64,000 nt of DNA from positions 620,001 through 684,000 of the forward strand of contig JAEBUN010000015.1 in NCBI GenBank assembly GCA_023014365.1, written 5' to 3'. The position numbers and the translations under genes are program-made. Under the pieces are notes generated by a model. It worked only from the letters and a program-made list of their open reading frames with translations, did no database searches and was not told where the DNA came from. This DNA is from Lepiota brunneoincarnata (taxonomy: Eukaryota > Basidiomycota > Agaricomycetes > Agaricales > Agaricaceae). Shown here piece by piece: positions 1 to 64,000 of the stretch (position 1 is the first letter of the stretch; the number at the start of each line of letters is the position of its first letter).

Positions 1-432
1 CAGGACAAGGGTAGATGTCAGCATACCACAAGTCGAATCCTTTTGGTGGGACCGCGTTTGTATCGTCGTCGGTACTCCTTGACCTGCTTCCTCCAGCGTC
101 TTGCTTGCGCTTTTCAGCTTTTCGTCCCATTCTTTCTCTGCGCGTCTCATCAGCTCGAAAATAGGGTGCGGTCCTTCTTTGTTGACCTCGAGTAAACCAT
201 CAGGGCGATATGTATGCTTCCAAGCCTCGGTTTGGGTGGGGGTGACTGGTGCGGAGGTGAGTATGTTCGTAATCGAAACGGTACTCGTTACTGTTGTTGT
301 TACGGTCCGAAATGGCATTGTCAGGATGCTCGTAGGCCCACCATCGTTAAAGGTATAAACTAGGACGAGTGATAGAGTCGCTACGACCAAGAAAGCCCTG
401 GTCGGCCGTATCCACCTTCGAGGTGTCAACAT
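1..432 (-). pseudogene. GT90/CAP10 glycosyltransferase, N-terminal part, frame-broken
   Basis: On the minus strand an ATG at 432-430 opens a type II membrane start: a short basic N-terminus followed by a hydrophobic helix (AFLVVATLSLVLVYTF). Next come a Thr-rich stem and the segment PDGLLEVNKEGPHPIFELM. That segment matches the N-terminus of the intact GT90 gene at 32224-34213 (NDGLLEVNPDAPHPIYHLI). The family signature (E-Y-R-R-R-Y followed by PPKGFDLWY) is present, but reaching it needs two +1 frame shifts, near 83-84 and 48-50. The gene continues off the left edge. It is either a decaying paralogue or a copy with uncorrected base insertions. In the intact paralogue this region reads in one frame. 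GT90 enzymes are Golgi glycosyltransferases related to cryptococcal Cap10. Confidence 0.6.
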
Positions 433-945
433 TGGATTAACACGCTACGCAGGTTTGTATCCGCCGTACCTTTTATGGAGACAGGTGAGAGAAATGGTCA
501 AGCGCCCTTGCTTGATTCCCACCACTAACTTTTTTATTCAAGGACCTGGTCTACTAGCATCACAAGAGATACAATTCTGGCTCGGAACACATCGTCGAAG
601 GGATGAGGGACGAAGGCCCAGTGTGCGGAAAGCTCCGGCTTTTTTTGCCCAGGCACCCGTCTTTATATGGGCGCGAGAGGTAAGTCCGGAGCACATTATT
701 ATTTTTATGCGCAACGCCAACCCATGAGGAATACAGACTACGGATCCCTTTTGAACCACAGCTGAGCGCTGAGCCTTCCCAATCCAGTACAGACAAACAC
801 ACGCGAGAGTCAAATGGTCCCGACCGTAGTCGTGCCGGTCCTTCCACGATAATCAAGTTGACTGGTACTCTCAACAAAACCCATCAATGCGCAGCTTGTT
901 CAGCGCGGTTAAATTTCCACACGCCCTCTGGGGTCGCATACCCTA
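433..945. other. intergenic, divergent promoter region
   Basis: About 510 bp lie between the divergent GT90 fragment and the FAD oxidoreductase. I see no convincing coding segment and no tRNA. It presumably carries the promoters of both genes. Confidence 0.5.
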
Positions 946-3149
946 ATGCTTGCCCTCATCTTCATCTATTTGCAACTCTTATTCAGCCCGCTACGAGTCG
1001 ATGGTAGGCAGAGCTGTCGGAATATTCCCGGGAGTCCCGGATTCCCGGCAGAAGCTCAGTGGCAGGCCTTGAATATCTCTTTATCGGGGGATCTTGTCCG
1101 CGCGGTACCATCTGGAGAGTATTGCCGCCAGGTCGCCTGTACTGATGCCGAATGGACGAGTTCAAGTTGGCGCAATACGGTCCCGGGGGCAATGAACCAA
1201 GTAAGCATTGTAGTGGTCGTAGTGCCTTTCTTGCCAACAGTTTCTTGTATTCCAATAGGTCAACTTGGAACAAGTAAAGACCTTGACACATGAGCACTTC
1301 TCTTGTTTTGATACATGAACCCAGGACTACAGTGCCAACCCCCCTTCGCTCTGCGGCCGCACCTCTCCTCCTATCTGTGGCCAAGGCAATGTGCCCCCAT
1401 ATGCGATACTTGCAGAGACCGTTACAGACATCCAAGTAAGTCCCACGGAAAGAATTACACAGCGAACGATGCCTAGCTTAGCTGCAGGCAGGTGTGAATT
1501 TTGCTCGCGAACACAACCTCCGTCTATCAGTCAAGGCATCGGGCCATGATTACCTTGGTCGTTCCACTGCCAAGCACGCATTGCTTATTCACACCAACAA
1601 ATTCCAGTCGGTCGCATTTACAGAGGACTTCCATGTCGGCGGCCGTAACAAAGGTTCTGCTGTGACAGTTGGCAGTGGTGTTGGGTTGAATACTTTGTAT
1701 ACTGCAGCACAGGATGCAGGCAAGATCTTCGTCGGAGGTACCGCTGCTACAGTAGTCGCAGCTGGCGGGTATGTCCAAGGCGCCGGCCACTCTACCCTCT
1801 CGCCCCTCCTGGGTTTGGCGGCTGACAACGCTCTTGGTACGTTGGAACTAGGATAAAGCCGTTTCTTTTGCTCAAACTCCCGTAGAATTTAATATTGTCA
1901 CCGCGAATGGCGCTCTTCGCAAGGCCAACGAGGTCGAAAACCCCGATCGTGCGTCGCGTCTACGCTATCTTAATCCTTACCTCATTCGTGTTTAGTTTTT
2001 TGGGCGTTGAGGGGGGGTGGAGCTGGTAGTTGGGGAGTTATCGTTAACGCGACTTTCAAAACATTCCCCACGTTTAACGCAACGCATTCTACTGTCATTT
2101 TCTCTGCAGCCAACAGCACCGTTTTGGGGGCCATTGCCCAAACCTATGCAGAACACATCTTCGATTGGGACTCCCTTAACCTCGGTCAATACTTCTATAC
2201 CTTCGCCTCCGATGTTGGCTCCGCGCTGTTCTCACCCACTTCGCTTTCATCCAACTCCTCATCCGCAACCCCCCCATCACCACTACCTACCACATCATCT
2301 GCCTCTACTACCTATGTAGTGGCCATCGATTCTTATTTCCCCCATGCTACCGCCAATCAGGCTGACGCCGCACTGGCATCACTCCTCGCAGACATCAGTC
2401 TCGCAGGCGGTCTTATGCTTTCGAATAGCACTGTCACCGCCAATATCAACACTATACTTGCGACCCCCGATGATCAAGTTGCTGATTATCTCGCTATGGG
2501 ATCGCGCCTCATCCCCGCGACGACATACAAATCTGCGCCTCGGAAAATTGGAAAGGCATACAAACAGCTAGCAGATGCTGGTACATTGGGGTACTGCCTC
2601 CTTTCCTGATGATGAATAAAATGGCTTAACTGTCCACTTCTAGTATTCTGTCCCATCTTGTCGCTGGAGGTATGCTCATGTTTCAGTGCTCTAACCACGT
2701 AATTAACGATATTCACGATGCTAGGCAAAGTTGCAGAAAACGCTTTGGTTAACAATGCAATCAATCCTGGCTGGAGAAGAGCTAAGACCCACGTATGTTC
2801 CAGCAAGACTCAACCCCATGATCCAGACACTCTGACACCAATCCTCTCCACCCAGCTCATCGGTATCAACCTATTCAACGAGAATTCGACGCTTGATCAA
2901 GTTCGCGCGGCCCAGAGCCAGTTCCAGGACATCCAGGCTCCGATTTTCAAATCCATCGAAGGACCCACTCCCGCCGCCTACAGCAACGAAGCAGATGCGT
3001 TCGAGAAGAACTGGCAGGCTGTATTCTACGGGCCCAACTATCGCCGTCTCAGCCAAGTCAAGTCAAAATACGACCCCACGGACCTGTTTATTGTCCAGAC
3101 CGGTGTTGGTTCAGAGAGGTGGGATGCATATGGCCTCTGCAGGGTTTGA
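946..3149 (+). CDS. secreted berberine-bridge-type FAD-linked oxidoreductase
   Basis: Nine exons read without interruption: 946-1200, 1259-1273, 1325-1434, 1488-1836, 1886-1948, 1996-2590, 2644-2669, 2725-2792 and 2856-3149. The product starts with a signal peptide (MLALIFIYLQLLF). A PCMH-type FAD-binding domain follows, with SVKASGHDYLGRST (the His expected to hold FAD covalently), GSGVGLNTLY and the Gly-rich AGGYVQGAGHS. The stretch FWALRGGGAGSWGV is the typical second FAD contact. The C-terminal BBE domain reads NEADAFEKNWQAVFYG, then YDPTDLFIVQTGVGSERWD, ending GLCRV. Such enzymes oxidise sugars or secondary metabolites with O2. The substrate cannot be told from the sequence. Exon 2 is only 15 nt. 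No frame error is present. Confidence 0.9.
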
Positions 3150-3305
3150 GACAAATCCACATTAGTTATTCCCGGTCATGCCCTGGCCCTAGATTTTAAG
3201 TCGAGGGTATATACTGAATACAATATACTTATGAGCAAATGGCGAAAATACTAAAACAAATGATCTACGTAAAACATATATAGATAACACCAAGGATGCG
3301 GAGAA

Positions 3306-6300
3306 TCAAAACAGACCCATTCCGCCCATATAGTTTTGAGACCACATGCTTTCATCCCAATTATTATCCCATTCTCCACTATAAGATTGAGACGCTTCTG
3401 GCATCCATTTCGTAGAAAATATTGATGGATCGAAAAGTCCAGCCACTTCGGTGGTTTGAGCATAAGGAACATTAGTCGTTGCATCCCATTCCGACGATCC
3501 AGGGTTTGTAGGAGGCTGTTGTGGAATTACCGAAGAGAATTGGTTGGACATTCGAGACGAGGCCATCATCGATCTAGTATCAGATATGGATACGGGCAGG
3601 CTAACAGGGAAAGGATGTGCAGGAGGCTGTTTCCCGATAACTCCTCGTGCGCCAGCACCAACATCGAGAGTATCCATTCTTCCCTCTATTGGCCACGGTC
3701 GTTTCTGATTGTCCTCAAGTCCCCTCTTCCGCTTGCCTATAATGAGGGGACCATTCTCTTCCGTAACCTCTCCAGCCCGAGGCTTCAAGCTCTCTATCTC
3801 CATAAACGTATCGAGCGCCTTCCAACAGCGACGGGCCAGCTCCCAGGTGAATCCAATAGAAGCCAAAGCTTCCAGGCACTTGAGGAGATGTAACTGTGTC
3901 TGCAAAGCAGACGTGGGCGACACTGTTGTTGTGTTACTCCCACTTCCCGGTTGTGCCTGACGCAACTTGTACCCAGAAAGATGCGCGATTGCGACAGTGT
4001 AGATGAGGTAGATCATGTTTGGGTTGGTGTGGGAGAGTGCTGGGGAATTGTTCGCCGGGTTTGGCAGCGCAATAGCCTGCGATTGCCGATATTTTTCCAA
4101 GAGGACGTTAAATGTAGAAGCTGCCTCCAGAAAAATATCTGTTGCTTGTTGGTTCAACTGCTCCCGAGAACTATTTAGAGAACAAGGTCAAAGTCACGTT
4201 GGATACCGAATACCGGCGTGATAGATTCGGACACGACTTACATAGGACGATAAAGAAGGATGATTGCCACGTGGTAGAGCATATTGATTTCCAGGACGTC
4301 CCGCCGCGGTTGGTGTCCGATTGAGATGCGATACTGCATGGGAAGGGAATGGTGCCACATGTCTAGCTCTGTTCTCAAATGTGAGAGTTTATCGGGAGGT
4401 GTCTGCGCTGATGGTGAAAGGTAGCCGAGGTAGAGGTGAAAGTTGATCATTGAAATGACTCGACATAGCGAAACTGCATAAGTGAAAGGAGGTGATGGAT
4501 TGACGTCAACATCTGGAGGTCGTGAGTGTGTTGCCACGCCAATCGAGTGCTTCAACACGTCCGAGTTTGCGGGAGGTCGACCCATCTGCAACGATAACAA
4601 GAGATCAAGCATCGTACAAACGCCCCAGACATTTTCGCGTAGCTGAGCGTCCTCTGGAGACCGTCGTAGGGCTTCATTACTCGTTGAAACTTCATGCAGC
4701 TGCAGGTCCTGGGCCATTCGAACCGCCAAACCTAGAATGAACGCGATCAGACACAAATTTAGCAGAGAGAGAGAGAGAGGTCCAGATTTACCGGTAAGAA
4801 TCCAGGCCTGGTTTTCATTCCCCTTCCCATAATCCCTCAATGCCATTAGCAACGAAGCTTGTACGAGTTCCAACGAACTCCCCTTCTTCAGTAATGTGCT
4901 GAGAGCCGTTCTTGCCTGCTCGTACCATAAATCCGCAGCGATCTTTCCCGCATGTCCCCCAGTTCCAGGAAATTGATTGGGTGGAAGGGGATAGTCGTCC
5001 GCTATATGCACAAATGGACAGCACGAGTGTCGACGTGAGTTCTGATTTAATTGACGGTGATAAGAGTATTGTATCGAAGGTTGCTCGACTCGGTAGTAGC
5101 GGGTATGATGGGTGTGAATGCTGATAATACACATCTAGGAGGCGCGACAGGATGTGAGAAGGTGGAAGGTCGATTTGATTCGTCTGCGGAGGTACAAAGT
5201 TCGATTGGATCATAGGAAGCGGTGTATATGTAGTCAGGTTCCGGTGCGGAGAGATCGACGGTACGCCTACGAGCAGTTAAGGAGTGTTAGGTATAGGCCG
5301 CTACCCCCAGAAAAGAATCCGGACTGACCAGTAGCTCCCTGTATACTCATTCGCATCACCAAGTCCCAAAGCCATATCCATATCCGGGTTATCTTGCAGC
5401 CTAATCACAGAACCGCCATGCAGAGACACAGGGTCCTGCTCAATCACCCGAGGCCGATGAGCAGGATACGTCAACTGCACTGAGTCCGACATCGGCTCTT
5501 GTGCGTCCATGTAAGGCCCAGCGGCCTGATGTCCCCTCGTAGGCCCGCTCTCCGCCCATTCATCCTGCCCTTCAACTGACATAACCGCAGGCGACAGCCC
5601 ACGATCCCCTAGCTGCGCTCGCACCGAGCCAGGCGATGTAGCACGATCCGTGAGCCGGTCATGGGTACTAGCCCTCTCGAATGATTCTGGCCTAAGCGTC
5701 TGGGTGAACGGGATCTGATTGACCGAGGAGCCCCGCCGTTCCCCGCCTCCCGACCTCCTGGCCTCTTCCTTCACCGACGCAGGCCGCGCAGAGCTCGACG
5801 TAGATGCAGACTTGGTTACTGTTGTCGACGAGAGCGTCGAAGGTGGGGGTAGCAAGGTTTTCACGGGGGCCTCCTGTGCGGACCGGGGTGTAAATGGGGC
5901 AAACGAAATAACGAGTTCTTCCACAAGTCTGGCCGAATCGCACTTGGTCCAGACCGTCTTGTGCGCATCCCACACGTCCTGCGTGCACGTTTTCGACTCG
6001 GAATGGAGCGTTCTGATGATTCTAAGGAAAGGGTCGAAGGGTTCGCTGCCGTCGTCATCTTCCTTCTTGGGTAGTTTGGATAGGTACAAGCCTAGGAGGA
6101 TCTCCAAGATTGCGACTCGGGTTTCCGTGTAGCGGAGGTATCCAGACGGTGGCCCGCGACGACGTGGTTCTTTGGAGTATAGGCACTCGAGTTTGTTGTC
6201 AACGCAAAAAGCGCACGGGTCGAGACCATCGCACTGAATAGAATCTAAACAAGTCTTTGATAGGTGCGAAGCAGAGCGAGACCGACCTTTTTTCTTTTAA

Positions 6301-6425
6301 GACGGCATGTATTGCACGCTAATCAAGGAGTTTAGACGCCGTCAGCTGTGATCACGATGGAAAAACCGACCTCGAGAAACCTTTTTTACAACTCTCTCCG
6401 GAGCGGTCGCCAGGGTCGGATGCAT
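3306..6425 (-). CDS. Zn2Cys6 fungal-specific transcription factor
   Basis: The ATG is at 6425-6423. Two introns (6370-6319 and 6286-6234) split the N-terminus. After splicing it gives a perfect zinc cluster, ACNTCRLKRKKCDGLDPC followed by AFC and six residues to the last Cys (C-x2-C-x6-C-x5-C-x2-C-x6-C). A dimerisation/linker region and a long Ser/Pro-rich low-complexity segment follow (about 5330-6000). The fungal TF middle-homology domain begins LPPSHILSRLLDVYYQHSHPSYPLL, then WYEQARTALSTLL and ENVWGVCTMLDLLLSLQMGRPP. The C-terminus is acidic and Trp-rich. Two places do not join in frame: the exon junction near 5273 and an extra G near 4999-5000, between AYS and DDYPLPP. Both read as one surplus base. 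It is a nuclear DNA-binding regulator; targets are unknown. The adjacent divergent gene, a FAD oxidoreductase, is a possible target by position only. Confidence 0.85.
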
Positions 6426-9150
6426 GTTTCCCCACAGCTATATCCTACATATATGGATGGTTCCTCCGAGTAGAACTGGGCGGGGGAACGAGTGAGGGTG
6501 TGAATCGGAAAATGGTTGTTCCTTTATATTCTTTCGTCATACAGCCCGTGCGAATTACCTCGGTTACATTCTATCTACGTCTCTATTGTTCTCTGTTATC
6601 TCCAACATCTCATCACGAAGATGAGGGGTAGTCAAAAATTATGAGCATGCAAGTTGCGCAGACCCCGCAGATTGTCAGCGACATCCACATGAATCAGCCA
6701 AGCAAGCAGGTACTTTCGAAGCACAGAGGCTTCCCCCACCGGATTGCCTCGTGGCCATACGTCTTCACTCGACCCACGGCATCCAGATCATTACAACCCA
6801 GACTTCCTCCTTGCCCCACAGCAAGCACAGGATTCATGATAGGAATGCATTTACCCAGTGTGACGAGGTTGTCACCCCAAAATGGCCCCTCGCCAAGGCG
6901 TTCAACTGTCCACTCGCCCCACTGAACAACCAAAGGACACGAAGCCCAGCCTTCCTGTTCGTGACCGAAATCACGTACTGTCCCATATTCAATGAAGACC
7001 CTGCGCCTCCTCAGTAGAGAGGTTTCGGTCACAGTCAAACACCACGAATCGCGACCAAAAGAAAACAGTCACAGTCGGTTCTTGTATCCGCGGCAGCTGA
7101 CCGCGAGCACGAAGCTCTGTTGCAGCAGACAGCTTAGAAAGCTATCTTTTTCTCCGGCCACAACTTCAACCACAACGAAGAGACCAACATACAACTGCTT
7201 CTTCCAATTGCAAAAACGAGGCGCCGACGAACTCGATCCTTCCCATGATTCCTAGGCTGACCAGATCCGTCACGAGTAAAGGGGCAGTGATGCAACGACT
7301 CCGGTCATGGAAGGATACAGTCAACGTGAACAAAGTCCCCAGCTTCGGGTCTTTGCGAACATGACTGAAAACAGAGTCATGACAGGGGTTTCCACCACGT
7401 TAGAGATCGGGTTGGCACAAACACATTATACCATTTCCGTGCACCAGCCTAAGGATGAGGTCAGCTAATGACATATGTCCAGCAAAACGGATCAGGCTTT
7501 CTGTATTGAAAGCATATGAAATTGGGGTAACTTGAATGCCGACTTTCATCCCGTGAAGCACCTCGAGACCGCGTTGGATGGATCGTTGCTCCAAACATGC
7601 TCGCTGCGCCGTGCCAAGGCATCCTACGACCAATCCTGTTCCAAGACTAGCCTCTCCTGTGCGTACGCATCCCGATTGTCTCGCCCTCGTTCCACGACCA
7701 TGGTGAAGCGGTGTAGCCATGCAAGTTTCATTCGTAAGCCTACGATTTAGGCCGCACTTGAGATTGATCCTATACATGATAAGTCACGAATGAGAATATC
7801 TCAATGACCATCGGTGTATGAAACCATGCAGAAATACCACCGGGTTCTGAGGTGCCCTGACGACACACCCAGGGGAAGAGCCAAATGGCTCAGACCCCAG
7901 CATTCTGTGCGTATCGCTCGTGCGCTGAAACCAACTTGCAGCATCAGGAGACACAACATAACCTGGCCAAGGATTCGATGGGTGGCGGAACGGGCAAAGT
8001 TTGACCCTCAAGGGGGCTGGTGCGTGAACCCGTCGGAGTGCATTTGTGCGGAACTACTCGCCTGACATCTGAGCCGAAGATTACCGCGACATTTCTCTGG
8101 CACTCGTATATGCGTTAGGTACACACATTGACAGGACCTCGCGCGTTTCCGGTGCCGCCTTGTCAGATGACTCGCTGGGAAACAAACGCCGAGGCGCGGT
8201 CTCCTGTGAGGGCGAAGAGCGAGTCATCAGGGTCCCGAGGCAACACAAGCGGCGGTCTGTGCGGAGTCAAGGTATACCGTGCTGAGCACGTTCCGAAGAA
8301 ATGATGAAGGCACCGATGTAGGGTCATTGCAGAAAATAAGACGCAGCCCCTTCATGCCAAGGAACCCAATAACCAGTGCGTGTCGTCCAGCTACCACCAT
8401 CGCTCGAGTAAAGCAAGTAAGTCTCTGAGCGGATATTCGAATGCATAAGGTCTTGACATTACTTAGGGTTAGATGACAACCCAAAGACAGAATCCTTGGA
8501 ATTGATCATTGTGGCTGGAGCCGACTTCAGAGTCAAGAAGGAGAACGAGACGGGTGCGAAAAGGTGCCTGGAGCTGGGCGGGAAGAGAGCCGGCCTGCCG
8601 AGGATGGTCTGGGTTGTAGGAACAATGGATGGAAGAATAAGACGCGAACGAGTTAATATAACCAAATAACGCGTACACATATCCAAACATCAACTTTGTT
8701 GCAAGATTTACTCTACGTCGTTATCAGCAAAATTCCTGGACCCCTAGGGACGCAACATGAGCCGTTCGAACGTCCGTCTCTGGACTAACGACTATCTCCC
8801 CACCTGTGGTCTGGTTGCCAAGGGAGATTATACGAGTGTGTATGTGCGCTGCACGGCTCCCACGTCTGCATGCGCCATTCAAACCTGCAGGACCGTAGCC
8901 GGATGTTTTAGGCGCTTTACTTCATCATATGTTTTATTACGCACTACCCATCTCCTTTTACTCGTCTGTCTCTTCCCAATATCTACAATCTCAAAAAATT
9001 CCGAAGTCGAAAGCGCTCCAGCGCCATCGGGTTGCCCTTCTGGCACCTCACACCCCTGGACCAAAGAATATACATATGCGAGGCACTAGGGGCCTACCCC
9101 CCCTCCACACCGCCGCGCATTCCTACCTGAATCGACGCACCCCTGAATCA
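6426..9150. other. 2.7 kb without an assignable gene; possible degraded minus-strand coding
   Basis: Several minus-strand stretches look protein-like but cannot be joined or named. Examples are around 8460-8690 (…MINSKDSVFGLSSNPK), 7400-7560 (…VTPISYAFNTESLIRFAGHM), 7260-7360 (DPKLGTLFTLTVSFHDRSR) and 6760-6990 (…VVQWGEWTVERLGEGPFWG). They lie in order on one strand, so a single unrecognised or decayed gene across about 6650-8690 is possible. No family is evident. The last few hundred bases are the upstream region of the first seven-helix gene. Confidence 0.3.
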
Positions 9151-10573
9151 ATGACAGAGTGTGACATCAGACCGGTGATCGGCGACTTCGATGATCCCGC
9201 CGCTGCTGGGCAGCCATACACAGAGATCGCATTCCATACGAGTATTGGCGCGTTTATGGTGGGTTTCGGTCCTTACTGCTTCTTAATATGCCTTTGAAAC
9301 CCAGATTGTCCCGGAAGTTTGAGACGTTCCTCTATGGTACGACGCTCTTGTGCTGTATCCCAGAACCCTTGAACATCCCTTCCCCCAGGGATGTATACAG
9401 GTCCTATTCGCTGCATGTATATTGGCCCTACTAAAGAACAAACCGGCGACGAAGCGGCCTCTCCTTGCCTCTGCAACGGTCATGTTCGCAATCTCAACGA
9501 TCAACATGTGCATAACCCTTTACATTGTGTTGAGATTTCTGCTCGTAGGAAAGCGAATGCCAATTTCAATTTTGCGATCAAAATACACACTTTATGTTAT
9601 AAACAAGTACGTCCTTCTAACTCTTTCTTGCCATGAACACGTGTTCCAATCTAAGTCCTGGGTGTAGTCTAGTTGCAGATTCATTGATGGTACCAACTTG
9701 CACGACGTCTTTGTCCTACCCATTCACTTCTGACTCAAGCAATCCAGATATCCCGTTGCTACGTTGCCTGGTCATGCTCAAAGTACATTATCATCATCCC
9801 TTGCCTTCTCTTATTTTCATCAAGCAGTTCGTTACATCCTACCTCCGTGTCCTCTTTTTTGACTAGCCAACAGTATGTGGCCTTATTTTCGCAAGTGCAA
9901 CAGAGGAAAATGTGAAACTACGGAACAAGCTATACATCTACCTGTGGTTGACTTTGTCTCTTAATATCTTTGTTACATCACTCACTGGTAAAGTTTGGTC
10001 TCCCGCATTATTCATTCCACCCCATTCCCACTATCCGGTTACATACAGCTGGCCGGATCTGGTGGACCGCTCGAAACGCGAGGAAGATTCTAGGACCAGG
10101 CTTAGCCAGGAAATATTACTCCGCTATTGTTATAATGTCCGTATGTCCTCCATTACAATGCGCTTTCTCTGACCCCCCCCCTCTCACACAGCATCGAGTC
10201 AGGGGCCATTTATTCCCTATACGTTCTTCTGGATCAAGTCCTTGAAACAGTATGTCTCACTTGCATTCCTTAGATCTCCTTGTGACATTTTTCCAGTTCA
10301 TTCTAGACGCTGGATTAGCCCAAATCGCGGTAAATATTCATGCCACCCCTATGTAGTGCTGAGAACCAACACCGCTTCAAGGGCATGGCATCAACACTCA
10401 TTATTGTCCAAGTCGGTGTGGGACGGCAGGTGCCTGACGTCGAAACCACTGTGTCACTTGTACGGGGAGAAGCTCGTGGTTCTTCTATGTCTCAGCACGA
10501 GCTGTCCTGTGTGAACACTGCATCACAAAGGCCCCGAGGTGCCCTGCAAACCAGCGCCATCACGTCTTCCTGA
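9151..10573 (+). CDS. basidiomycete seven-helix membrane protein, array copy 1
   Basis: The ATG is at 9151 (MTECDIRPVIGDFDDPAAAG…). Many short exons encode seven predicted helices, for example QVLFAACILALL, LLASATVMFAISTINM, YIIIIPCLLLFSS and LWLTLSLNIFVTSLTG. Landmarks shared with the copies at 15373 and 17795 are FETFLYG at the first helix, SRCYVAW after helix 3, and the cytoplasmic GRIWWTARNARKILGPGLARKY. All three copies share a final helix of the form STLIIVQVGVGRQ. A Ser/Arg-rich cytosolic tail follows. The exon starting after the AG at 9386-9387 has GGG where the frame needs GG (one extra base). This is a widespread Agaricomycete family without a known function. The topology is receptor-like, but I see no STE3 signature. 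Confidence 0.75.
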
Positions 10574-11556
10574 AAAGACCATCCCTCCTCAAACACAAAT
10601 CCTTCGGTTCCAGATCGTCGTCCCCTGCGGTTGCTGTTGAGATAGCAAGTCCATGTCGAGCACCTCCCCCCAGCATACTCTTTTGGGGCATTCGCTTATG
10701 GACCGTTTTTAGAAATATATGTTACCGACCTTATCAGGACATTCGTAGGCGGTGTATATACAGTCGACTCTGAAAATAACCTATGCCTATAGTCACCCAT
10801 AATCTCTAATAACCCATGGATTTGGGCTGCCACCAAGTTGGTAGGCAGGGTCAAACCATAACTCTTCAATACCCCTTAACCCATAAGGTTTTTGGGGATA
10901 CTAACCCATACATGGACTGTTTCTAGGGTCCAGGACTACTGAACTCAGTAGTCTCTTACCCTTGTTTTTGTGAGGAATAGAGCAAGCCCCCCAGATACAG
11001 GGTGTCTACTAGCCAAATTTCACCCATTCTCTCACTTCTCATCATAGTTATGGGAAATAATCTATTCAATGTGCTCAAGAATGGGCTTAAGAGACTCAAA
11101 GAGCAAGTAAAAACACATAGGAATGTACTCTTGGCATGCCTTAACCAGGCAGAGAAGCCTCCTCAGAGGAAGAAAAATGGCTTGATCATGATGGGAACCT
11201 TGAGAAGACCTCCAATTACAAGCATGGATTCTACTTAGCTGCAGTAGAACTACTATATACCCTTCGTCATAAAATACGTGTCCACCAAAAGTATTGGTTA
11301 TTTCAGAGTCAACTGTATGTACCTACTAACTTAGCGCTAGGCACCTCAGTACTCGCGTTACGAGCTACTGAGACTTAGTGTTTCTACAATTGTCAGCGGT
11401 GATGCCGTCCATATTCGTCGTGTCATTTAATGCACCCCTGATATAACCCGAAATTTCAGCCCTGAGTGCTAAGTCTGAAGATCTGTGACGAACGTGACTA
11501 CGATACTACTAAGTTGATTGGTTGATGAATGGTTATGATGATCTCACAGCTCAACC
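10574..11556. other. intergenic, AT-rich, with transposon-like debris
   Basis: About 980 bp with no complete gene. It contains the short transposon-like reading frame listed separately (11002-11238) and otherwise AT-rich, featureless sequence. Confidence 0.4.
11002..11238 (+). mobile_element. possible remnant of a basidiomycete transposon-associated protein
   Basis: A 78-codon frame encodes NGLKRLKEQVKTHRNVLLACLNQ. This resembles the helical segment 'RLKxQVKDHRxxLLxxLNQ' that I recall from proteins carried by large Agaricomycete DNA transposons (KDZ type). Only this fragment is present; there is no transposase core, no terminal repeats and no target duplication. The first codon is not ATG, so it is not a gene on its own. 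Confidence 0.25.
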
Positions 11557-12536
11557 ATGGCCCAATCCCTCGAAGATTTTCAACTTTTCTCCGAGCTCCC
11601 ACCAGAGATCCAGAGACTCATTTTCGAGGAAGCATTTGAGGAAAGCGGCCGGAAAGCAGTGCAACTTGCCCTCGTGTCCCGTGAAGTTAGGTCCTGGTAT
11701 GCTCTTCTCTCACGCTCACACAACAGTAGCCCCTAATAATGAACCAAAGGATTGAACCCCTCATGTATCAATGTATTATTCTCAACCACCATCGTACATA
11801 CAACGGCTCTACACGGCTCGACCTGTTTTCCAACACGTTCTACCGTGGGGCGAAGCCCAAGAGTTTTTATGCCAACGTTGTCCAAAAGATCTTCATCGAT
11901 GACCTCTTGCACGATCTTGTCGAAACATTTTTGCCCCTCTGCTCAAATGTGACCCATCTCGCATTTTGGGAGCGCGCCGGCCCCCCAAACCAGAATACCC
12001 TGGGGATAATTCTCTCACCCGATACATTCCCCAAATTACGCCGGCTCTCTGTCAACCCCTCCTCCCTACCTCAAAGCCATCTAACATACCATCACCCCAT
12101 CTTTAAACATCTCACACATCTCGACATTGTCTACCGCCCCTACCTTCCCTGGGATGGCTTTCTTTATCTCGAGAGCCTCACTCACCTCGATCTGAACTTC
12201 GCTCGGGACCATTTTAACGCAATATCGTTTCAATCCGCACTACAAATCGCATTTCCTAATTTTCCCTCGAACTTGCGATGTGTTGTTATTCTGGTTTCAG
12301 CTCATATCATCTGGAATCTCGCATATCATTCAAATCTGCGGGACAACGAAACGTGCCAAATTCTCGACGATGTTATAAAAGGAAAACACCATCCAGGGGA
12401 GGTACTTGGATCCTTGGGTGGGATCCGCGATGATATCCGGTCTCGCTTAAAGGAGGATTTCGCGCGCTACATTGTTCCTGTCGATTTTGGCTTCTCTGCC
12501 CAGATGTACCTCCCCCGCGACCGCAAAGACTTTTAG
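11557..12536 (+). CDS. F-box protein
   Basis: Two exons, 11557-11696 and 11750-12536, give about 308 residues. The N-terminus carries an F-box: FSELPPEIQRLIFEEAFEES, then LALVSREVRSWIEPLMYQCI. The rest is a leucine-patterned region (LTHLDIVYRPYL, LESLTHLDLNF) that resembles irregular LRR-like segments but matches no named domain. Basidiomycetes have many such F-box genes. The expected role is a substrate adaptor for an SCF ubiquitin ligase; the substrate is unknown. The gene lies between members 1 and 2 of the seven-helix array. The frame is clean. Confidence 0.8.
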
Positions 12537-12764
12537 ATGGAAGCAGACGAGATCGTCGAGAAACGAAGCAGGGATCAGGCTTCCCGTAGCAATGGAAGAA
12601 CTGAATCCCAACCGAGTGTTCGTGAGGGTAGGATAGAATACGCTGGCTTGGAATGATAATTTCAAACGTCACATTTATCCGATCGCGTGAGCACCGAGAG
12701 CTGTGACAAGTAAGCTACCGACAATTAAGTAAACGGTAAAAGTATGTAGTCTATGCGATACATT

Positions 12765-14404
<1,640 letters not shown>

Positions 14405-15372
14405 GCGAGTAAAGATGAGGTGAAAGTTCGATGCAATGAGTAACGAAGAGGTTGTTGAATGAAGTATCGCCAAGGCCCTACCTCTTATATATCCGCTACT
14501 GTGGGTAGGTCTTGCTCAGCACTTGTCGGCCTATGCGTTTACATGATCACATTGCTTGGTCAGAGCCACGGCGGTAGGCAGGGGGAGAATGAGTAGTGAT
14601 GGTTGTGGTATGATGAATAAACATTGGTCAGCTACGTAGTTAGTAATCGATGTGACGTCATCCCAATGACGCGATAGAACAAAGTGTCCGACTGCCTACA
14701 GTGCTCAACTGGCCATCTCAGGGTGCACATTCGGTAGCCAATGCCCATGAACAGTCATTGATCAGAGCCTATGGTCCAAACCACATAGCTGGTATTAGAC
14801 CTCAGGAGAGATACGCCACGAGAAGGCTGTGCAACCGACCCTTCCCGATTCCAAACCGACGAGGACACCAGAGAGGCAAGACTAGGAGATGGTGTGCGGC
14901 AGTCAGCAGCTGGGTTGCGAAGGTACCGTGATCTGTCAACACCTCCGGGCATTTCAATCTATGGCTCCCCCCAGCCCCTGTTTGACAATGCCTTCTCGAA
15001 CGTCCACCATCAAGGTCAGCGCCCAATTCAACTCTCACCGGGTGCTAGAGGCGTTGACGTCCTGATAACCAATCTAAATTCCTTTTGATGCCAGGCCTTG
15101 GATCCCTGGCTATTGAACACAAAAATCACGGCACCTGCCTCGTGGTTGCCTCATTTATCCAGACGCCAACGCCCATCCCCTCCTGCTCATTTGTTAACAC
15201 TGTTATTCATCTCGACGAGCTCCAAACGGGTCGCGGAGAAGGAAAGTCACTCATCTCCGTCCGCAGTTCCTAACGATGGCATTTACGCAACCAGTTGAAA
15301 TAAAAAGCCCAACCTCAGTAACCCAATCCGAGTGCGGGACCTCATAAGCGACCTCCCACCGTGCTTACCAGG
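14405..15372. other. intergenic, nothing recognised
   Basis: About 970 bp upstream of both the OYE gene (minus) and seven-helix copy 2 (plus). Short open frames exist on both strands but none has a recognisable domain or a consistent set of splice sites. Confidence 0.4.
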
Positions 15373-16739
15373 ATGACGACTCCGCCAAGTGACTACGTTC
15401 TAAACGATGCTGTCTCTGAATTTCTCTCGATGAACGTTTCTGCCTATATGGTAACTGTTCAAGTCTAATCCTGCATCTGTAAATAGTAGCTGACACAACC
15501 CCATCATCAAAGTTCGAGACACTATTATACGGTAGCTGCTCTTCCACGACGCCATAGCCCAGTGTACTCACTACAGATACTATGTCCAGGCATTCTCCTA
15601 GTGTTATCCTGCACCGCCGCCGTTCTACTCGTTAAAAACAAAAGCTCCAGTCATTGGCGATGGCTATTGTTTGCGGGTGCTATCATGCTCGCCTTGGCCA
15701 CTGCTGATATTATTGTGGGATATTATCTCCTATTCGCCTATATCTTGAAAGGAAACTTGGACATCTCTTTCTGGCTGATTTATCCCAAGTACCTTTTCTA
15801 TGTTACCAACAAGTGAGACCTATGTTCATCGAGTGGTCGCCCTGAATCTCATACCGCTTGCCTCCCTCAGCGTTATTGCAGATTGTTTAGTCGTACGTCT
15901 CGGCACACTCTGACCATAATATCAAGTCACTCGCTCACGTGTATCATAGATATATCGATGCTATATGATCTGGAGTCGTGACAAACGAGTCATCGCCTTC
16001 CCTGTGCTGGCTCTGATAGCCACGTCAGGTGCGTTAGAATCTTTCTATGATATATCACTCGCTCAAACGTCTCTAGTCTGTGGCTATCTGTTCCAAGGGA
16101 CGGCCTCACCTCGGTTACGGCAATACGCTCCTGTATATGTTTTCATGACCTTTGGACTTAATTTTATCGTCACTCTTTTGATGGGTAGGATATCCTCATG
16201 ACCAAAAGGTACCGATGCTTACTCTCATACACTTACCCACAGCAGGGAGGATCTGGTGGATCTCGCGCAAGGTCCGTGCAGTACTTGGACCAGATCTGGC
16301 GCGCAAGTACAATTATGCCGCTGCTATCATGTATGTTCCAGAATTTACTCACTGCAAAAGCCGTCAACTAACTCCTCACAAACGCTCGCTGTAGCATTGA
16401 ATCGGGGACGATATACTCTTTATACCTTCTCCTGGACTTGATTCTAAACAAAGTAAGGCCAATGGCCCACGCGATGTCGCCTGGACAACGAGCTCAAGCC
16501 ATATTTCTTTTCAGCTTCAACTCGATGTTGGTCTTACACAAATCGTCGTAAGTAATGAAAATAAGTATCTATTTCTTGGCGTGACGACGGCATATATTCA
16601 GGCCATCGTACCTACTTTGATCATCGTCCAAGTCGGCTTGGGGAGGCAGACACGAGCTGCAGAAGACACTGTACAATTGGTACGCTCCGAATACCAGCCG
16701 GAACCAGCGAGGCATGTTGAGATCCGCTTCTCACCTTGA
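15373..16739 (+). CDS. basidiomycete seven-helix membrane protein, array copy 2
   Basis: The ATG is at 15373 (MTTPPSDYVLNDAVSEF). The exon order matches copies 1 and 3. Helices include ILLVLSCTAAVLLV, WLLFAGAIMLALATADII and VFMTFGLNFIVTLLMG. The family motifs are FETLLYG, VIADCLVIYRCYMIWSRDK, RIWWISRKVRAVLGPDLARK, and TLIIVQVGLGRQ, with a short Arg/Glu tail ending at 16739. The join between FETLLY and the next helix (15540-15580) has one base too many for any GT-AG pair I can find. Function unknown; integral membrane protein. Confidence 0.75.
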
Positions 16740-17794
16740 CACTTCTCGTCCGACATGTCAATGCCGGCGTGCGAGCAAACGCTACTGCCCGGGACCGAAG
16801 GACTTCAGACGAACAAACCTCCTGGGAGAGACATATCACTCTAATGGCTTTGGGATCCTTCACTGCTCTGCGTCGACGGAACAAACATCACCCAGGGTCG
16901 ACTGGTATTTTTTTCTCAGTAATTCACATATTCTCGATAAGAAGCATGGTGCCTATTTACCACAGACATCGGAGGTTGTCATGCGATAAATGTACTATAG
17001 ATGGCCAGAAGTCTTATATGAGACCGTTCGGCTGGGTCGTTGAGCATTGAAATGTACCCTGACCCAACCGCCTGTTCTCGCTTTATGTTATGCGCACAAC
17101 GACGACCTGTTTACAATGACAGAGCCGCTCTTTCTTCCTTGGTCAGGTATGTAGTGCTACGTGGCCTTGGCATTCTCACCAGAGATAGCTTGTGCACGGT
17201 ACCAATCCCCCCGCTTCCGACCGAGTCTTTTTGCCAAGCCACCACATGGTGGATTTGTGTCCGTGAACCCTTTGCTCCTCACCCCCTACCCCACAGAGTG
17301 GGAAGCCAGTTGGAGTAGGGCTTCCTGCAGTCGTCCCGCCCCCAGACAATGGTAGGGCCCAAGCGGGACAACTTCGCCATTCCAATACGCCGACAATGAT
17401 GGGTTCAGCGGTGTTGATGACCATAGTCAGTGTCACAAACCAAAGTGTTGGTCAAGTCACTGGGGCTTCTGACAAAGGGGCGAACCAATCCTAAATTTAG
17501 TTTTATCCCATTTGACCGCGGCGTACTCACACCGATTTTCCACCTTTCACATACTTGGCTACATTATGGCCTGTAAAAATAGCCATGGGGTTCAGCGGCA
17601 TGTGCGTATCCCAATTCAATTCTCAAACGATTTTTCCACACCGGATCCTTCCTTAACGCGTTCGCTCGTTATCCAGGCCGCATCAACCTTCACTCTCCAG
17701 CATTAAATACACGTCATCTCTCCAAAGCCGATGCACCGGTAGTCACTTCTCTTGTACCCAACAACTATCGTCCCATCCCCCCCCCCTTCCTGTG
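16740..17794. other. intergenic between array copies 2 and 3
   Basis: About 1.05 kb with no supported gene; a C-rich run of about ten lies just before the copy 3 start (17776-17786). Confidence 0.4.
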
Positions 17795-19296
17795 ATGACT
17801 CGTGGATTCCACACTCTGATATCGTTTTCGACTGATGAGGCGTATTATTCCGTGGGTGTATATGCCTCGGCTATGCTGGTGAGTGTGGTCGATCTATCGA
17901 GTGTACTCGTGAGATACTAAGTGTACTAAACTTCGGGATTCAGTTCGAGATGTTTCTCTTTGGTAAGTCGCCATGTCATCAAAAAAAAAAAGGGCCCCGG
18001 GTTTAGATCATTTTGCGATGCAGGTCTATACGTAGCGTTGTTCGGTGCATGTTTGCATATACTCCTGCGAAACAGGCGATCGGTACAAAAAGCCATCCTA
18101 GCCGCTATTATCACTATGTTCGGGCTTGCTACGGCCGACGTTATCTGGGGCATTGTAAACATGCGTTCGTTTATCCTGAAGAAGAATCCAGAAGACGATG
18201 ATGATGACGACGACGGCGATGAACAACCCGAGATACCGATCAAGATCCTGCAGTGCAAGTTTCTACTTTACATTACAAGCAAGTGGGTGTTTTTTTCCTT
18301 TTTTTTCTGCCTTCTGGAGGGAAAACGTAGCCGAGACTGATTTCGTCATTGCAGCATTATTGCAGATCTACTACTCGTAAGGGTCCTACCCGTTTGGGTT
18401 ACCTCTTATGAAGCTCACCGTATTGCCTTCTCTAGATCTACCGCTGTTATAGTTTATGGAACAACTAGCATACGAATGATTATCTTGCCTTGCCTAGTGC
18501 TTTTAGGGGGTACAGGTGCGTTCCATAATACTTTGTCCTTCGTCTCGAGTACCTTGAACATGGTCACCAGTCTGCGGCTACTTGTTCGTTGGCATGACAG
18601 GACGACGAATATCCCTTCCGGATCCCTTCTGGCCGCTTTTCTATTCTCAACACTGGCACTTAATGTACTGGTGACGAGTCTAATAGGTAGGAGTCTCACA
18701 TGACCTGTTGCCAGAGAAATTGATCCAATGCTCTTTTAACAGCCTGGGCGTATGTGGTGGATCGCAAGGCGGACGCACAATGTCGTAGGACCCAAACTAA
18801 CAAAAAAATATAGGGCCGCGATCGCCATTTTGTGTGTATCTTCCTACGAAGCCCTCCCCCCCTGTAACATGTTACTCACCAGCTTCCCAGTGTCGAATCA
18901 GGGCATATTATATTCAGCGTACGTCATCCTAGACGTCGTCCTTCACCTTGTACGTTCCTTGCACAACCTTACTCTGGAAACACGGACGAATAAAATGCTT
19001 CTCAGCTCATACTCGACGCCGGACTCGTCCAAATGGTAGGACTAGTTCCAACTCTCATGATTGTACAAATTGGTATGGGTCGCAAGAACCGCAAACATGA
19101 AACAGCCGCCAGCATGACCAACGACGAATCAAGGGCCTTCACCACGGACCTCGTGTGCGAGTCTCAAATTCACTCTCCCACATCACCAATATCAATCCCC
19201 GCACCCCCATACCACGTGGACTCGGTCGAGAGATACCACATTGTATACCCAGCATCGCCAGGGAGCGGGGAGGGAAGACCAAGCGACCTTCCCTAG
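17795..19296 (+). CDS. basidiomycete seven-helix membrane protein, array copy 3
   Basis: The ATG is at 17795 (MTRGFHTLISFSTDEAYYSV). It shares FEMFLFG, a helix LYVALFGACLHILL, LATADVIWGIVNM, IYRCYSLWNN, GRMWWIARRTHNVVGPKL and LVPTLMIVQIGMGRK. Unlike copies 1 and 2 it has an acidic Asp-rich loop (18196-18230, D7 run) before helix 3. After LWNN there is an extra T at 18466 that creates TAG in frame; removing it restores IRMIILPCLVLL. The cytosolic tail is Ser/Pro-rich and ends at 19296. Function unknown. Confidence 0.72.
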
Positions 19297-19579
19297 GGGT
19301 CGTCCCTTTCATGTCATCTCATATTTGGTGGGTGCTACAGATGATATGGACGAGAGCCGATGAATTTCCCTGTGAGACACTTATGAGTGATTGAGGGGCT
19401 TTAGGCGTTTAAGCTCGCTCCGAGAATATCCGGAACTATTTTTGGAGTGTCACGCTGTGGGGAGGCTCCACCTGGTGCAAAACGACGCGTAGTTGCATTC
19501 CCGTCAATCAATGTCGTCATACATGCAAACAAATTGTTCACATAGCTCAAACAAGAATTATGTTTTTGAGACTCTTCCA

Positions 19580-21681
19580 TTACGAGTTGCAAGCATTCCT
19601 TAAGTCTTCTGCAGGTCCTATCATCGAATCAAGATCTACAAAATCCACGCTGAGCACACGGAAGGTCGAGCGGAGCCGTAATGTCGTCACGCACATGCAA
19701 AGAAATCTCCCACTTTAATCATATCAAGGATACCCAAAGGGGTGGAAGTTCTCATCGGCTGACCGGACCATAAGACGCGAATGAAAAACTGGTTACCGCG
19801 CTTGTTGCGGTAGAGCTCAAAGACAACCTGTACAACGGATCAGATCAGCGGATGCTGGGAGGGGCCAAGATGATTTATACAAACCTCTGATCCCCTATCA
19901 AAATTGGTTGTCAGGCATCAACAATTACGGGAGTTGAAACTTCATTGGGACCTACATGCCGGGCCACACCATCTCATCAATCTGTAATAGGCCAAGAAGG
20001 GTAGCAATTGAGCCGTCGTGGCCGACCTGTAGCGAGGTTAGACTTCCGGGATTATGTCTTAAACTAATCGTATGCGCACATTATGGATGTACTTCAGCTA
20101 GCCGCACACCGACGCTCGTCAATAGTCGCACCGAGATAGGTAGTGCATGAGACTGACCTTGGACTTCCCCTGCATTTTATCCGTGATATGAGCCTTCAAT
20201 TCTAGGGCCCAGGCACCGAACCGCAAGGCAGAATATGCAGCGGAGTCGGGGGCGTCTCTGAACAAATACTGAGTACTCCCAGTTGCCAAGTCGGAAAACG
20301 GTATCAGCCTGTGCGGTGGTTAAAATCACTTGAATGATCCGGACGAATTTACATACGTCATCCTGCATAACGCATACCGATGTTTCATTCGCACTGCAGG
20401 GCAGTCGCTTTCCATGGCACTGCTTTGCACTCATGTTGTCATAATAGCTTATCGCAAGCGAAAATTAGTCATAGCACCGGGATAGGGTAAGGCGGGACCC
20501 ACTGATCAAAACTGACATGCCATCCTCCAGTGTCTTGCTTCTCGATCCCTGACACACGATCAAGTTTGTCATAAAGGAATTGACTGTCTGATAGGTGCTC
20601 CTGCCATAGTTGCCCGTTGTTCCCGGTTGTGAAACTGTTCCTAAGGTCGGAAGCTTTCGAGCAAGAGTAAGTTGGTTCAAGGGAATCGAATGACGATGAC
20701 TGGATTTCAACTGCTATATGTGAGCTGCGAGGGAAAAGTCCCCGCGAGAGCCCACTCGCGACCTGGGAAGTGATCACGTTGTTGGTAACACCTGGACGAA
20801 GGAATGAGGTATGTTTATTCGTCGAACAAGAGGGAACTCACGTATGCGCGCTTCTGAAGGGTCGAAGCTCTCGCTAAGTCTGAGCCGATGTCCATAGACC
20901 GAACGCAGGTCCTGAAGACAGAATACGGCTGAGCAACCGCCTTCAGAACTCTCAGCATCTAGGAACACTTACAGCGCCATGGGTGAACGAATCCGCTAGT
21001 CCTTCTGCCGTGATTGAGGGGAATTGACATCTTGGAAAGATTGAGCCGATAATAAGAAGAGTTGAAAGAGCATAACACACGTGCTATTGACAAAACCAGG
21101 GCCCACCGAGGTCGCAAATGGATTTGAAGCCGTCGTAAAGGCTTGCCACTTCCGCAACGTGAATCCCACACCGCGGGCAAAAAAAAAAGACTATGGATGT
21201 ACCTCAATTTCTGAAGTTTGAGTGTGCAGGCTACAATTACTGAGTAGAGAGTGGGAACAATGTGGTTTCAAAACATACCTGGCTAGCCCTGCGACAGGCC
21301 CCGAATTATGGCAGTCCCAAGTGACGTCTTCTCTGAAAAACGTATTGGACGCGTAAGGGGTCCGCTTGTGGTGACGTTGAACGACTTCAACAAACTCCAA
21401 TGCGAACTCGCTTGAAGGAGATCTAAAGAACATGGGTTGGGCTTCGTCCTCGCCGGAGAAAGTACTTACCTGTACTCCCTCTGCCGGACGTGTGGCATGT
21501 TGCACCAGTTGTAGATCCCATATTCCCTGTTTGGGGTCACGGACGAGTCGAATATGCCTGGTCGACCTGTTCCATGCAAGGCGAAGGTAAGATTGTTGGT
21601 GTTGGTTGCCCTTGGTGGATAGTGTGTCGCAGCCGCAGACACGCCAGTTAGTCCGGCCAAAAGAACTTGTATCCAGGACAT
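19580..21681 (-). CDS. secreted histidine phosphatase (branch 2, acid phosphatase/phytase-like)
   Basis: The start is at 21681 with a signal peptide (MSWIQVLLAGLTGVSAAA). The N-terminus carries YNWCNMPHVRQREY and then the active-site block FVEVVQRHHKRTPYASNTF, the RHG variant with nucleophile His and Arg. Further blocks are SNPFATSVGPGFVNST, CQFPSITAEGLADSFTHGA, TNNVITSQVASGLSRGLFP and, near the end, VGHDGSIATLLGLLQIDEMV with the catalytic HD pair. Cysteine spacing fits an extracellular enzyme of about 500 residues. Members hydrolyse phosphomonoesters or inositol phosphates; the substrate here is unknown. One extra base at 20269, between NWEYS and YLFRDAP, breaks the frame. Splicing of the segment 21190-21290 is uncertain. 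Confidence 0.82.
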
Positions 21682-22000
21682 GGCTGGTGAGAATACTTCT
21701 TTCTGAAGGTGGCATACAGTCAGGGACGTTATATTGACAAGGGTCGCAATATTTCCCAGGGACAAGCTTGAACGTGCTTCGGCAAGGCGCTCCATGACTG
21801 CTGGATGGACGTGCAGAAGTTGTTGCGTCGATAATAGGTCTTGATCATATGGCTTGCTGATGCAAAAAGCGTCGAGAAGTGTGTCCCCATTCTGTCACCC
21901 GCTGCTGACCACATGCGTCGCTGACCCTATCACAGCCCTAGTTGGTGGCTCGTGCATTCTTATTCCTTCGGCCAACTTCAAGTGTTAGGCAGTAGCCATC
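21682..22000. other. divergent promoter between phosphatase and PLC-like gene
   Basis: A 319 bp gap between two divergently transcribed genes for secreted phosphate-bond hydrolases. No TATA motif stands out. No other coding signal. Confidence 0.4.
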
Positions 22001-23530
22001 ATGCTCGCGTACTTCTGGGCCAGCTGTACCTCAGTCCTGCTTTCTCTCATCTCCCTGGTCAATGCCATACCCATGAACCGCCAAGATTTCTTAGCTCATA
22101 GTGCCCTACGAGAGATACTGGACAGGGGTACCCCAATTCTTGGTAAGTCGGAAAGTTACGAAGATACCCCGCTAACGGGTGTCTCATACAGGAACTGACA
22201 CAGGGTGCTCGAGACGTTCAAAGACGTGCGATTGGATGGCAAAGTTCCCAGATAATACGAAGTTGGTTCATCTCAACCTACCTGGCACCCACGACACAGG
22301 CTACTTGTGCGTCAGGACGCGTTTGAGATGTCACAATTTCTACTTCAACTTAGAAATTAGGGAACTATACCGCCGAAAGGCAAGCTGAACTCGAGAGATA
22401 CACCGGGCCGTATGTGCAAAGAATGTGGTGATTGTTTCCGCACTAACGATACCGGAAGTCTCCCCCCAAATACCTTTTTTCGGTGCCAGCAGCGTTCCCT
22501 GCTTCAGATGCTCAACTGATGGCATTCGCGTTTTCGATCTGCGCTATGCTTACAACCCCGGAAACGACACAATCGGTTTCCATCATTGTACGTGGACACA
22601 TGACCCCGTGTTCGTCTTATTTACTGGTACCATAGCACAAGCCCTCCTGGCACCGACGACAACGCTTGAAGACGTTCTATTTGGCTTGTATCGATGGTTG
22701 GATGTGCATCCCACCGAGGCTGTCCTCATCTCTCTCAACCACGAAGGGTGGCACTGGAACGCCAAACGACCCCAAGTTGCAACAGCACATATACGACTTG
22801 TTCAACTCCGAGTTATCCAGACGCTACTGGGTGCAGCGAAGTGGTATAGTAAGTCAGAATCGCATTTCTCGTCGAGTGACATCAATTGACTCACGCCCGA
22901 AATTCCCAGCTGGGCACGTTGGGCGAAGCTCGCGGCAAACTCACACTACTTCAGCGATACGACTACGCCTTACTTGACCCGGCGCAAACGTCACACCGTA
23001 TCGGCATCGATCTTGGGGCTGACCGCTGGACCTGACAATGGCAAAAGCATAGAACTGGTATATAATGCCGGGGCGGGTCAAATTGCCTACATCGAGGACT
23101 TCTACAACATTGAACTACCGGCTGATTCTACTCCTGAAGATCATATTCAGGCCAAATTTGACGTGACAACTGCACACCTAACAAATGCCACCCAGTCCGA
23201 ATTTACACCCAGATCAGTTATACATCAGCTTTGCTAGTGCCGCTGTCGTCGCGTCAAATCCACTCATGACCCCTGCTGTGAGCGATTCGTGTAGGATTCC
23301 CAATTTTCACTTACCGATACGCATCTACACAGCTCTACGCGATTGGAGACGGCAACCAAGTGCAAGGAATGAACCAACGCCTGCTGCCATGGCTGAAAGA
23401 ACGCAGAGGAAAGCGCTTCGGTATCATAAGTGAGTCTCTGGATCCGAGGAGAGTATCGCGCTAACCTGCTTGACCTCTGAAGTGCTGGACTTTTACGACG
23501 CAGGTACCTGGGCTTGTTGAAGCTGTGATA
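22001..23530 (+). CDS. secreted PI-PLC X-type phosphodiesterase, multiply frame-broken
   Basis: The ATG at 22001 opens a signal peptide (MLAYFWASCTSVLLSLISLV). Conserved PLC-like TIM-barrel blocks follow in order: CDWMAKFPDNTKLVHLNLPG then THDTG (catalytic His), RCQQRSLLQMLN, DGIRVFDLRYAYNPGNDTI, LEDVLFGLYRWLDVHPTEAV then LISLNHEG, LGTLGEARGKLTLLQRYDYA, DNGKSIELVYNAGAGQIAYI, DQLYISFASAAV, and LLPWLKERRGKRFG. Five +1 shifts are clear: T at 22517 (makes TGA), G at 22746-22748, T at 23033 (makes TGA), C at 23208-23210 and G at 23503-23504. A sixth is probable at 22302. Splice sites and all domain blocks are otherwise preserved. It is either a young pseudogene or an intact gene in a poorly polished stretch. 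Confidence 0.75.
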
Positions 23531-26002
23531 GGATTGGCCTGACCCTCACTTAACCCCCTCTCTGGCTCAAGCATTTTTAAATCGTACACCTAGTATAGGT
23601 TGGCGATTAGCATTTGTTCCAAATAATGATCCTAGGACATTTTATTTCCTACTGGGCGATTGATGAGCCCCCGCCCAAATCGTCAAGCCCCTAATGTGAA
23701 GCCCACTGGCAAGTCGCCTATGCATAGGATCATAATATTAAGATAAATTTCAGCCCTCAGGACACCAGTCTTGCCCCGCAGAGCCGGGGATTATAGAAAG
23801 TAAAACGCCATTCCCATTTGCCTCTCTACGTAAGCCTCCCGTCTTATCGACTACACCGAAAAGCCCAACGGCCAGAGCAGTTGCACAAAATTAACGAGCG
23901 TCTGCTCCCGTTCCGCGTGCGATGATGTCAGCCTCGCTTGTTTCCATCCGATCCCATCGTCACCTCAACGCCTCGTTCAACCCCAGACCAAGCTAAGGAT
24001 GTCCAGCCTTTCGGCACGGGGCCTTGATGAACTCGATGAGAGGAAGGACCCATGTTCTGTGATAGGGGCTTCAGTGACAGTAATACCCAACTCCCAGTCG
24101 GAACTGCTCCGTGAGTTACAAGATTTGAGAAATGTTATCATCCCCTTAAGCACTTTGTCTCCGTTCACAGGCGAGCCGCCAGTACGTAGAGGGCTGTCTC
24201 GCGCACCACGTCAGTAGGAGACCGCGTGATCTCGGTTCCAGGTTTTGGTTGGTTTCAATCATGATAACCCCTCGGACTACAACAAGGAGTGCTGCGAACA
24301 TATCGCTGAGCCAGCCGCCACTAGCTGACCCTCCTGCGTTTCCTATAAGGAGCTGCCTTCTGTTACTACCTAATTTTGGACCCTCGACCAGCCCCGGGTC
24401 TGCAGTGACACCCGGCCATGTTTCAGTCTGAACCTCGAGGTCGCGTTTTCGGAATCAATTTCAAGCCCTTTGCTTGCGGCATTGAGCAGACTGGTCTTTT
24501 TTCAAAGGTCCGGTCCCCAGGGAATCTGTTGAGACCGAGGTTAGTTATTTCTCAGTCGCTTCCATCGATCGTATCGACGGAGCTTTTGTCAGTGATCTTC
24601 CAGCCTACCGAAACCTACATCAACCACAGCTCCATACATCGCCCCGCTAGCCTCAATCAAGGGCATTCTGACCATCTCCTTGCTTTTGATTATCTCAAGG
24701 ATCTGCGGCCAAGTCCGCGCTGGCTCTGGACCAATTTTTTTGAAGTTCTGTCAGATTTGTTGATTCTTGGATTCAGGACAATTGGATTACCTGTTACCCT
24801 TTACTCGGGATCATAATCCCATCTTATGCGGCTATGTCCACGACGTCTGTGCTTGCAACATATCGCCCGCACCAAATTACCGCACTTATGCATTCAAAAT
24901 CGAGGATGGCTCTAATCGTTGGAAGGGCTATATCGATCCTTGCCATTGATATACTGGTGCCACGCCTCTAGGCAACGGCTCCAGAAAATTTAACACAGGC
25001 CTAGACCAAATATAATGCTGTTGCACAGCGCTGAATCCAGTTTTCGGAGAACACCCACATTACCGTCAGAATCTTGGGGACGGGTAACCTATGTTTTTTG
25101 GAAGATGAGAAAGAGATCTTTCGCCGCCGTCTCGGTCCATCTTTGACATAACAACATATTAATAGATGTTGTGGACGGTGCGGGGTATTTGTGAAATCAA
25201 GAACAACAAGGCCGCCGAGGACGGATTGCTACTACGCAGATAAACCCACTTGGGCACCAGCCGTTGAACGCTCTGGGAAAAGCCACGAGGGTGGGTGCAA
25301 GCAAAGATGCCGACACCCCGCGCCCTTTGAGGGGATGATGGCTTTTTTTAAGAACTGCGTTCCCCGCAAGATATGTTCCGTCAATCAAATGAGGGACGGG
25401 TTTTTCGGAGTCTAGGCGATGTGCCAGACCACCCAACAGTTCCGTGACTTGACCGGAATTAAAAATAATGCACGGCTCGTCTGTCTTCCCCAACAGGGTG
25501 CATCTTTTCACACCTTGCCCGGGTTCGGCCTAGACGTCATTCCTATCGAATCTGGGTATTCAACTTTTCTGACTGGTTGAGGGTTTATGTGTCTTGTGCC
25601 ACACTCCCCTCCAGGCCATCGCCCCTCACGAAGCCAAGAGAATCAACGACACACTGCAGCGATGGGTCACAACGTTCGACCGTTCATCCCCGGCTCCTTC
25701 TGGCTTCAGCGTACTACGGCGACTTCGGCAGTCGATCGGGTGCAGGATCGCTTCTGTATCTTCAGCAAGGGGGGAAGGACCTGCCAAAAACTAGTACAAG
25801 AGATACCATTCGAGATGGTAGTGCCGACGGGCGCATCACACTGTTGGAATCGCAGCAACATCATTCGTGCACAAAGGGGATTTAATTCTCGTATTAACAG
25901 AAGCAGTAATGATCTACAGGTGTATGGATAGTTCTCTGCAAAGCAGATTTATAGGAGCAAAAGAATGGTGTACGCGTTAATATTCATCTATAAATAACCC
26001 AA
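23531..26002. other. 2.5 kb between PLC-like gene and halogenase, mostly unassigned
   Basis: Holds an unrecognised plus-strand coding stretch (listed separately, about 23999-25884) and otherwise nothing I can name. Confidence 0.35.
23999..25884 (+). other. unrecognised protein-coding stretch, frame-broken
   Basis: An ATG at 23999 starts a plausible exon (MSSLSARGLDELDERKDPCS…, to a GT near 24182). Further protein-like stretches on the same strand are QGHSDHLLAFDYLKDL at about 24660-24710, NARLVCLPQQGASFHTLPGF at about 25462-25521, and IAPHEAKRINDTLQRWVTTF at about 25619-25678. The last runs on to SGFS and then, after one surplus base, YYGDFGSRSGAGSLLYLQ. I know no family with this combination. 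It could be one multi-exon gene or two decayed ones. Boundaries are approximate. Confidence 0.3.
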
Positions 26003-28006
26003 TTAGGCGGCGACCTCCAGAGCCTTGACCATGCCAAGTTCTCCACGGACGAGCTTGATGGTATAGCCATTGACAGGTTCCGAGCCAAAGTCCTTCTGAG
26101 TGTCGTACATCTTGTGTATGGGCTTCCTGGCATTGACAACATGAAGGACATGTTTGACGTCCTCATCTTCGAACATATCTTCAACCTGGGAAGGCAGCAT
26201 AATCTTGTTCTCGCTACCGTCAAAGAACTTGGGATCAACGCGAGCTTTCACAGCGGCTTCGAGTTCGGGATCCGTAGGCGCGAAAACGTTCTTGACAAAG
26301 TCCATGGTCCTTTGGACCTCGTCTTCCGTGACCTTCTTGTTGACATCAGCGGTACCCTGGATAACTGTTTGGAATTGCAAATCATGAGCACTCCGCTGGG
26401 TTCAATGATAGAACGAGTGTACTAACTCGGACGAATGAGGTCGAAGGCACGATCAAAGTTGTCTTCGGAAACATCGGACAAAATGTCAACGCTTTGAGCT
26501 CTCATCTGCTTGTAGGCACCCAATACGACCAACATGAAACGAGTATATGAGACAGCGATCTTGGCGTCATGCCATTTCGCACACTCCTCCTCGGACGCGA
26601 CTCCGCGGATAGAAGAAGCAATTGTGGCAGCAGCCGAGAGTCCACCGGTAAAGGCGAGGTGAACACCAGACGAGAAGAAGGGGTCAATGAAGCCTTTTGA
26701 AGTAGTCAGAACAAGGGGCCTCTTGGTTGGGGGGGGGGGGGGCATGAGAGTGTACTCACAGGCTGCATCACCACATAGACGATAACCGGGACCGGAATAA
26801 CCATTGGCAGAGTAGGAATAATCGGAGGCTTGACGGACGAGAGGACCATCTTCCTTATGTACCATCTTTGCGCCGTGAATGAAGTCGCTACTGAGACCAG
26901 GAGCGAGATGGACTTGATCCAGGTAGAAGTCCTGAAGCGAGAAGTCGGGTTTGCCGGATTGTTCGCGGAGCTTAGCACGCTTCGTGATCGACTTGGCGTG
27001 ATCCATGACAATGCCAACAGAGGCGAGGTTTTCGGCGAGTGGAATGTGCCAGGCCCAGCCAGTCTCGTCTAAATCACAGAAGAGATTGATAAAAAAAAAT
27101 CAACCAGGTGACTGATTATACGCGAACTGACGCGCTCACCTGTCAGCGCTTCAATCCAAATAGCATTCTCCCTATTGGTTCCTGGTTTATACCGCCCAAA
27201 GTCTTTCCAGTAGCCCCAGACGGCAATGTTCTTCAAACTCTCATTGTTGTGCCTGTTTTTCAAATACTTGGTAGACATGACACCAGCCCTGCCAGAAGCA
27301 TCAACAAGGAACTCGAACGTGATGCGGCCCTCGTTGCCCTCGCGATCCTTGTAGGTGGCAGCAATCGGACGGCCTTTGGGGTTATTGTGCTCGAATTCGA
27401 TGGAAAGGACCTTGGTGTTCTCAAACACCTTGGTGCCAGATTCCTCAGCATGACGAAGAATCAAATTGTCGAATTCCGATCGAACCTTGATCGCAGAGGG
27501 TTCTCGGGTCAGCCGATGTGAATACCCTTCAACCGTTGATTGGATAAACTCACGACATTCCACGAACCGAATTCAGGGCCACGAGCAATAAAGTCGGTAT
27601 AACCCTCACGCTTGTGCTGGTTGAATTTGATAGCAGCGCCGGGCTTTGTTGAAACAAAGTACTCGGGTCAACATCGCGCAAGTAGGCCACTCTCCCTCGC
27701 ACACATCCTCACCTTGGGACAAAAGCCTTGAGCCTTGACCTTCTCCTCAGCATCAATGAACTTCAAGAAGGCGCGGACCGAGGGCAACAAGCTCTCTCCG
27801 ATATGGTATCTGGGGAACTGGTCTGCCTCGAACAGGGTAACCTCGAAGCCTTCGCGGACCAATGCAGAGGCCGCGAAACTGCCACTGGGGCCACCACCGA
27901 TAACGAGGATTTGGGTCTTGGAGGGCTAATGGTCGTGTGAAATTGGAGTCAGAGAGCCGCTGAATGTAGTGACCACAGGGGGAATCAGACTCACGATAGG
28001 AGACAT
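26003..28006 (-). CDS. flavin-dependent halogenase
   Basis: Start ATG at 28006-28004, with an intron after MSPI. The second exon begins PSKTQILVIGGGPSGSFAAS, the GxGxxG FAD motif, and continues FEADQFPRYHIGESLLPSV. Later blocks are VVRSEFDNLIL, FLVDASGRAG, and DETGWAWHIPL, the WxWxIP motif diagnostic of flavin halogenases. YRLCGDAACFIDPFFSSGVH and LAFTGGLSAAATIAS (second FAD contact) follow. All junctions keep frame and the protein ends …VKALEVAA. These enzymes use FADH2, O2 and halide to form HOX and halogenate aromatic substrates, partnered with a flavin reductase. No PKS or NRPS lies in the window, so the substrate is unknown. A TATA-like GTATAAAG sits at 28075-28082. A G14 tract lies in an intron (26729-26742). 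Confidence 0.93.
26729..26742. repeat. poly-G tract (G14) in a halogenase intron
   Basis: A run of about 14 G on the plus strand, C on the coding strand, lying in an intron. Homopolymers of this length are hard to sequence, so its exact length is uncertain. Confidence 0.8.
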
Positions 28007-30205
28007 GCTTTGTAAAAGGCACAAAGGGAGAGAGAGAGAGAAGTTGCTGGTGTTGAGGGCTGCCAGGATATTTGCTTTATACCGTGTCAGCGAGAGTTGG
28101 TGATGACTTACAATGTTTGTTATTGGGCTTGAGTCCTCTACGCGCACTCGGGTCCCACACGGGACAGCTGGCTGGTTACACTACCTGAGGGCAGTCTGCT
28201 CGACTATTAGAAGCTTTTTCTGGACCCATCGTGATACGTGGGTGATAGATCTAGAGGAGCAGATCACGGGAGGATAGTACAGATTGTCGCGGTGGTGAAA
28301 TCCTGAGATGATGTCCAGAGAAGAGCAAGCCCAGTTCTTTCCCCTTTGCGAGAGCCGATGCAAAGAATGATTGATGTTAGTCGTGGAAGTTTTCTCCACA
28401 GCCTGACTTGATCAACAATTTCTCCAAAAGTCCGGTTTAACTCAACCGATTGGCTTTTAGAGAGATTTGATGGCGATGTAAGGGACATGTCCGTTTCGTC
28501 TGTGCTGAGGCCCCCCTCCCGTTCAGCAGTCAATCCTCGGCCCAATACCCTGGCACACCTTCCCTCACCGGCGAATGGCCTATTGCGGTTGGAATAAAAC
28601 GTGGCCCAAAATGACGGGGGAACCGGGGTGTCGACGGAGACAAAAATCCGGAGAAACGTATCAAGGGAAAACAAAAAGAAGGCATCATGGTTCTGTGTGA
28701 GGGCGACTCGCGATTCGGATCGTGGTTTTCTGATGAGGTATCGCATGTGGACCCATTAACAGACTGCCCCGTCTTTCTGAAGAGTTTACTCACGATTTCT
28801 AGTGATTGCATGGATCCCACTAGCAGCTTGATTGAAACTATAAACTGCGCGTCGCCAAAATCATGCGGTGGAAGGGTAACAGTCAGCGCGTTTCTCACCA
28901 ACAAGTGTGGGTACTATAAAAATAAACAAGCTCTCGAAATAAATGCACAACTAGCTGTGAGGTCAGCAACTCGGCTCTGCGCTTGACGGATTGAGCTGTC
29001 GGACCTGAGATTGACGTCGCTACGCGTTTGGATTCAATGAGAGAAGGTTTTTGACTTGGGGCACTAGAAAATTCCCGAGAAAAGAGAGGTTGAATAATCG
29101 AGCATGATTACAATGTGGCTCAAGACAAAGACATCATGTCATTACCAAAATCAAATGTGAGATCAGACGTGGGGATTCTGGGCGTCAGATAAATATCTCG
29201 AATCTTACGGCGCTGTACTATCTCCAATAGTGCCGCCAAGAGGGGAAATTGCTGCATTCGGAAGCTTGACAGCCGTGCGCTTACGCGTTCGAGGCCCCCA
29301 CCAGAGTTCAGTTAAGTCTATGTTTTATTATTCTACCTTGGAACCCAACACTCGACCGAGGGACCCTAAGGTGTCGTTCGGCGGTCCCCATTTGGATATG
29401 ACCTCCAGGGGCACAATCGGGGGTCCGAATGTCGTGGCCTATGGCAACCGAAAACCATATCCGGGGGAACTTGGAAGTGATCAAGCCTGATCAGGAATAT
29501 CAAGGAGTGATTGATAGCCGTGAGGAACCAGATATGATAGCCATGCCCTGAGGAACACAACACACAGTTTACCTCCCGCGCCCATGATTCTCCAGGGTGC
29601 GTGGGCACTCTCGCCTAGACCAACGAACACCTTCCACATAGCAATCATTCATTATATTTTTACCGTCGTGATGTACGAGCGATGCCGGTTTGCAGGAGAG
29701 CTCGGGCCTCCTCGCTTAGCTCTCCCTCCCCCACCGAGGTTAACGCGGTACCAACCACAACTAAGGAGAAAATACATCGTATTGTAGAAAATGGAATCTA
29801 CTCTGAGGACGGTTACTCGTCTTCGGGTGTACCCCATCCGGGCAAATATTCACAGCGCAACAACGGAGCAAAAACAACACTGTTCAAACCCAAGCCGTCC
29901 GCGGGCTACTGCATATTAAGTTCAACTCCTGCGTTAACACCAGTATTTTGTCCGCAGCTACCCGCACAGATCTCAGTGTAAACCGAGGTCTAATACAGAC
30001 CCTAACAGACAGAGCACCGACCAATGCTCAACAGCTAAACATCAGCAGTATTGATGATACCTAAAGCCCACATTCTCACAAAGCATCAACAGGGTAATGT
30101 ACCATCCTCAAACTCATTGTAAAAATGCAGAGGAAATAGGAACGAGCCCCAGGAGGCAACAGATGTATTACGCGCAATGAGCGACAAGATATTATTTTAT
30201 TGTAT
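28007..30205. other. 2.2 kb intergenic, nothing recognised
   Basis: Upstream of the halogenase and downstream of the minus-strand hydrophobin. There are short open frames on both strands (for example minus 28264-28904), but no domain, signal peptide or coherent intron structure that I can support. Confidence 0.4.
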
Positions 30206-30656
30206 TTAAGCACTGAGAGCCAAGGGACTGCAGCCAACGACAACAGCGCCATCTGAAATAAAAAATCAGTAAACAAAAACCTCAATAAAAACGCAGACTC
30301 GAAGATAATCTTACTGAAGTTGTTGCCAGTGCAGCAAGCGGGCTGGGCGTTGCTACAAAAGGAAGTTCAGCATACGAACACAGTAACTTGAAACCGAAAA
30401 CTTACCAGGAGTTGGAGCCGAGACCAATAACGCTGATGGGGTTGCAAGCAAGTCCGACTTGTCCGGTGATGGGACCGGTGACAATATTAAGGAGGCCGAA
30501 GAGTTGAGAGATATCAGCGGAATCAGACTGGTGGAGGCTGTTGCAGCAGAATTGGTGCTTGACGTTGCAGGAGTTCTCGGTAGAAGCGCCAGTGGGGTAT
30601 CCGCCAGCGAGGGCAACAGTGGCGAAGGTAGCGAGAGTGAGGAGCTTGGCAATCAT
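30206..30656 (-). CDS. class I hydrophobin, minus-strand partner
   Basis: Three exons; ATG at 30656-30654, stop at 30208-30206. Signal peptide MIAKLLTLATFATVALA, then the mature part with eight Cys in the hydrophobin order: NSCNVKHQFCCNS (C, CC), GLACNPISVIGLGSNSC (C, C), QPACCTGNNF (CC), VVVGCSPLALSA (C). About 108 residues. Hydrophobins self-assemble into amphipathic films on hyphae and fruiting bodies. Introns sit at the same positions as in the plus-strand partner at 31471, so the two are duplicates. A TATA-like GTATAAAA lies at 30755-30762, about 100 bp upstream. Confidence 0.95.
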
Positions 30657-31470
30657 TTTGAAAAGGATTGTATAAGAGCTGAGGGTAAGAGTGCGGAAGA
30701 GAGATGTCGATGCAAAGTTCGAACTGAAGAACGACGAAAGCCATTTGACGCGGTTTTTATACCCTCATGTGAAACGAGACCCTTTCCCTCCGTTGAGGAT
30801 GATTGAGGAAAGTACCATGCATCGGCTTCAACAAGACGTACAACCAACGCTTTGTGTGCTGGCAGTACTATTCAAACCTCGGATGGAATAGGTAATCGGA
30901 TCACCATATCCGGCAAGATGCAAGACGCCGTCTGACAATGATCTCAACTTGACACTAACGTGTTCTTTTAGCCCCGCGCTTTCACTGGGAGAACATATCA
31001 GAAAAATTCATGCCGGTCACCACCTCAAATGCCTGGCAATCGCGGCGAGGTGGATGTACGATTTCTAGTTACACACCTGAACAAGCGTCGCAACTCGCTC
31101 ATTACACACCAAGCCCGCGCTCTCTTCCACTTGAACGCTCGGGAACCGTCTGCCGGCATCTATTCTTTTACTCGGCCAACTCACCTCACCACTAGCTTCA
31201 TTCCATCCTGTCGTCACGTAATATAACAAAGCCCAACGGGGAACAAACGCGACACTGTAGAAAAAAAAATAGAACAGAGTCTCGTCCGACTCTCACTCTC
31301 CGCCAAACCTGAGCCCGAGCCCAATCTATAAAAGCCCCCCACCCCACCTTGCAAAGTTCCCCAGTCACTTTGACCACTTTAAACGCCTTTTACGACCTCT
31401 CGCACTCGCACTCACAAACCCTCACCTCTCTTCATACACACACACACACACACCACCCAAATCACAAAAA
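30657..31470. promoter_or_regulatory. shared divergent promoter of the hydrophobin pair
   Basis: An 814 bp head-to-head intergenic region. TATA-like boxes face outward at both ends: GTATAAAA read leftward at 30755-30762 and TATAAAAG read rightward at 31327-31334. A CA microsatellite (31436-31452) lies in the plus-strand 5' leader. No other gene is evident. Confidence 0.6.
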
Positions 31471-31935
31471 ATGTTCACCAAAGTCTTCACCATCGCCACC
31501 CTCATCTCCGTCGTCGTCGCCGGTGGATACTACCCCCCAGGCACCCAAACCACCAACTCCTGCAACGTCGAAAAGCAATACTGCTGCAACTCGATCCAAC
31601 AGGCCAAGTCCGCTGAGGCTACCAAGGCCCTCGGTCTTGCCAACGTTGTTTTGGGTGATGTTACCGCTCTCGTCGGTCTCACTTGCAACCCCATCTCCGT
31701 TATCGGTCTCAACTCCAACTCCTGGTGAGTCTTTTGTGCTTGGTGATTTTTTGTTCGTGTTTGGGCTGACAGCCTTTTCTTTGTGGTAGCAATGCCCAAC
31801 CCGCTTGCTGCACTGGTAACAACTTCAGTAAGTTTTTTTTTGGATCTGGGTTTTGAGTCCTGGTTTACTGATCTTTGTTCTTTTTTAGATGGCGCTGTTG
31901 TCGTTGGTTGTACCCCCATTGCCGTCAACGCTTAG
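31471..31935 (+). CDS. class I hydrophobin, plus-strand partner
   Basis: Exons 31471-31724, 31790-31827 and 31889-31935. Signal peptide MFTKVFTIATLISVVVA, then eight Cys in class I order: NSCNVEKQYCCNS, LTCNPISVIGLNSNSC, QPACCTGNNF and GAVVVGCTPIAVNA. It is close in sequence and identical in intron layout to the divergent copy at 30206-30656. The CNPISVIGL and QPACCTGNNF blocks are the same in both. The strong TATA box suggests high expression, as is usual for this family. Confidence 0.95.
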
Positions 31936-32223
31936 ATGGTCTATTTATTAATCATTATTCGTTCCGTGTTATGAGTAGCCTTATTGCTTAATGTCATATG
32001 GTCTTATGTTTATGAACTATCCGAACGATGGAGTAGGCTATCAGTGAGATTATGGCTTCAAGCTTCACATCCTTTGCTGATACCAGACCCAAGCCTGGAT
32101 TTTGCATGTACGATCTGGAGTGTATCAAGAAGTATCTAAACTATGCTCAGTGTTATCAAAGTTCACATGCATGTATGTATGAATCAAGTCCACCGTTGCC
32201 AATGCAAAAGTCCAAGAAAACCT

Positions 32224-34213
32224 TCATCCCTCATAAACCATCTTTTCCCTATCCAAACTCATAACCCTCGCATACTCCAAAAACAACCGGAACAAATACG
32301 CCGTCAAGTCCTCTTTCCTCCAAAACCGTAAACTCCACTCCCTCCCCGCCTTCGCAATCTTCTTGGCCAGCTCCGGTTCCCCATTCCCACTGCTACCACC
32401 CATCACCGGATAAGACAAATCTCCTCGGAAAAACACGAGCACATCTAGGAGGTCCGAATAGTCATTTTGTACAGGCACATAGTGGACCCATGGTGCAATG
32501 CGATCGGTATACCATTCAGGGTAAATGGTTGCTTTGAAAACGAGCGAGTTGGAGGTGATGAGACGTTTGAACCGCGAGGACCAGGCATTGCCGTCGACCT
32601 GCAAGTAATGGAGCAAAGATTGGAGGATGAAAAGAAGGACTCACATCAAGAACATATTTATATTTGCCCGCGGCTTCCAAATCTTGCATCTGACGAAACT
32701 CGAACCTCTTCCTCAAGGACTCACAAACGCTCGACTCGCAAGCAACCGGGTCACTCGCAAAGGCAACGTCCAACAATGCCGTCAAATAACGTCCCTTTTT
32801 CACCGTCGTCCCATTACCCACCGGTTCATACTCCCACTTTTGTCCATTTTTGCTACTCTGTTTTCGACCGCCACCGGTCAACAAGACTATATCTTCCCCA
32901 AAGCCCGTGTTGGCCCACTCCACGAGACGTTCGCGATGGGCCCTCATCCACCACTTCTCCTCAGCTTCTCCATCTGCATGCCATATCCCGGTATTCCTCC
33001 CCCTCCAAACCAGCCTCTCATCCACTTTGTCTTCCCATCCAGGATCCATACCTCGTGGCAAGACGTCCCGAACCCAGTTGATGGGAGTGGCGGGCGTGAT
33101 GTCCTGATGGAGCGTCGTAGGGGAGTATGAGAACTGGGGAATGAGGCGACGGTGGGGTACAGGGCCTGTCTTGTGTGAGAGGAATTGGCCGTGTGAGATG
33201 AGGAGATACGGATGGATGCAGGGATCCATGGCGAGACGGTGGTTATGGATAAAGGTTTTGTTAGGGTGTGGGGGCGGGGCGGTCAAGTCGAAATTGAGAG
33301 GATCGGCCCATGCGTTGGAGAGCGGACTGCAGGCAGAAATCCAACCGTGCAGTTTTGTTTCAGGAGGATTGTTGATATCGATGACTAGAATAAGAGGATT
33401 AATGAGTATATGAAGGGAAATTAGATGCGTTGCTCGTACATTCTCCCCGAGCGGCGGCTTGAAGTGCCAGTTGTTTCAATTCCCAATCGATGTGAAGATT
33501 GGGATTATCGTGTGGAGAAAAGACGGCGCGGAATGGGGGAATGAAATCGGCAACGTCTGCAAGTAACTCTATGATTTCGGAACCGCCTGTCATAAGCCTG
33601 AATTGGGTAGCGTTATCGCCTTTGATGGTGTGATTGACAAAGTCAATGCGACTGTGTGCCTCCTTGCCGATGGTGTATGAGTCGTCGTGGGCCTCCCACT
33701 CGCGTTGGATTTGCAGAAGATCCTTGGGGTCCATGCCCCAGAAGGGTTCAAGGTCGTGGAAGATCTGGTCGTACTCGTCCGGAAGCTGGACGTCATTGTC
33801 CTCGACATATGTCCACCTTGTTATGCGTGCGGATAGACCCATCTATCAGCTGCCAGCGCTCTCCATCCCGCCGTACAGTAAGCTTACCAATCGTCAAACC
33901 CAAGGGGTGGTTTACGGTGGTACCTCCGCTGGTACTCCCTCACTGCCTCGTCGAGAGTGCGACTTGCTGTGCGAATTTTATGGTCCCAGTGAGCCTCTGC
34001 ACGGGAGATGAGGTGGTAGATGGGGTGCGGGGCATCAGGATTGACCTCGAGCAGACCATCGTTGCGGAAGACATGGATTGCCATTGACGCATCGCGATGG
34101 ACAGAGTGTGAGTGCAGAGAGTCATGATGATGGTGATGGTGGGCGAGCAGAATGACGAGAGAGGCGAGGAGAATAAATAAGAAAGGAAAGGACCGTCGAA
34201 GAGACCGACGCAT
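32224..34213 (-). CDS. GT90/CAP10-family glycosyltransferase
   Basis: The ATG is at 34213-34211. A basic N-terminus and one hydrophobic helix (FPFLFILLASLVILLA) followed by a His-rich stretch mark a type II Golgi protein. After AVREYQRRYHRKPPLGFDDW comes the luminal CAP10 domain: LVWRGRNTGIWH, YKYVLDVDGNAWSSRFKRL, NSLVFKATIYPEWYTDRIAP and WVHYVPVQNDYSDLLDVLVF. The end is YARVMSLDREKMVYEG. Introns fall near 33888-33813, 33413-33385 and 32645-32600. It is clean in frame, unlike the related fragment at 1-432. Cryptococcal Cap10 and animal Rumi/POGLUT enzymes belong to this family; the acceptor here is unknown. Confidence 0.9.
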
Positions 34214-34329
34214 TGAGAGGAGAGAAGAGCTCAGAGTGAGACATGGGTCAAAGAGAGTGAGAAGACCAAGAAAGGAAATATTGATTTCTTTTCTCTTCTC
34301 TTTCACTTTCTCCCTCTCCCCGATGAACC

Positions 34330-36059
34330 ATGTCGGTATGTCCTCTTTCTCCCTCTCTCTTTCTCTCTCTCTCTCTCTCTTCATACTCACTCTTTTCAAC
34401 AGTCGGACACTGTCTCTAGTCTTCTTTCACTCTCCATCGCTGCTTCAAATGCTGCTCCAATTCCCCTCCAGGACCTCTCTTCCACCACTCTCGACTCTGC
34501 ACCCACCAGCCTCAACGACTCTCGACCACCCACCTACCCCAATGTTCCCATCAGCTCTAGCGTAGGCAGCACACACAAGACTCACCGCAGACTCGCTTCC
34601 ACAGGAAAGACAAGGAGGAGGCTCAGCGACGCTCGCGAGGCCGCCAATCGTCCCTCGTCAGTCCTCTACTCCGCATCCCTTCCCTTCCAGCTTCCTTATA
34701 GCTCTCACCCCTCCTACTTTGGGGGTGGGAAGTCGTCTGGACCTCAATTGTTCGTGTCATCTACTGACAATTTTTCCGCAGGCCTGCAATCTTACACGCC
34801 AGCCCTCCGGCGCTCTCACTAGCATCATTGTCCCTGTCAACCTCCCCACCATCCAATACCCAAGTCTCCAGCTCTCTCACCGGTGCCTCCAGGGCACTCT
34901 CCTCCGCTCAGGCTGTACCTCTCAATGACGGTAGCAATATCCCTCACCTGTCCTCTCTGCCCAATGATTCCAATGTCAAGCCTATTCCCATCGGCAACGG
35001 AACTGGCAAGAAGCGCGGTATCGAGCACAAGTGCGAGAGCTGTTCCAAGGTGGGCCATCGACTTTTGCCTTTTTCGACCAAACCTCCTCAAATTTCTTTT
35101 AGATATACCGCCACCCATCTTGTCTAATTAAGCACCGCTGGGAACACACTCCTCACTGGCGCGAAGCCTCCAAATTCGTCCTCAGCAAGCACCAACAGGT
35201 TCAGCTCCTCGAAGCAGCCGCTATCCTCTCCCATCTTTCTCCCCATGCATCTTCCCTTCCAGAAGACCGCTCTTTATGGCCCTCCTTCCTTTCAGGAGGC
35301 TCCTTGCCACCTCCTGACCCAACCACACTCATCTCCACCTCGGATTCAAAAAAGTCCGCTGCCTCTTCCACTTCCACTTCTGCCGTCGCAACGACCCCAG
35401 CCGCCATTTCCAGTTCAGTCCCTGCCACTATCTCTAGCTACCACAGGGGTTCCTCTACCGGTCCCCGCATACATGACTATTCCATTCCCGTCGGTGCGGC
35501 TACAAGTGGGAATGTAACACAATTACGGCCTGGTCTCCTCGGTATTCCCACCGGATCTACTTCTGGAGCTTCGCCGGTCGCTACCAACGGAAATAGCAAC
35601 ACGACTACTATTGCCCTCCCCATGTCTGTCCCGGTGACAGCCTCCGATTCTTGGAGCCCCATTAGTGTGAGTGAAGGCGGCAGGTCGGGATGGTCTCTTC
35701 CCCGTTCGTCTGTTCGCTCGATATCCGAGTCGTCCAGATCGAGATCCGGCTCCGCTTCGGATGAAGAGAGTGAAAGTGTCGATGCCGAGCAGGATGAGTA
35801 TGGTTATATCAGGCGAGGTGGTGGATATGGTGGTAGGTTTGCTAGGGGGTATACTGGTGGTCCTGGTGGTCCTGGTGGCTATAGTGGCTTCCATCGTAGC
35901 AGCAGCGGTGGTGGTAGTGGACTAAAAGCATGGAAGAGGGAAGAGGAAGATTCTGGTGTTGGATTCAGTGTACGGGAAGCAGATGAATACAAGGAACGGG
36001 GGAGGAAGGGCCAGGAGAAGGAGTGGGACGGAATGGAAATGGAAATGGACATGGATTGA
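34330..36059 (+). CDS. C2H2 zinc-finger protein, probable transcription factor
   Basis: ATG at 34330. A tiny first exon (ATG TCG) is spliced to a Ser/Pro-rich N-terminus (SDTVSSLLSLSIAASNAAP…). An intron at about 34668-34783 restores frame into PAILHASPPALSLASLS. The only recognised domain is a single C2H2 finger split by an intron: HKCESCSK then IYRHPSCLIKHRWEHTPHW. The conserved helix REASKFVLSKHQQVQLLEA follows directly. The rest is Ser/Thr/Gly-rich, with a GGPGGPGGYSG segment and an acidic, Met-rich end. Nuclear regulator by inference; targets unknown. CT-rich pyrimidine tracts lie in the first intron (34340-34380). Confidence 0.82.
34343..34380. repeat. CT microsatellite in the first intron of the C2H2 gene
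   Basis: Near-perfect (CT)n tract of about 38 bp directly after the first splice donor. Confidence 0.8.
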
Positions 36060-36329
36060 ATTTCGTTCTATATTTTTCCTCGTGTGATATATTTCTTTTT
36101 TGCATCAGGGTTTTTGGCGACATGCCAAACGTTTGATTCGTGCACTCGCCCCTCAACGGGCGAAGTGTATACGGACACTTGTGCTTTTTTTTTTTCTCGT
36201 TTTTCCTTCCTGCCCATCAGTCACCAGTCAACACACGTACGACAGCGTTCTTCAAACGCTGCACTCTTATACGCACACCCCTTTTATGAATGTATGTATA
36301 TATGTATGTATTAGTACTACATATCTCAG

Positions 36330-36839
36330 TTATTTCATGCATCGTATTCCCTCCGACGCCCAGACCACCCAAACAAAAGTGAGGGCAACACCAAGCACCA
36401 CACCACTCAACACATCCACTACCCTCTTCCCGTTCCATAACCGTTGGGACCGAGATTGAACCTTGGGCAGAGGGGATCCACCATACGGCCTCGTAGGACC
36501 CACAATCTTTGCATTCGTATTATCAAAATCACAAGCGGAACGTAACCCAGGTAATCCATCGAGCGAAGCCGAATTTCGTGCGCGCCACCATGCTTTCATT
36601 CCTTCTTTCGGCGCCGGTAGTGGTGGTGATATTGGCGCCGCCACCGCCGCCACCATACCATCGGAGGTTACGTGGACGCGATTTTCCCTTTCTTCTTCGC
36701 CACCGTCAGTTTGATCCTAAACGCCGGTCTTTAGATTCCAGTCGGACCGCCCAATCGTGTAACTTTGTACGGTAGGTGATGAATTCGTAGAGGGGTACCG
36801 AGAATCCACAGGTCTGTTGGGCGGGCGCCCCATTGTCAT
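36330..36839 (-). CDS. small single-helix (tail-anchored-like) membrane protein, hypothetical
   Basis: The ATG at 36839-36837 (MTMGRPPNRPVDSRYPSTNS) is followed by a 57 bp GT-AG intron that removes an apparent in-frame TAG. The frame then continues DQTDGGEEERENRVHVTSDG to a Pro/Ala segment, PPLPAPKEGMKAWWRARNSA, and a Lys/Arg-rich stretch. One C-terminal hydrophobic helix (VVDVLSGVVLGVALTFVWVVW) closes the protein, which ends EGIRCMK. About 150 residues. A single C-terminal helix after a hydrophilic body suggests tail anchoring. I do not recognise the family. It is convergent with the C2H2 gene. Confidence 0.5.
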
Positions 36840-38310
36840 TTTTAATTATCCTGTTTACCCCCATGGGGAAGGGGGGAAAAAATATTGAACAAACGCACGG
36901 TCATGACCTCAATTATATCCACCACGATAATCGCTCGTGAGCCCGGGAGTCGTGTTGTATTGACGCTGGAGAGAAAAGTTGTATATTCGGGTGTGCCATA
37001 TTCGTGCACAGTACCTGTTTGTACATTGGTTTATTGGAAATTCACCAACTTTTTGTCCCCAAATGCACCGAGTGGCTACTGTAAACGAACCTTGCCCATA
37101 TATCCTGACAATCTGCGGAGGTCCCTCAAATGCATGGAATAAAATCGTTACGCGCTTATTCTCGCGTACATGCGATATCGTCTCCACTCCTATAGCATAG
37201 GTGCACATACGCGGACAGGCGGGTTTATTACACAATTCACCGAAAGGATATGATTTTTCAAACACATACCGGACCCGGTCAAGTCTTCATACCAAACCCT
37301 GCGCTCATCAACAACATGAAACGTTCCCTCTGTGCATTTCGGGGATACGTTGACATGCCCGTGAGCGTTCATGGGGGCTGTAGCGACCCAGAACATGCGT
37401 TGTTGCGCTAGCCAGGGGAGGAACGTGGGTTGGGATTGTCGGGTGGAGTTTACCCATTGTGATACCCTTGTGATTTACCGTATCTTGAGCGCTTTCTTTC
37501 GGGGGTTTGTTTGATTTTTTTCTTGCCCGAGGGTAAAGCCCGGGTCCTGGGTACTTGCTACCTTGGGGGGACAATAACAAGCGGCTCCCCCTCTTTAACG
37601 ATAAGGGGCAAGAGGGAGAGAGGTAGAAAGGGGGGGAGGGCAAAGAGAGATCCGGGGATTCTGGAACGATAGTCGGCGCACGTATATATAGATGAACCAC
37701 ATATCGGAAAATATCATAACCCCAAACAGGAGTGCAGGACGATGTTATCAGAACGTTCCATGAGATGTTCGCCATGCCTCAGGATTTCTTTCCTGCTCCA
37801 GGGTCAGTTCAGACCCGGGCGGTATGGTCCGCCGTAGAGACACTTTTTGAGTAGGAAATAGAGGTACAGAGTAGCAGGCCCACAGATTCCAGTGGCTTTT
37901 GCTACGTGAGAACAAGTCGAGGTCGTTGGCTGAGTGAAAACACCATATCTTAGAGCGTCCATCTGTTTGTTATCTTCGCCGAGTCGCCGTGGGTCGTAGT
38001 CAGCAAGGTAACAGCAAGACGTCACTAAAACGTGACTCTTTAAAATGCCATCACAAGTCCCGTGCACAAATGCATGTCTGGGACTGACACACGCAGGGAG
38101 ATAAATCGCCAGCAGCTGGATTAGTACTCCTGGGCTATCCTGCTCTTGGAGGCTTTCTTTAGCCACGGATCTCTTCGATGCAGGGACTTTATTTCTAAGA
38201 CAAAATCCACAACTGGAACAAAAAAGGATAATTGTGGCTACGCGCTTGGCCGCATAAACAAAAAACCTAGCAGACCCCGTCCACCCTCCTCGTAAATACC
38301 AACGGCACCT
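36840..38310. other. 1.5 kb intergenic, nothing recognised
   Basis: Between the small membrane protein and P450 copy A. Minus-strand open frames at 37308-37775 and 37804-38166 have no domain or splice support. I list none as a gene. Confidence 0.4.
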
Positions 38311-40594
38311 TTACGGGCCTGCAAAACTCGAAATCAGTACTTGCACCGCAACCAACATCATCTTATAAACCCACGTCAAGGTCAACATCGCCCTCGTCTT
38401 CGTCAACCGATCCTTTCGCTGTTGGAACGTCTCATGCGCGAACTGCGGCTTCCTCCTTGACGGCAATCTTATACCGCGACACAAGCATCGTCAAAACAGC
38501 TATACCCTCCGTTTCAAAGAACCTACTCATTGATGAGTAGCTATCACGTGGGGACCATAAATGGGACGCACTTTCGTCCTAAACAGGCACGAGCACCACT
38601 ACTGAATGGGACAAATGCGTCCCTGTTCCAGTCGGGCTCCAAGAACCTATCAGGCTTGAAGGTATGGGGATCTTGCCAGTACTTGGCTATCGTCACCATG
38701 ACAAAGATCAGTCCCACGAGCGCAGCCAGAGCCAAAGCAACTTACGGTTATAGTGCAATGCGGGTGTATTGATCAGGACACTTGTTCCTGCGGGGATCGG
38801 TACCACGCGCGTCACGCCTTGTGCATTGGTAGTGGTCAAGGTGGTGTCCTCGGCGCTGCGCTTTGGGATGATTGGGACCTGATTGCAAGCGTATCAGTAC
38901 CTTGTCTGTGCGCCCCACTTGACCTGCTCACAGGTGGATACATCCGGAGAGTTTCGTAGAAGACGCTATGAGTGTGATTCAATACCATGTAACGAAAGAT
39001 GTCGAGGGAAAAACGCACGCCATCGATTGGGTCAACAACGGCATTTCTTCATATGTCTATTAAGACCCGGGAATAGGTCAGTATGAATATGTGTTGAATG
39101 GATGCGGAGAGTGCGAACAGGTATACGGCCATCAGGGACGATGGATTTGATATGCTGGTAGAGTTTCTCTTGCTCGTCCGGGTAAAGAGCTAGGAGCGCA
39201 AACGTGAAGCAGAGAGTGTGTGCCGTTGTCTGTGTGAAGGAATGTTGTCGGAAAGTTGATTATAGATGTAAAAGGAACATACTTCATGGCCGGCGAGGAG
39301 GAAGATGAATACGTTGCCTGTACACAGAGTTCCTCATGATGCAATAGTAACAGGGGAATACGAACGCACTGATTAGCTCGTCAGTATCAAGCTTCCCGCC
39401 TTGGTCGAATTCTTCATTGTTGGCTTCCAAAAGACTGCTGAAGAGATCGAATCGCTCGACGTCTGGAGATTTGATCCTTTTGTCAATCATTTCGGCCATG
39501 TATTGCTACCGCATCCGTCAACTTGATCTGTCGGGATACCATGGCAATGGGTGAATCTCACCTTGAGCTCAGTAAAGGCGAGTGCAATCTCCCTCGTCTT
39601 TTCCGAAAGTGACATCACACGATCCGAAAGAAAAAGTCGTATGATGGCGAATGAGGCGACAGAGTGAAGGGCGTTCTTGAATGACATCGCGTGTCCCTTC
39701 CGGGATGACGAGGTCTTCTTGCCAGGTCATCTTCCGACCGAAGCCAGCGACACCGATGACGAACAGAGCAATCTGTAGAAGTCATAAGAACGGTTCCGGG
39801 AGTCGGTAGAAAACCAGAAGGACGCACAGGGAGTGTGATATCAACACAGTGATCAACTGAAATGACCTGCTTGTCGCCCCAGACATTCTGGAAGAGGTCG
39901 TTCATAATAGCAACAGTCTCGTCCCAGACGAGTTTATTGTTCCTCTGACAGATGAGTAAGTTTCAAGTGGAAGGTATGTGGCCGAGGCGGCGTACATCGG
40001 AGAAGGCGGGTGCTGTAATTTTGCGGTATCTTTTCCACTCCTCGCCTTCGGATGCCACAATATTATGACCGTAAAACGATAGTGCATCATATTGGTCGAC
40101 AGGCTTTGGGAAGCGAGCTCGGGATGAGGTTACTTCCTATTAATGAGCGTTAGATGGCATAGACGCGACTAGAGTTATGACGGGGTGTACCTTGATCGCT
40201 GTGGCGTCTGCGAGAGCGATATCTGCTCTTGCGGGGAATGCACTCACTTGGGAGGTGATATCACAACCGGCCCACTCAAAGACTGAAAATAAATAGTGAG
40301 CATGGTTTTACTGGACACCAAGACCCGTGAAATCCTTACTAGAGTATTTGTCTCTAAAAGGATAGTTTTTGCCCGGCAAAATGCCAGGGAGTCTAGGGAG
40401 GAGATTGCCTACTCCGCTATTGGAAGTCATCAGCGTACGGTATCCTGGTACATTGCTACAACGCACAAAAGTCAGTGCCACGGTGCGGATCGAGGGCAAG
40501 AAACGAACCCAACACCCCTTGCAGCCTGCCAAAAATCTACGGTCTTTTTGAGGGCATAAATGATTGCGAGAGTAACAAATGCCTGCTGCAACAT
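38311..40594 (-). CDS. cytochrome P450, tandem copy A (frame-broken)
   Basis: The ATG at 40594 opens an N-terminal helix (MLQQAFVTLAIIYALKKTVD). After the first intron the protein reads NVPGYRTL. Later blocks are WAGCDITSQVSAFPA, the I-helix LLAGHETTAHTL, the K-helix YETLRMYPP, PHTFKPDRFLEPDWNRDAFV and the heme loop PFSSGARACLGRK with the Cys ligand. Compared with copy B there are two single-base insertions: G at 39695-39697 (after VIPEG) and A at 38450-38451 (after KIAVKEE). Both shift frame by +1 while B keeps it. The predicted role is a membrane-bound ER monooxygenase; substrate unknown. The closest remembered relatives are CYP5037/CYP5144-like basidiomycete P450s. Confidence 0.85.
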
Positions 40595-41391
40595 GGCGAG
40601 GGCGGAAAACTGGGAGACGGGCCCCCATGTCAGCGCCGGGCGAAAGCATAAATAAGCAGTGTAGGTTTCCACGACATCTCGAGATCTGATTGACTCCTTG
40701 TTTCGCACTTTGCCAGGAACAATGTACCGGGGCGCCCGCGTAAGCCGAATTACTCGAATGGTCTCGTGACCCAACTCGTACGAGCACAGGTGAGAAACAC
40801 GAATAGGAATGCCGCAAGATAACCAGACCTTCCAGCAGTAGGTCAGGCCCAGCTGGCATTCCAGGGCATGTTCAGAGGCTGGAGTAACTGTTGTGTGTGT
40901 AGTATGTAGAATGACTACTTCTCACCATAAAAAGCCTATAGGTTATTATGTAACGATGATGTCCGTATCATCAAAGGTGAAGTTTCAAGTCCATTTTCCC
41001 TGAAAATTGGGGGATAAGGGGATGACTTGCAAGATTGACTCAACCATGCCTTGGTCTAATTGCAGTCCACCCAGAATATGGGAGAGTTAGTAACCATTAC
41101 AGAGAGTGGTTCTCTTGCTGCATAAGTTTTGGCGGATAATATCTATTATGAATGAGCCGAAAAAGATTACAATTGGGTCGATAAAAATATAATCGGGTCC
41201 TTCTATTGCACTACAGATTTACATGTAAAATTTCCAGTGGCTCGATTAGGACTTGATTTCCGGGATGAAATCCACAGTTGGAACGAGAAAGGGACAAGTT
41301 GACAACTACGACTACATACTTGGCCGCATAAACAAATACTTAGCAGAGTCCGTTTACCCTCCTCGTAAACATCAACGGCACCTGTACGGGC
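40595..41391. other. intergenic between the P450 copies
   Basis: The first ~190 bp repeats the upstream region of copy B, so the duplication includes the promoter. The remainder is AT-rich and unrecognised. Confidence 0.5.
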
Positions 41392-43668
41392 CTACAAACT
41401 CGACTTCAGTATTTGCACCACAACCAACAAGATCTTATAAACCCACGTCAAGGTCAACATCGCCCTCGTCTTCGTCAACCGATCCTTTCGCTGCTGGAAC
41501 GTCTCATGCGCGAACTGCGGCTCCTCCTTGACGGCAATCTTATACCGCGACACAAGCATCGTCAAAACAGCTATACCCTCCGTTTCAAAGAATCTACTCA
41601 TTGATCAGTGGCTATCACGTGGGGGCCATAAATGGGACGCACTTCCGTCCTAAACAGGCACGAGCACCACTGCTGAAAGGGACAAATGCGTCCCTATTCC
41701 AATCGGGCTCTAAGAACCTATCAGGCTTGAAGGAATGCGGATCTTGCCAGTACTTGGCTGTAGTCACCATGACAAAGATCAGCCTGCCGAGCACAGCCGA
41801 AGCCTAAGCAACTTACGGTTGTAGTGCAATGCGGGTGTATTGATGAGGACACTTGCTCCTGCGGGGATTGGTACCACGCGCGTCACGCCTTGTGCATTGG
41901 TAGTGGTCAAGGTGGTGTCCTCGGCGCTGCGCTTTGGGATGATGGGGACCTGATCGCGGGCATATTCAGCGCCACCTTGTCTGTGCGCTCCACTTGGCCT
42001 GCTCACAGGTGGATACATCCGGAGAGTTTCGTAGAAGACGCTATGGGTGTGATTCAATGCTATGTAATGAAGGATGTCGAGGAAAAAACGCACGCCATCG
42101 ATTGGGTCAACAACGGCATTTCTTCATATGTCTATTAAGACCCGGGATAGGTCAGTATGAACACGTATTGAATGAAGCGGAGAGTGCGAACAGGTATACG
42201 GCCATCAGGGACGACGGATTTGATATGCTGGTAGAGTTTCTCTTGCTCGTCGGGGTAGAGAGCTAGGAGCACAAACGTGAAGCAGAGAGTGTGTGCCGTT
42301 GTCTATGTGAAGGAATGCTGTCAGAAAGTTGATGATAGACGTAGAAGGAGCGCACCTCGTGGCCGGCGAGGAGGAAGATAAATACGTTGCCTGTACACCG
42401 AGTCCCTCAATGATGCAATAGTAACGGGGGAATACGAACGCACTGATCAGCTCGTTATTAGTCAAGCTTCCCGCCTTGATCGAATTCTTCATTGTTGGCT
42501 TCCAAAAGACTACTGAAGAGATCGAATCGCTCGACATCAGGAGATTTGATCCTTTTGTCAATCATTTCAGACATGTATTGCTATCCCGTCCGTCAACTTG
42601 ATCTGTCAGAAATCCATGACAACGAATAGGTCTCACTTTGAGCTCAGCAAAGGCGAGTGCAATCTCCCTCGTCTTTTTCGAAAGTGACATCATACGATCC
42701 GAAAGAAGAAGTCGGACGATAGCATGTGCGGCGACGGAGTGAAGGGCATTCTTGAATGACATCGCGTGTCCTTCCGGGATGATGAGGTCTTCTTGCCAGG
42801 TCATCTTCCGACCGAAGCCAGCAACACCGATGACGAACAGAGCGATCTGTGGGGGTAGTCAGAGGAGTACTGAGAGTTGGTAAAAATCCAGAAGGACATA
42901 CGGGGAGGGTGATGTCGACGCAGTGATCGACTGAAATAACTTGCTTGTCGCCCCAGACATTCTGGAAGAGGTCGTTCATAATAGCAACAGTCTCGTCCCA
43001 GACGAGTTTATTGTTCCTCTAACAGGTGAGTGAGTTTCAAGTGGAAGGTGTATGGATGAGGCAGCATACGTCGGAGAAGGCGGGTGCAGTGATTTTGCGG
43101 TATCTTTTCCACTCCTCGCCTTCGGAAGCCACGATATTATGACCGTAAAACGATAGTGCGCCATAACGATCGACAGGCTTTGGGAAGCGAGCTCTGGATG
43201 AGGTCACCTCCTATTGATGAGCGTTAAATAGCATAGGCACAACCGGAATTATGAGAAGGTATACCTTGATCGCTGCGGCGTCTGCGAGAACGATGTTTGC
43301 CGTCGCGGGGAATGCACTCACTTGGGAGGTGATATCACAACCGGCCCACTCAAAGACTGATAATAAATAGTGAGCATGTTTTTGTTAGACACCAAGACCC
43401 GTGCAAATCCACACCAGAGTATTTATCTCTGAAAGGATAGTTTTTGCCCGGCAAAATCCCAGGGAATCTAGGAATGAGGTTGCCCGCCCTAATAGCAGAG
43501 TTGAACAGTGTACGGTATCCTGGTACATTGCTACAATACAAAGGATCAGTTCCACGAGGGAAATTGAGGATAGGAAACGGACCCAACACCCCTTGCCGCC
43601 TGCCAAAAGTCTACTGTCTTTTTGAGGGCATAAATGATTGCGATGGTAATAAGCGCCTGCTGCAACAT
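41392..43668 (-). CDS. cytochrome P450, tandem copy B (one frame break)
   Basis: The ATG at 43668 reads MLQQALITIAIIYALKKTVD. The exon plan is identical to copy A. Readable blocks are GVGNVPGYRTLFNSAIRAGN, VIPEG-type HAMSFKNALHSVAAHAIV, DVERFDLFSSLLEANNEEF, NVFIFLLAGHETTAHTLCF, PIPAGASVLINTPALHYNRK, the heme loop PFSSGARACLGRK, and ending LLVVVQILKSSL. One extra T at 42460 makes TAA after KLD; copy A has no such base (…KLDTDELIS). It shares a 234 bp divergent promoter with the chromodomain/SET gene. Confidence 0.87.
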
Positions 43669-43902
43669 GGCGAGGGCGTAAAACTGGGAGAAGGATCCGC
43701 ATACCGGTGCCAGTCAAAAGCATAAATAAGCTGCGTAAGTTTCCACGACATTTCAAGATCTGATTGACTCCTTGTTCGCACTTTGCCAGGAACAATGTAC
43801 GGGGCGTTCGCGTAAGCCGAATTACCCGAGAGGTCTCGTGACACACTCTCAACATCACCCTTTCAAGTTTTATTCATCCACAACCTCATCAGTACGCCGA
43901 CA
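43669..43902. promoter_or_regulatory. short divergent promoter, P450 B / SUV39-like gene
   Basis: Only 234 bp separate the two start codons. The P450-proximal ~190 bp is homologous to the upstream region of P450 copy A (about 40595-40785). The duplication therefore ended just before the methyltransferase gene. Confidence 0.6.
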
Positions 43903-46181
43903 ATGTCCCGCAGCCCTGGCCCTGGCCCTGCTACAATACACGATTCGTTCTGGAGGAACTCTCCCTCACCTAACCATGAGGAAGAGGAAGAGGAAGGTGA
44001 TGGTGGTCAAGAGTGGAACTATGAAGTGGTCGGAGAAGAGGTTGACGGCGAAAGGGTCAGGTATGTTCGGAAAATCACTGCCTCAGCCACGGACTTTTGA
44101 TTGATCCTCCTATCTAGATACGAGGTAATGTTCTCACCATTTCACCTTGCCTAATTTTGACCCTCGAGTTCAAGATCGACTGGGACAATTGGCGACGCAA
44201 AGATGGTACAACACAAACCTGGGACAATATTCACTCCTCCCACGTCAAGCAATGGAAGACTTTGCAAGCTCGGAGAAGACAATCGGTACTACTGGATTCC
44301 ATTGATATCGAACTCGATCCGTTCTCGGGAACCGATATTCACAACACCGAAACACGCCTTCGTGCACAGGCATTCGAAGAAAAGCTTGACGCACGACAGC
44401 GATATAGTCCCAAGCTCGAGGAGCAAATGACTGCCCTTCTCACGGAGAAGTTGGGACCTGGCTGGGACCTCGAATTCCAAGGATATTCCATCGTCGGCCT
44501 CCCAGATGCCCACAACGCCAGCGCGTGGTCTGCGGTTATCGACCATGCGTCAGCATCAAACCCAACCTCAATCAGCAGCGTGCGGACTCAACCAGGTCAA
44601 TGCCTACACCAGCCTCCTTCAAATTCCTCGTCATGGCGTTCATCATCACGGCCACCACTGCCAGCACAACAAACGTCTCCGAACAACTACCCCCAGAAAC
44701 GCAACCCTAGGAGGCACCAGTAGTGGGCCATCGAGGTACCCATGATTAGACCTCACTCAGCTGCTTCAGTCACGTCATTCGCTACAGGGAAGATGAAGTT
44801 CCGAGATTGCCAAGTATATCGGGTCGGAAAGGCAAATCTCCAAAGACTAGGTAAGTAGGAAGATGGTTCCTAGTTCTGAGCTGGATGCTTGACTTTGCAA
44901 GCAATAGCCTACGCCTGCAAACGTCGATGCAATGGACGAAGATAGCTCAATCAAATGCTGCCGCTCCGATATCATTTATGAACGACGTCGATGACGAGGA
45001 ATTGCCACCGGGAATATCTCAGTTTCAGTATCTTGAGAAGGGGTATATCTAGTTAAGCTCTTTGACTTCTGGCGGCTTTCAGAACGAGCTAACAACGGCC
45101 TAGTGCGGATGGGATTGACCAGCCTAGTGTAGCATTCCAGATCGGATGCGACTTGCAAGCGCTGTGAATTTGCTTCAAAGTGCGATTGCCAGGACATCTC
45201 TGACGTGGTAAATAGCAAAGGCCAGAGAACCTTTGCATACAACAAAGCTGTGAGTCATTCAAGGCCCATATCCCACCGGGATGATATTGACATTTATCAG
45301 GGCTTATTTAGATTCGACGTTCCAAGAGGTGTTGAAGTGATTGAGTGCAACAAAGTAGGCTCAGTCATAAGAGACTCAGCATACATCGTTTTCATCCAAG
45401 AGCCGCACTAGGTTTGTCGCTGTGGCCCGAATTGTCGTAATCGTGTCGCTCAACGCCCGCGAGACGTTCCTCTCGAGATTTTCAAGACTGAAGCAAAAGG
45501 ATGGGGTGTTCGTGCCTCGATTGATATTGTGCGCGGTAAGGTACTGGGAATGTATTCTGGGTGCGCCAACACTTGCTCCCCCTTTGGTCGTTACTAATAT
45601 TTCCCTAGGTGCCTGATGTACGCAAAAAGTGTTGTCCAGAGACGTGATACTGATACAGGGCTGCAGAACGCGCCAAGTAGCCCTGGAAATGGACACGTTG
45701 ACAGGAGGCTACTGCTTTGATCTAGATGGGCAAGAATATTTAGAAGGGAGTGGGGAGGATAGACTGGCGGAGGACGGGAAATTTAGCGTGGATTCAAGAA
45801 CTTGTGGGAATTGGACACGATTCGTCAAGTACGTCTCTATCTATTTTGCGTGATCATCATAATTGACAGTAATGCAGCCACTCGTGTAGCCCAAATATGA
45901 CTATTTACCTTGTGGTATATGATACAATACCCGCCGTACGTATACTCCACTCTTCGGTGGAGCAGTTTTCACATTTTACCATGTCGAGACAGACAAATCG
46001 CCCATATATATTTTTTGTAGCACGTGAATTCATCAAAGCCGGGACAGAACTCACTGTGGACTATGATCCAGCTTCTGCCGACCCTCAGAGCATGGAAAAT
46101 CTGACCGCAGGAGATTCTGGGGGAATGAAGATGTGTTTCTGTGGTAGTGCAAGATGTAGGAACTATGTGCGGATGTGCTGA
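43903..46181 (+). CDS. SUV39/Clr4-like histone H3K9 methyltransferase (chromodomain + SET)
   Basis: ATG at 43903. An acidic N-terminus leads into a chromodomain spread over small exons, including a 7-nt exon (44118-44124): RVRYE then [21 protein letters not shown] Ser/Pro-rich linker and [15 protein letters not shown] precede the Cys-rich pre-SET (IGCD, then [28 protein letters not shown]). SET blocks are [49 protein letters not shown] and [11 protein letters not shown]; post-SET is [13 protein letters not shown]. Two +1 breaks occur, at 45153-45154 and 46001-46004. Between AERAK and ALEMD (about 45675) the frame needs -1 or +2. Such enzymes deposit heterochromatic H3K9 methylation using S-adenosylmethionine. 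Confidence 0.87.
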
Positions 46182-46282
46182 CACTTCACTTGTCAACAGT
46201 GGTATATTAGGAGATGTATATACTCAGAATGGATGGAGCACATTATACATCAATGGAGATGACCAGATCAGAATCCAGAAGC

Positions 46283-47286
46283 TCAGTCAACCTTATTACT
46301 CGCGCGGACCTTGCGAGAAGCTGACACCTTTGGAGCAACACTCAAAGCCTTCACAATGTCCTTGCCCAAAGCCCAGACAATCATACTCGGAACAATGATC
46401 CACAACCTTTGCACAGTGAGTTCATTCATTGAGCACAAACGAGGGGACATCAGCTCACCCATTAGGCAAAATCCAGTACAGCACCAAATCTCCAAGTTTA
46501 TTGTGTCCTACAGCACAGAAGTTGCAATAATATTCTTGGGCCCAGTAGAGAACGGTTTTAGCGAGGGTCATGAGGGCAGAGCCAAACCCAATCACAGGGG
46601 CGCCAGGCCACTCTGCGACATGGGCGAGGTAGACGTAGGCCAGATTGAGGACCGTCTCGATTACGTTCAGGAACGCTGTGTAAAACAGAAGGGAAAAAAA
46701 AAATCACGCATCAAGGGGGGGACTTGACGGGCCCCGGAGAAAGGGGTGGCTGCGGATATACATACACTGAGCGTTAGTGAACCCGTTGCCTTCCTGTAGC
46801 GCTGCCACGCCATAGACCTAGATAACCGTTTTGCGTTAGTGGGGTTTGGGTATTTGGCGTGATTAGGAGTTGCTGCGCACCAGGTCCACCTATAGGCAAG
46901 TGTTATGGAGAAGGCGGTGAGATTTGACAGGAAGGGACGGCCGGGGTGGGGATTTACGTACCTCTTGGTAAATCGCATAGGGACTCCAGAGCCAGTGCAG
47001 GTCACCGCCCTATTCAATGATTTCAGGTGCGTTAGACGCTCTCCGGTCAGCTGTCTCTTCTTTGGGCTGTTGTGGAAATGAATTGGGGCTGACCTTCATT
47101 GACCTAGGACTGGAGCGCATGCAGAAAAAAACAAAGAAGGAAGTAAGCCGTTGATGTCGTGAAAACACCATGTGTCGTAGGGGTGAAGGGGACGTACCGC
47201 ATAAAGCAGTAGCCTGCATCCCAGGCAATGATAGGGGCTGTAATTGTAAACCAGGCTGTTATCCACCAGTACGTCTTGACTGCCAT
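46283..47286 (-). CDS. fungal multi-span membrane protein, EBP/EXPERA-like topology
   Basis: ATG at 47286-47284. About seven small exons, one only 9 nt (46889-46881), splice in frame to MAVKTYWWITAWFTITAPII then AWDAGYCFMRPRSMKGGDLH. WLWSPYAIYQEVDLVYGVAA and LQEGNGFTNAQSFLNVIETV follow. Further helices are VIGFGSALMTLAKTVLYW and LWIIVPSMIVWALGK, and the C-terminus is Lys/Arg-rich. The WDxGYxFxRPxSMxGGxLHW block recurs in fungal proteins with four to five helices, which I recall as unnamed. Resemblance to sterol-isomerase-like EXPERA proteins is topological only. Intact frame. Confidence 0.75.
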
Positions 47287-49016
47287 ATTATCGAAAATCG
47301 AACGGTGGGGAGGGTTGTGGGAAGGAAAGCTGGTTGTCCTTCGTCCCAGCTGCTGGCGATCCCACGAAGAGGTATTTTTAGGAGACTGCTCATCTGGGGA
47401 TGGGTCACGGGTCACGACTATGAGCAAAGCAAAGAGCCCGACACGCTGTACTTTGTGGGCTTAGCGAAGCTACCTACTCGACTATTCGGTTGTCATTGCT
47501 CGCAGAGCAGAGCAGACTTGACATTCTCGCGGGCCAGCCGTTGGGTCCCTCCCCAGGGGCGACACGATGGAACTGCCAATGGAGTAAAGACCATTTCCGT
47601 GCGTAACTTCCGATTGGTTGCAATTTCCAGGTCCTCGTGCTATGTCATGAGTGCTCACGTATTTTGTCTTGAGGCCCAAATGTCTCCGCCGTGCCTGAAC
47701 AGTCTACTGCGACAAAACATTCTCAACTCGAAAATTCATTTCGCCCTTTTTCCGGCGATACGTACTCCGGTATAGTGTGATTTGGGTGAAACAATAATCA
47801 AACATGGAGGGATTGAACCGGTCAGGAGCGGATTTGACATTGGCCGCAGACAGCCTTGTCTGGTTCATGGTTCCCCTGGTGTGCGCTGATTGGTCGATAA
47901 TCAGCCGCACTGTCATGCTTCTCGATGCTCTACGGACACCGTGAGTTTCAACGGATAGGTTCGCACGGCCATTCCCAGAACAGCCATTGGACAGAATATT
48001 TATTGCTTTTTCCGACGATCGGAAAACCAGTGCCACCGGAATTATGGCTCTACACATGCGTGCTCGTCTTTAACGCGCGATAATGCGGAAGTGTGGGTTT
48101 CATTTTCCTCTTTGTGCTAGGACTGCTGGAAAAATGGGAACGATCGCCAAGTATGGAGGTACTTGATTCTGCTGGTTTTATTGTCAGGTTGCAAAAAGAG
48201 AATCGAGCAGCATCCACAATGGCGTCACGCTCCCCATCCATATGATTACCGGCCCAATCCGCCACGAAGCCAAGGATACTCCCCCCATATCAGGAGGGAG
48301 TACCTTCTCAGTTGTTCTGCTCATTTTGGACCTTGGTTCCTGCGCCCGAAAATCGACAAATCGTCAACGTGGCTGATGGTCCGGGATGTGTTTAAACTTG
48401 CACTCCGTAATTATGTCTCGGGATCTACCTGATGGATAGCGACAGTGAAAGGTTGGTGGCGCCAGCGCCCCAATCCTCGCATTTTCAGCACTAGAGTGAA
48501 GTTCTCCTGTCATCCCCAGAGTTTTTCTGCCCGTCACTGCAGCCTGCGATGCGTCGGTGGGTTACCGGCCCCTTCCCTCTTACGTCCGTCAACGGGTCCT
48601 CCATTGGCGGGCAACGGCGGCGATGGCCAAACAAAGTTGAAAGTTCATACAAAGGATCTTCCTCTTTATGGGCGGTGCGCGTTACCCTTGGCAGGGGTTC
48701 CTTTTTCGTCCTAGGCGGCCCTGGCCACAACCCGCTTTCAAGCGAGCACGTACAAGGGTTCATGTCCTCCACTCCCTTGGCAAGGCGGCAACCCCCTCCT
48801 CCCCTCCACCGATATTCGGCCTGATGAAACTCATGATGGAACAGCTGTTATCCGTGCACAGGAGCGGCGTCAATCGGTGAAGTCGTGTACCTTATGCGTA
48901 ACAGCATGCGTAACGTCAGGCACCGGCAAGGCACCTTTTAGAACCGGAAATTTATCCAGGGTTACGTGCGCATGGTGAATAGAATCATGCCCGACTCGGT
49001 AGAGGCCAGTCAAAAA
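47287..49016. other. 1.7 kb intergenic, nothing recognised
   Basis: No supported gene. Short overlapping frames on both strands around 48445-48824 show no domain. The right end is the promoter of the repeat-peptide precursor. Confidence 0.4.
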
Positions 49017-49023
49017 TATAAAA
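49017..49023 (+). promoter_or_regulatory. TATA box of the repeat-peptide precursor
   Basis: TATAAAA about 86 bp upstream of the start codon at 49109, a standard distance for strongly expressed fungal genes for small secreted proteins. Confidence 0.6.
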
Positions 49024-49108
49024 GGCCCTGTGGCAGTGGGTTATAATACGGAAAATCCCTACTTCTTCCCCTCCCCTTCGTACTATTTTATCTGCTCTAG
49101 TATTCACG

Positions 49109-49620
49109 ATGCGAGTTCAACTCCTCTTCATTGCATCTGTTCTTGGCGCTGCTCTGGCTGCTCCTGTCCCTGTACGTCCCCTTCTCCATTCTTCATGCTC
49201 TCGTTCACCGCTGACGGTTTCCCGACCTGTGCATATAGGTGGACGCTGAAGCTGCAGCTGCCGTTGCTGTAGGTGTTTCCTTTGAACTATCCATACACCA
49301 GCCTTTGACTGAGTTGGTGACCTTTGCAGAGAGCACCGAGCATCGCCGATTGGAGGAGAGAAGCTGACCCCCAAATTCGTAACCAAGGCTGGAGGCGCGA
49401 GCCCGAACCTCAAATTCGCAACCAGGGTTGGAAACGTGAAGCTGAACCTCAGATTCGCAACCAAGGCTGGAGACGCGAACCTGAGCCCCAAATCCGTAAC
49501 CATGGCTGGAAACGCGAGGCTTTACCCCAAATTCGCAACCATGGCTGGAAACGCGAAGCGGATCCCCAAATCCGCAATCAAGGTTGGAAAAGGGAGGCAG
49601 AGCCTGAACTGCAGGTGTGA
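49109..49620 (+). CDS. Kex2-type repeat peptide precursor, alpha-factor-like architecture
   Basis: Exons 49109-49171, 49239-49268 and 49330-49620 encode about 127 residues. Signal peptide MRVQLLFIASVLGAALA, then a short acidic/Ala pro-region (APVPVDAEAAAAVA) and PSIADW. Then six repeats with an exact 39-bp period: QIRNQGW three times, QIRNHGW twice, QIRNQGW once. Each ends at a dibasic RR or KR (Kex2 site). Each is preceded by X-Ala/X-Pro dipeptides (EADP, EPEP, EAEP, EPEP, EALP, EADP), as expected for Ste13-type trimming. The tail is EAEPELQV. Predicted products are secreted heptapeptides beginning with Gln, which could cyclise to pyroglutamate. No CaaX box and no Cys. The function is not known. 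The alternative is a dikaritin-like RiPP core, but no UstYa-type oxidase is in the window. Confidence 0.88.
49351..49593 (+). repeat. 39-bp tandem repeat in the peptide precursor
   Basis: Trp codons of successive units fall at 49351, 49390, 49429, 49468, 49507, 49546 and 49585, exactly 39 bp apart. Units differ at many third positions but keep the QIRN(Q/H)GW core and processing sites. That is consistent with selection on the peptide rather than very recent duplication. Confidence 0.92.
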
Positions 49621-52600
49621 TTAGCGAAGTCTATGGTTGAGATGGGAGCCGGAGGTTAGCCCATGAGCCGTGCGGGTGCTATGGTTCGCCCAATATCGGT
49701 CGGGTGCTGTGCCGTTGAAAAGGGAAGGATTTACGGCTCTCAAGTCGGCGTTAGGATTTATTGGGGGAGAGCAAATATTATCGTGATTCGAGGGTCGACA
49801 CCGAGTATGTTGACTCTGGCCACCAGAGAAGAGGGTTTTTTTTTTTCGGTTATAAGGCACAGACGTTCTTTTGTTGCCATCACATCTGTCAGTTTTGTCA
49901 ATATTCCCAACGTTCCTTTCTGTAACAAACGACTACTCTCCTTCATTATATCCCTGTTTAATGGGGGCTCAGGGAGATCAGTAGGTCACCACATTGTCTC
50001 TTTTGTTACTTGCAAGAAGTGTAAATTATGCATACTAGTATCCAAGCAGGATTAATACAGGTTTTCCAATTGTCTTCACCTGGACAGGGGTGTAGCAAAA
50101 ATCAAAATGTCTGATTGGAAGAATAAGGGAACGTGCATCCCCCCCCCTCACCCTCCCCGCTCGGGAACGAAATGTTTTTCCACCGCCCCGAACAATGTCA
50201 GAAACGAATGGTTCTCAGCCACCAAACGAGCCTGATTGACTTTGGGGATACGTCTACATGTGACAAGGGGTCCTCACCCCCCAAGACTCACTGGTAGGCA
50301 ACTACGCAGGCCATAGGATGGGGATCCCATATAGCTGGGGCCGGGTGTCTGCTTATACAACTAGTTGCGTGGCCCACGTAAGGTGAAGAGCGTTCTAGGT
50401 TGCATTAAATGGAACTATCGAGAATGGGGAGAGGTGATCATTATGTTATTGACAGCTCTCCATGATTCGATGTTGAGGGCTTCTTCTGTCATGACATGTC
50501 AATTCTGTATCACTATGGCAGGGGCAGGGGTAAGGATAAAAAGCCTGGATCCCCAGCAATTCTGTAGATGGCTCCAAGGGCGAAAGGGCTGGGTAATGAT
50601 CTTCAGGGTCAGACGTTAAAGGAATTTGAGGAATGAAACAAGAAACTTGGTGATAATCAAGACGAAGTGCGTCAGGGTCGATTCAAGGACGTCAGCTTTG
50701 ACATCGTCGTGCTCTGGCAGGCGATACAGAAGCTTTCATAGCCGATGGGAGGCGTCGGGAACAGTGGGCAATCGGTTAGGGTCTCGCACTTTTGAGGCCC
50801 TGAGTGCGGTGGAATAAAGCGGTGTTAAAGAGAGCCGGATGTCAGACCCTTTTGATCACTGCTTTGGCGACCAGGAAATAGTCTTTTGAACGAAACCCAA
50901 ATTCACTAGATACTTAGGGGAGTCGACTGTAAAGGGAAGGGGTACACAGGCTATTTTTGGTTGTTGGATGTAAAGCCGGACCGGAGATGCGGACCGTAAA
51001 ACAGGAGGTAATTCGCATGCCATTATTCTCCTGGCCTGATTTCTTCACAAAAGCCCTACAAACACCACCCAAAGCATCTGAAAACGACGAATACTTACAG
51101 TTAAGTCCGTTTTGGATGACCCAGGAATCGTAAAAGAGGTTTGGGGCACGCCTAACGTCATTCTGACAACCCCTAAGAACCCTTGGCCAGTTACCAGTCT
51201 ACCCGTAGTGTCCGGTTGCTCGCCATTCTGGAGTTGCACCCCTCGTCTCCCTAGCAGTTATCTCTTCCCCGGTCAGCTCGGTCTGGTCCCTGGCTGTTAT
51301 CGAACCTCCCTCGACTATAGTATTCTGATAAATAGAGGCCATTTTAGTTGATAAATTAGCTGAGGCAACCGACCCTCTCTTCCCGTGTCGGGCGGGATTT
51401 CTGGCATAAGGGTGTGGAAACGCATACTGTTACGTGCCTAAACTCTGGTTCGTGGTCACGCTCAAACTTTGTGTATGAGCAGGCCTCGGTTTTCATTTCC
51501 AAATGCTGCGGACGATCGCAATATTTCCTGCGGGCTTGCGTCAGAGAAGGAGCCTGGATCCGACCTATGACAAGGGCATGTTCTCCATTCCTAGTCAACG
51601 TCGGATTATGAGCTAGGACCGCCAACCTAGGGTGTGTGCACTACGCATGTCCTCGTGTTCGACAGCCCATAAGGCTCGAGCTTCGAACACATGTATAAAG
51701 GTGAGATCGGTATTCTGTGGGTTTGATATCTTACCGAATGTCTTGACCTAGATGGTATAATGAATAGCGGATGTTTACGGAGCTGGCATGAATAATCTCG
51801 CAGTCATAACCTCGGATGGTGTAGGTTTAAGATCCAGCATAATGACGATCTAATTTGTGGGTGAAACATCCAAACGTTCCGCAGCCTCGGACCTAGCGGA
51901 AAGGGAGCCCCAAGTGGGCAGCGTTTACACGCAGCTTGCTTGTGTGTGCGTCGTCGATACCCCCACTTGTTCTTCACCTTACCAATGGAGATATACAACA
52001 TGAACTTCTCAAACCGAACATCCAAGGAGTTAAGGCTGCCTATCTCCTAATCAGCCACCCCCCGCAGGAAATCCGTGGAATGGAAGGAATTGCGAAGAGA
52101 CCAGCTTTTCATTTGGTTCCGTCATGCAGACCCATTGACAGCAAGACATGCTTCATTCTTCCATGAAATGCGCAGTTGATGGTCCGAAAGCATCCCGTCG
52201 AGATATTATCTATTTGTCATTTCTCCTTTTCACTACTTGCACGGTTCCTCATTGAGCTCTGGGGATCGGATCGATTATGAGAGTGCAAACGCAAGCATGA
52301 CGGTGTCTTCATCTTTCAAGGACCCGGTCCTCTCTGTTTTCGGGTTGGCTGCCGAGCACTTCAGAATTCGTACATAGCCGTGCTTCAACAACACGAAGTG
52401 TGCGATACACCATTGGTACATCAACAGCGAAACCCACTCATGTCATGGTCTGTTGAATGGTTCCTTGCAGACTTCCTGTCTCCCTGCGTTGAATACATTT
52501 GGGGGGTCTCCAACGGGTTCTTTAGGGTGTTTAGCTGTATGCCCTGGGCAGGCTTTCGGGTAGATCCATCAGTAATGTGCCTCGCTGGCACTCGATTCAT

Positions 52601-52983
52601 CCATGGATAGTGAAGCTAGTCCATGACATGTTTCTTGTGAGACACTTTTTCCCCGTGAAGAGTCAAGCACCCTGAATGTGACTTCTTGACTCTTCTAGAC
52701 GTACTAATCGATTTCGCAGAGCTTCTTGAGCCAGGCTCGGGCTTCCGAGTACTGTCAAAGCAGATATGACAGAGATGTGCTAGTGGGTTGCACATGGGCG
52801 AATGTTCAGGATAGAACCTTGATCAATAGTGTAGATAATCATGTTAGCAATATGTTCTGCCCAGGTGGTCGTTACGGGGCGAGTGACACATGCATCTCTT
52901 CGAGTCACGACATGCGATGGACTCTCCATTTTCGTATCATCCCAAAATCTTATCGCTCTGTTCATCGTCGCTTCACCTCGACC
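49621..52983. other. 3.4 kb intergenic, nothing recognised
   Basis: Between the peptide precursor and glycyl-tRNA synthetase. Many short frames on both strands, none with a domain, signal peptide or coherent introns. A C-rich run lies at about 50139-50147. I see no tRNA. Confidence 0.4.
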
Positions 52984-55616
52984 ATGTCAGCACAGGTTAA
53001 CAAAACCGCCCACCCTTTTGACAAGTCCCCGCCTCGAGGCCCTGTTGAACAGGAGGTTTTTCTACGCCCCCGCCTTTGAGATCTATGGAGGTACGCTGGA
53101 TATTTTATTCTAATCAGACCTTTGACTGGACTTTTACACTACAGGCGTCGCTGGGTTGTACGACTATGGTCCACCGGGCTCTGCGCTGCAAGCCAACATC
53201 ATCGCCGAATGGCGCAAGCACTTTATCGTGGAGGAAGGCATGCTTGAGCTCGATACTACCATCATGACCCCTGCCCCCGTTTTCGAGACCTCGGGCCACG
53301 TAGCCCGCTTCGCTGATTGGATGGTCAAGGATACCAAGACAGGCGATGTGCTCCGTGCAGACCATCTTGTGAAGAACGTGCTGGAGGCTCGGTTGGCAGG
53401 GAACCTCGAGGCCCGTGGCATGGCAGTTGCTCCGCAAGACGAGAAGGATAAGAAAAAGAAAAGGAAAGGCGCGAAGGTTACGGCGGTTGTGTTGGACGAC
53501 TCGCGGGTGAAGGAGTACGAGACGATTTTGGCACGGGTATGTCCATGTTTTGCCGTATATCGAGTATTTTCCTGGTTGACCATATTTTGAAAGTTGGACA
53601 ATTTTTCCGGTCCCTGAGCTTGGACATCTATGTCGTGCACACAATATTCGTAATCCGGATACCGATAATGAAGTCGGGGAACCTCAGCAATTCAATCTCA
53701 TGTTCACCAGTAGCATTGGTCCTACGGGTCAGCATCCAGGGTATGTCGTAGTTCGCGTCTGCCTTGATTTCGACTGACTTTGGGATCCTGCAGTTATCTC
53801 CGACCTGAGACCGCTCAAGGTCATTTCCTTAATTTCTCTCGCCTCCTTGAATACAACAACGGTCGCGTTCCCTTTGCGTCTGCTCAAATCGGACGTTCTT
53901 TCCGCAATGAAATTTCACCCCGCGCTGGTCTCCTACGTGTGCGCGAGTTCACAATGGCTGAAATCGAACATTACGTCGATCCGGAGGACAAGAATCACGA
54001 CAAATTCAACGAGGTTCGTGATGTCGAGATCGCCCTTCTCGACCGGCATGTGCAAGAGGCCGGTAGCAACCAAACGATCAGGATGAAGGTTGGCGAGGCC
54101 GTAGATAAGGGTGTCATTGCCAATCAGACCCTCGGCTATTTTGTTGCGCGTATATACCAGTTCCTCGTCAAAATTGGCATCAACCCCGAGCGCCTCCGAT
54201 TCCGTCAACACATGGCCAATGAGATGGCTCACTACGCGACGGATTGCTGGGATGCGGAAATTCATAACTCTACAGGGTGGACTGAATGTGTCGGCTGCGC
54301 CGACCGTGCAGCATATGATTTATCCGTTCATACGGCGAAGACAGGTCATCCGCTCATTGTCCGACAGGCTCTTAAGGAGCCTATTGTAACAGAGCGGGAG
54401 GCCGTTGAGTGGAACAGGAAGAACTTGGGAAAGACTTACAAACAAGATGCCGGTGTTATTCAGAAGCTTGTGGAAGCGCTGGATGAGTCTGGTCTGGTCA
54501 AGCTTAAAGGGGAACTGGCACAAGGGTGAGTGGCGGTCAACCCCGCTCTTCCGATCACCCGCTTATTGGCTATTTGGGTAGCTCCGCCGCCATCTCTTCC
54601 TCGGACGGAGGGGAGTTCCAGCTTACCCCCGATGTCCTGACCATCGAGCGGAAAGTCTTTAAGCAGTCCAGTCAGTTCCGAACGCATCTTTCCGTTCTTA
54701 ATCTTGCAACTCACATCCGCTGGTTCCCGTTGTGTGACCAGTACGCGAGTTCACCCCTAATGTTATCGAGCCGTCCTTCGGTCTTGGGCGCATTCTTTAC
54801 ACTTTACTTGAGCATAGCTTCTGGAGCAGAGAACAAGATGTCGAGCGTGGTGTGAGTATATTACGCAATTGTCCGCATGTTCGAAAGATAACGGATTCCT
54901 TGTACTAGGTCCTCTCGATTCCACCCCTAGTGGCTCCCACCAAGGTTCTAATCGTACCTCTAAGCGCTCGCCTGGAATTTGACCCGCTGGTACAAGAAGT
55001 TTGTACGTCACATTCTCTTATCTCTCCTTGTGCCTCAGTATTGACACATTGCCTCTCCGCATTTCCAATCATCTTTAATCCATACCTACAAAGCCACAAA
55101 ACTCCGCCGTGCTGGAGTTTTTTCTCGTGTGGATGACTCTAATACATCCATTGGCAAACGTTATGCCCGCAACGATGAACTCGGCACTCCGTACGGAGTA
55201 ACGATTGATTTTGCCTGTACGTACAACCCTCCCCACCTTTGTGCTACTGGGCTGTTTCACTGATTACCTACCCCTTCGTTTATGACCTTGATCCATTGCG
55301 CCTGCTGGCCGCCACGAAATGACGCGAAACTTATGAACACGAATGCGAATACAAAATAGCCGTACAAAACCGGACCATGACGCTTCGGTAAGTTCCAGAG
55401 GTTCATTATAGGGCCTCGTGTTTCTCTATCTTTATGAACTTAACGTTAAATCTTCGCTATCTTTCCATTATCAGAGAGCGAGATACCATGGATCAGCGGA
55501 TTGGCTCCATCGACGACGTGATTGCGACTGTCACGGACCTGGTGAATGGGAATATTGATTGGGCGGAAGCTTGCCAGCGCCTACCTGCCTACGATGGCGT
55601 TCAGGCGGTCGATTGA
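52984..55616 (+). CDS. GRS1: glycyl-tRNA synthetase (eukaryotic class II)
   Basis: ATG at 52984 ([15 protein letters not shown]). Family blocks in order: [38 protein letters not shown], then a Lys-rich insertion. [39 protein letters not shown] and [20 protein letters not shown] (motif 2) follow. Then [36 protein letters not shown] (motif 3) and the anticodon-binding domain ([43 protein letters not shown]). It charges tRNA-Gly in the cytosol and usually also mitochondria. Two surplus bases disrupt the N-terminal third: C in 53027-53030 (after FDKS) and C/T in 53612-53615 (SGP|ELGHL, making TGA). The remaining ~1.3 kb of coding sequence and every splice junction are clean, so loss of function is unlikely. 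Confidence 0.93.
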
Positions 55617-58600
55617 ACTGTCTGGGCGTTATTGAGCTCCCTGGTCTCTGGTAGCTTCTGGTTGGGATGACAATGTGGAGCATTATCATCACCGCCCCTT
55701 GTCACTGCTTACTTGGAGATAGACATTTGAACGAGGGTCTTGGAAAAGGGGGGAAAAAAAAAAAAGCGAATGTACGGTCTAGCCTTCCCGGTGTTTACGT
55801 TGAACAAATTGATTCACGACCTGATTCTGCGTGCGCTTCGCTGCAAATGAAAAACCGGATGCATACCAAAAAAGATCTGCCAAAGCATGATAAGAGCCGG
55901 GATGAGATTGAGATGAGGACGAAGCGAGGGATTCTATCTTCAGACATCTCCTTCACATTTTCCAAGTTCCGGAACGGAAGCGGAACAAAGCAAACTGCGA
56001 GTTGGAGGGTTCAAGAGAGGGTAGTTCTGTGTTGAGTGTAGATGCTTTACATGGTGAGATAGGGATCTTCTCCCACCGTTTAAATTTGCGAAGGGCCGGG
56101 CGATCGCACGGTATATGCTTCCATATGTCTGCAAGTGGCATCGCACGGTCATTAGCCAAGGTCTTGCTAATGATCCATGATAGACTCTTGGCCGAGGCGG
56201 GTAGAGGGTTTGGGCACTCAAATTCTAGATAACGCCTTGCCATAAGCTGGAGATTTCTCGGGAGATCGTCCCTTTTGTTTTTCCATTCGTGGTTGGAGCT
56301 CGCTTGGAACTTCACCCGGCGGACGAGTGGAAGAGACCGCGTTTTTGGGATGACCCTCCTCTAGGCGAAAAGCTTTGGGTCATGCGCATTCCCGTCTATG
56401 GAAGATTGGAGTTGCAGCATGCACGCATAATTCACATCGGGAAGGAATAGGGGCTTAGGGGCGGAGACAGAGACGGGTGGGAGAAGTCAGAGAAGTCCGC
56501 TTCGACTGCTGGGTCTGAAATTGACCAGTCAGCTTGATAATTTTCAAACTTTACTCATCAGAACCGACCTGTAAGAATGTGAAAGGGAACAAGACCCTCC
56601 CCGTTTCCCCTTCAGGATCGAACACTCACGGATCTCTCCCCCGGAAAAAAAATTGTAAAGAGATGCGAACTTTGCGCGATGGGTCTTGTTCGATGGAGTG
56701 CGGCCATCTCTCAGGGTAGCACTATAGAGAGAGAACCAGAGATGATCATGGATCATGCCAGCTGTACGAGGGAGAGCCGTGATCACACCTCGGAATGTTC
56801 TGTGGTTTGATGAACTCGTTTGGTTTGGAGGAATTAAACGGGCTAGGAACTAATGTCCATAGCAATTAGGGAATTATCCCGCGCCCGCGACGGACCATAA
56901 CAAATGACTATCGAATTTTGGTTTCCCCGTAGAGGCTGGCTCGGCATTTTGGACCCCCGCTTGTAATGAACCCTTGGTATTTTTGATAACTGGCTCCGGG
57001 GGGCCATGCTGACAATTGGGTTCCAAGCTGCCATTCCATTGACTGTTTGACCCGGATGGTCCGCGGCTCCGCGAGAAAAAAGAAAAAGACGGAGCTGTTT
57101 GTTGCGTGGAATGTTGTGCGCTACATGCCTATCCGGATGGGGAATAGAAACTATCGATATTTTTGGGTCGAGAGGGTGTAAAGAGAAAGATCTAGCTTCT
57201 GGACGGGTGGTAGGCCTCACATCGTGTCTTTTGCCGCAGCGCGGTTTGCCCCCCCCCCCCCCCCCCTCGTGCAAAGGGGCATTAGTAGACGCCAGACCGC
57301 TGTGTGAGGCGGCCCTCTCTATGAAGAGGAGAAGAACCTTGAGTTCAGAGGTGGACCCTGAATGGCCCCTTTTTCCCCGATGTGCGTAGACGCGGGAGGG
57401 TTCGATGAGGTACAATGGCTGCAGTAGAGAGAAGCCTAATCATTTCAGGGTTGCCTTCTGGTCAAGTTTCATTCATTCTGACACAGCCATTGGTTGGGGT
57501 TCTTCCCCCAAAGTGGGGTTTGTGGAGATGAAGTTGTTGGTAGTCCATAGATATCAATCGATATAGGAAGGGTAGGGGGGGTGGCTTGTGGTCGAAGGTT
57601 CGTTATCAAAGGAAACTGGTGATCTTCTTTCGGCCTTAGGCGCTACGGTCGCGGCATTTCACTAGTCATGGTAGCTCATAAGATATATCATCGATGACGA
57701 AGATGGAGGATAGAGATAATATTGCCATAATGAGGGGGCATCCAATGATCTGTAATCAGATAAAGAACCCGAGCGCGCTGCGCCCACTACTATCCGACTG
57801 GACTCATCATCATATCATGTCCAGCTTCGTGCAATTAATTCGCACACTGGTGAGTGGTCAATACGTTTATGGGGACTCATTAACTGAACCTTGTTTTATT
57901 AGTTGTGCATGGTGGGGAACTCTGGCATTCACCTCAAGGCCTCCCCCTCGGTGGAATTGGATGAGCAACCGGGGGTCAGTCGGTGGTGTGATTTAAGTTG
58001 AGGGTGTGCACTGTGAAAGGGAGACTGGTGCTTCCAAAACAAGGTTTGCACCTTTTTTTTTTTTTCTTTCTCATGGAAAGGTTAGCGGACTCGAACAGGA
58101 AGCACGACTCAAACTGCGCAAAGAAGGTGGGGGGGGGCCGGAAATAATTAGTCTGTGCAAGCATTTTGAATTGAGAGAACAACACGTGGGCTTTGTCTGG
58201 GGAAATTGCCAAGGTTGAGTCAGCTGATGGTGATATCAAAAAAAAGATATTTCACAGGGATTGCGCGCCGTGTACAAAAACATAACATGGGGATCGCTGA
58301 TCATTTGCAAGGATGGCAAGAGGTGGACGATAAGTAAATGCTGAGCACTGGTCCTGTTCCAGTCGCGGGGCGCCGCCGTTTTGAAATTGTGCCCGACCTT
58401 GCCACCTCGTGTCGTGGGCTGGAACGGCATGTGCCGGGGACAATTAGTCAGTCATTGCCGACTTTGGGAATTGGGGACTTGACGTCGGCGTTAACTTCTT
58501 GGGGGGCAGGACTACTGCTTAATCGCAGCTGCGGTCTCCGAGTGGCGACTTTGGGTTATAATACGTGAGTAACGCCTTATGGTGAGCGAGCGAGTTGGCT

Positions 58601-58911
58601 GACGAAAGGGCGTCCCCCCGTGAACACCCCAGAATCTTCAGGGAGAGGCAGAAAGGAGGACGAAGCGGTTGAGGCCTCGAGGCCAGGCAGAGAAGAGGGG
58701 GACGGATATGAAGCTACAGCTCCCAAGTTGAGGATACGAGTTAACATGAATAATAATCTCTGATGTTTTCTATCTGGGTAGGCGATCTTGGCAGTAGATC
58801 TGACCAAGTTGCCGTCCTGGATTGTTCCCCTTCTCGTTAGCCAACCTCCTTGCAACCAGATCCATCGCACATCGTGAGATTTTTTTTTCTGTCACGCACT
58901 CATCTGGATAG
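55617..58911. other. 3.3 kb intergenic, nothing recognised
   Basis: Downstream of glycyl-tRNA synthetase. Contains a C19 tract (57249-57267) and short frames without support, such as minus 56843-57415. No gene called. Confidence 0.4.
57249..57267. repeat. poly-C tract (C19)
   Basis: Uninterrupted run of about 19 C; the exact length is uncertain in any assembly. Confidence 0.75.
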
Positions 58912-58992
58912 TATAAATCACCCTCCCTCTGCCATCCAATACCCATTCCTCACCCGGTTTTTACTCTTTCCTTCCACCGTCTCTCGTGAACC

Positions 58993-59604
58993 ATGTCCAA
59001 CGCTACCCACTCCTCGCCTATGCCTACCCAACCGTCCAAGTCAAAAATCCCTTCTGAGCTTGTGGCATACCCCAGCCTTTCCCGGTCCCTCTGCACTTTG
59101 TCTACTGCTACAAGCTTGGATACAGTGGCTCTGCATCCTTCACCTTTTGCACAACACGCCTCACAGGGTGAAACCAAGGTGCGACCACTGGCTCTTTCAC
59201 CTGCTTTTTACTATATGCCAACGATCTTGTACACACACATAGCTTGAAGTTGCACTGAAACAGAATAAACAACGACAACAGGAAGACACGGCAAGGCTAC
59301 AGCAAGAACAACAGCAGAAAGCGCTTCTGTTGTTGAGAGAGCGCGAGCAGCAGCAACGGCACAACGTTAGTAGCTTTTTGCAATTTCTCGAGACGGAGCT
59401 TCCTGGTCTAACTTGGTCTCTCTTTCTCAGATGTACCTTTCTCAACCTGAAGCTCCTCTCACTATCAAAACCCGGGTTCGTAGGCTTCTCCGATATCCTT
59501 CTCGGTAACGCGTGACTGAATGAATTCTCTACAGAAATCAAAAGCGAACTGAAAAGTCTTTCGACTTGCTTTTCGCGCATCGCCCCTCACAGGGCACACA
59601 TTAG
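58993..59604 (+). CDS. small glutamine-rich coiled-coil protein, hypothetical
   Basis: ATG at 58993 (MSNATHSSPMPTQPSKSKIP), about 80 bp downstream of a TATAAAT box (58912-58918). After GETK an intron (about 59180-59244) leads into LEVALKQNKQRQQEDTARLQ and QEQQQKALLLLREREQQQRH, a clear coiled coil. Two further short introns, the last only about 30 bp and therefore doubtful, lead to PLTIKTRVRRLLRYPS and a stop at 59602-59604. About 160 residues, Gln/Arg-rich, no named domain. It could be a nuclear or cytoskeletal scaffold; nothing indicates which. Confidence 0.45.
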
Positions 59605-59654
59605 ACGATCCATCTTGGCTATATCACTTAGGGACTTTGCAGACTTAAAAAACC

Positions 59655-59680
59655 TCATCATCATCATCATCATCATCATC
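59655..59680. repeat. (CAT)n microsatellite
   Basis: About eight perfect CAT units. Confidence 0.85.
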
Positions 59681-59978
59681 CGGCGTGGTGGACTCATCCA
59701 TTGTCATTTCTCTCTCACTTGTCTTCATTCGTGCATCCTTCCACCCTCTGCTATCGCTTTTCTTTCCTTTCCAGTACACACACACATTAGCAATCCTCTC
59801 ATCTCTCGCACTCGTGATATCATCGCATTTAACTCTCTTCTTTTGCTCTGGTCATTCTTTTTGGGCATTTTGACACTGTATATCATGTTGGAACCTCAGA
59901 CTTTGTAGCCTCAATCTATAGAATTTCCCAATTATTCGAGGCTCTGCTTCATCACAACATCAGAAGTTTCAGTACATG

Positions 59979-60001
59979 CACACACACACACACACACACA
60001 C
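59979..60001. repeat. (CA)n microsatellite
   Basis: About eleven perfect CA units. Confidence 0.85.
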
Positions 60002-60341
60002 CCCGGCCTATACGACGTTGCCCTGGAGCCCCTATGCCACGCGAATTAAAGGTGTTTGACCCTGACATGCCACACGGATAGGGTTTTTTTTTCTTGGGGG
60101 GTTGGATCCTCATTCTCGGCTCCCGATTTCCTCTCCCGGCTTCCTTACGTCGTCAGACACCGTGTGAGAACCGAATAGCGTTGTTTTCTCTCCAAACTTG
60201 TTTCCCTCGGTTCCGTGTTTCAGGTCAAGCTACATAATAAGCTTATTGAGTTTTCCTGCATGTGGCTTGTCGGGCGTGGGGGTGGGGGAGGGGTGTTACC
60301 AGGCCTGTCGAGAGGGGCTCGGGATGTCACACACCGTCTAT

Positions 60342-60348
<7 letters not shown>

Positions 60349-60374
<26 letters not shown>
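60349..60374. repeat. (AC)n microsatellite
   Basis: About thirteen AC units with one flanking variant. Confidence 0.85.
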
Positions 60375-63300
60375 TAGTTCCGAAATTCATGGGCAATTCA
60401 GCGGGCTGAGGTGAAACTGGACTGCATTGTCCCCATGGTCATTTGAGGACAGTATTCAACGCGGGTTCTCCCGCCTCGTTACTAGTTTCCTGGATCCAAG
60501 TATTAACATCGTAACTACCACGTTGTCAATGCGCCTTTAGAGAACTGTCATCTTCTCTCTCTCTGTCTCTCATGCTGAGGAAACCAGCTTCGGCATGTCA
60601 ACCTTAATGTGGATTCCGGAGTAATCGTGAGTACCTGATGCTGTCCCGCCGGCTTTGAAGTGGGCTGAGAGGGGTCCGTAAATGAACTAGAGCGCAAGAT
60701 CCCGAATTCACACACGCTCCCTCCCCCCTCCCTCCCCTCCATCGTGTTTGAACACACCCCTTGGAGTGGGTGTTTATAGGGAAGTAATATTCCCACACGT
60801 CCATCATCATCATCAGCTCATCCATCTTCTGGGACGTCATTCAGGTTTTTATACTCACTCGGCATTGTCTCGATGGACTCTAGATCCGTATCTCGGACAC
60901 GGAAGCAGAGGAGACCCATTACTGTACTTAAAAATCAATCTTCAGTGAGATTTTATACATACGGGGCTAGTTTAGGCTATCTTCTTCAGCTTGGGGAAGG
61001 CTGTGGCGGGCCCGTGGGGCTCTGTCCTGACTTTGAATTTGGTTTTTACAACTTGATTGATTCATCTCCGAACCAACAGTTCGTTAACAACCGCTCCCTT
61101 AGGAATGGGCTACTCGCTTCGTTATGACTTCACAGGGTTTAAGCTATTCGCAAGTTTCACGACGACACGTTCAATATCCTGAACTCGTTGTTTCGCGACC
61201 AGAATAAGATTTTTGACGACATCTCGTGATCGCATATGGTATGACCACACGCCATCTGCGCCCGATCTCGCTGACAGCGGCCTCCGTATTTCCGCCGGCA
61301 GCGCGCCGCTTGATATATAACTCCCCCCAATCAGGTCGGTGTGTGTACCTGGTCGCACCGTGCATCACCATCATCAGGCACTAAGTAAAGACTATAATCA
61401 AGGCATTTGCTGCGGTGTTAATCAATGGATATGCATCATCCCCTGCTGCCCCTGCAAACAAGCCAACAACAATAACTCCTCCAAAGGATTCACGACTTGT
61501 AACAAACTCCGAGTCCTGGGGTGCATAGCCTGGTTGTAACATAGGACGATGTCAACATCTCGGCTAACGATTTTACCTCGCTCTTCACCTACAGGGTGTC
61601 CCACCTCCGTTCGAGAGCTGTTTACTCCTTCAAGTTTTGTTTCTCGTCCCCCCCTCCCCTCATGCTGTCCATCACAACAGCGGTTATACTATCTCGCGCA
61701 CCGAGGACGAAGTGATACCCGAGGCAACGATCCACTTTCTCTTTTTTGAGCTCAAGACCTTGTGGACCCCTTATCGGACGAATGATAGATGGCGCCAAGG
61801 TATATGGTTTCAAAAAAAAAAGTTGTGTGATGTCCGCCTGCAAAGTGGCAAGCGTGTCCACTTTGCTGGGTAATGCGAACTCGTTCGGGTCTTAAGAAAA
61901 GGCACCCTTGCCCCTCAACCTCAGTGCTTGGGGCTGTCTTTTTTTTTGGGGAATATCAAACGAGCGACAGGCCCACCGTTCTCTTGGTTAGTTCCTGGGT
62001 GAGCGGCCATAGCTGTTAAGGAGGCCAAAGTAAGTAGGTTACCCCCCAGCCTTAGTAACGTAAGCTAGATGTAGAAATCTTCATCTTCCCTGCCAAAGCA
62101 GTATCAAGTCCTCGACCAGTAATTCTCCCCAGCTTGGAATCCGCCGAAGTCTTAAGAAACGAGCTTCTCCTGCCCGAGCGGAGATTACGCTTTCACAAGT
62201 GTGTACTCGGGGCGAAAACAAGTGGCGATTTGATTGCTCGTCCGCCGGCTGCACACCCTAGGGTCGATGGTGAAACTACCTCTACGTACTATATTATGCC
62301 CTAGACTCCTGCACTCGCCATAGAACGCGCTCATCGTAAAAAAAAACGAGATGAAGCTCTCACTCACCCCAGCAACTTGGCGTAGCTCTCACGGCAGTGC
62401 CACACTAAAAGTCTTGAGATCTGCCATCACATGACAGCAACCTCCAGGAAGAGTCATTGACAGAGTTACTGATAGTCAAAAGCGATATTTTGACAAGATG
62501 GGAGGCACCAGTTGGTTTAAGGTTCTTCTCGGAGCCCTTGCCCAAACAGTGTTTGTCATGCGTGTTCCCCTTCTAGCCCGTTTATTACGGTCAGTGGCCA
62601 ACTCCGTGAGAGATAAGTAGCCCTCAAGATCCGGATGAGCGCCTCTGTCATGTCAAGTTTTCCTTCGCACACAATATTTTGCGATCATCACCACTGCCGC
62701 CTCTTTCGTGCTTTGGGCTAAAAACAGAAATATCACGGCAGATGTCCTACGGCACGCAAGGAACCAGTGGGAGATGCCTTTCGCGGGAGTGGTTGTACCG
62801 GTCAAGACGCAAAGTGATGTGACAGTCCCTAACCTCTCTTTCCACTTATCATTGTCTCAGCTAATGTACTAACCGCGCATCCACCATGTTATTGTGCCCC
62901 TGTATGAAGAAATCTGTACCCCAAGGATACCGAAGCGCCTCGGTCCGCCTTTACGACCAGACACCACTCCTCAGCTTCGTTTCGGGGCTGAATATCAAAA
63001 TACACTTTTCCACGCGAGCGCCTTCCGAGGGGTCCGTCGCCTAGGTGAATCAAATGCTCCGGTAAAAGTAAGGCCCAAGGAGGAGGAGGAGGGAGGGGGT
63101 GGGAGAGCAATTGAACCCCCGCGAATGTGGTGGGCATGACCTTTTGTGGTGATGGCACATGTGAGTTCGCGGGACCTTCACCCCTTCCAAGATATACATA
63201 AGTATTTTTGTATCGTGTGTGTGTATGTGTGTGTGTGACAGGCTATCGAACATCTGTAAAATCAAAGGGGTGGATGCTAATGCTATCTCGATTTAACATT

Positions 63301-64000
63301 CGGAAAAAAAATAATTACAGACAAGAGTTCCGTGTGATATGTGCCGCGGGGCACTAAGGACCAGGACCGTGGCCCTCCTCCATGTTCTCTTCCTTCACCC
63401 TGAAGAATTCGCCTGGATTCTCACAAAGAAATCTGAACCGGAAATAGACGCCACAAACTTGAGGTGTGTTCGCGTTTGGCTGCTTCTGGGGCCAAGGGGA
63501 AAGGGTGGGTGAGGGGGAACGAACGAGCAGAAATTGCGTTATTCGGATGCTTTTCGGGTGCATATGGGACCATCAAGTCGATTCCAGGTTTCCTCTGAGA
63601 AACACCTTCAACCCCGATTCGAATGAATGGAAGACTTAGAGTGGAAGGACGAACACGGTACGTGTTCACGTCGACTGCCGAGGGGTCTGGCAGATCAGGG
63701 TATCTTCCTACGAGTAACGATACAAGTCAGCCATCTCCCGTATCGCCTCTCGTTGAGTGACGGGTCCAATTATGTTATAACAAACTCGAGACAGGGCACA
63801 TACTCAAATGTAGCCATGAGGCACTTACAAACATCAATGATTACGCGTCGATTACCACTAGGTTCACTCTTCACTCATTCTAGTCTATGAGGGTCGTCGG
63901 CGGAAATCTCCTCAACTTCTATCGTAACCTATAATCATATGTTATGGGTTCCCTACAAGGGAAGAGCCAGGGGCCACATGCTTCGTCTTCTTTCACGTAA

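Follow-up and report, generated by a model that had tools for sequence, protein, structure and literature searches.

The locus considered here lies in a window of 64,000 nucleotides (the whole stretch of DNA that was analysed), corresponding to C9:620001-684000 in the 55.6-Mb, 95-contig genome assembly of Lepiota brunneoincarnata. Its principal feature is a gene on the forward strand (49109..49620, stop codon and two predicted introns included) for a predicted 127-residue precursor of the Kex2-processed repeat protein (KEP) type, with the start ATG at 49109 and the stop codon at 49618-49620. Exon 1 (49109..49171), MRVQLLFIASVLGAALAAPVP, encodes a putative signal peptide called by eye and from hydropathy (mean Kyte-Doolittle value of 1.75 over residues 2-20), and is separated by predicted intron 1 (49172..49238; 67 bp, GTACGT...ATATAG, phase 0) from exon 2 (49239..49268), which encodes the short Ala-rich pro-region VDAEAAAAVA. 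Predicted intron 2 (49269..49329; 61 bp, GTAGGT...TTGCAG, phase 0) is followed by a single W-terminated unit, R-APSIADW-RR (49330..49359), by six 39-bp units of the form [X-A/X-P]x2-QIRN(Q/H)GW-(K/R)R (49360..49593), and by the C-terminal tail EAEP-ELQV with the stop codon (49594..49620). All of these features are on the forward strand, as is a putative TATA-like box, AATATAAAAGG, seen by eye at 49015..49025, 84 bp 5' of the ATG. Both introns were taken from the original prediction; their borders are canonical GT-AG and the joined exons give an open 127-aa frame, but the choice of introns remains a predicted one, as a listing for any GT/GC-AG pairing, confined to models with the same C-terminus, contains many other in-frame models. 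The protein ends in ELQV, and a basidiomycete-type CaaX box is absent. The APSIADW segment is a seventh W-dibasic unit, within the pro-region, on which the original prediction was silent, as it was on the EAEP-ELQV C-terminus. A translated search of the organism's own genome recovers both coding blocks (C9:669109-669213 and 669324-669617).

The six repeat units read EADP-QIRNQGW-RR, EPEP-QIRNQGW-KR, EAEP-QIRNQGW-RR, EPEP-QIRNHGW-KR, EALP-QIRNHGW-KR and EADP-QIRNQGW-KR, with residue 5 of the core being Q in four units and H in two, and the closing pair RR in two and KR in four. Tandem Repeats Finder describes the array as 5.9 copies of period 39 with 77% matches and 0% indels. KEPs are recognised by tandem near-identical peptides split by KR, RR or KK, and here every unit (6/6) ends in KR or RR. 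Each of the seven dibasic sites has W before it and [ED][AP] after it, and two XA/XP dipeptides follow in all seven cases. Translation, Tandem Repeats Finder and alignment of the units thus bear out the coordinates, an open frame across the two predicted introns and the six-unit, 39-bp array with Kex2/Ste13 patterning that had originally been proposed.

The heptapeptide is under real constraint between units, and the earlier suggestion of selection on the peptide is upheld. Among the 13 codons of the aligned units, third positions vary in 12 columns whereas first and second positions vary in 3 and 2, respectively, and the pooled Nei-Gojobori proportions across the six units are 0.69 for pS and 0.099 for pN. 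When the same variation was placed at random among the units 2000 times, no randomisation gave as few amino-acid differences (35 differing codon pairs observed versus a null mean of 86.5 and a minimum of 54); the units of one gene are not independent lineages, and these codon statistics point to constraint without amounting to a calibrated test. With silent sites close to saturation, the units look like old copies in which the peptide has been held constant and not like a fresh duplication.

As judged from its deduced protein, the gene very probably encodes a KEP that is processed in the style of alpha-factor. The precursor would enter the secretory pathway, where a kexin would cut after every dibasic pair, a KEX1-type carboxypeptidase would strip the basic pair, and an enzyme of the Ste13/DPP-IV type would take off the two X-Ala/X-Pro dipeptides. 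The expected secreted products are four copies of linear QIRNQGW and two of QIRNHGW, probably pyroglutamylated at Q1, with computed MH+ values of 901.46 and 910.46 (884.44 and 893.44 for the pyroGlu forms). Pyroglutamylation had been raised as a possibility beforehand and is plausible, since peptides of the Coprinopsis cinerea KEP 490115 and of other KEPs are described as carrying pyroGlu (PMC9769878). The APSIADW unit has an AP dipeptide at its front, from which X-P trimming could release SIADW (computed MH+ 591.28). Families for each of these steps are present in the genome, their role on this precursor being putative. Adjoining P_proprotein and Peptidase_S8 matches on contig C47 mark a kexin, the fragment having as its best solved-structure match an entry called 'Kexin' (E 4.6e-29). 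This genome gave a single P_proprotein match, a count that speaks against the processing reading in view of the three KEX2 genes reported for C. cinerea (PMC9769878). DPP-IV-type genes are represented by six exon matches in five places (best Pfam E 1.9e-62, with that frame matching solved DPP4 at 5.9e-18), and S10 carboxypeptidases by 35 exon matches. Oligopeptide transporters (OPT) account for a further 32 exon matches in the same genome.

Searches among proteins place the precursor in a family with a shared layout and divergent cores. In a single-sequence search, the matches at E <= 10 among 1050 candidates were from Termitomyces (6.4e-6) and Pleurotus eryngii (0.033), together with P0003 (0.11). 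A profile built from the window protein and these three matches, which score high by construction, returned 15 proteins at E <= 1 of 7998 scored. New at E < 1e-3 were proteins of Lyophyllum shimeji (2.8e-12), Arthromyces matolae (6.2e-5) and Sanghuangporus weigelae (2.4e-4), all of them, like Termitomyces, Agaricomycetes, as well as P0006, P0008 and P0009. The profile also matched Zasmidium cellare (E 0.031), which we take to be an ascomycete. Twelve of the 15 profile relatives contain two or more W residues that are followed by a dibasic pair, while P0008, P0013 and P0015 lack W altogether; because the search was seeded with the W-dibasic motif, the 12/15 indicates the existence of a family and not its frequency. 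The original prediction had looked to orthologous precursors in related genomes, and this expectation holds in part: the dibasic-(X-A/P)n-core-W layout is retained among the relatives, but the QIRN[QH]GW core is seen in none of the 15. The cores differ strongly between genera. QYRSPDW occurs twice in P0003, preceded by dipeptides of the same type as here.

Within the window, a Zn2Cys6/Fungal_trans transcription factor gene, nirA-like by name in some relatives, lies at about 3300-6300 on the reverse strand. Its best match, from a rough gene model, is in Macrolepiota fuliginosa (72%), followed by a protein at 67%, Leucoagaricus sp. (67%) and Leucocoprinus birnbaumii (63%). Macrolepiota fuliginosa and Leucoagaricus sp. 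belong to the Agaricaceae, as does Leucocoprinus, and on this one gene the host falls within or close to that family. Protein searches gave no named match for the precursor in these three genera, in which the neighbouring Zn2Cys6 gene was matched; either a lineage-specific core or a missing annotation of the gene in these genera may account for this. A flavin-dependent halogenase fragment is found at 26425-27099 on the reverse strand (Trp_halogenase Pfam E 1e-4; best solved match RadH, E 1.4e-34). Upstream of the precursor is a SET-domain fragment (45873-46178, forward strand) and downstream a class II tRNA synthetase fragment, glycyl-type by eye (53768-54526, forward strand); no functional link of either fragment to the precursor gene was seen. 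An Rfam scan of window positions 46000-53000 gave nothing relevant.

No second copy of the precursor was found in the 55.6-Mb genome by searches with the core, with a two-unit pattern and with the protein itself, all of which KEPs of quite different sequence would escape. The two-unit DNA pattern had eight genome matches, six at the precursor and two out of frame in an unrelated repeat protein, and none in the reversed control. The paralogue candidate that these two matches gave at C13:843526 was rejected as an out-of-frame reading of an Ala/Ser/Thr tail. The protein encoded there (C13:843 kb; L025 about 1540-2500) is LysM-like by eye and secreted, with a long tandem Ala/Ser/Thr/Pro tail of GSATPSDAA-type units. 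A match to the core at C18:667113 is a single copy with no precursor around it and was set aside as chance. The looser single-unit pattern W-dibasic-[ED][AP]-[ED][AP] had 138 genome matches versus 4 for the reversed control; among the matches listed (100 of the 138), most belong to one dispersed repeat, six to the precursor locus, and five are isolated. A looser-pattern match at C9:223440 is one base off this dispersed repeat. The repeat, which contains TGGAGTCGAGAAGCCGAAGC, occurs on many contigs, and two copies frequently lie some 7.2 kb from each other; a mobile element carrying the motif close to both ends is suggested by this spacing.

The mating system of the host appears to be encoded elsewhere. 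STE3 exons gave 14 matches in two places (C15:390-441 kb and C58:157-158 kb), and two small ORFs with CaaX ends lie beside STE3 exons in C15:435-445 kb, at 438244 on the forward strand and 442122 on the reverse strand (L052 3244 and 7122). Both match PF08015, the fungal mating-type pheromone family, at E 4.6e-4 and 0.016 (21.6 and 16.7 bits, with a cut-off of 22). The CaaX scan covered 50 kb around the STE3 genes in five 10-kb stretches, with the 64-kb window as control, and the count gave no excess (two small ORFs versus two in the control). Neither candidate pheromone ORF passes the stricter E[RH]-plus-CaaX filter. The weight of these candidates thus comes from their position beside STE3 genes and from the PF08015 matches, both of which are under the cut-off. 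A classical basidiomycete pheromone/receptor locus is therefore likely on another contig, the receptors being firm and the pheromones less so. A search of the same genome for STE2, run without a positive-control genome, gave no match, while the STE3 search worked. Use of STE2 for mating is not known from basidiomycetes.

What the secreted peptide does is a separate question from how it would be made. Its most likely role, on which our confidence is evenly balanced, would be that of an extracellular peptide cue to self, apart from the CaaX/STE3 mating system; the original prediction had likewise placed it outside classical mating, which is plausible given STE3 genes and candidate CaaX pheromones on another contig. 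Substantial but lesser weight goes to the proposal that the same precursor and processing yield a peptide that acts on other organisms as an interaction factor. Vogt 2022 describes six C. cinerea kep knockouts, 490115 among them, without a growth or fruiting phenotype, and its authors favour biotic interaction (PMC9769878). These knockouts weaken a role as a developmental signal and, together with the strong differences of the cores between genera, speak for an interaction factor. However, the synthetic KEP peptides described in the same paper inhibited none of the tested bacteria (PMC9769878), the six units show strong conservation of the core, and peptides of the pattern Q-[IMY]-[RK]-x3-W are also present in Coprinopsis and P0003, all of which count against this proposal.

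The layout of the precursor is that of ascomycete alpha-factor precursors and would also suit a true alpha-type mating pheromone for a STE2-like receptor. This is improbable given the STE3 genes and candidate CaaX pheromones on another contig and the lack of any match to MF_alpha or MF_alpha_N in a Pfam scan, in which the precursor had two weak matches below the cut-off (NUP50 and Tachylectin). A sequence search of the PDB with the precursor gave nothing relevant (two matches, E 0.32 and 0.61). We consider it similarly doubtful that the gene encodes the precursor of a cyclised, ustiloxin-like RiPP of the dikaritin type, for which a secretion leader, Kex2 sites and repeats would also be expected. 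UstYa-type genes (DUF3328) are present in the genome, with at least 18 exon matches, and Umemura 2020 gives a UstYa-type gene nearby for 103 of 1680 basidiomycete KEP genes (PMC7329392). In that survey, putative-basidiomycete-pheromone-like KEPs number 76 of 7878, and 17 of these 76 have such a gene nearby (PMC7329392), so that a STE13 signature alone does not exclude cyclisation. However, the search for UstYa-type oxidases, which had been advised at the outset, found none of the 18 matches on the precursor's own contig, which favours a linear product, and the core is without Tyr. Least likely of these readings is an array that arose by chance or as a minisatellite without coding function: long antisense open frames do cross it, but variation in the plus frame is concentrated in third positions, the randomisations never reproduced so few amino-acid differences, and homologues have the same layout.

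Returning to the cue-to-self reading, five heptapeptides from three sources fit Q-[IMY]-[RK]-x3-W: QIRNQGW and QIRNHGW of the Lepiota gene, QMRPPSW and QYKAPSW of KEP 490115, and QYRSPDW of P0003. Three sources are few, and P0003 was chosen by similarity; KEP 490115 was not, and its match to the Lepiota peptides in length, in Q1, in a basic third residue and in W7 thus deserves a test. Most cores of the other profile relatives do not fit. We raise as a speculative idea, with rather low expectation, that there may be a mushroom family of peptide hormones of this pattern that are made by alpha-factor machinery and sensed without STE2, through an orphan GPCR or by OPT uptake as for Qsp1. If the common ligand pattern is real, the receptor becomes the question raised, and a common receptor is a testable hypothesis. 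Basidiomycetes hold many alpha-factor-style precursors without assigned function or receptor, as presented in PMC9769878 and PMC6339444, and this locus offers a clean and tractable case for peptidomics: its core hardly varies, its motifs predict exact masses and no second copy was found.

The original prediction implied that an alpha-type layout is surprising in a basidiomycete, but precursors of this sort are on record from Basidiomycota in Le Marquer 2019, Umemura 2020 and Vogt 2022. In the first of these, basidiomycete KEPs with clear STE13 signatures and a canonical structure are reported and hormones distinct from sex are proposed (PMC6339444), and the average in Umemura 2020 is 5.30 KEPs per basidiomycete strain (PMC7329392). 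The Lepiota gene adds one more member to this known kind of precursor and is a good anatomical case of it; what is newly added is the common heptapeptide pattern and the SIADW-like unit 5' of the repeats. No literature on QIRNQGW was found in a search of main texts, and nothing beyond Cryptococcus Qsp1 was found on STE2-type sensing or on Agaricales peptide signals.

Compared with known systems, the gene shares with ascomycete alpha-pheromone precursors the Kex2/Kex1/Ste13 layout and tandem peptides, and the C-terminal W of its core is as in Sordariomycete alpha-pheromones with their PCW motif (PMC6339444). It differs from them in having no MF_alpha match, a 7-residue Cys-free core, and a host with STE3 and candidate CaaX pheromones. 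With the STE13-signature KEPs of Basidiomycota in PMC6339444 it has in common the architecture and the proposal of a non-mating hormone, the comparison being one of precursor layout. Cryptococcus Qsp1 is matured extracellularly by Pqp1 and imported by Opt1 before it acts (PMC7537855); it is likewise a short secreted peptide cue of a basidiomycete, although no repeat precursor is described for it there. Peptides ending in -AADW have been reported from fruiting bodies of Pleurotus and Lentinula, the Pleurotus SGVAADW coming from a KEP with a STE13 signature (PMC9769878). The corresponding precursors, Pleurotus KEP 1091723 and Lentinula KEP 2599 (PMC9769878), have W-terminated peptides and in this resemble the Lepiota gene with its APSIADW unit, but the latter has just one ADW unit, and its repeats are of an unrelated sequence. 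Among the closest parallels is C. cinerea KEP 490115, in a group for which STE13 motifs and a C-terminal W are common to many basidiomycete members (PMC9769878). When expressed in Pichia, KEP 490115 gave QMRPPSW, QYKAPSW and pyro-QYKAPSW by cleavage at RR and removal of XA/XP, the peptides reported from C. cinerea itself being from other precursors (PMC9769878). The Lepiota core, QIRN(Q/H)GW, is a different one from another mushroom family and was compared at the level of the peptides, but the two precursors are alike in their RR sites, their STE13 XA/XP dipeptides and a heptapeptide with Q1, a basic residue 3 and W7 (PMC9769878).
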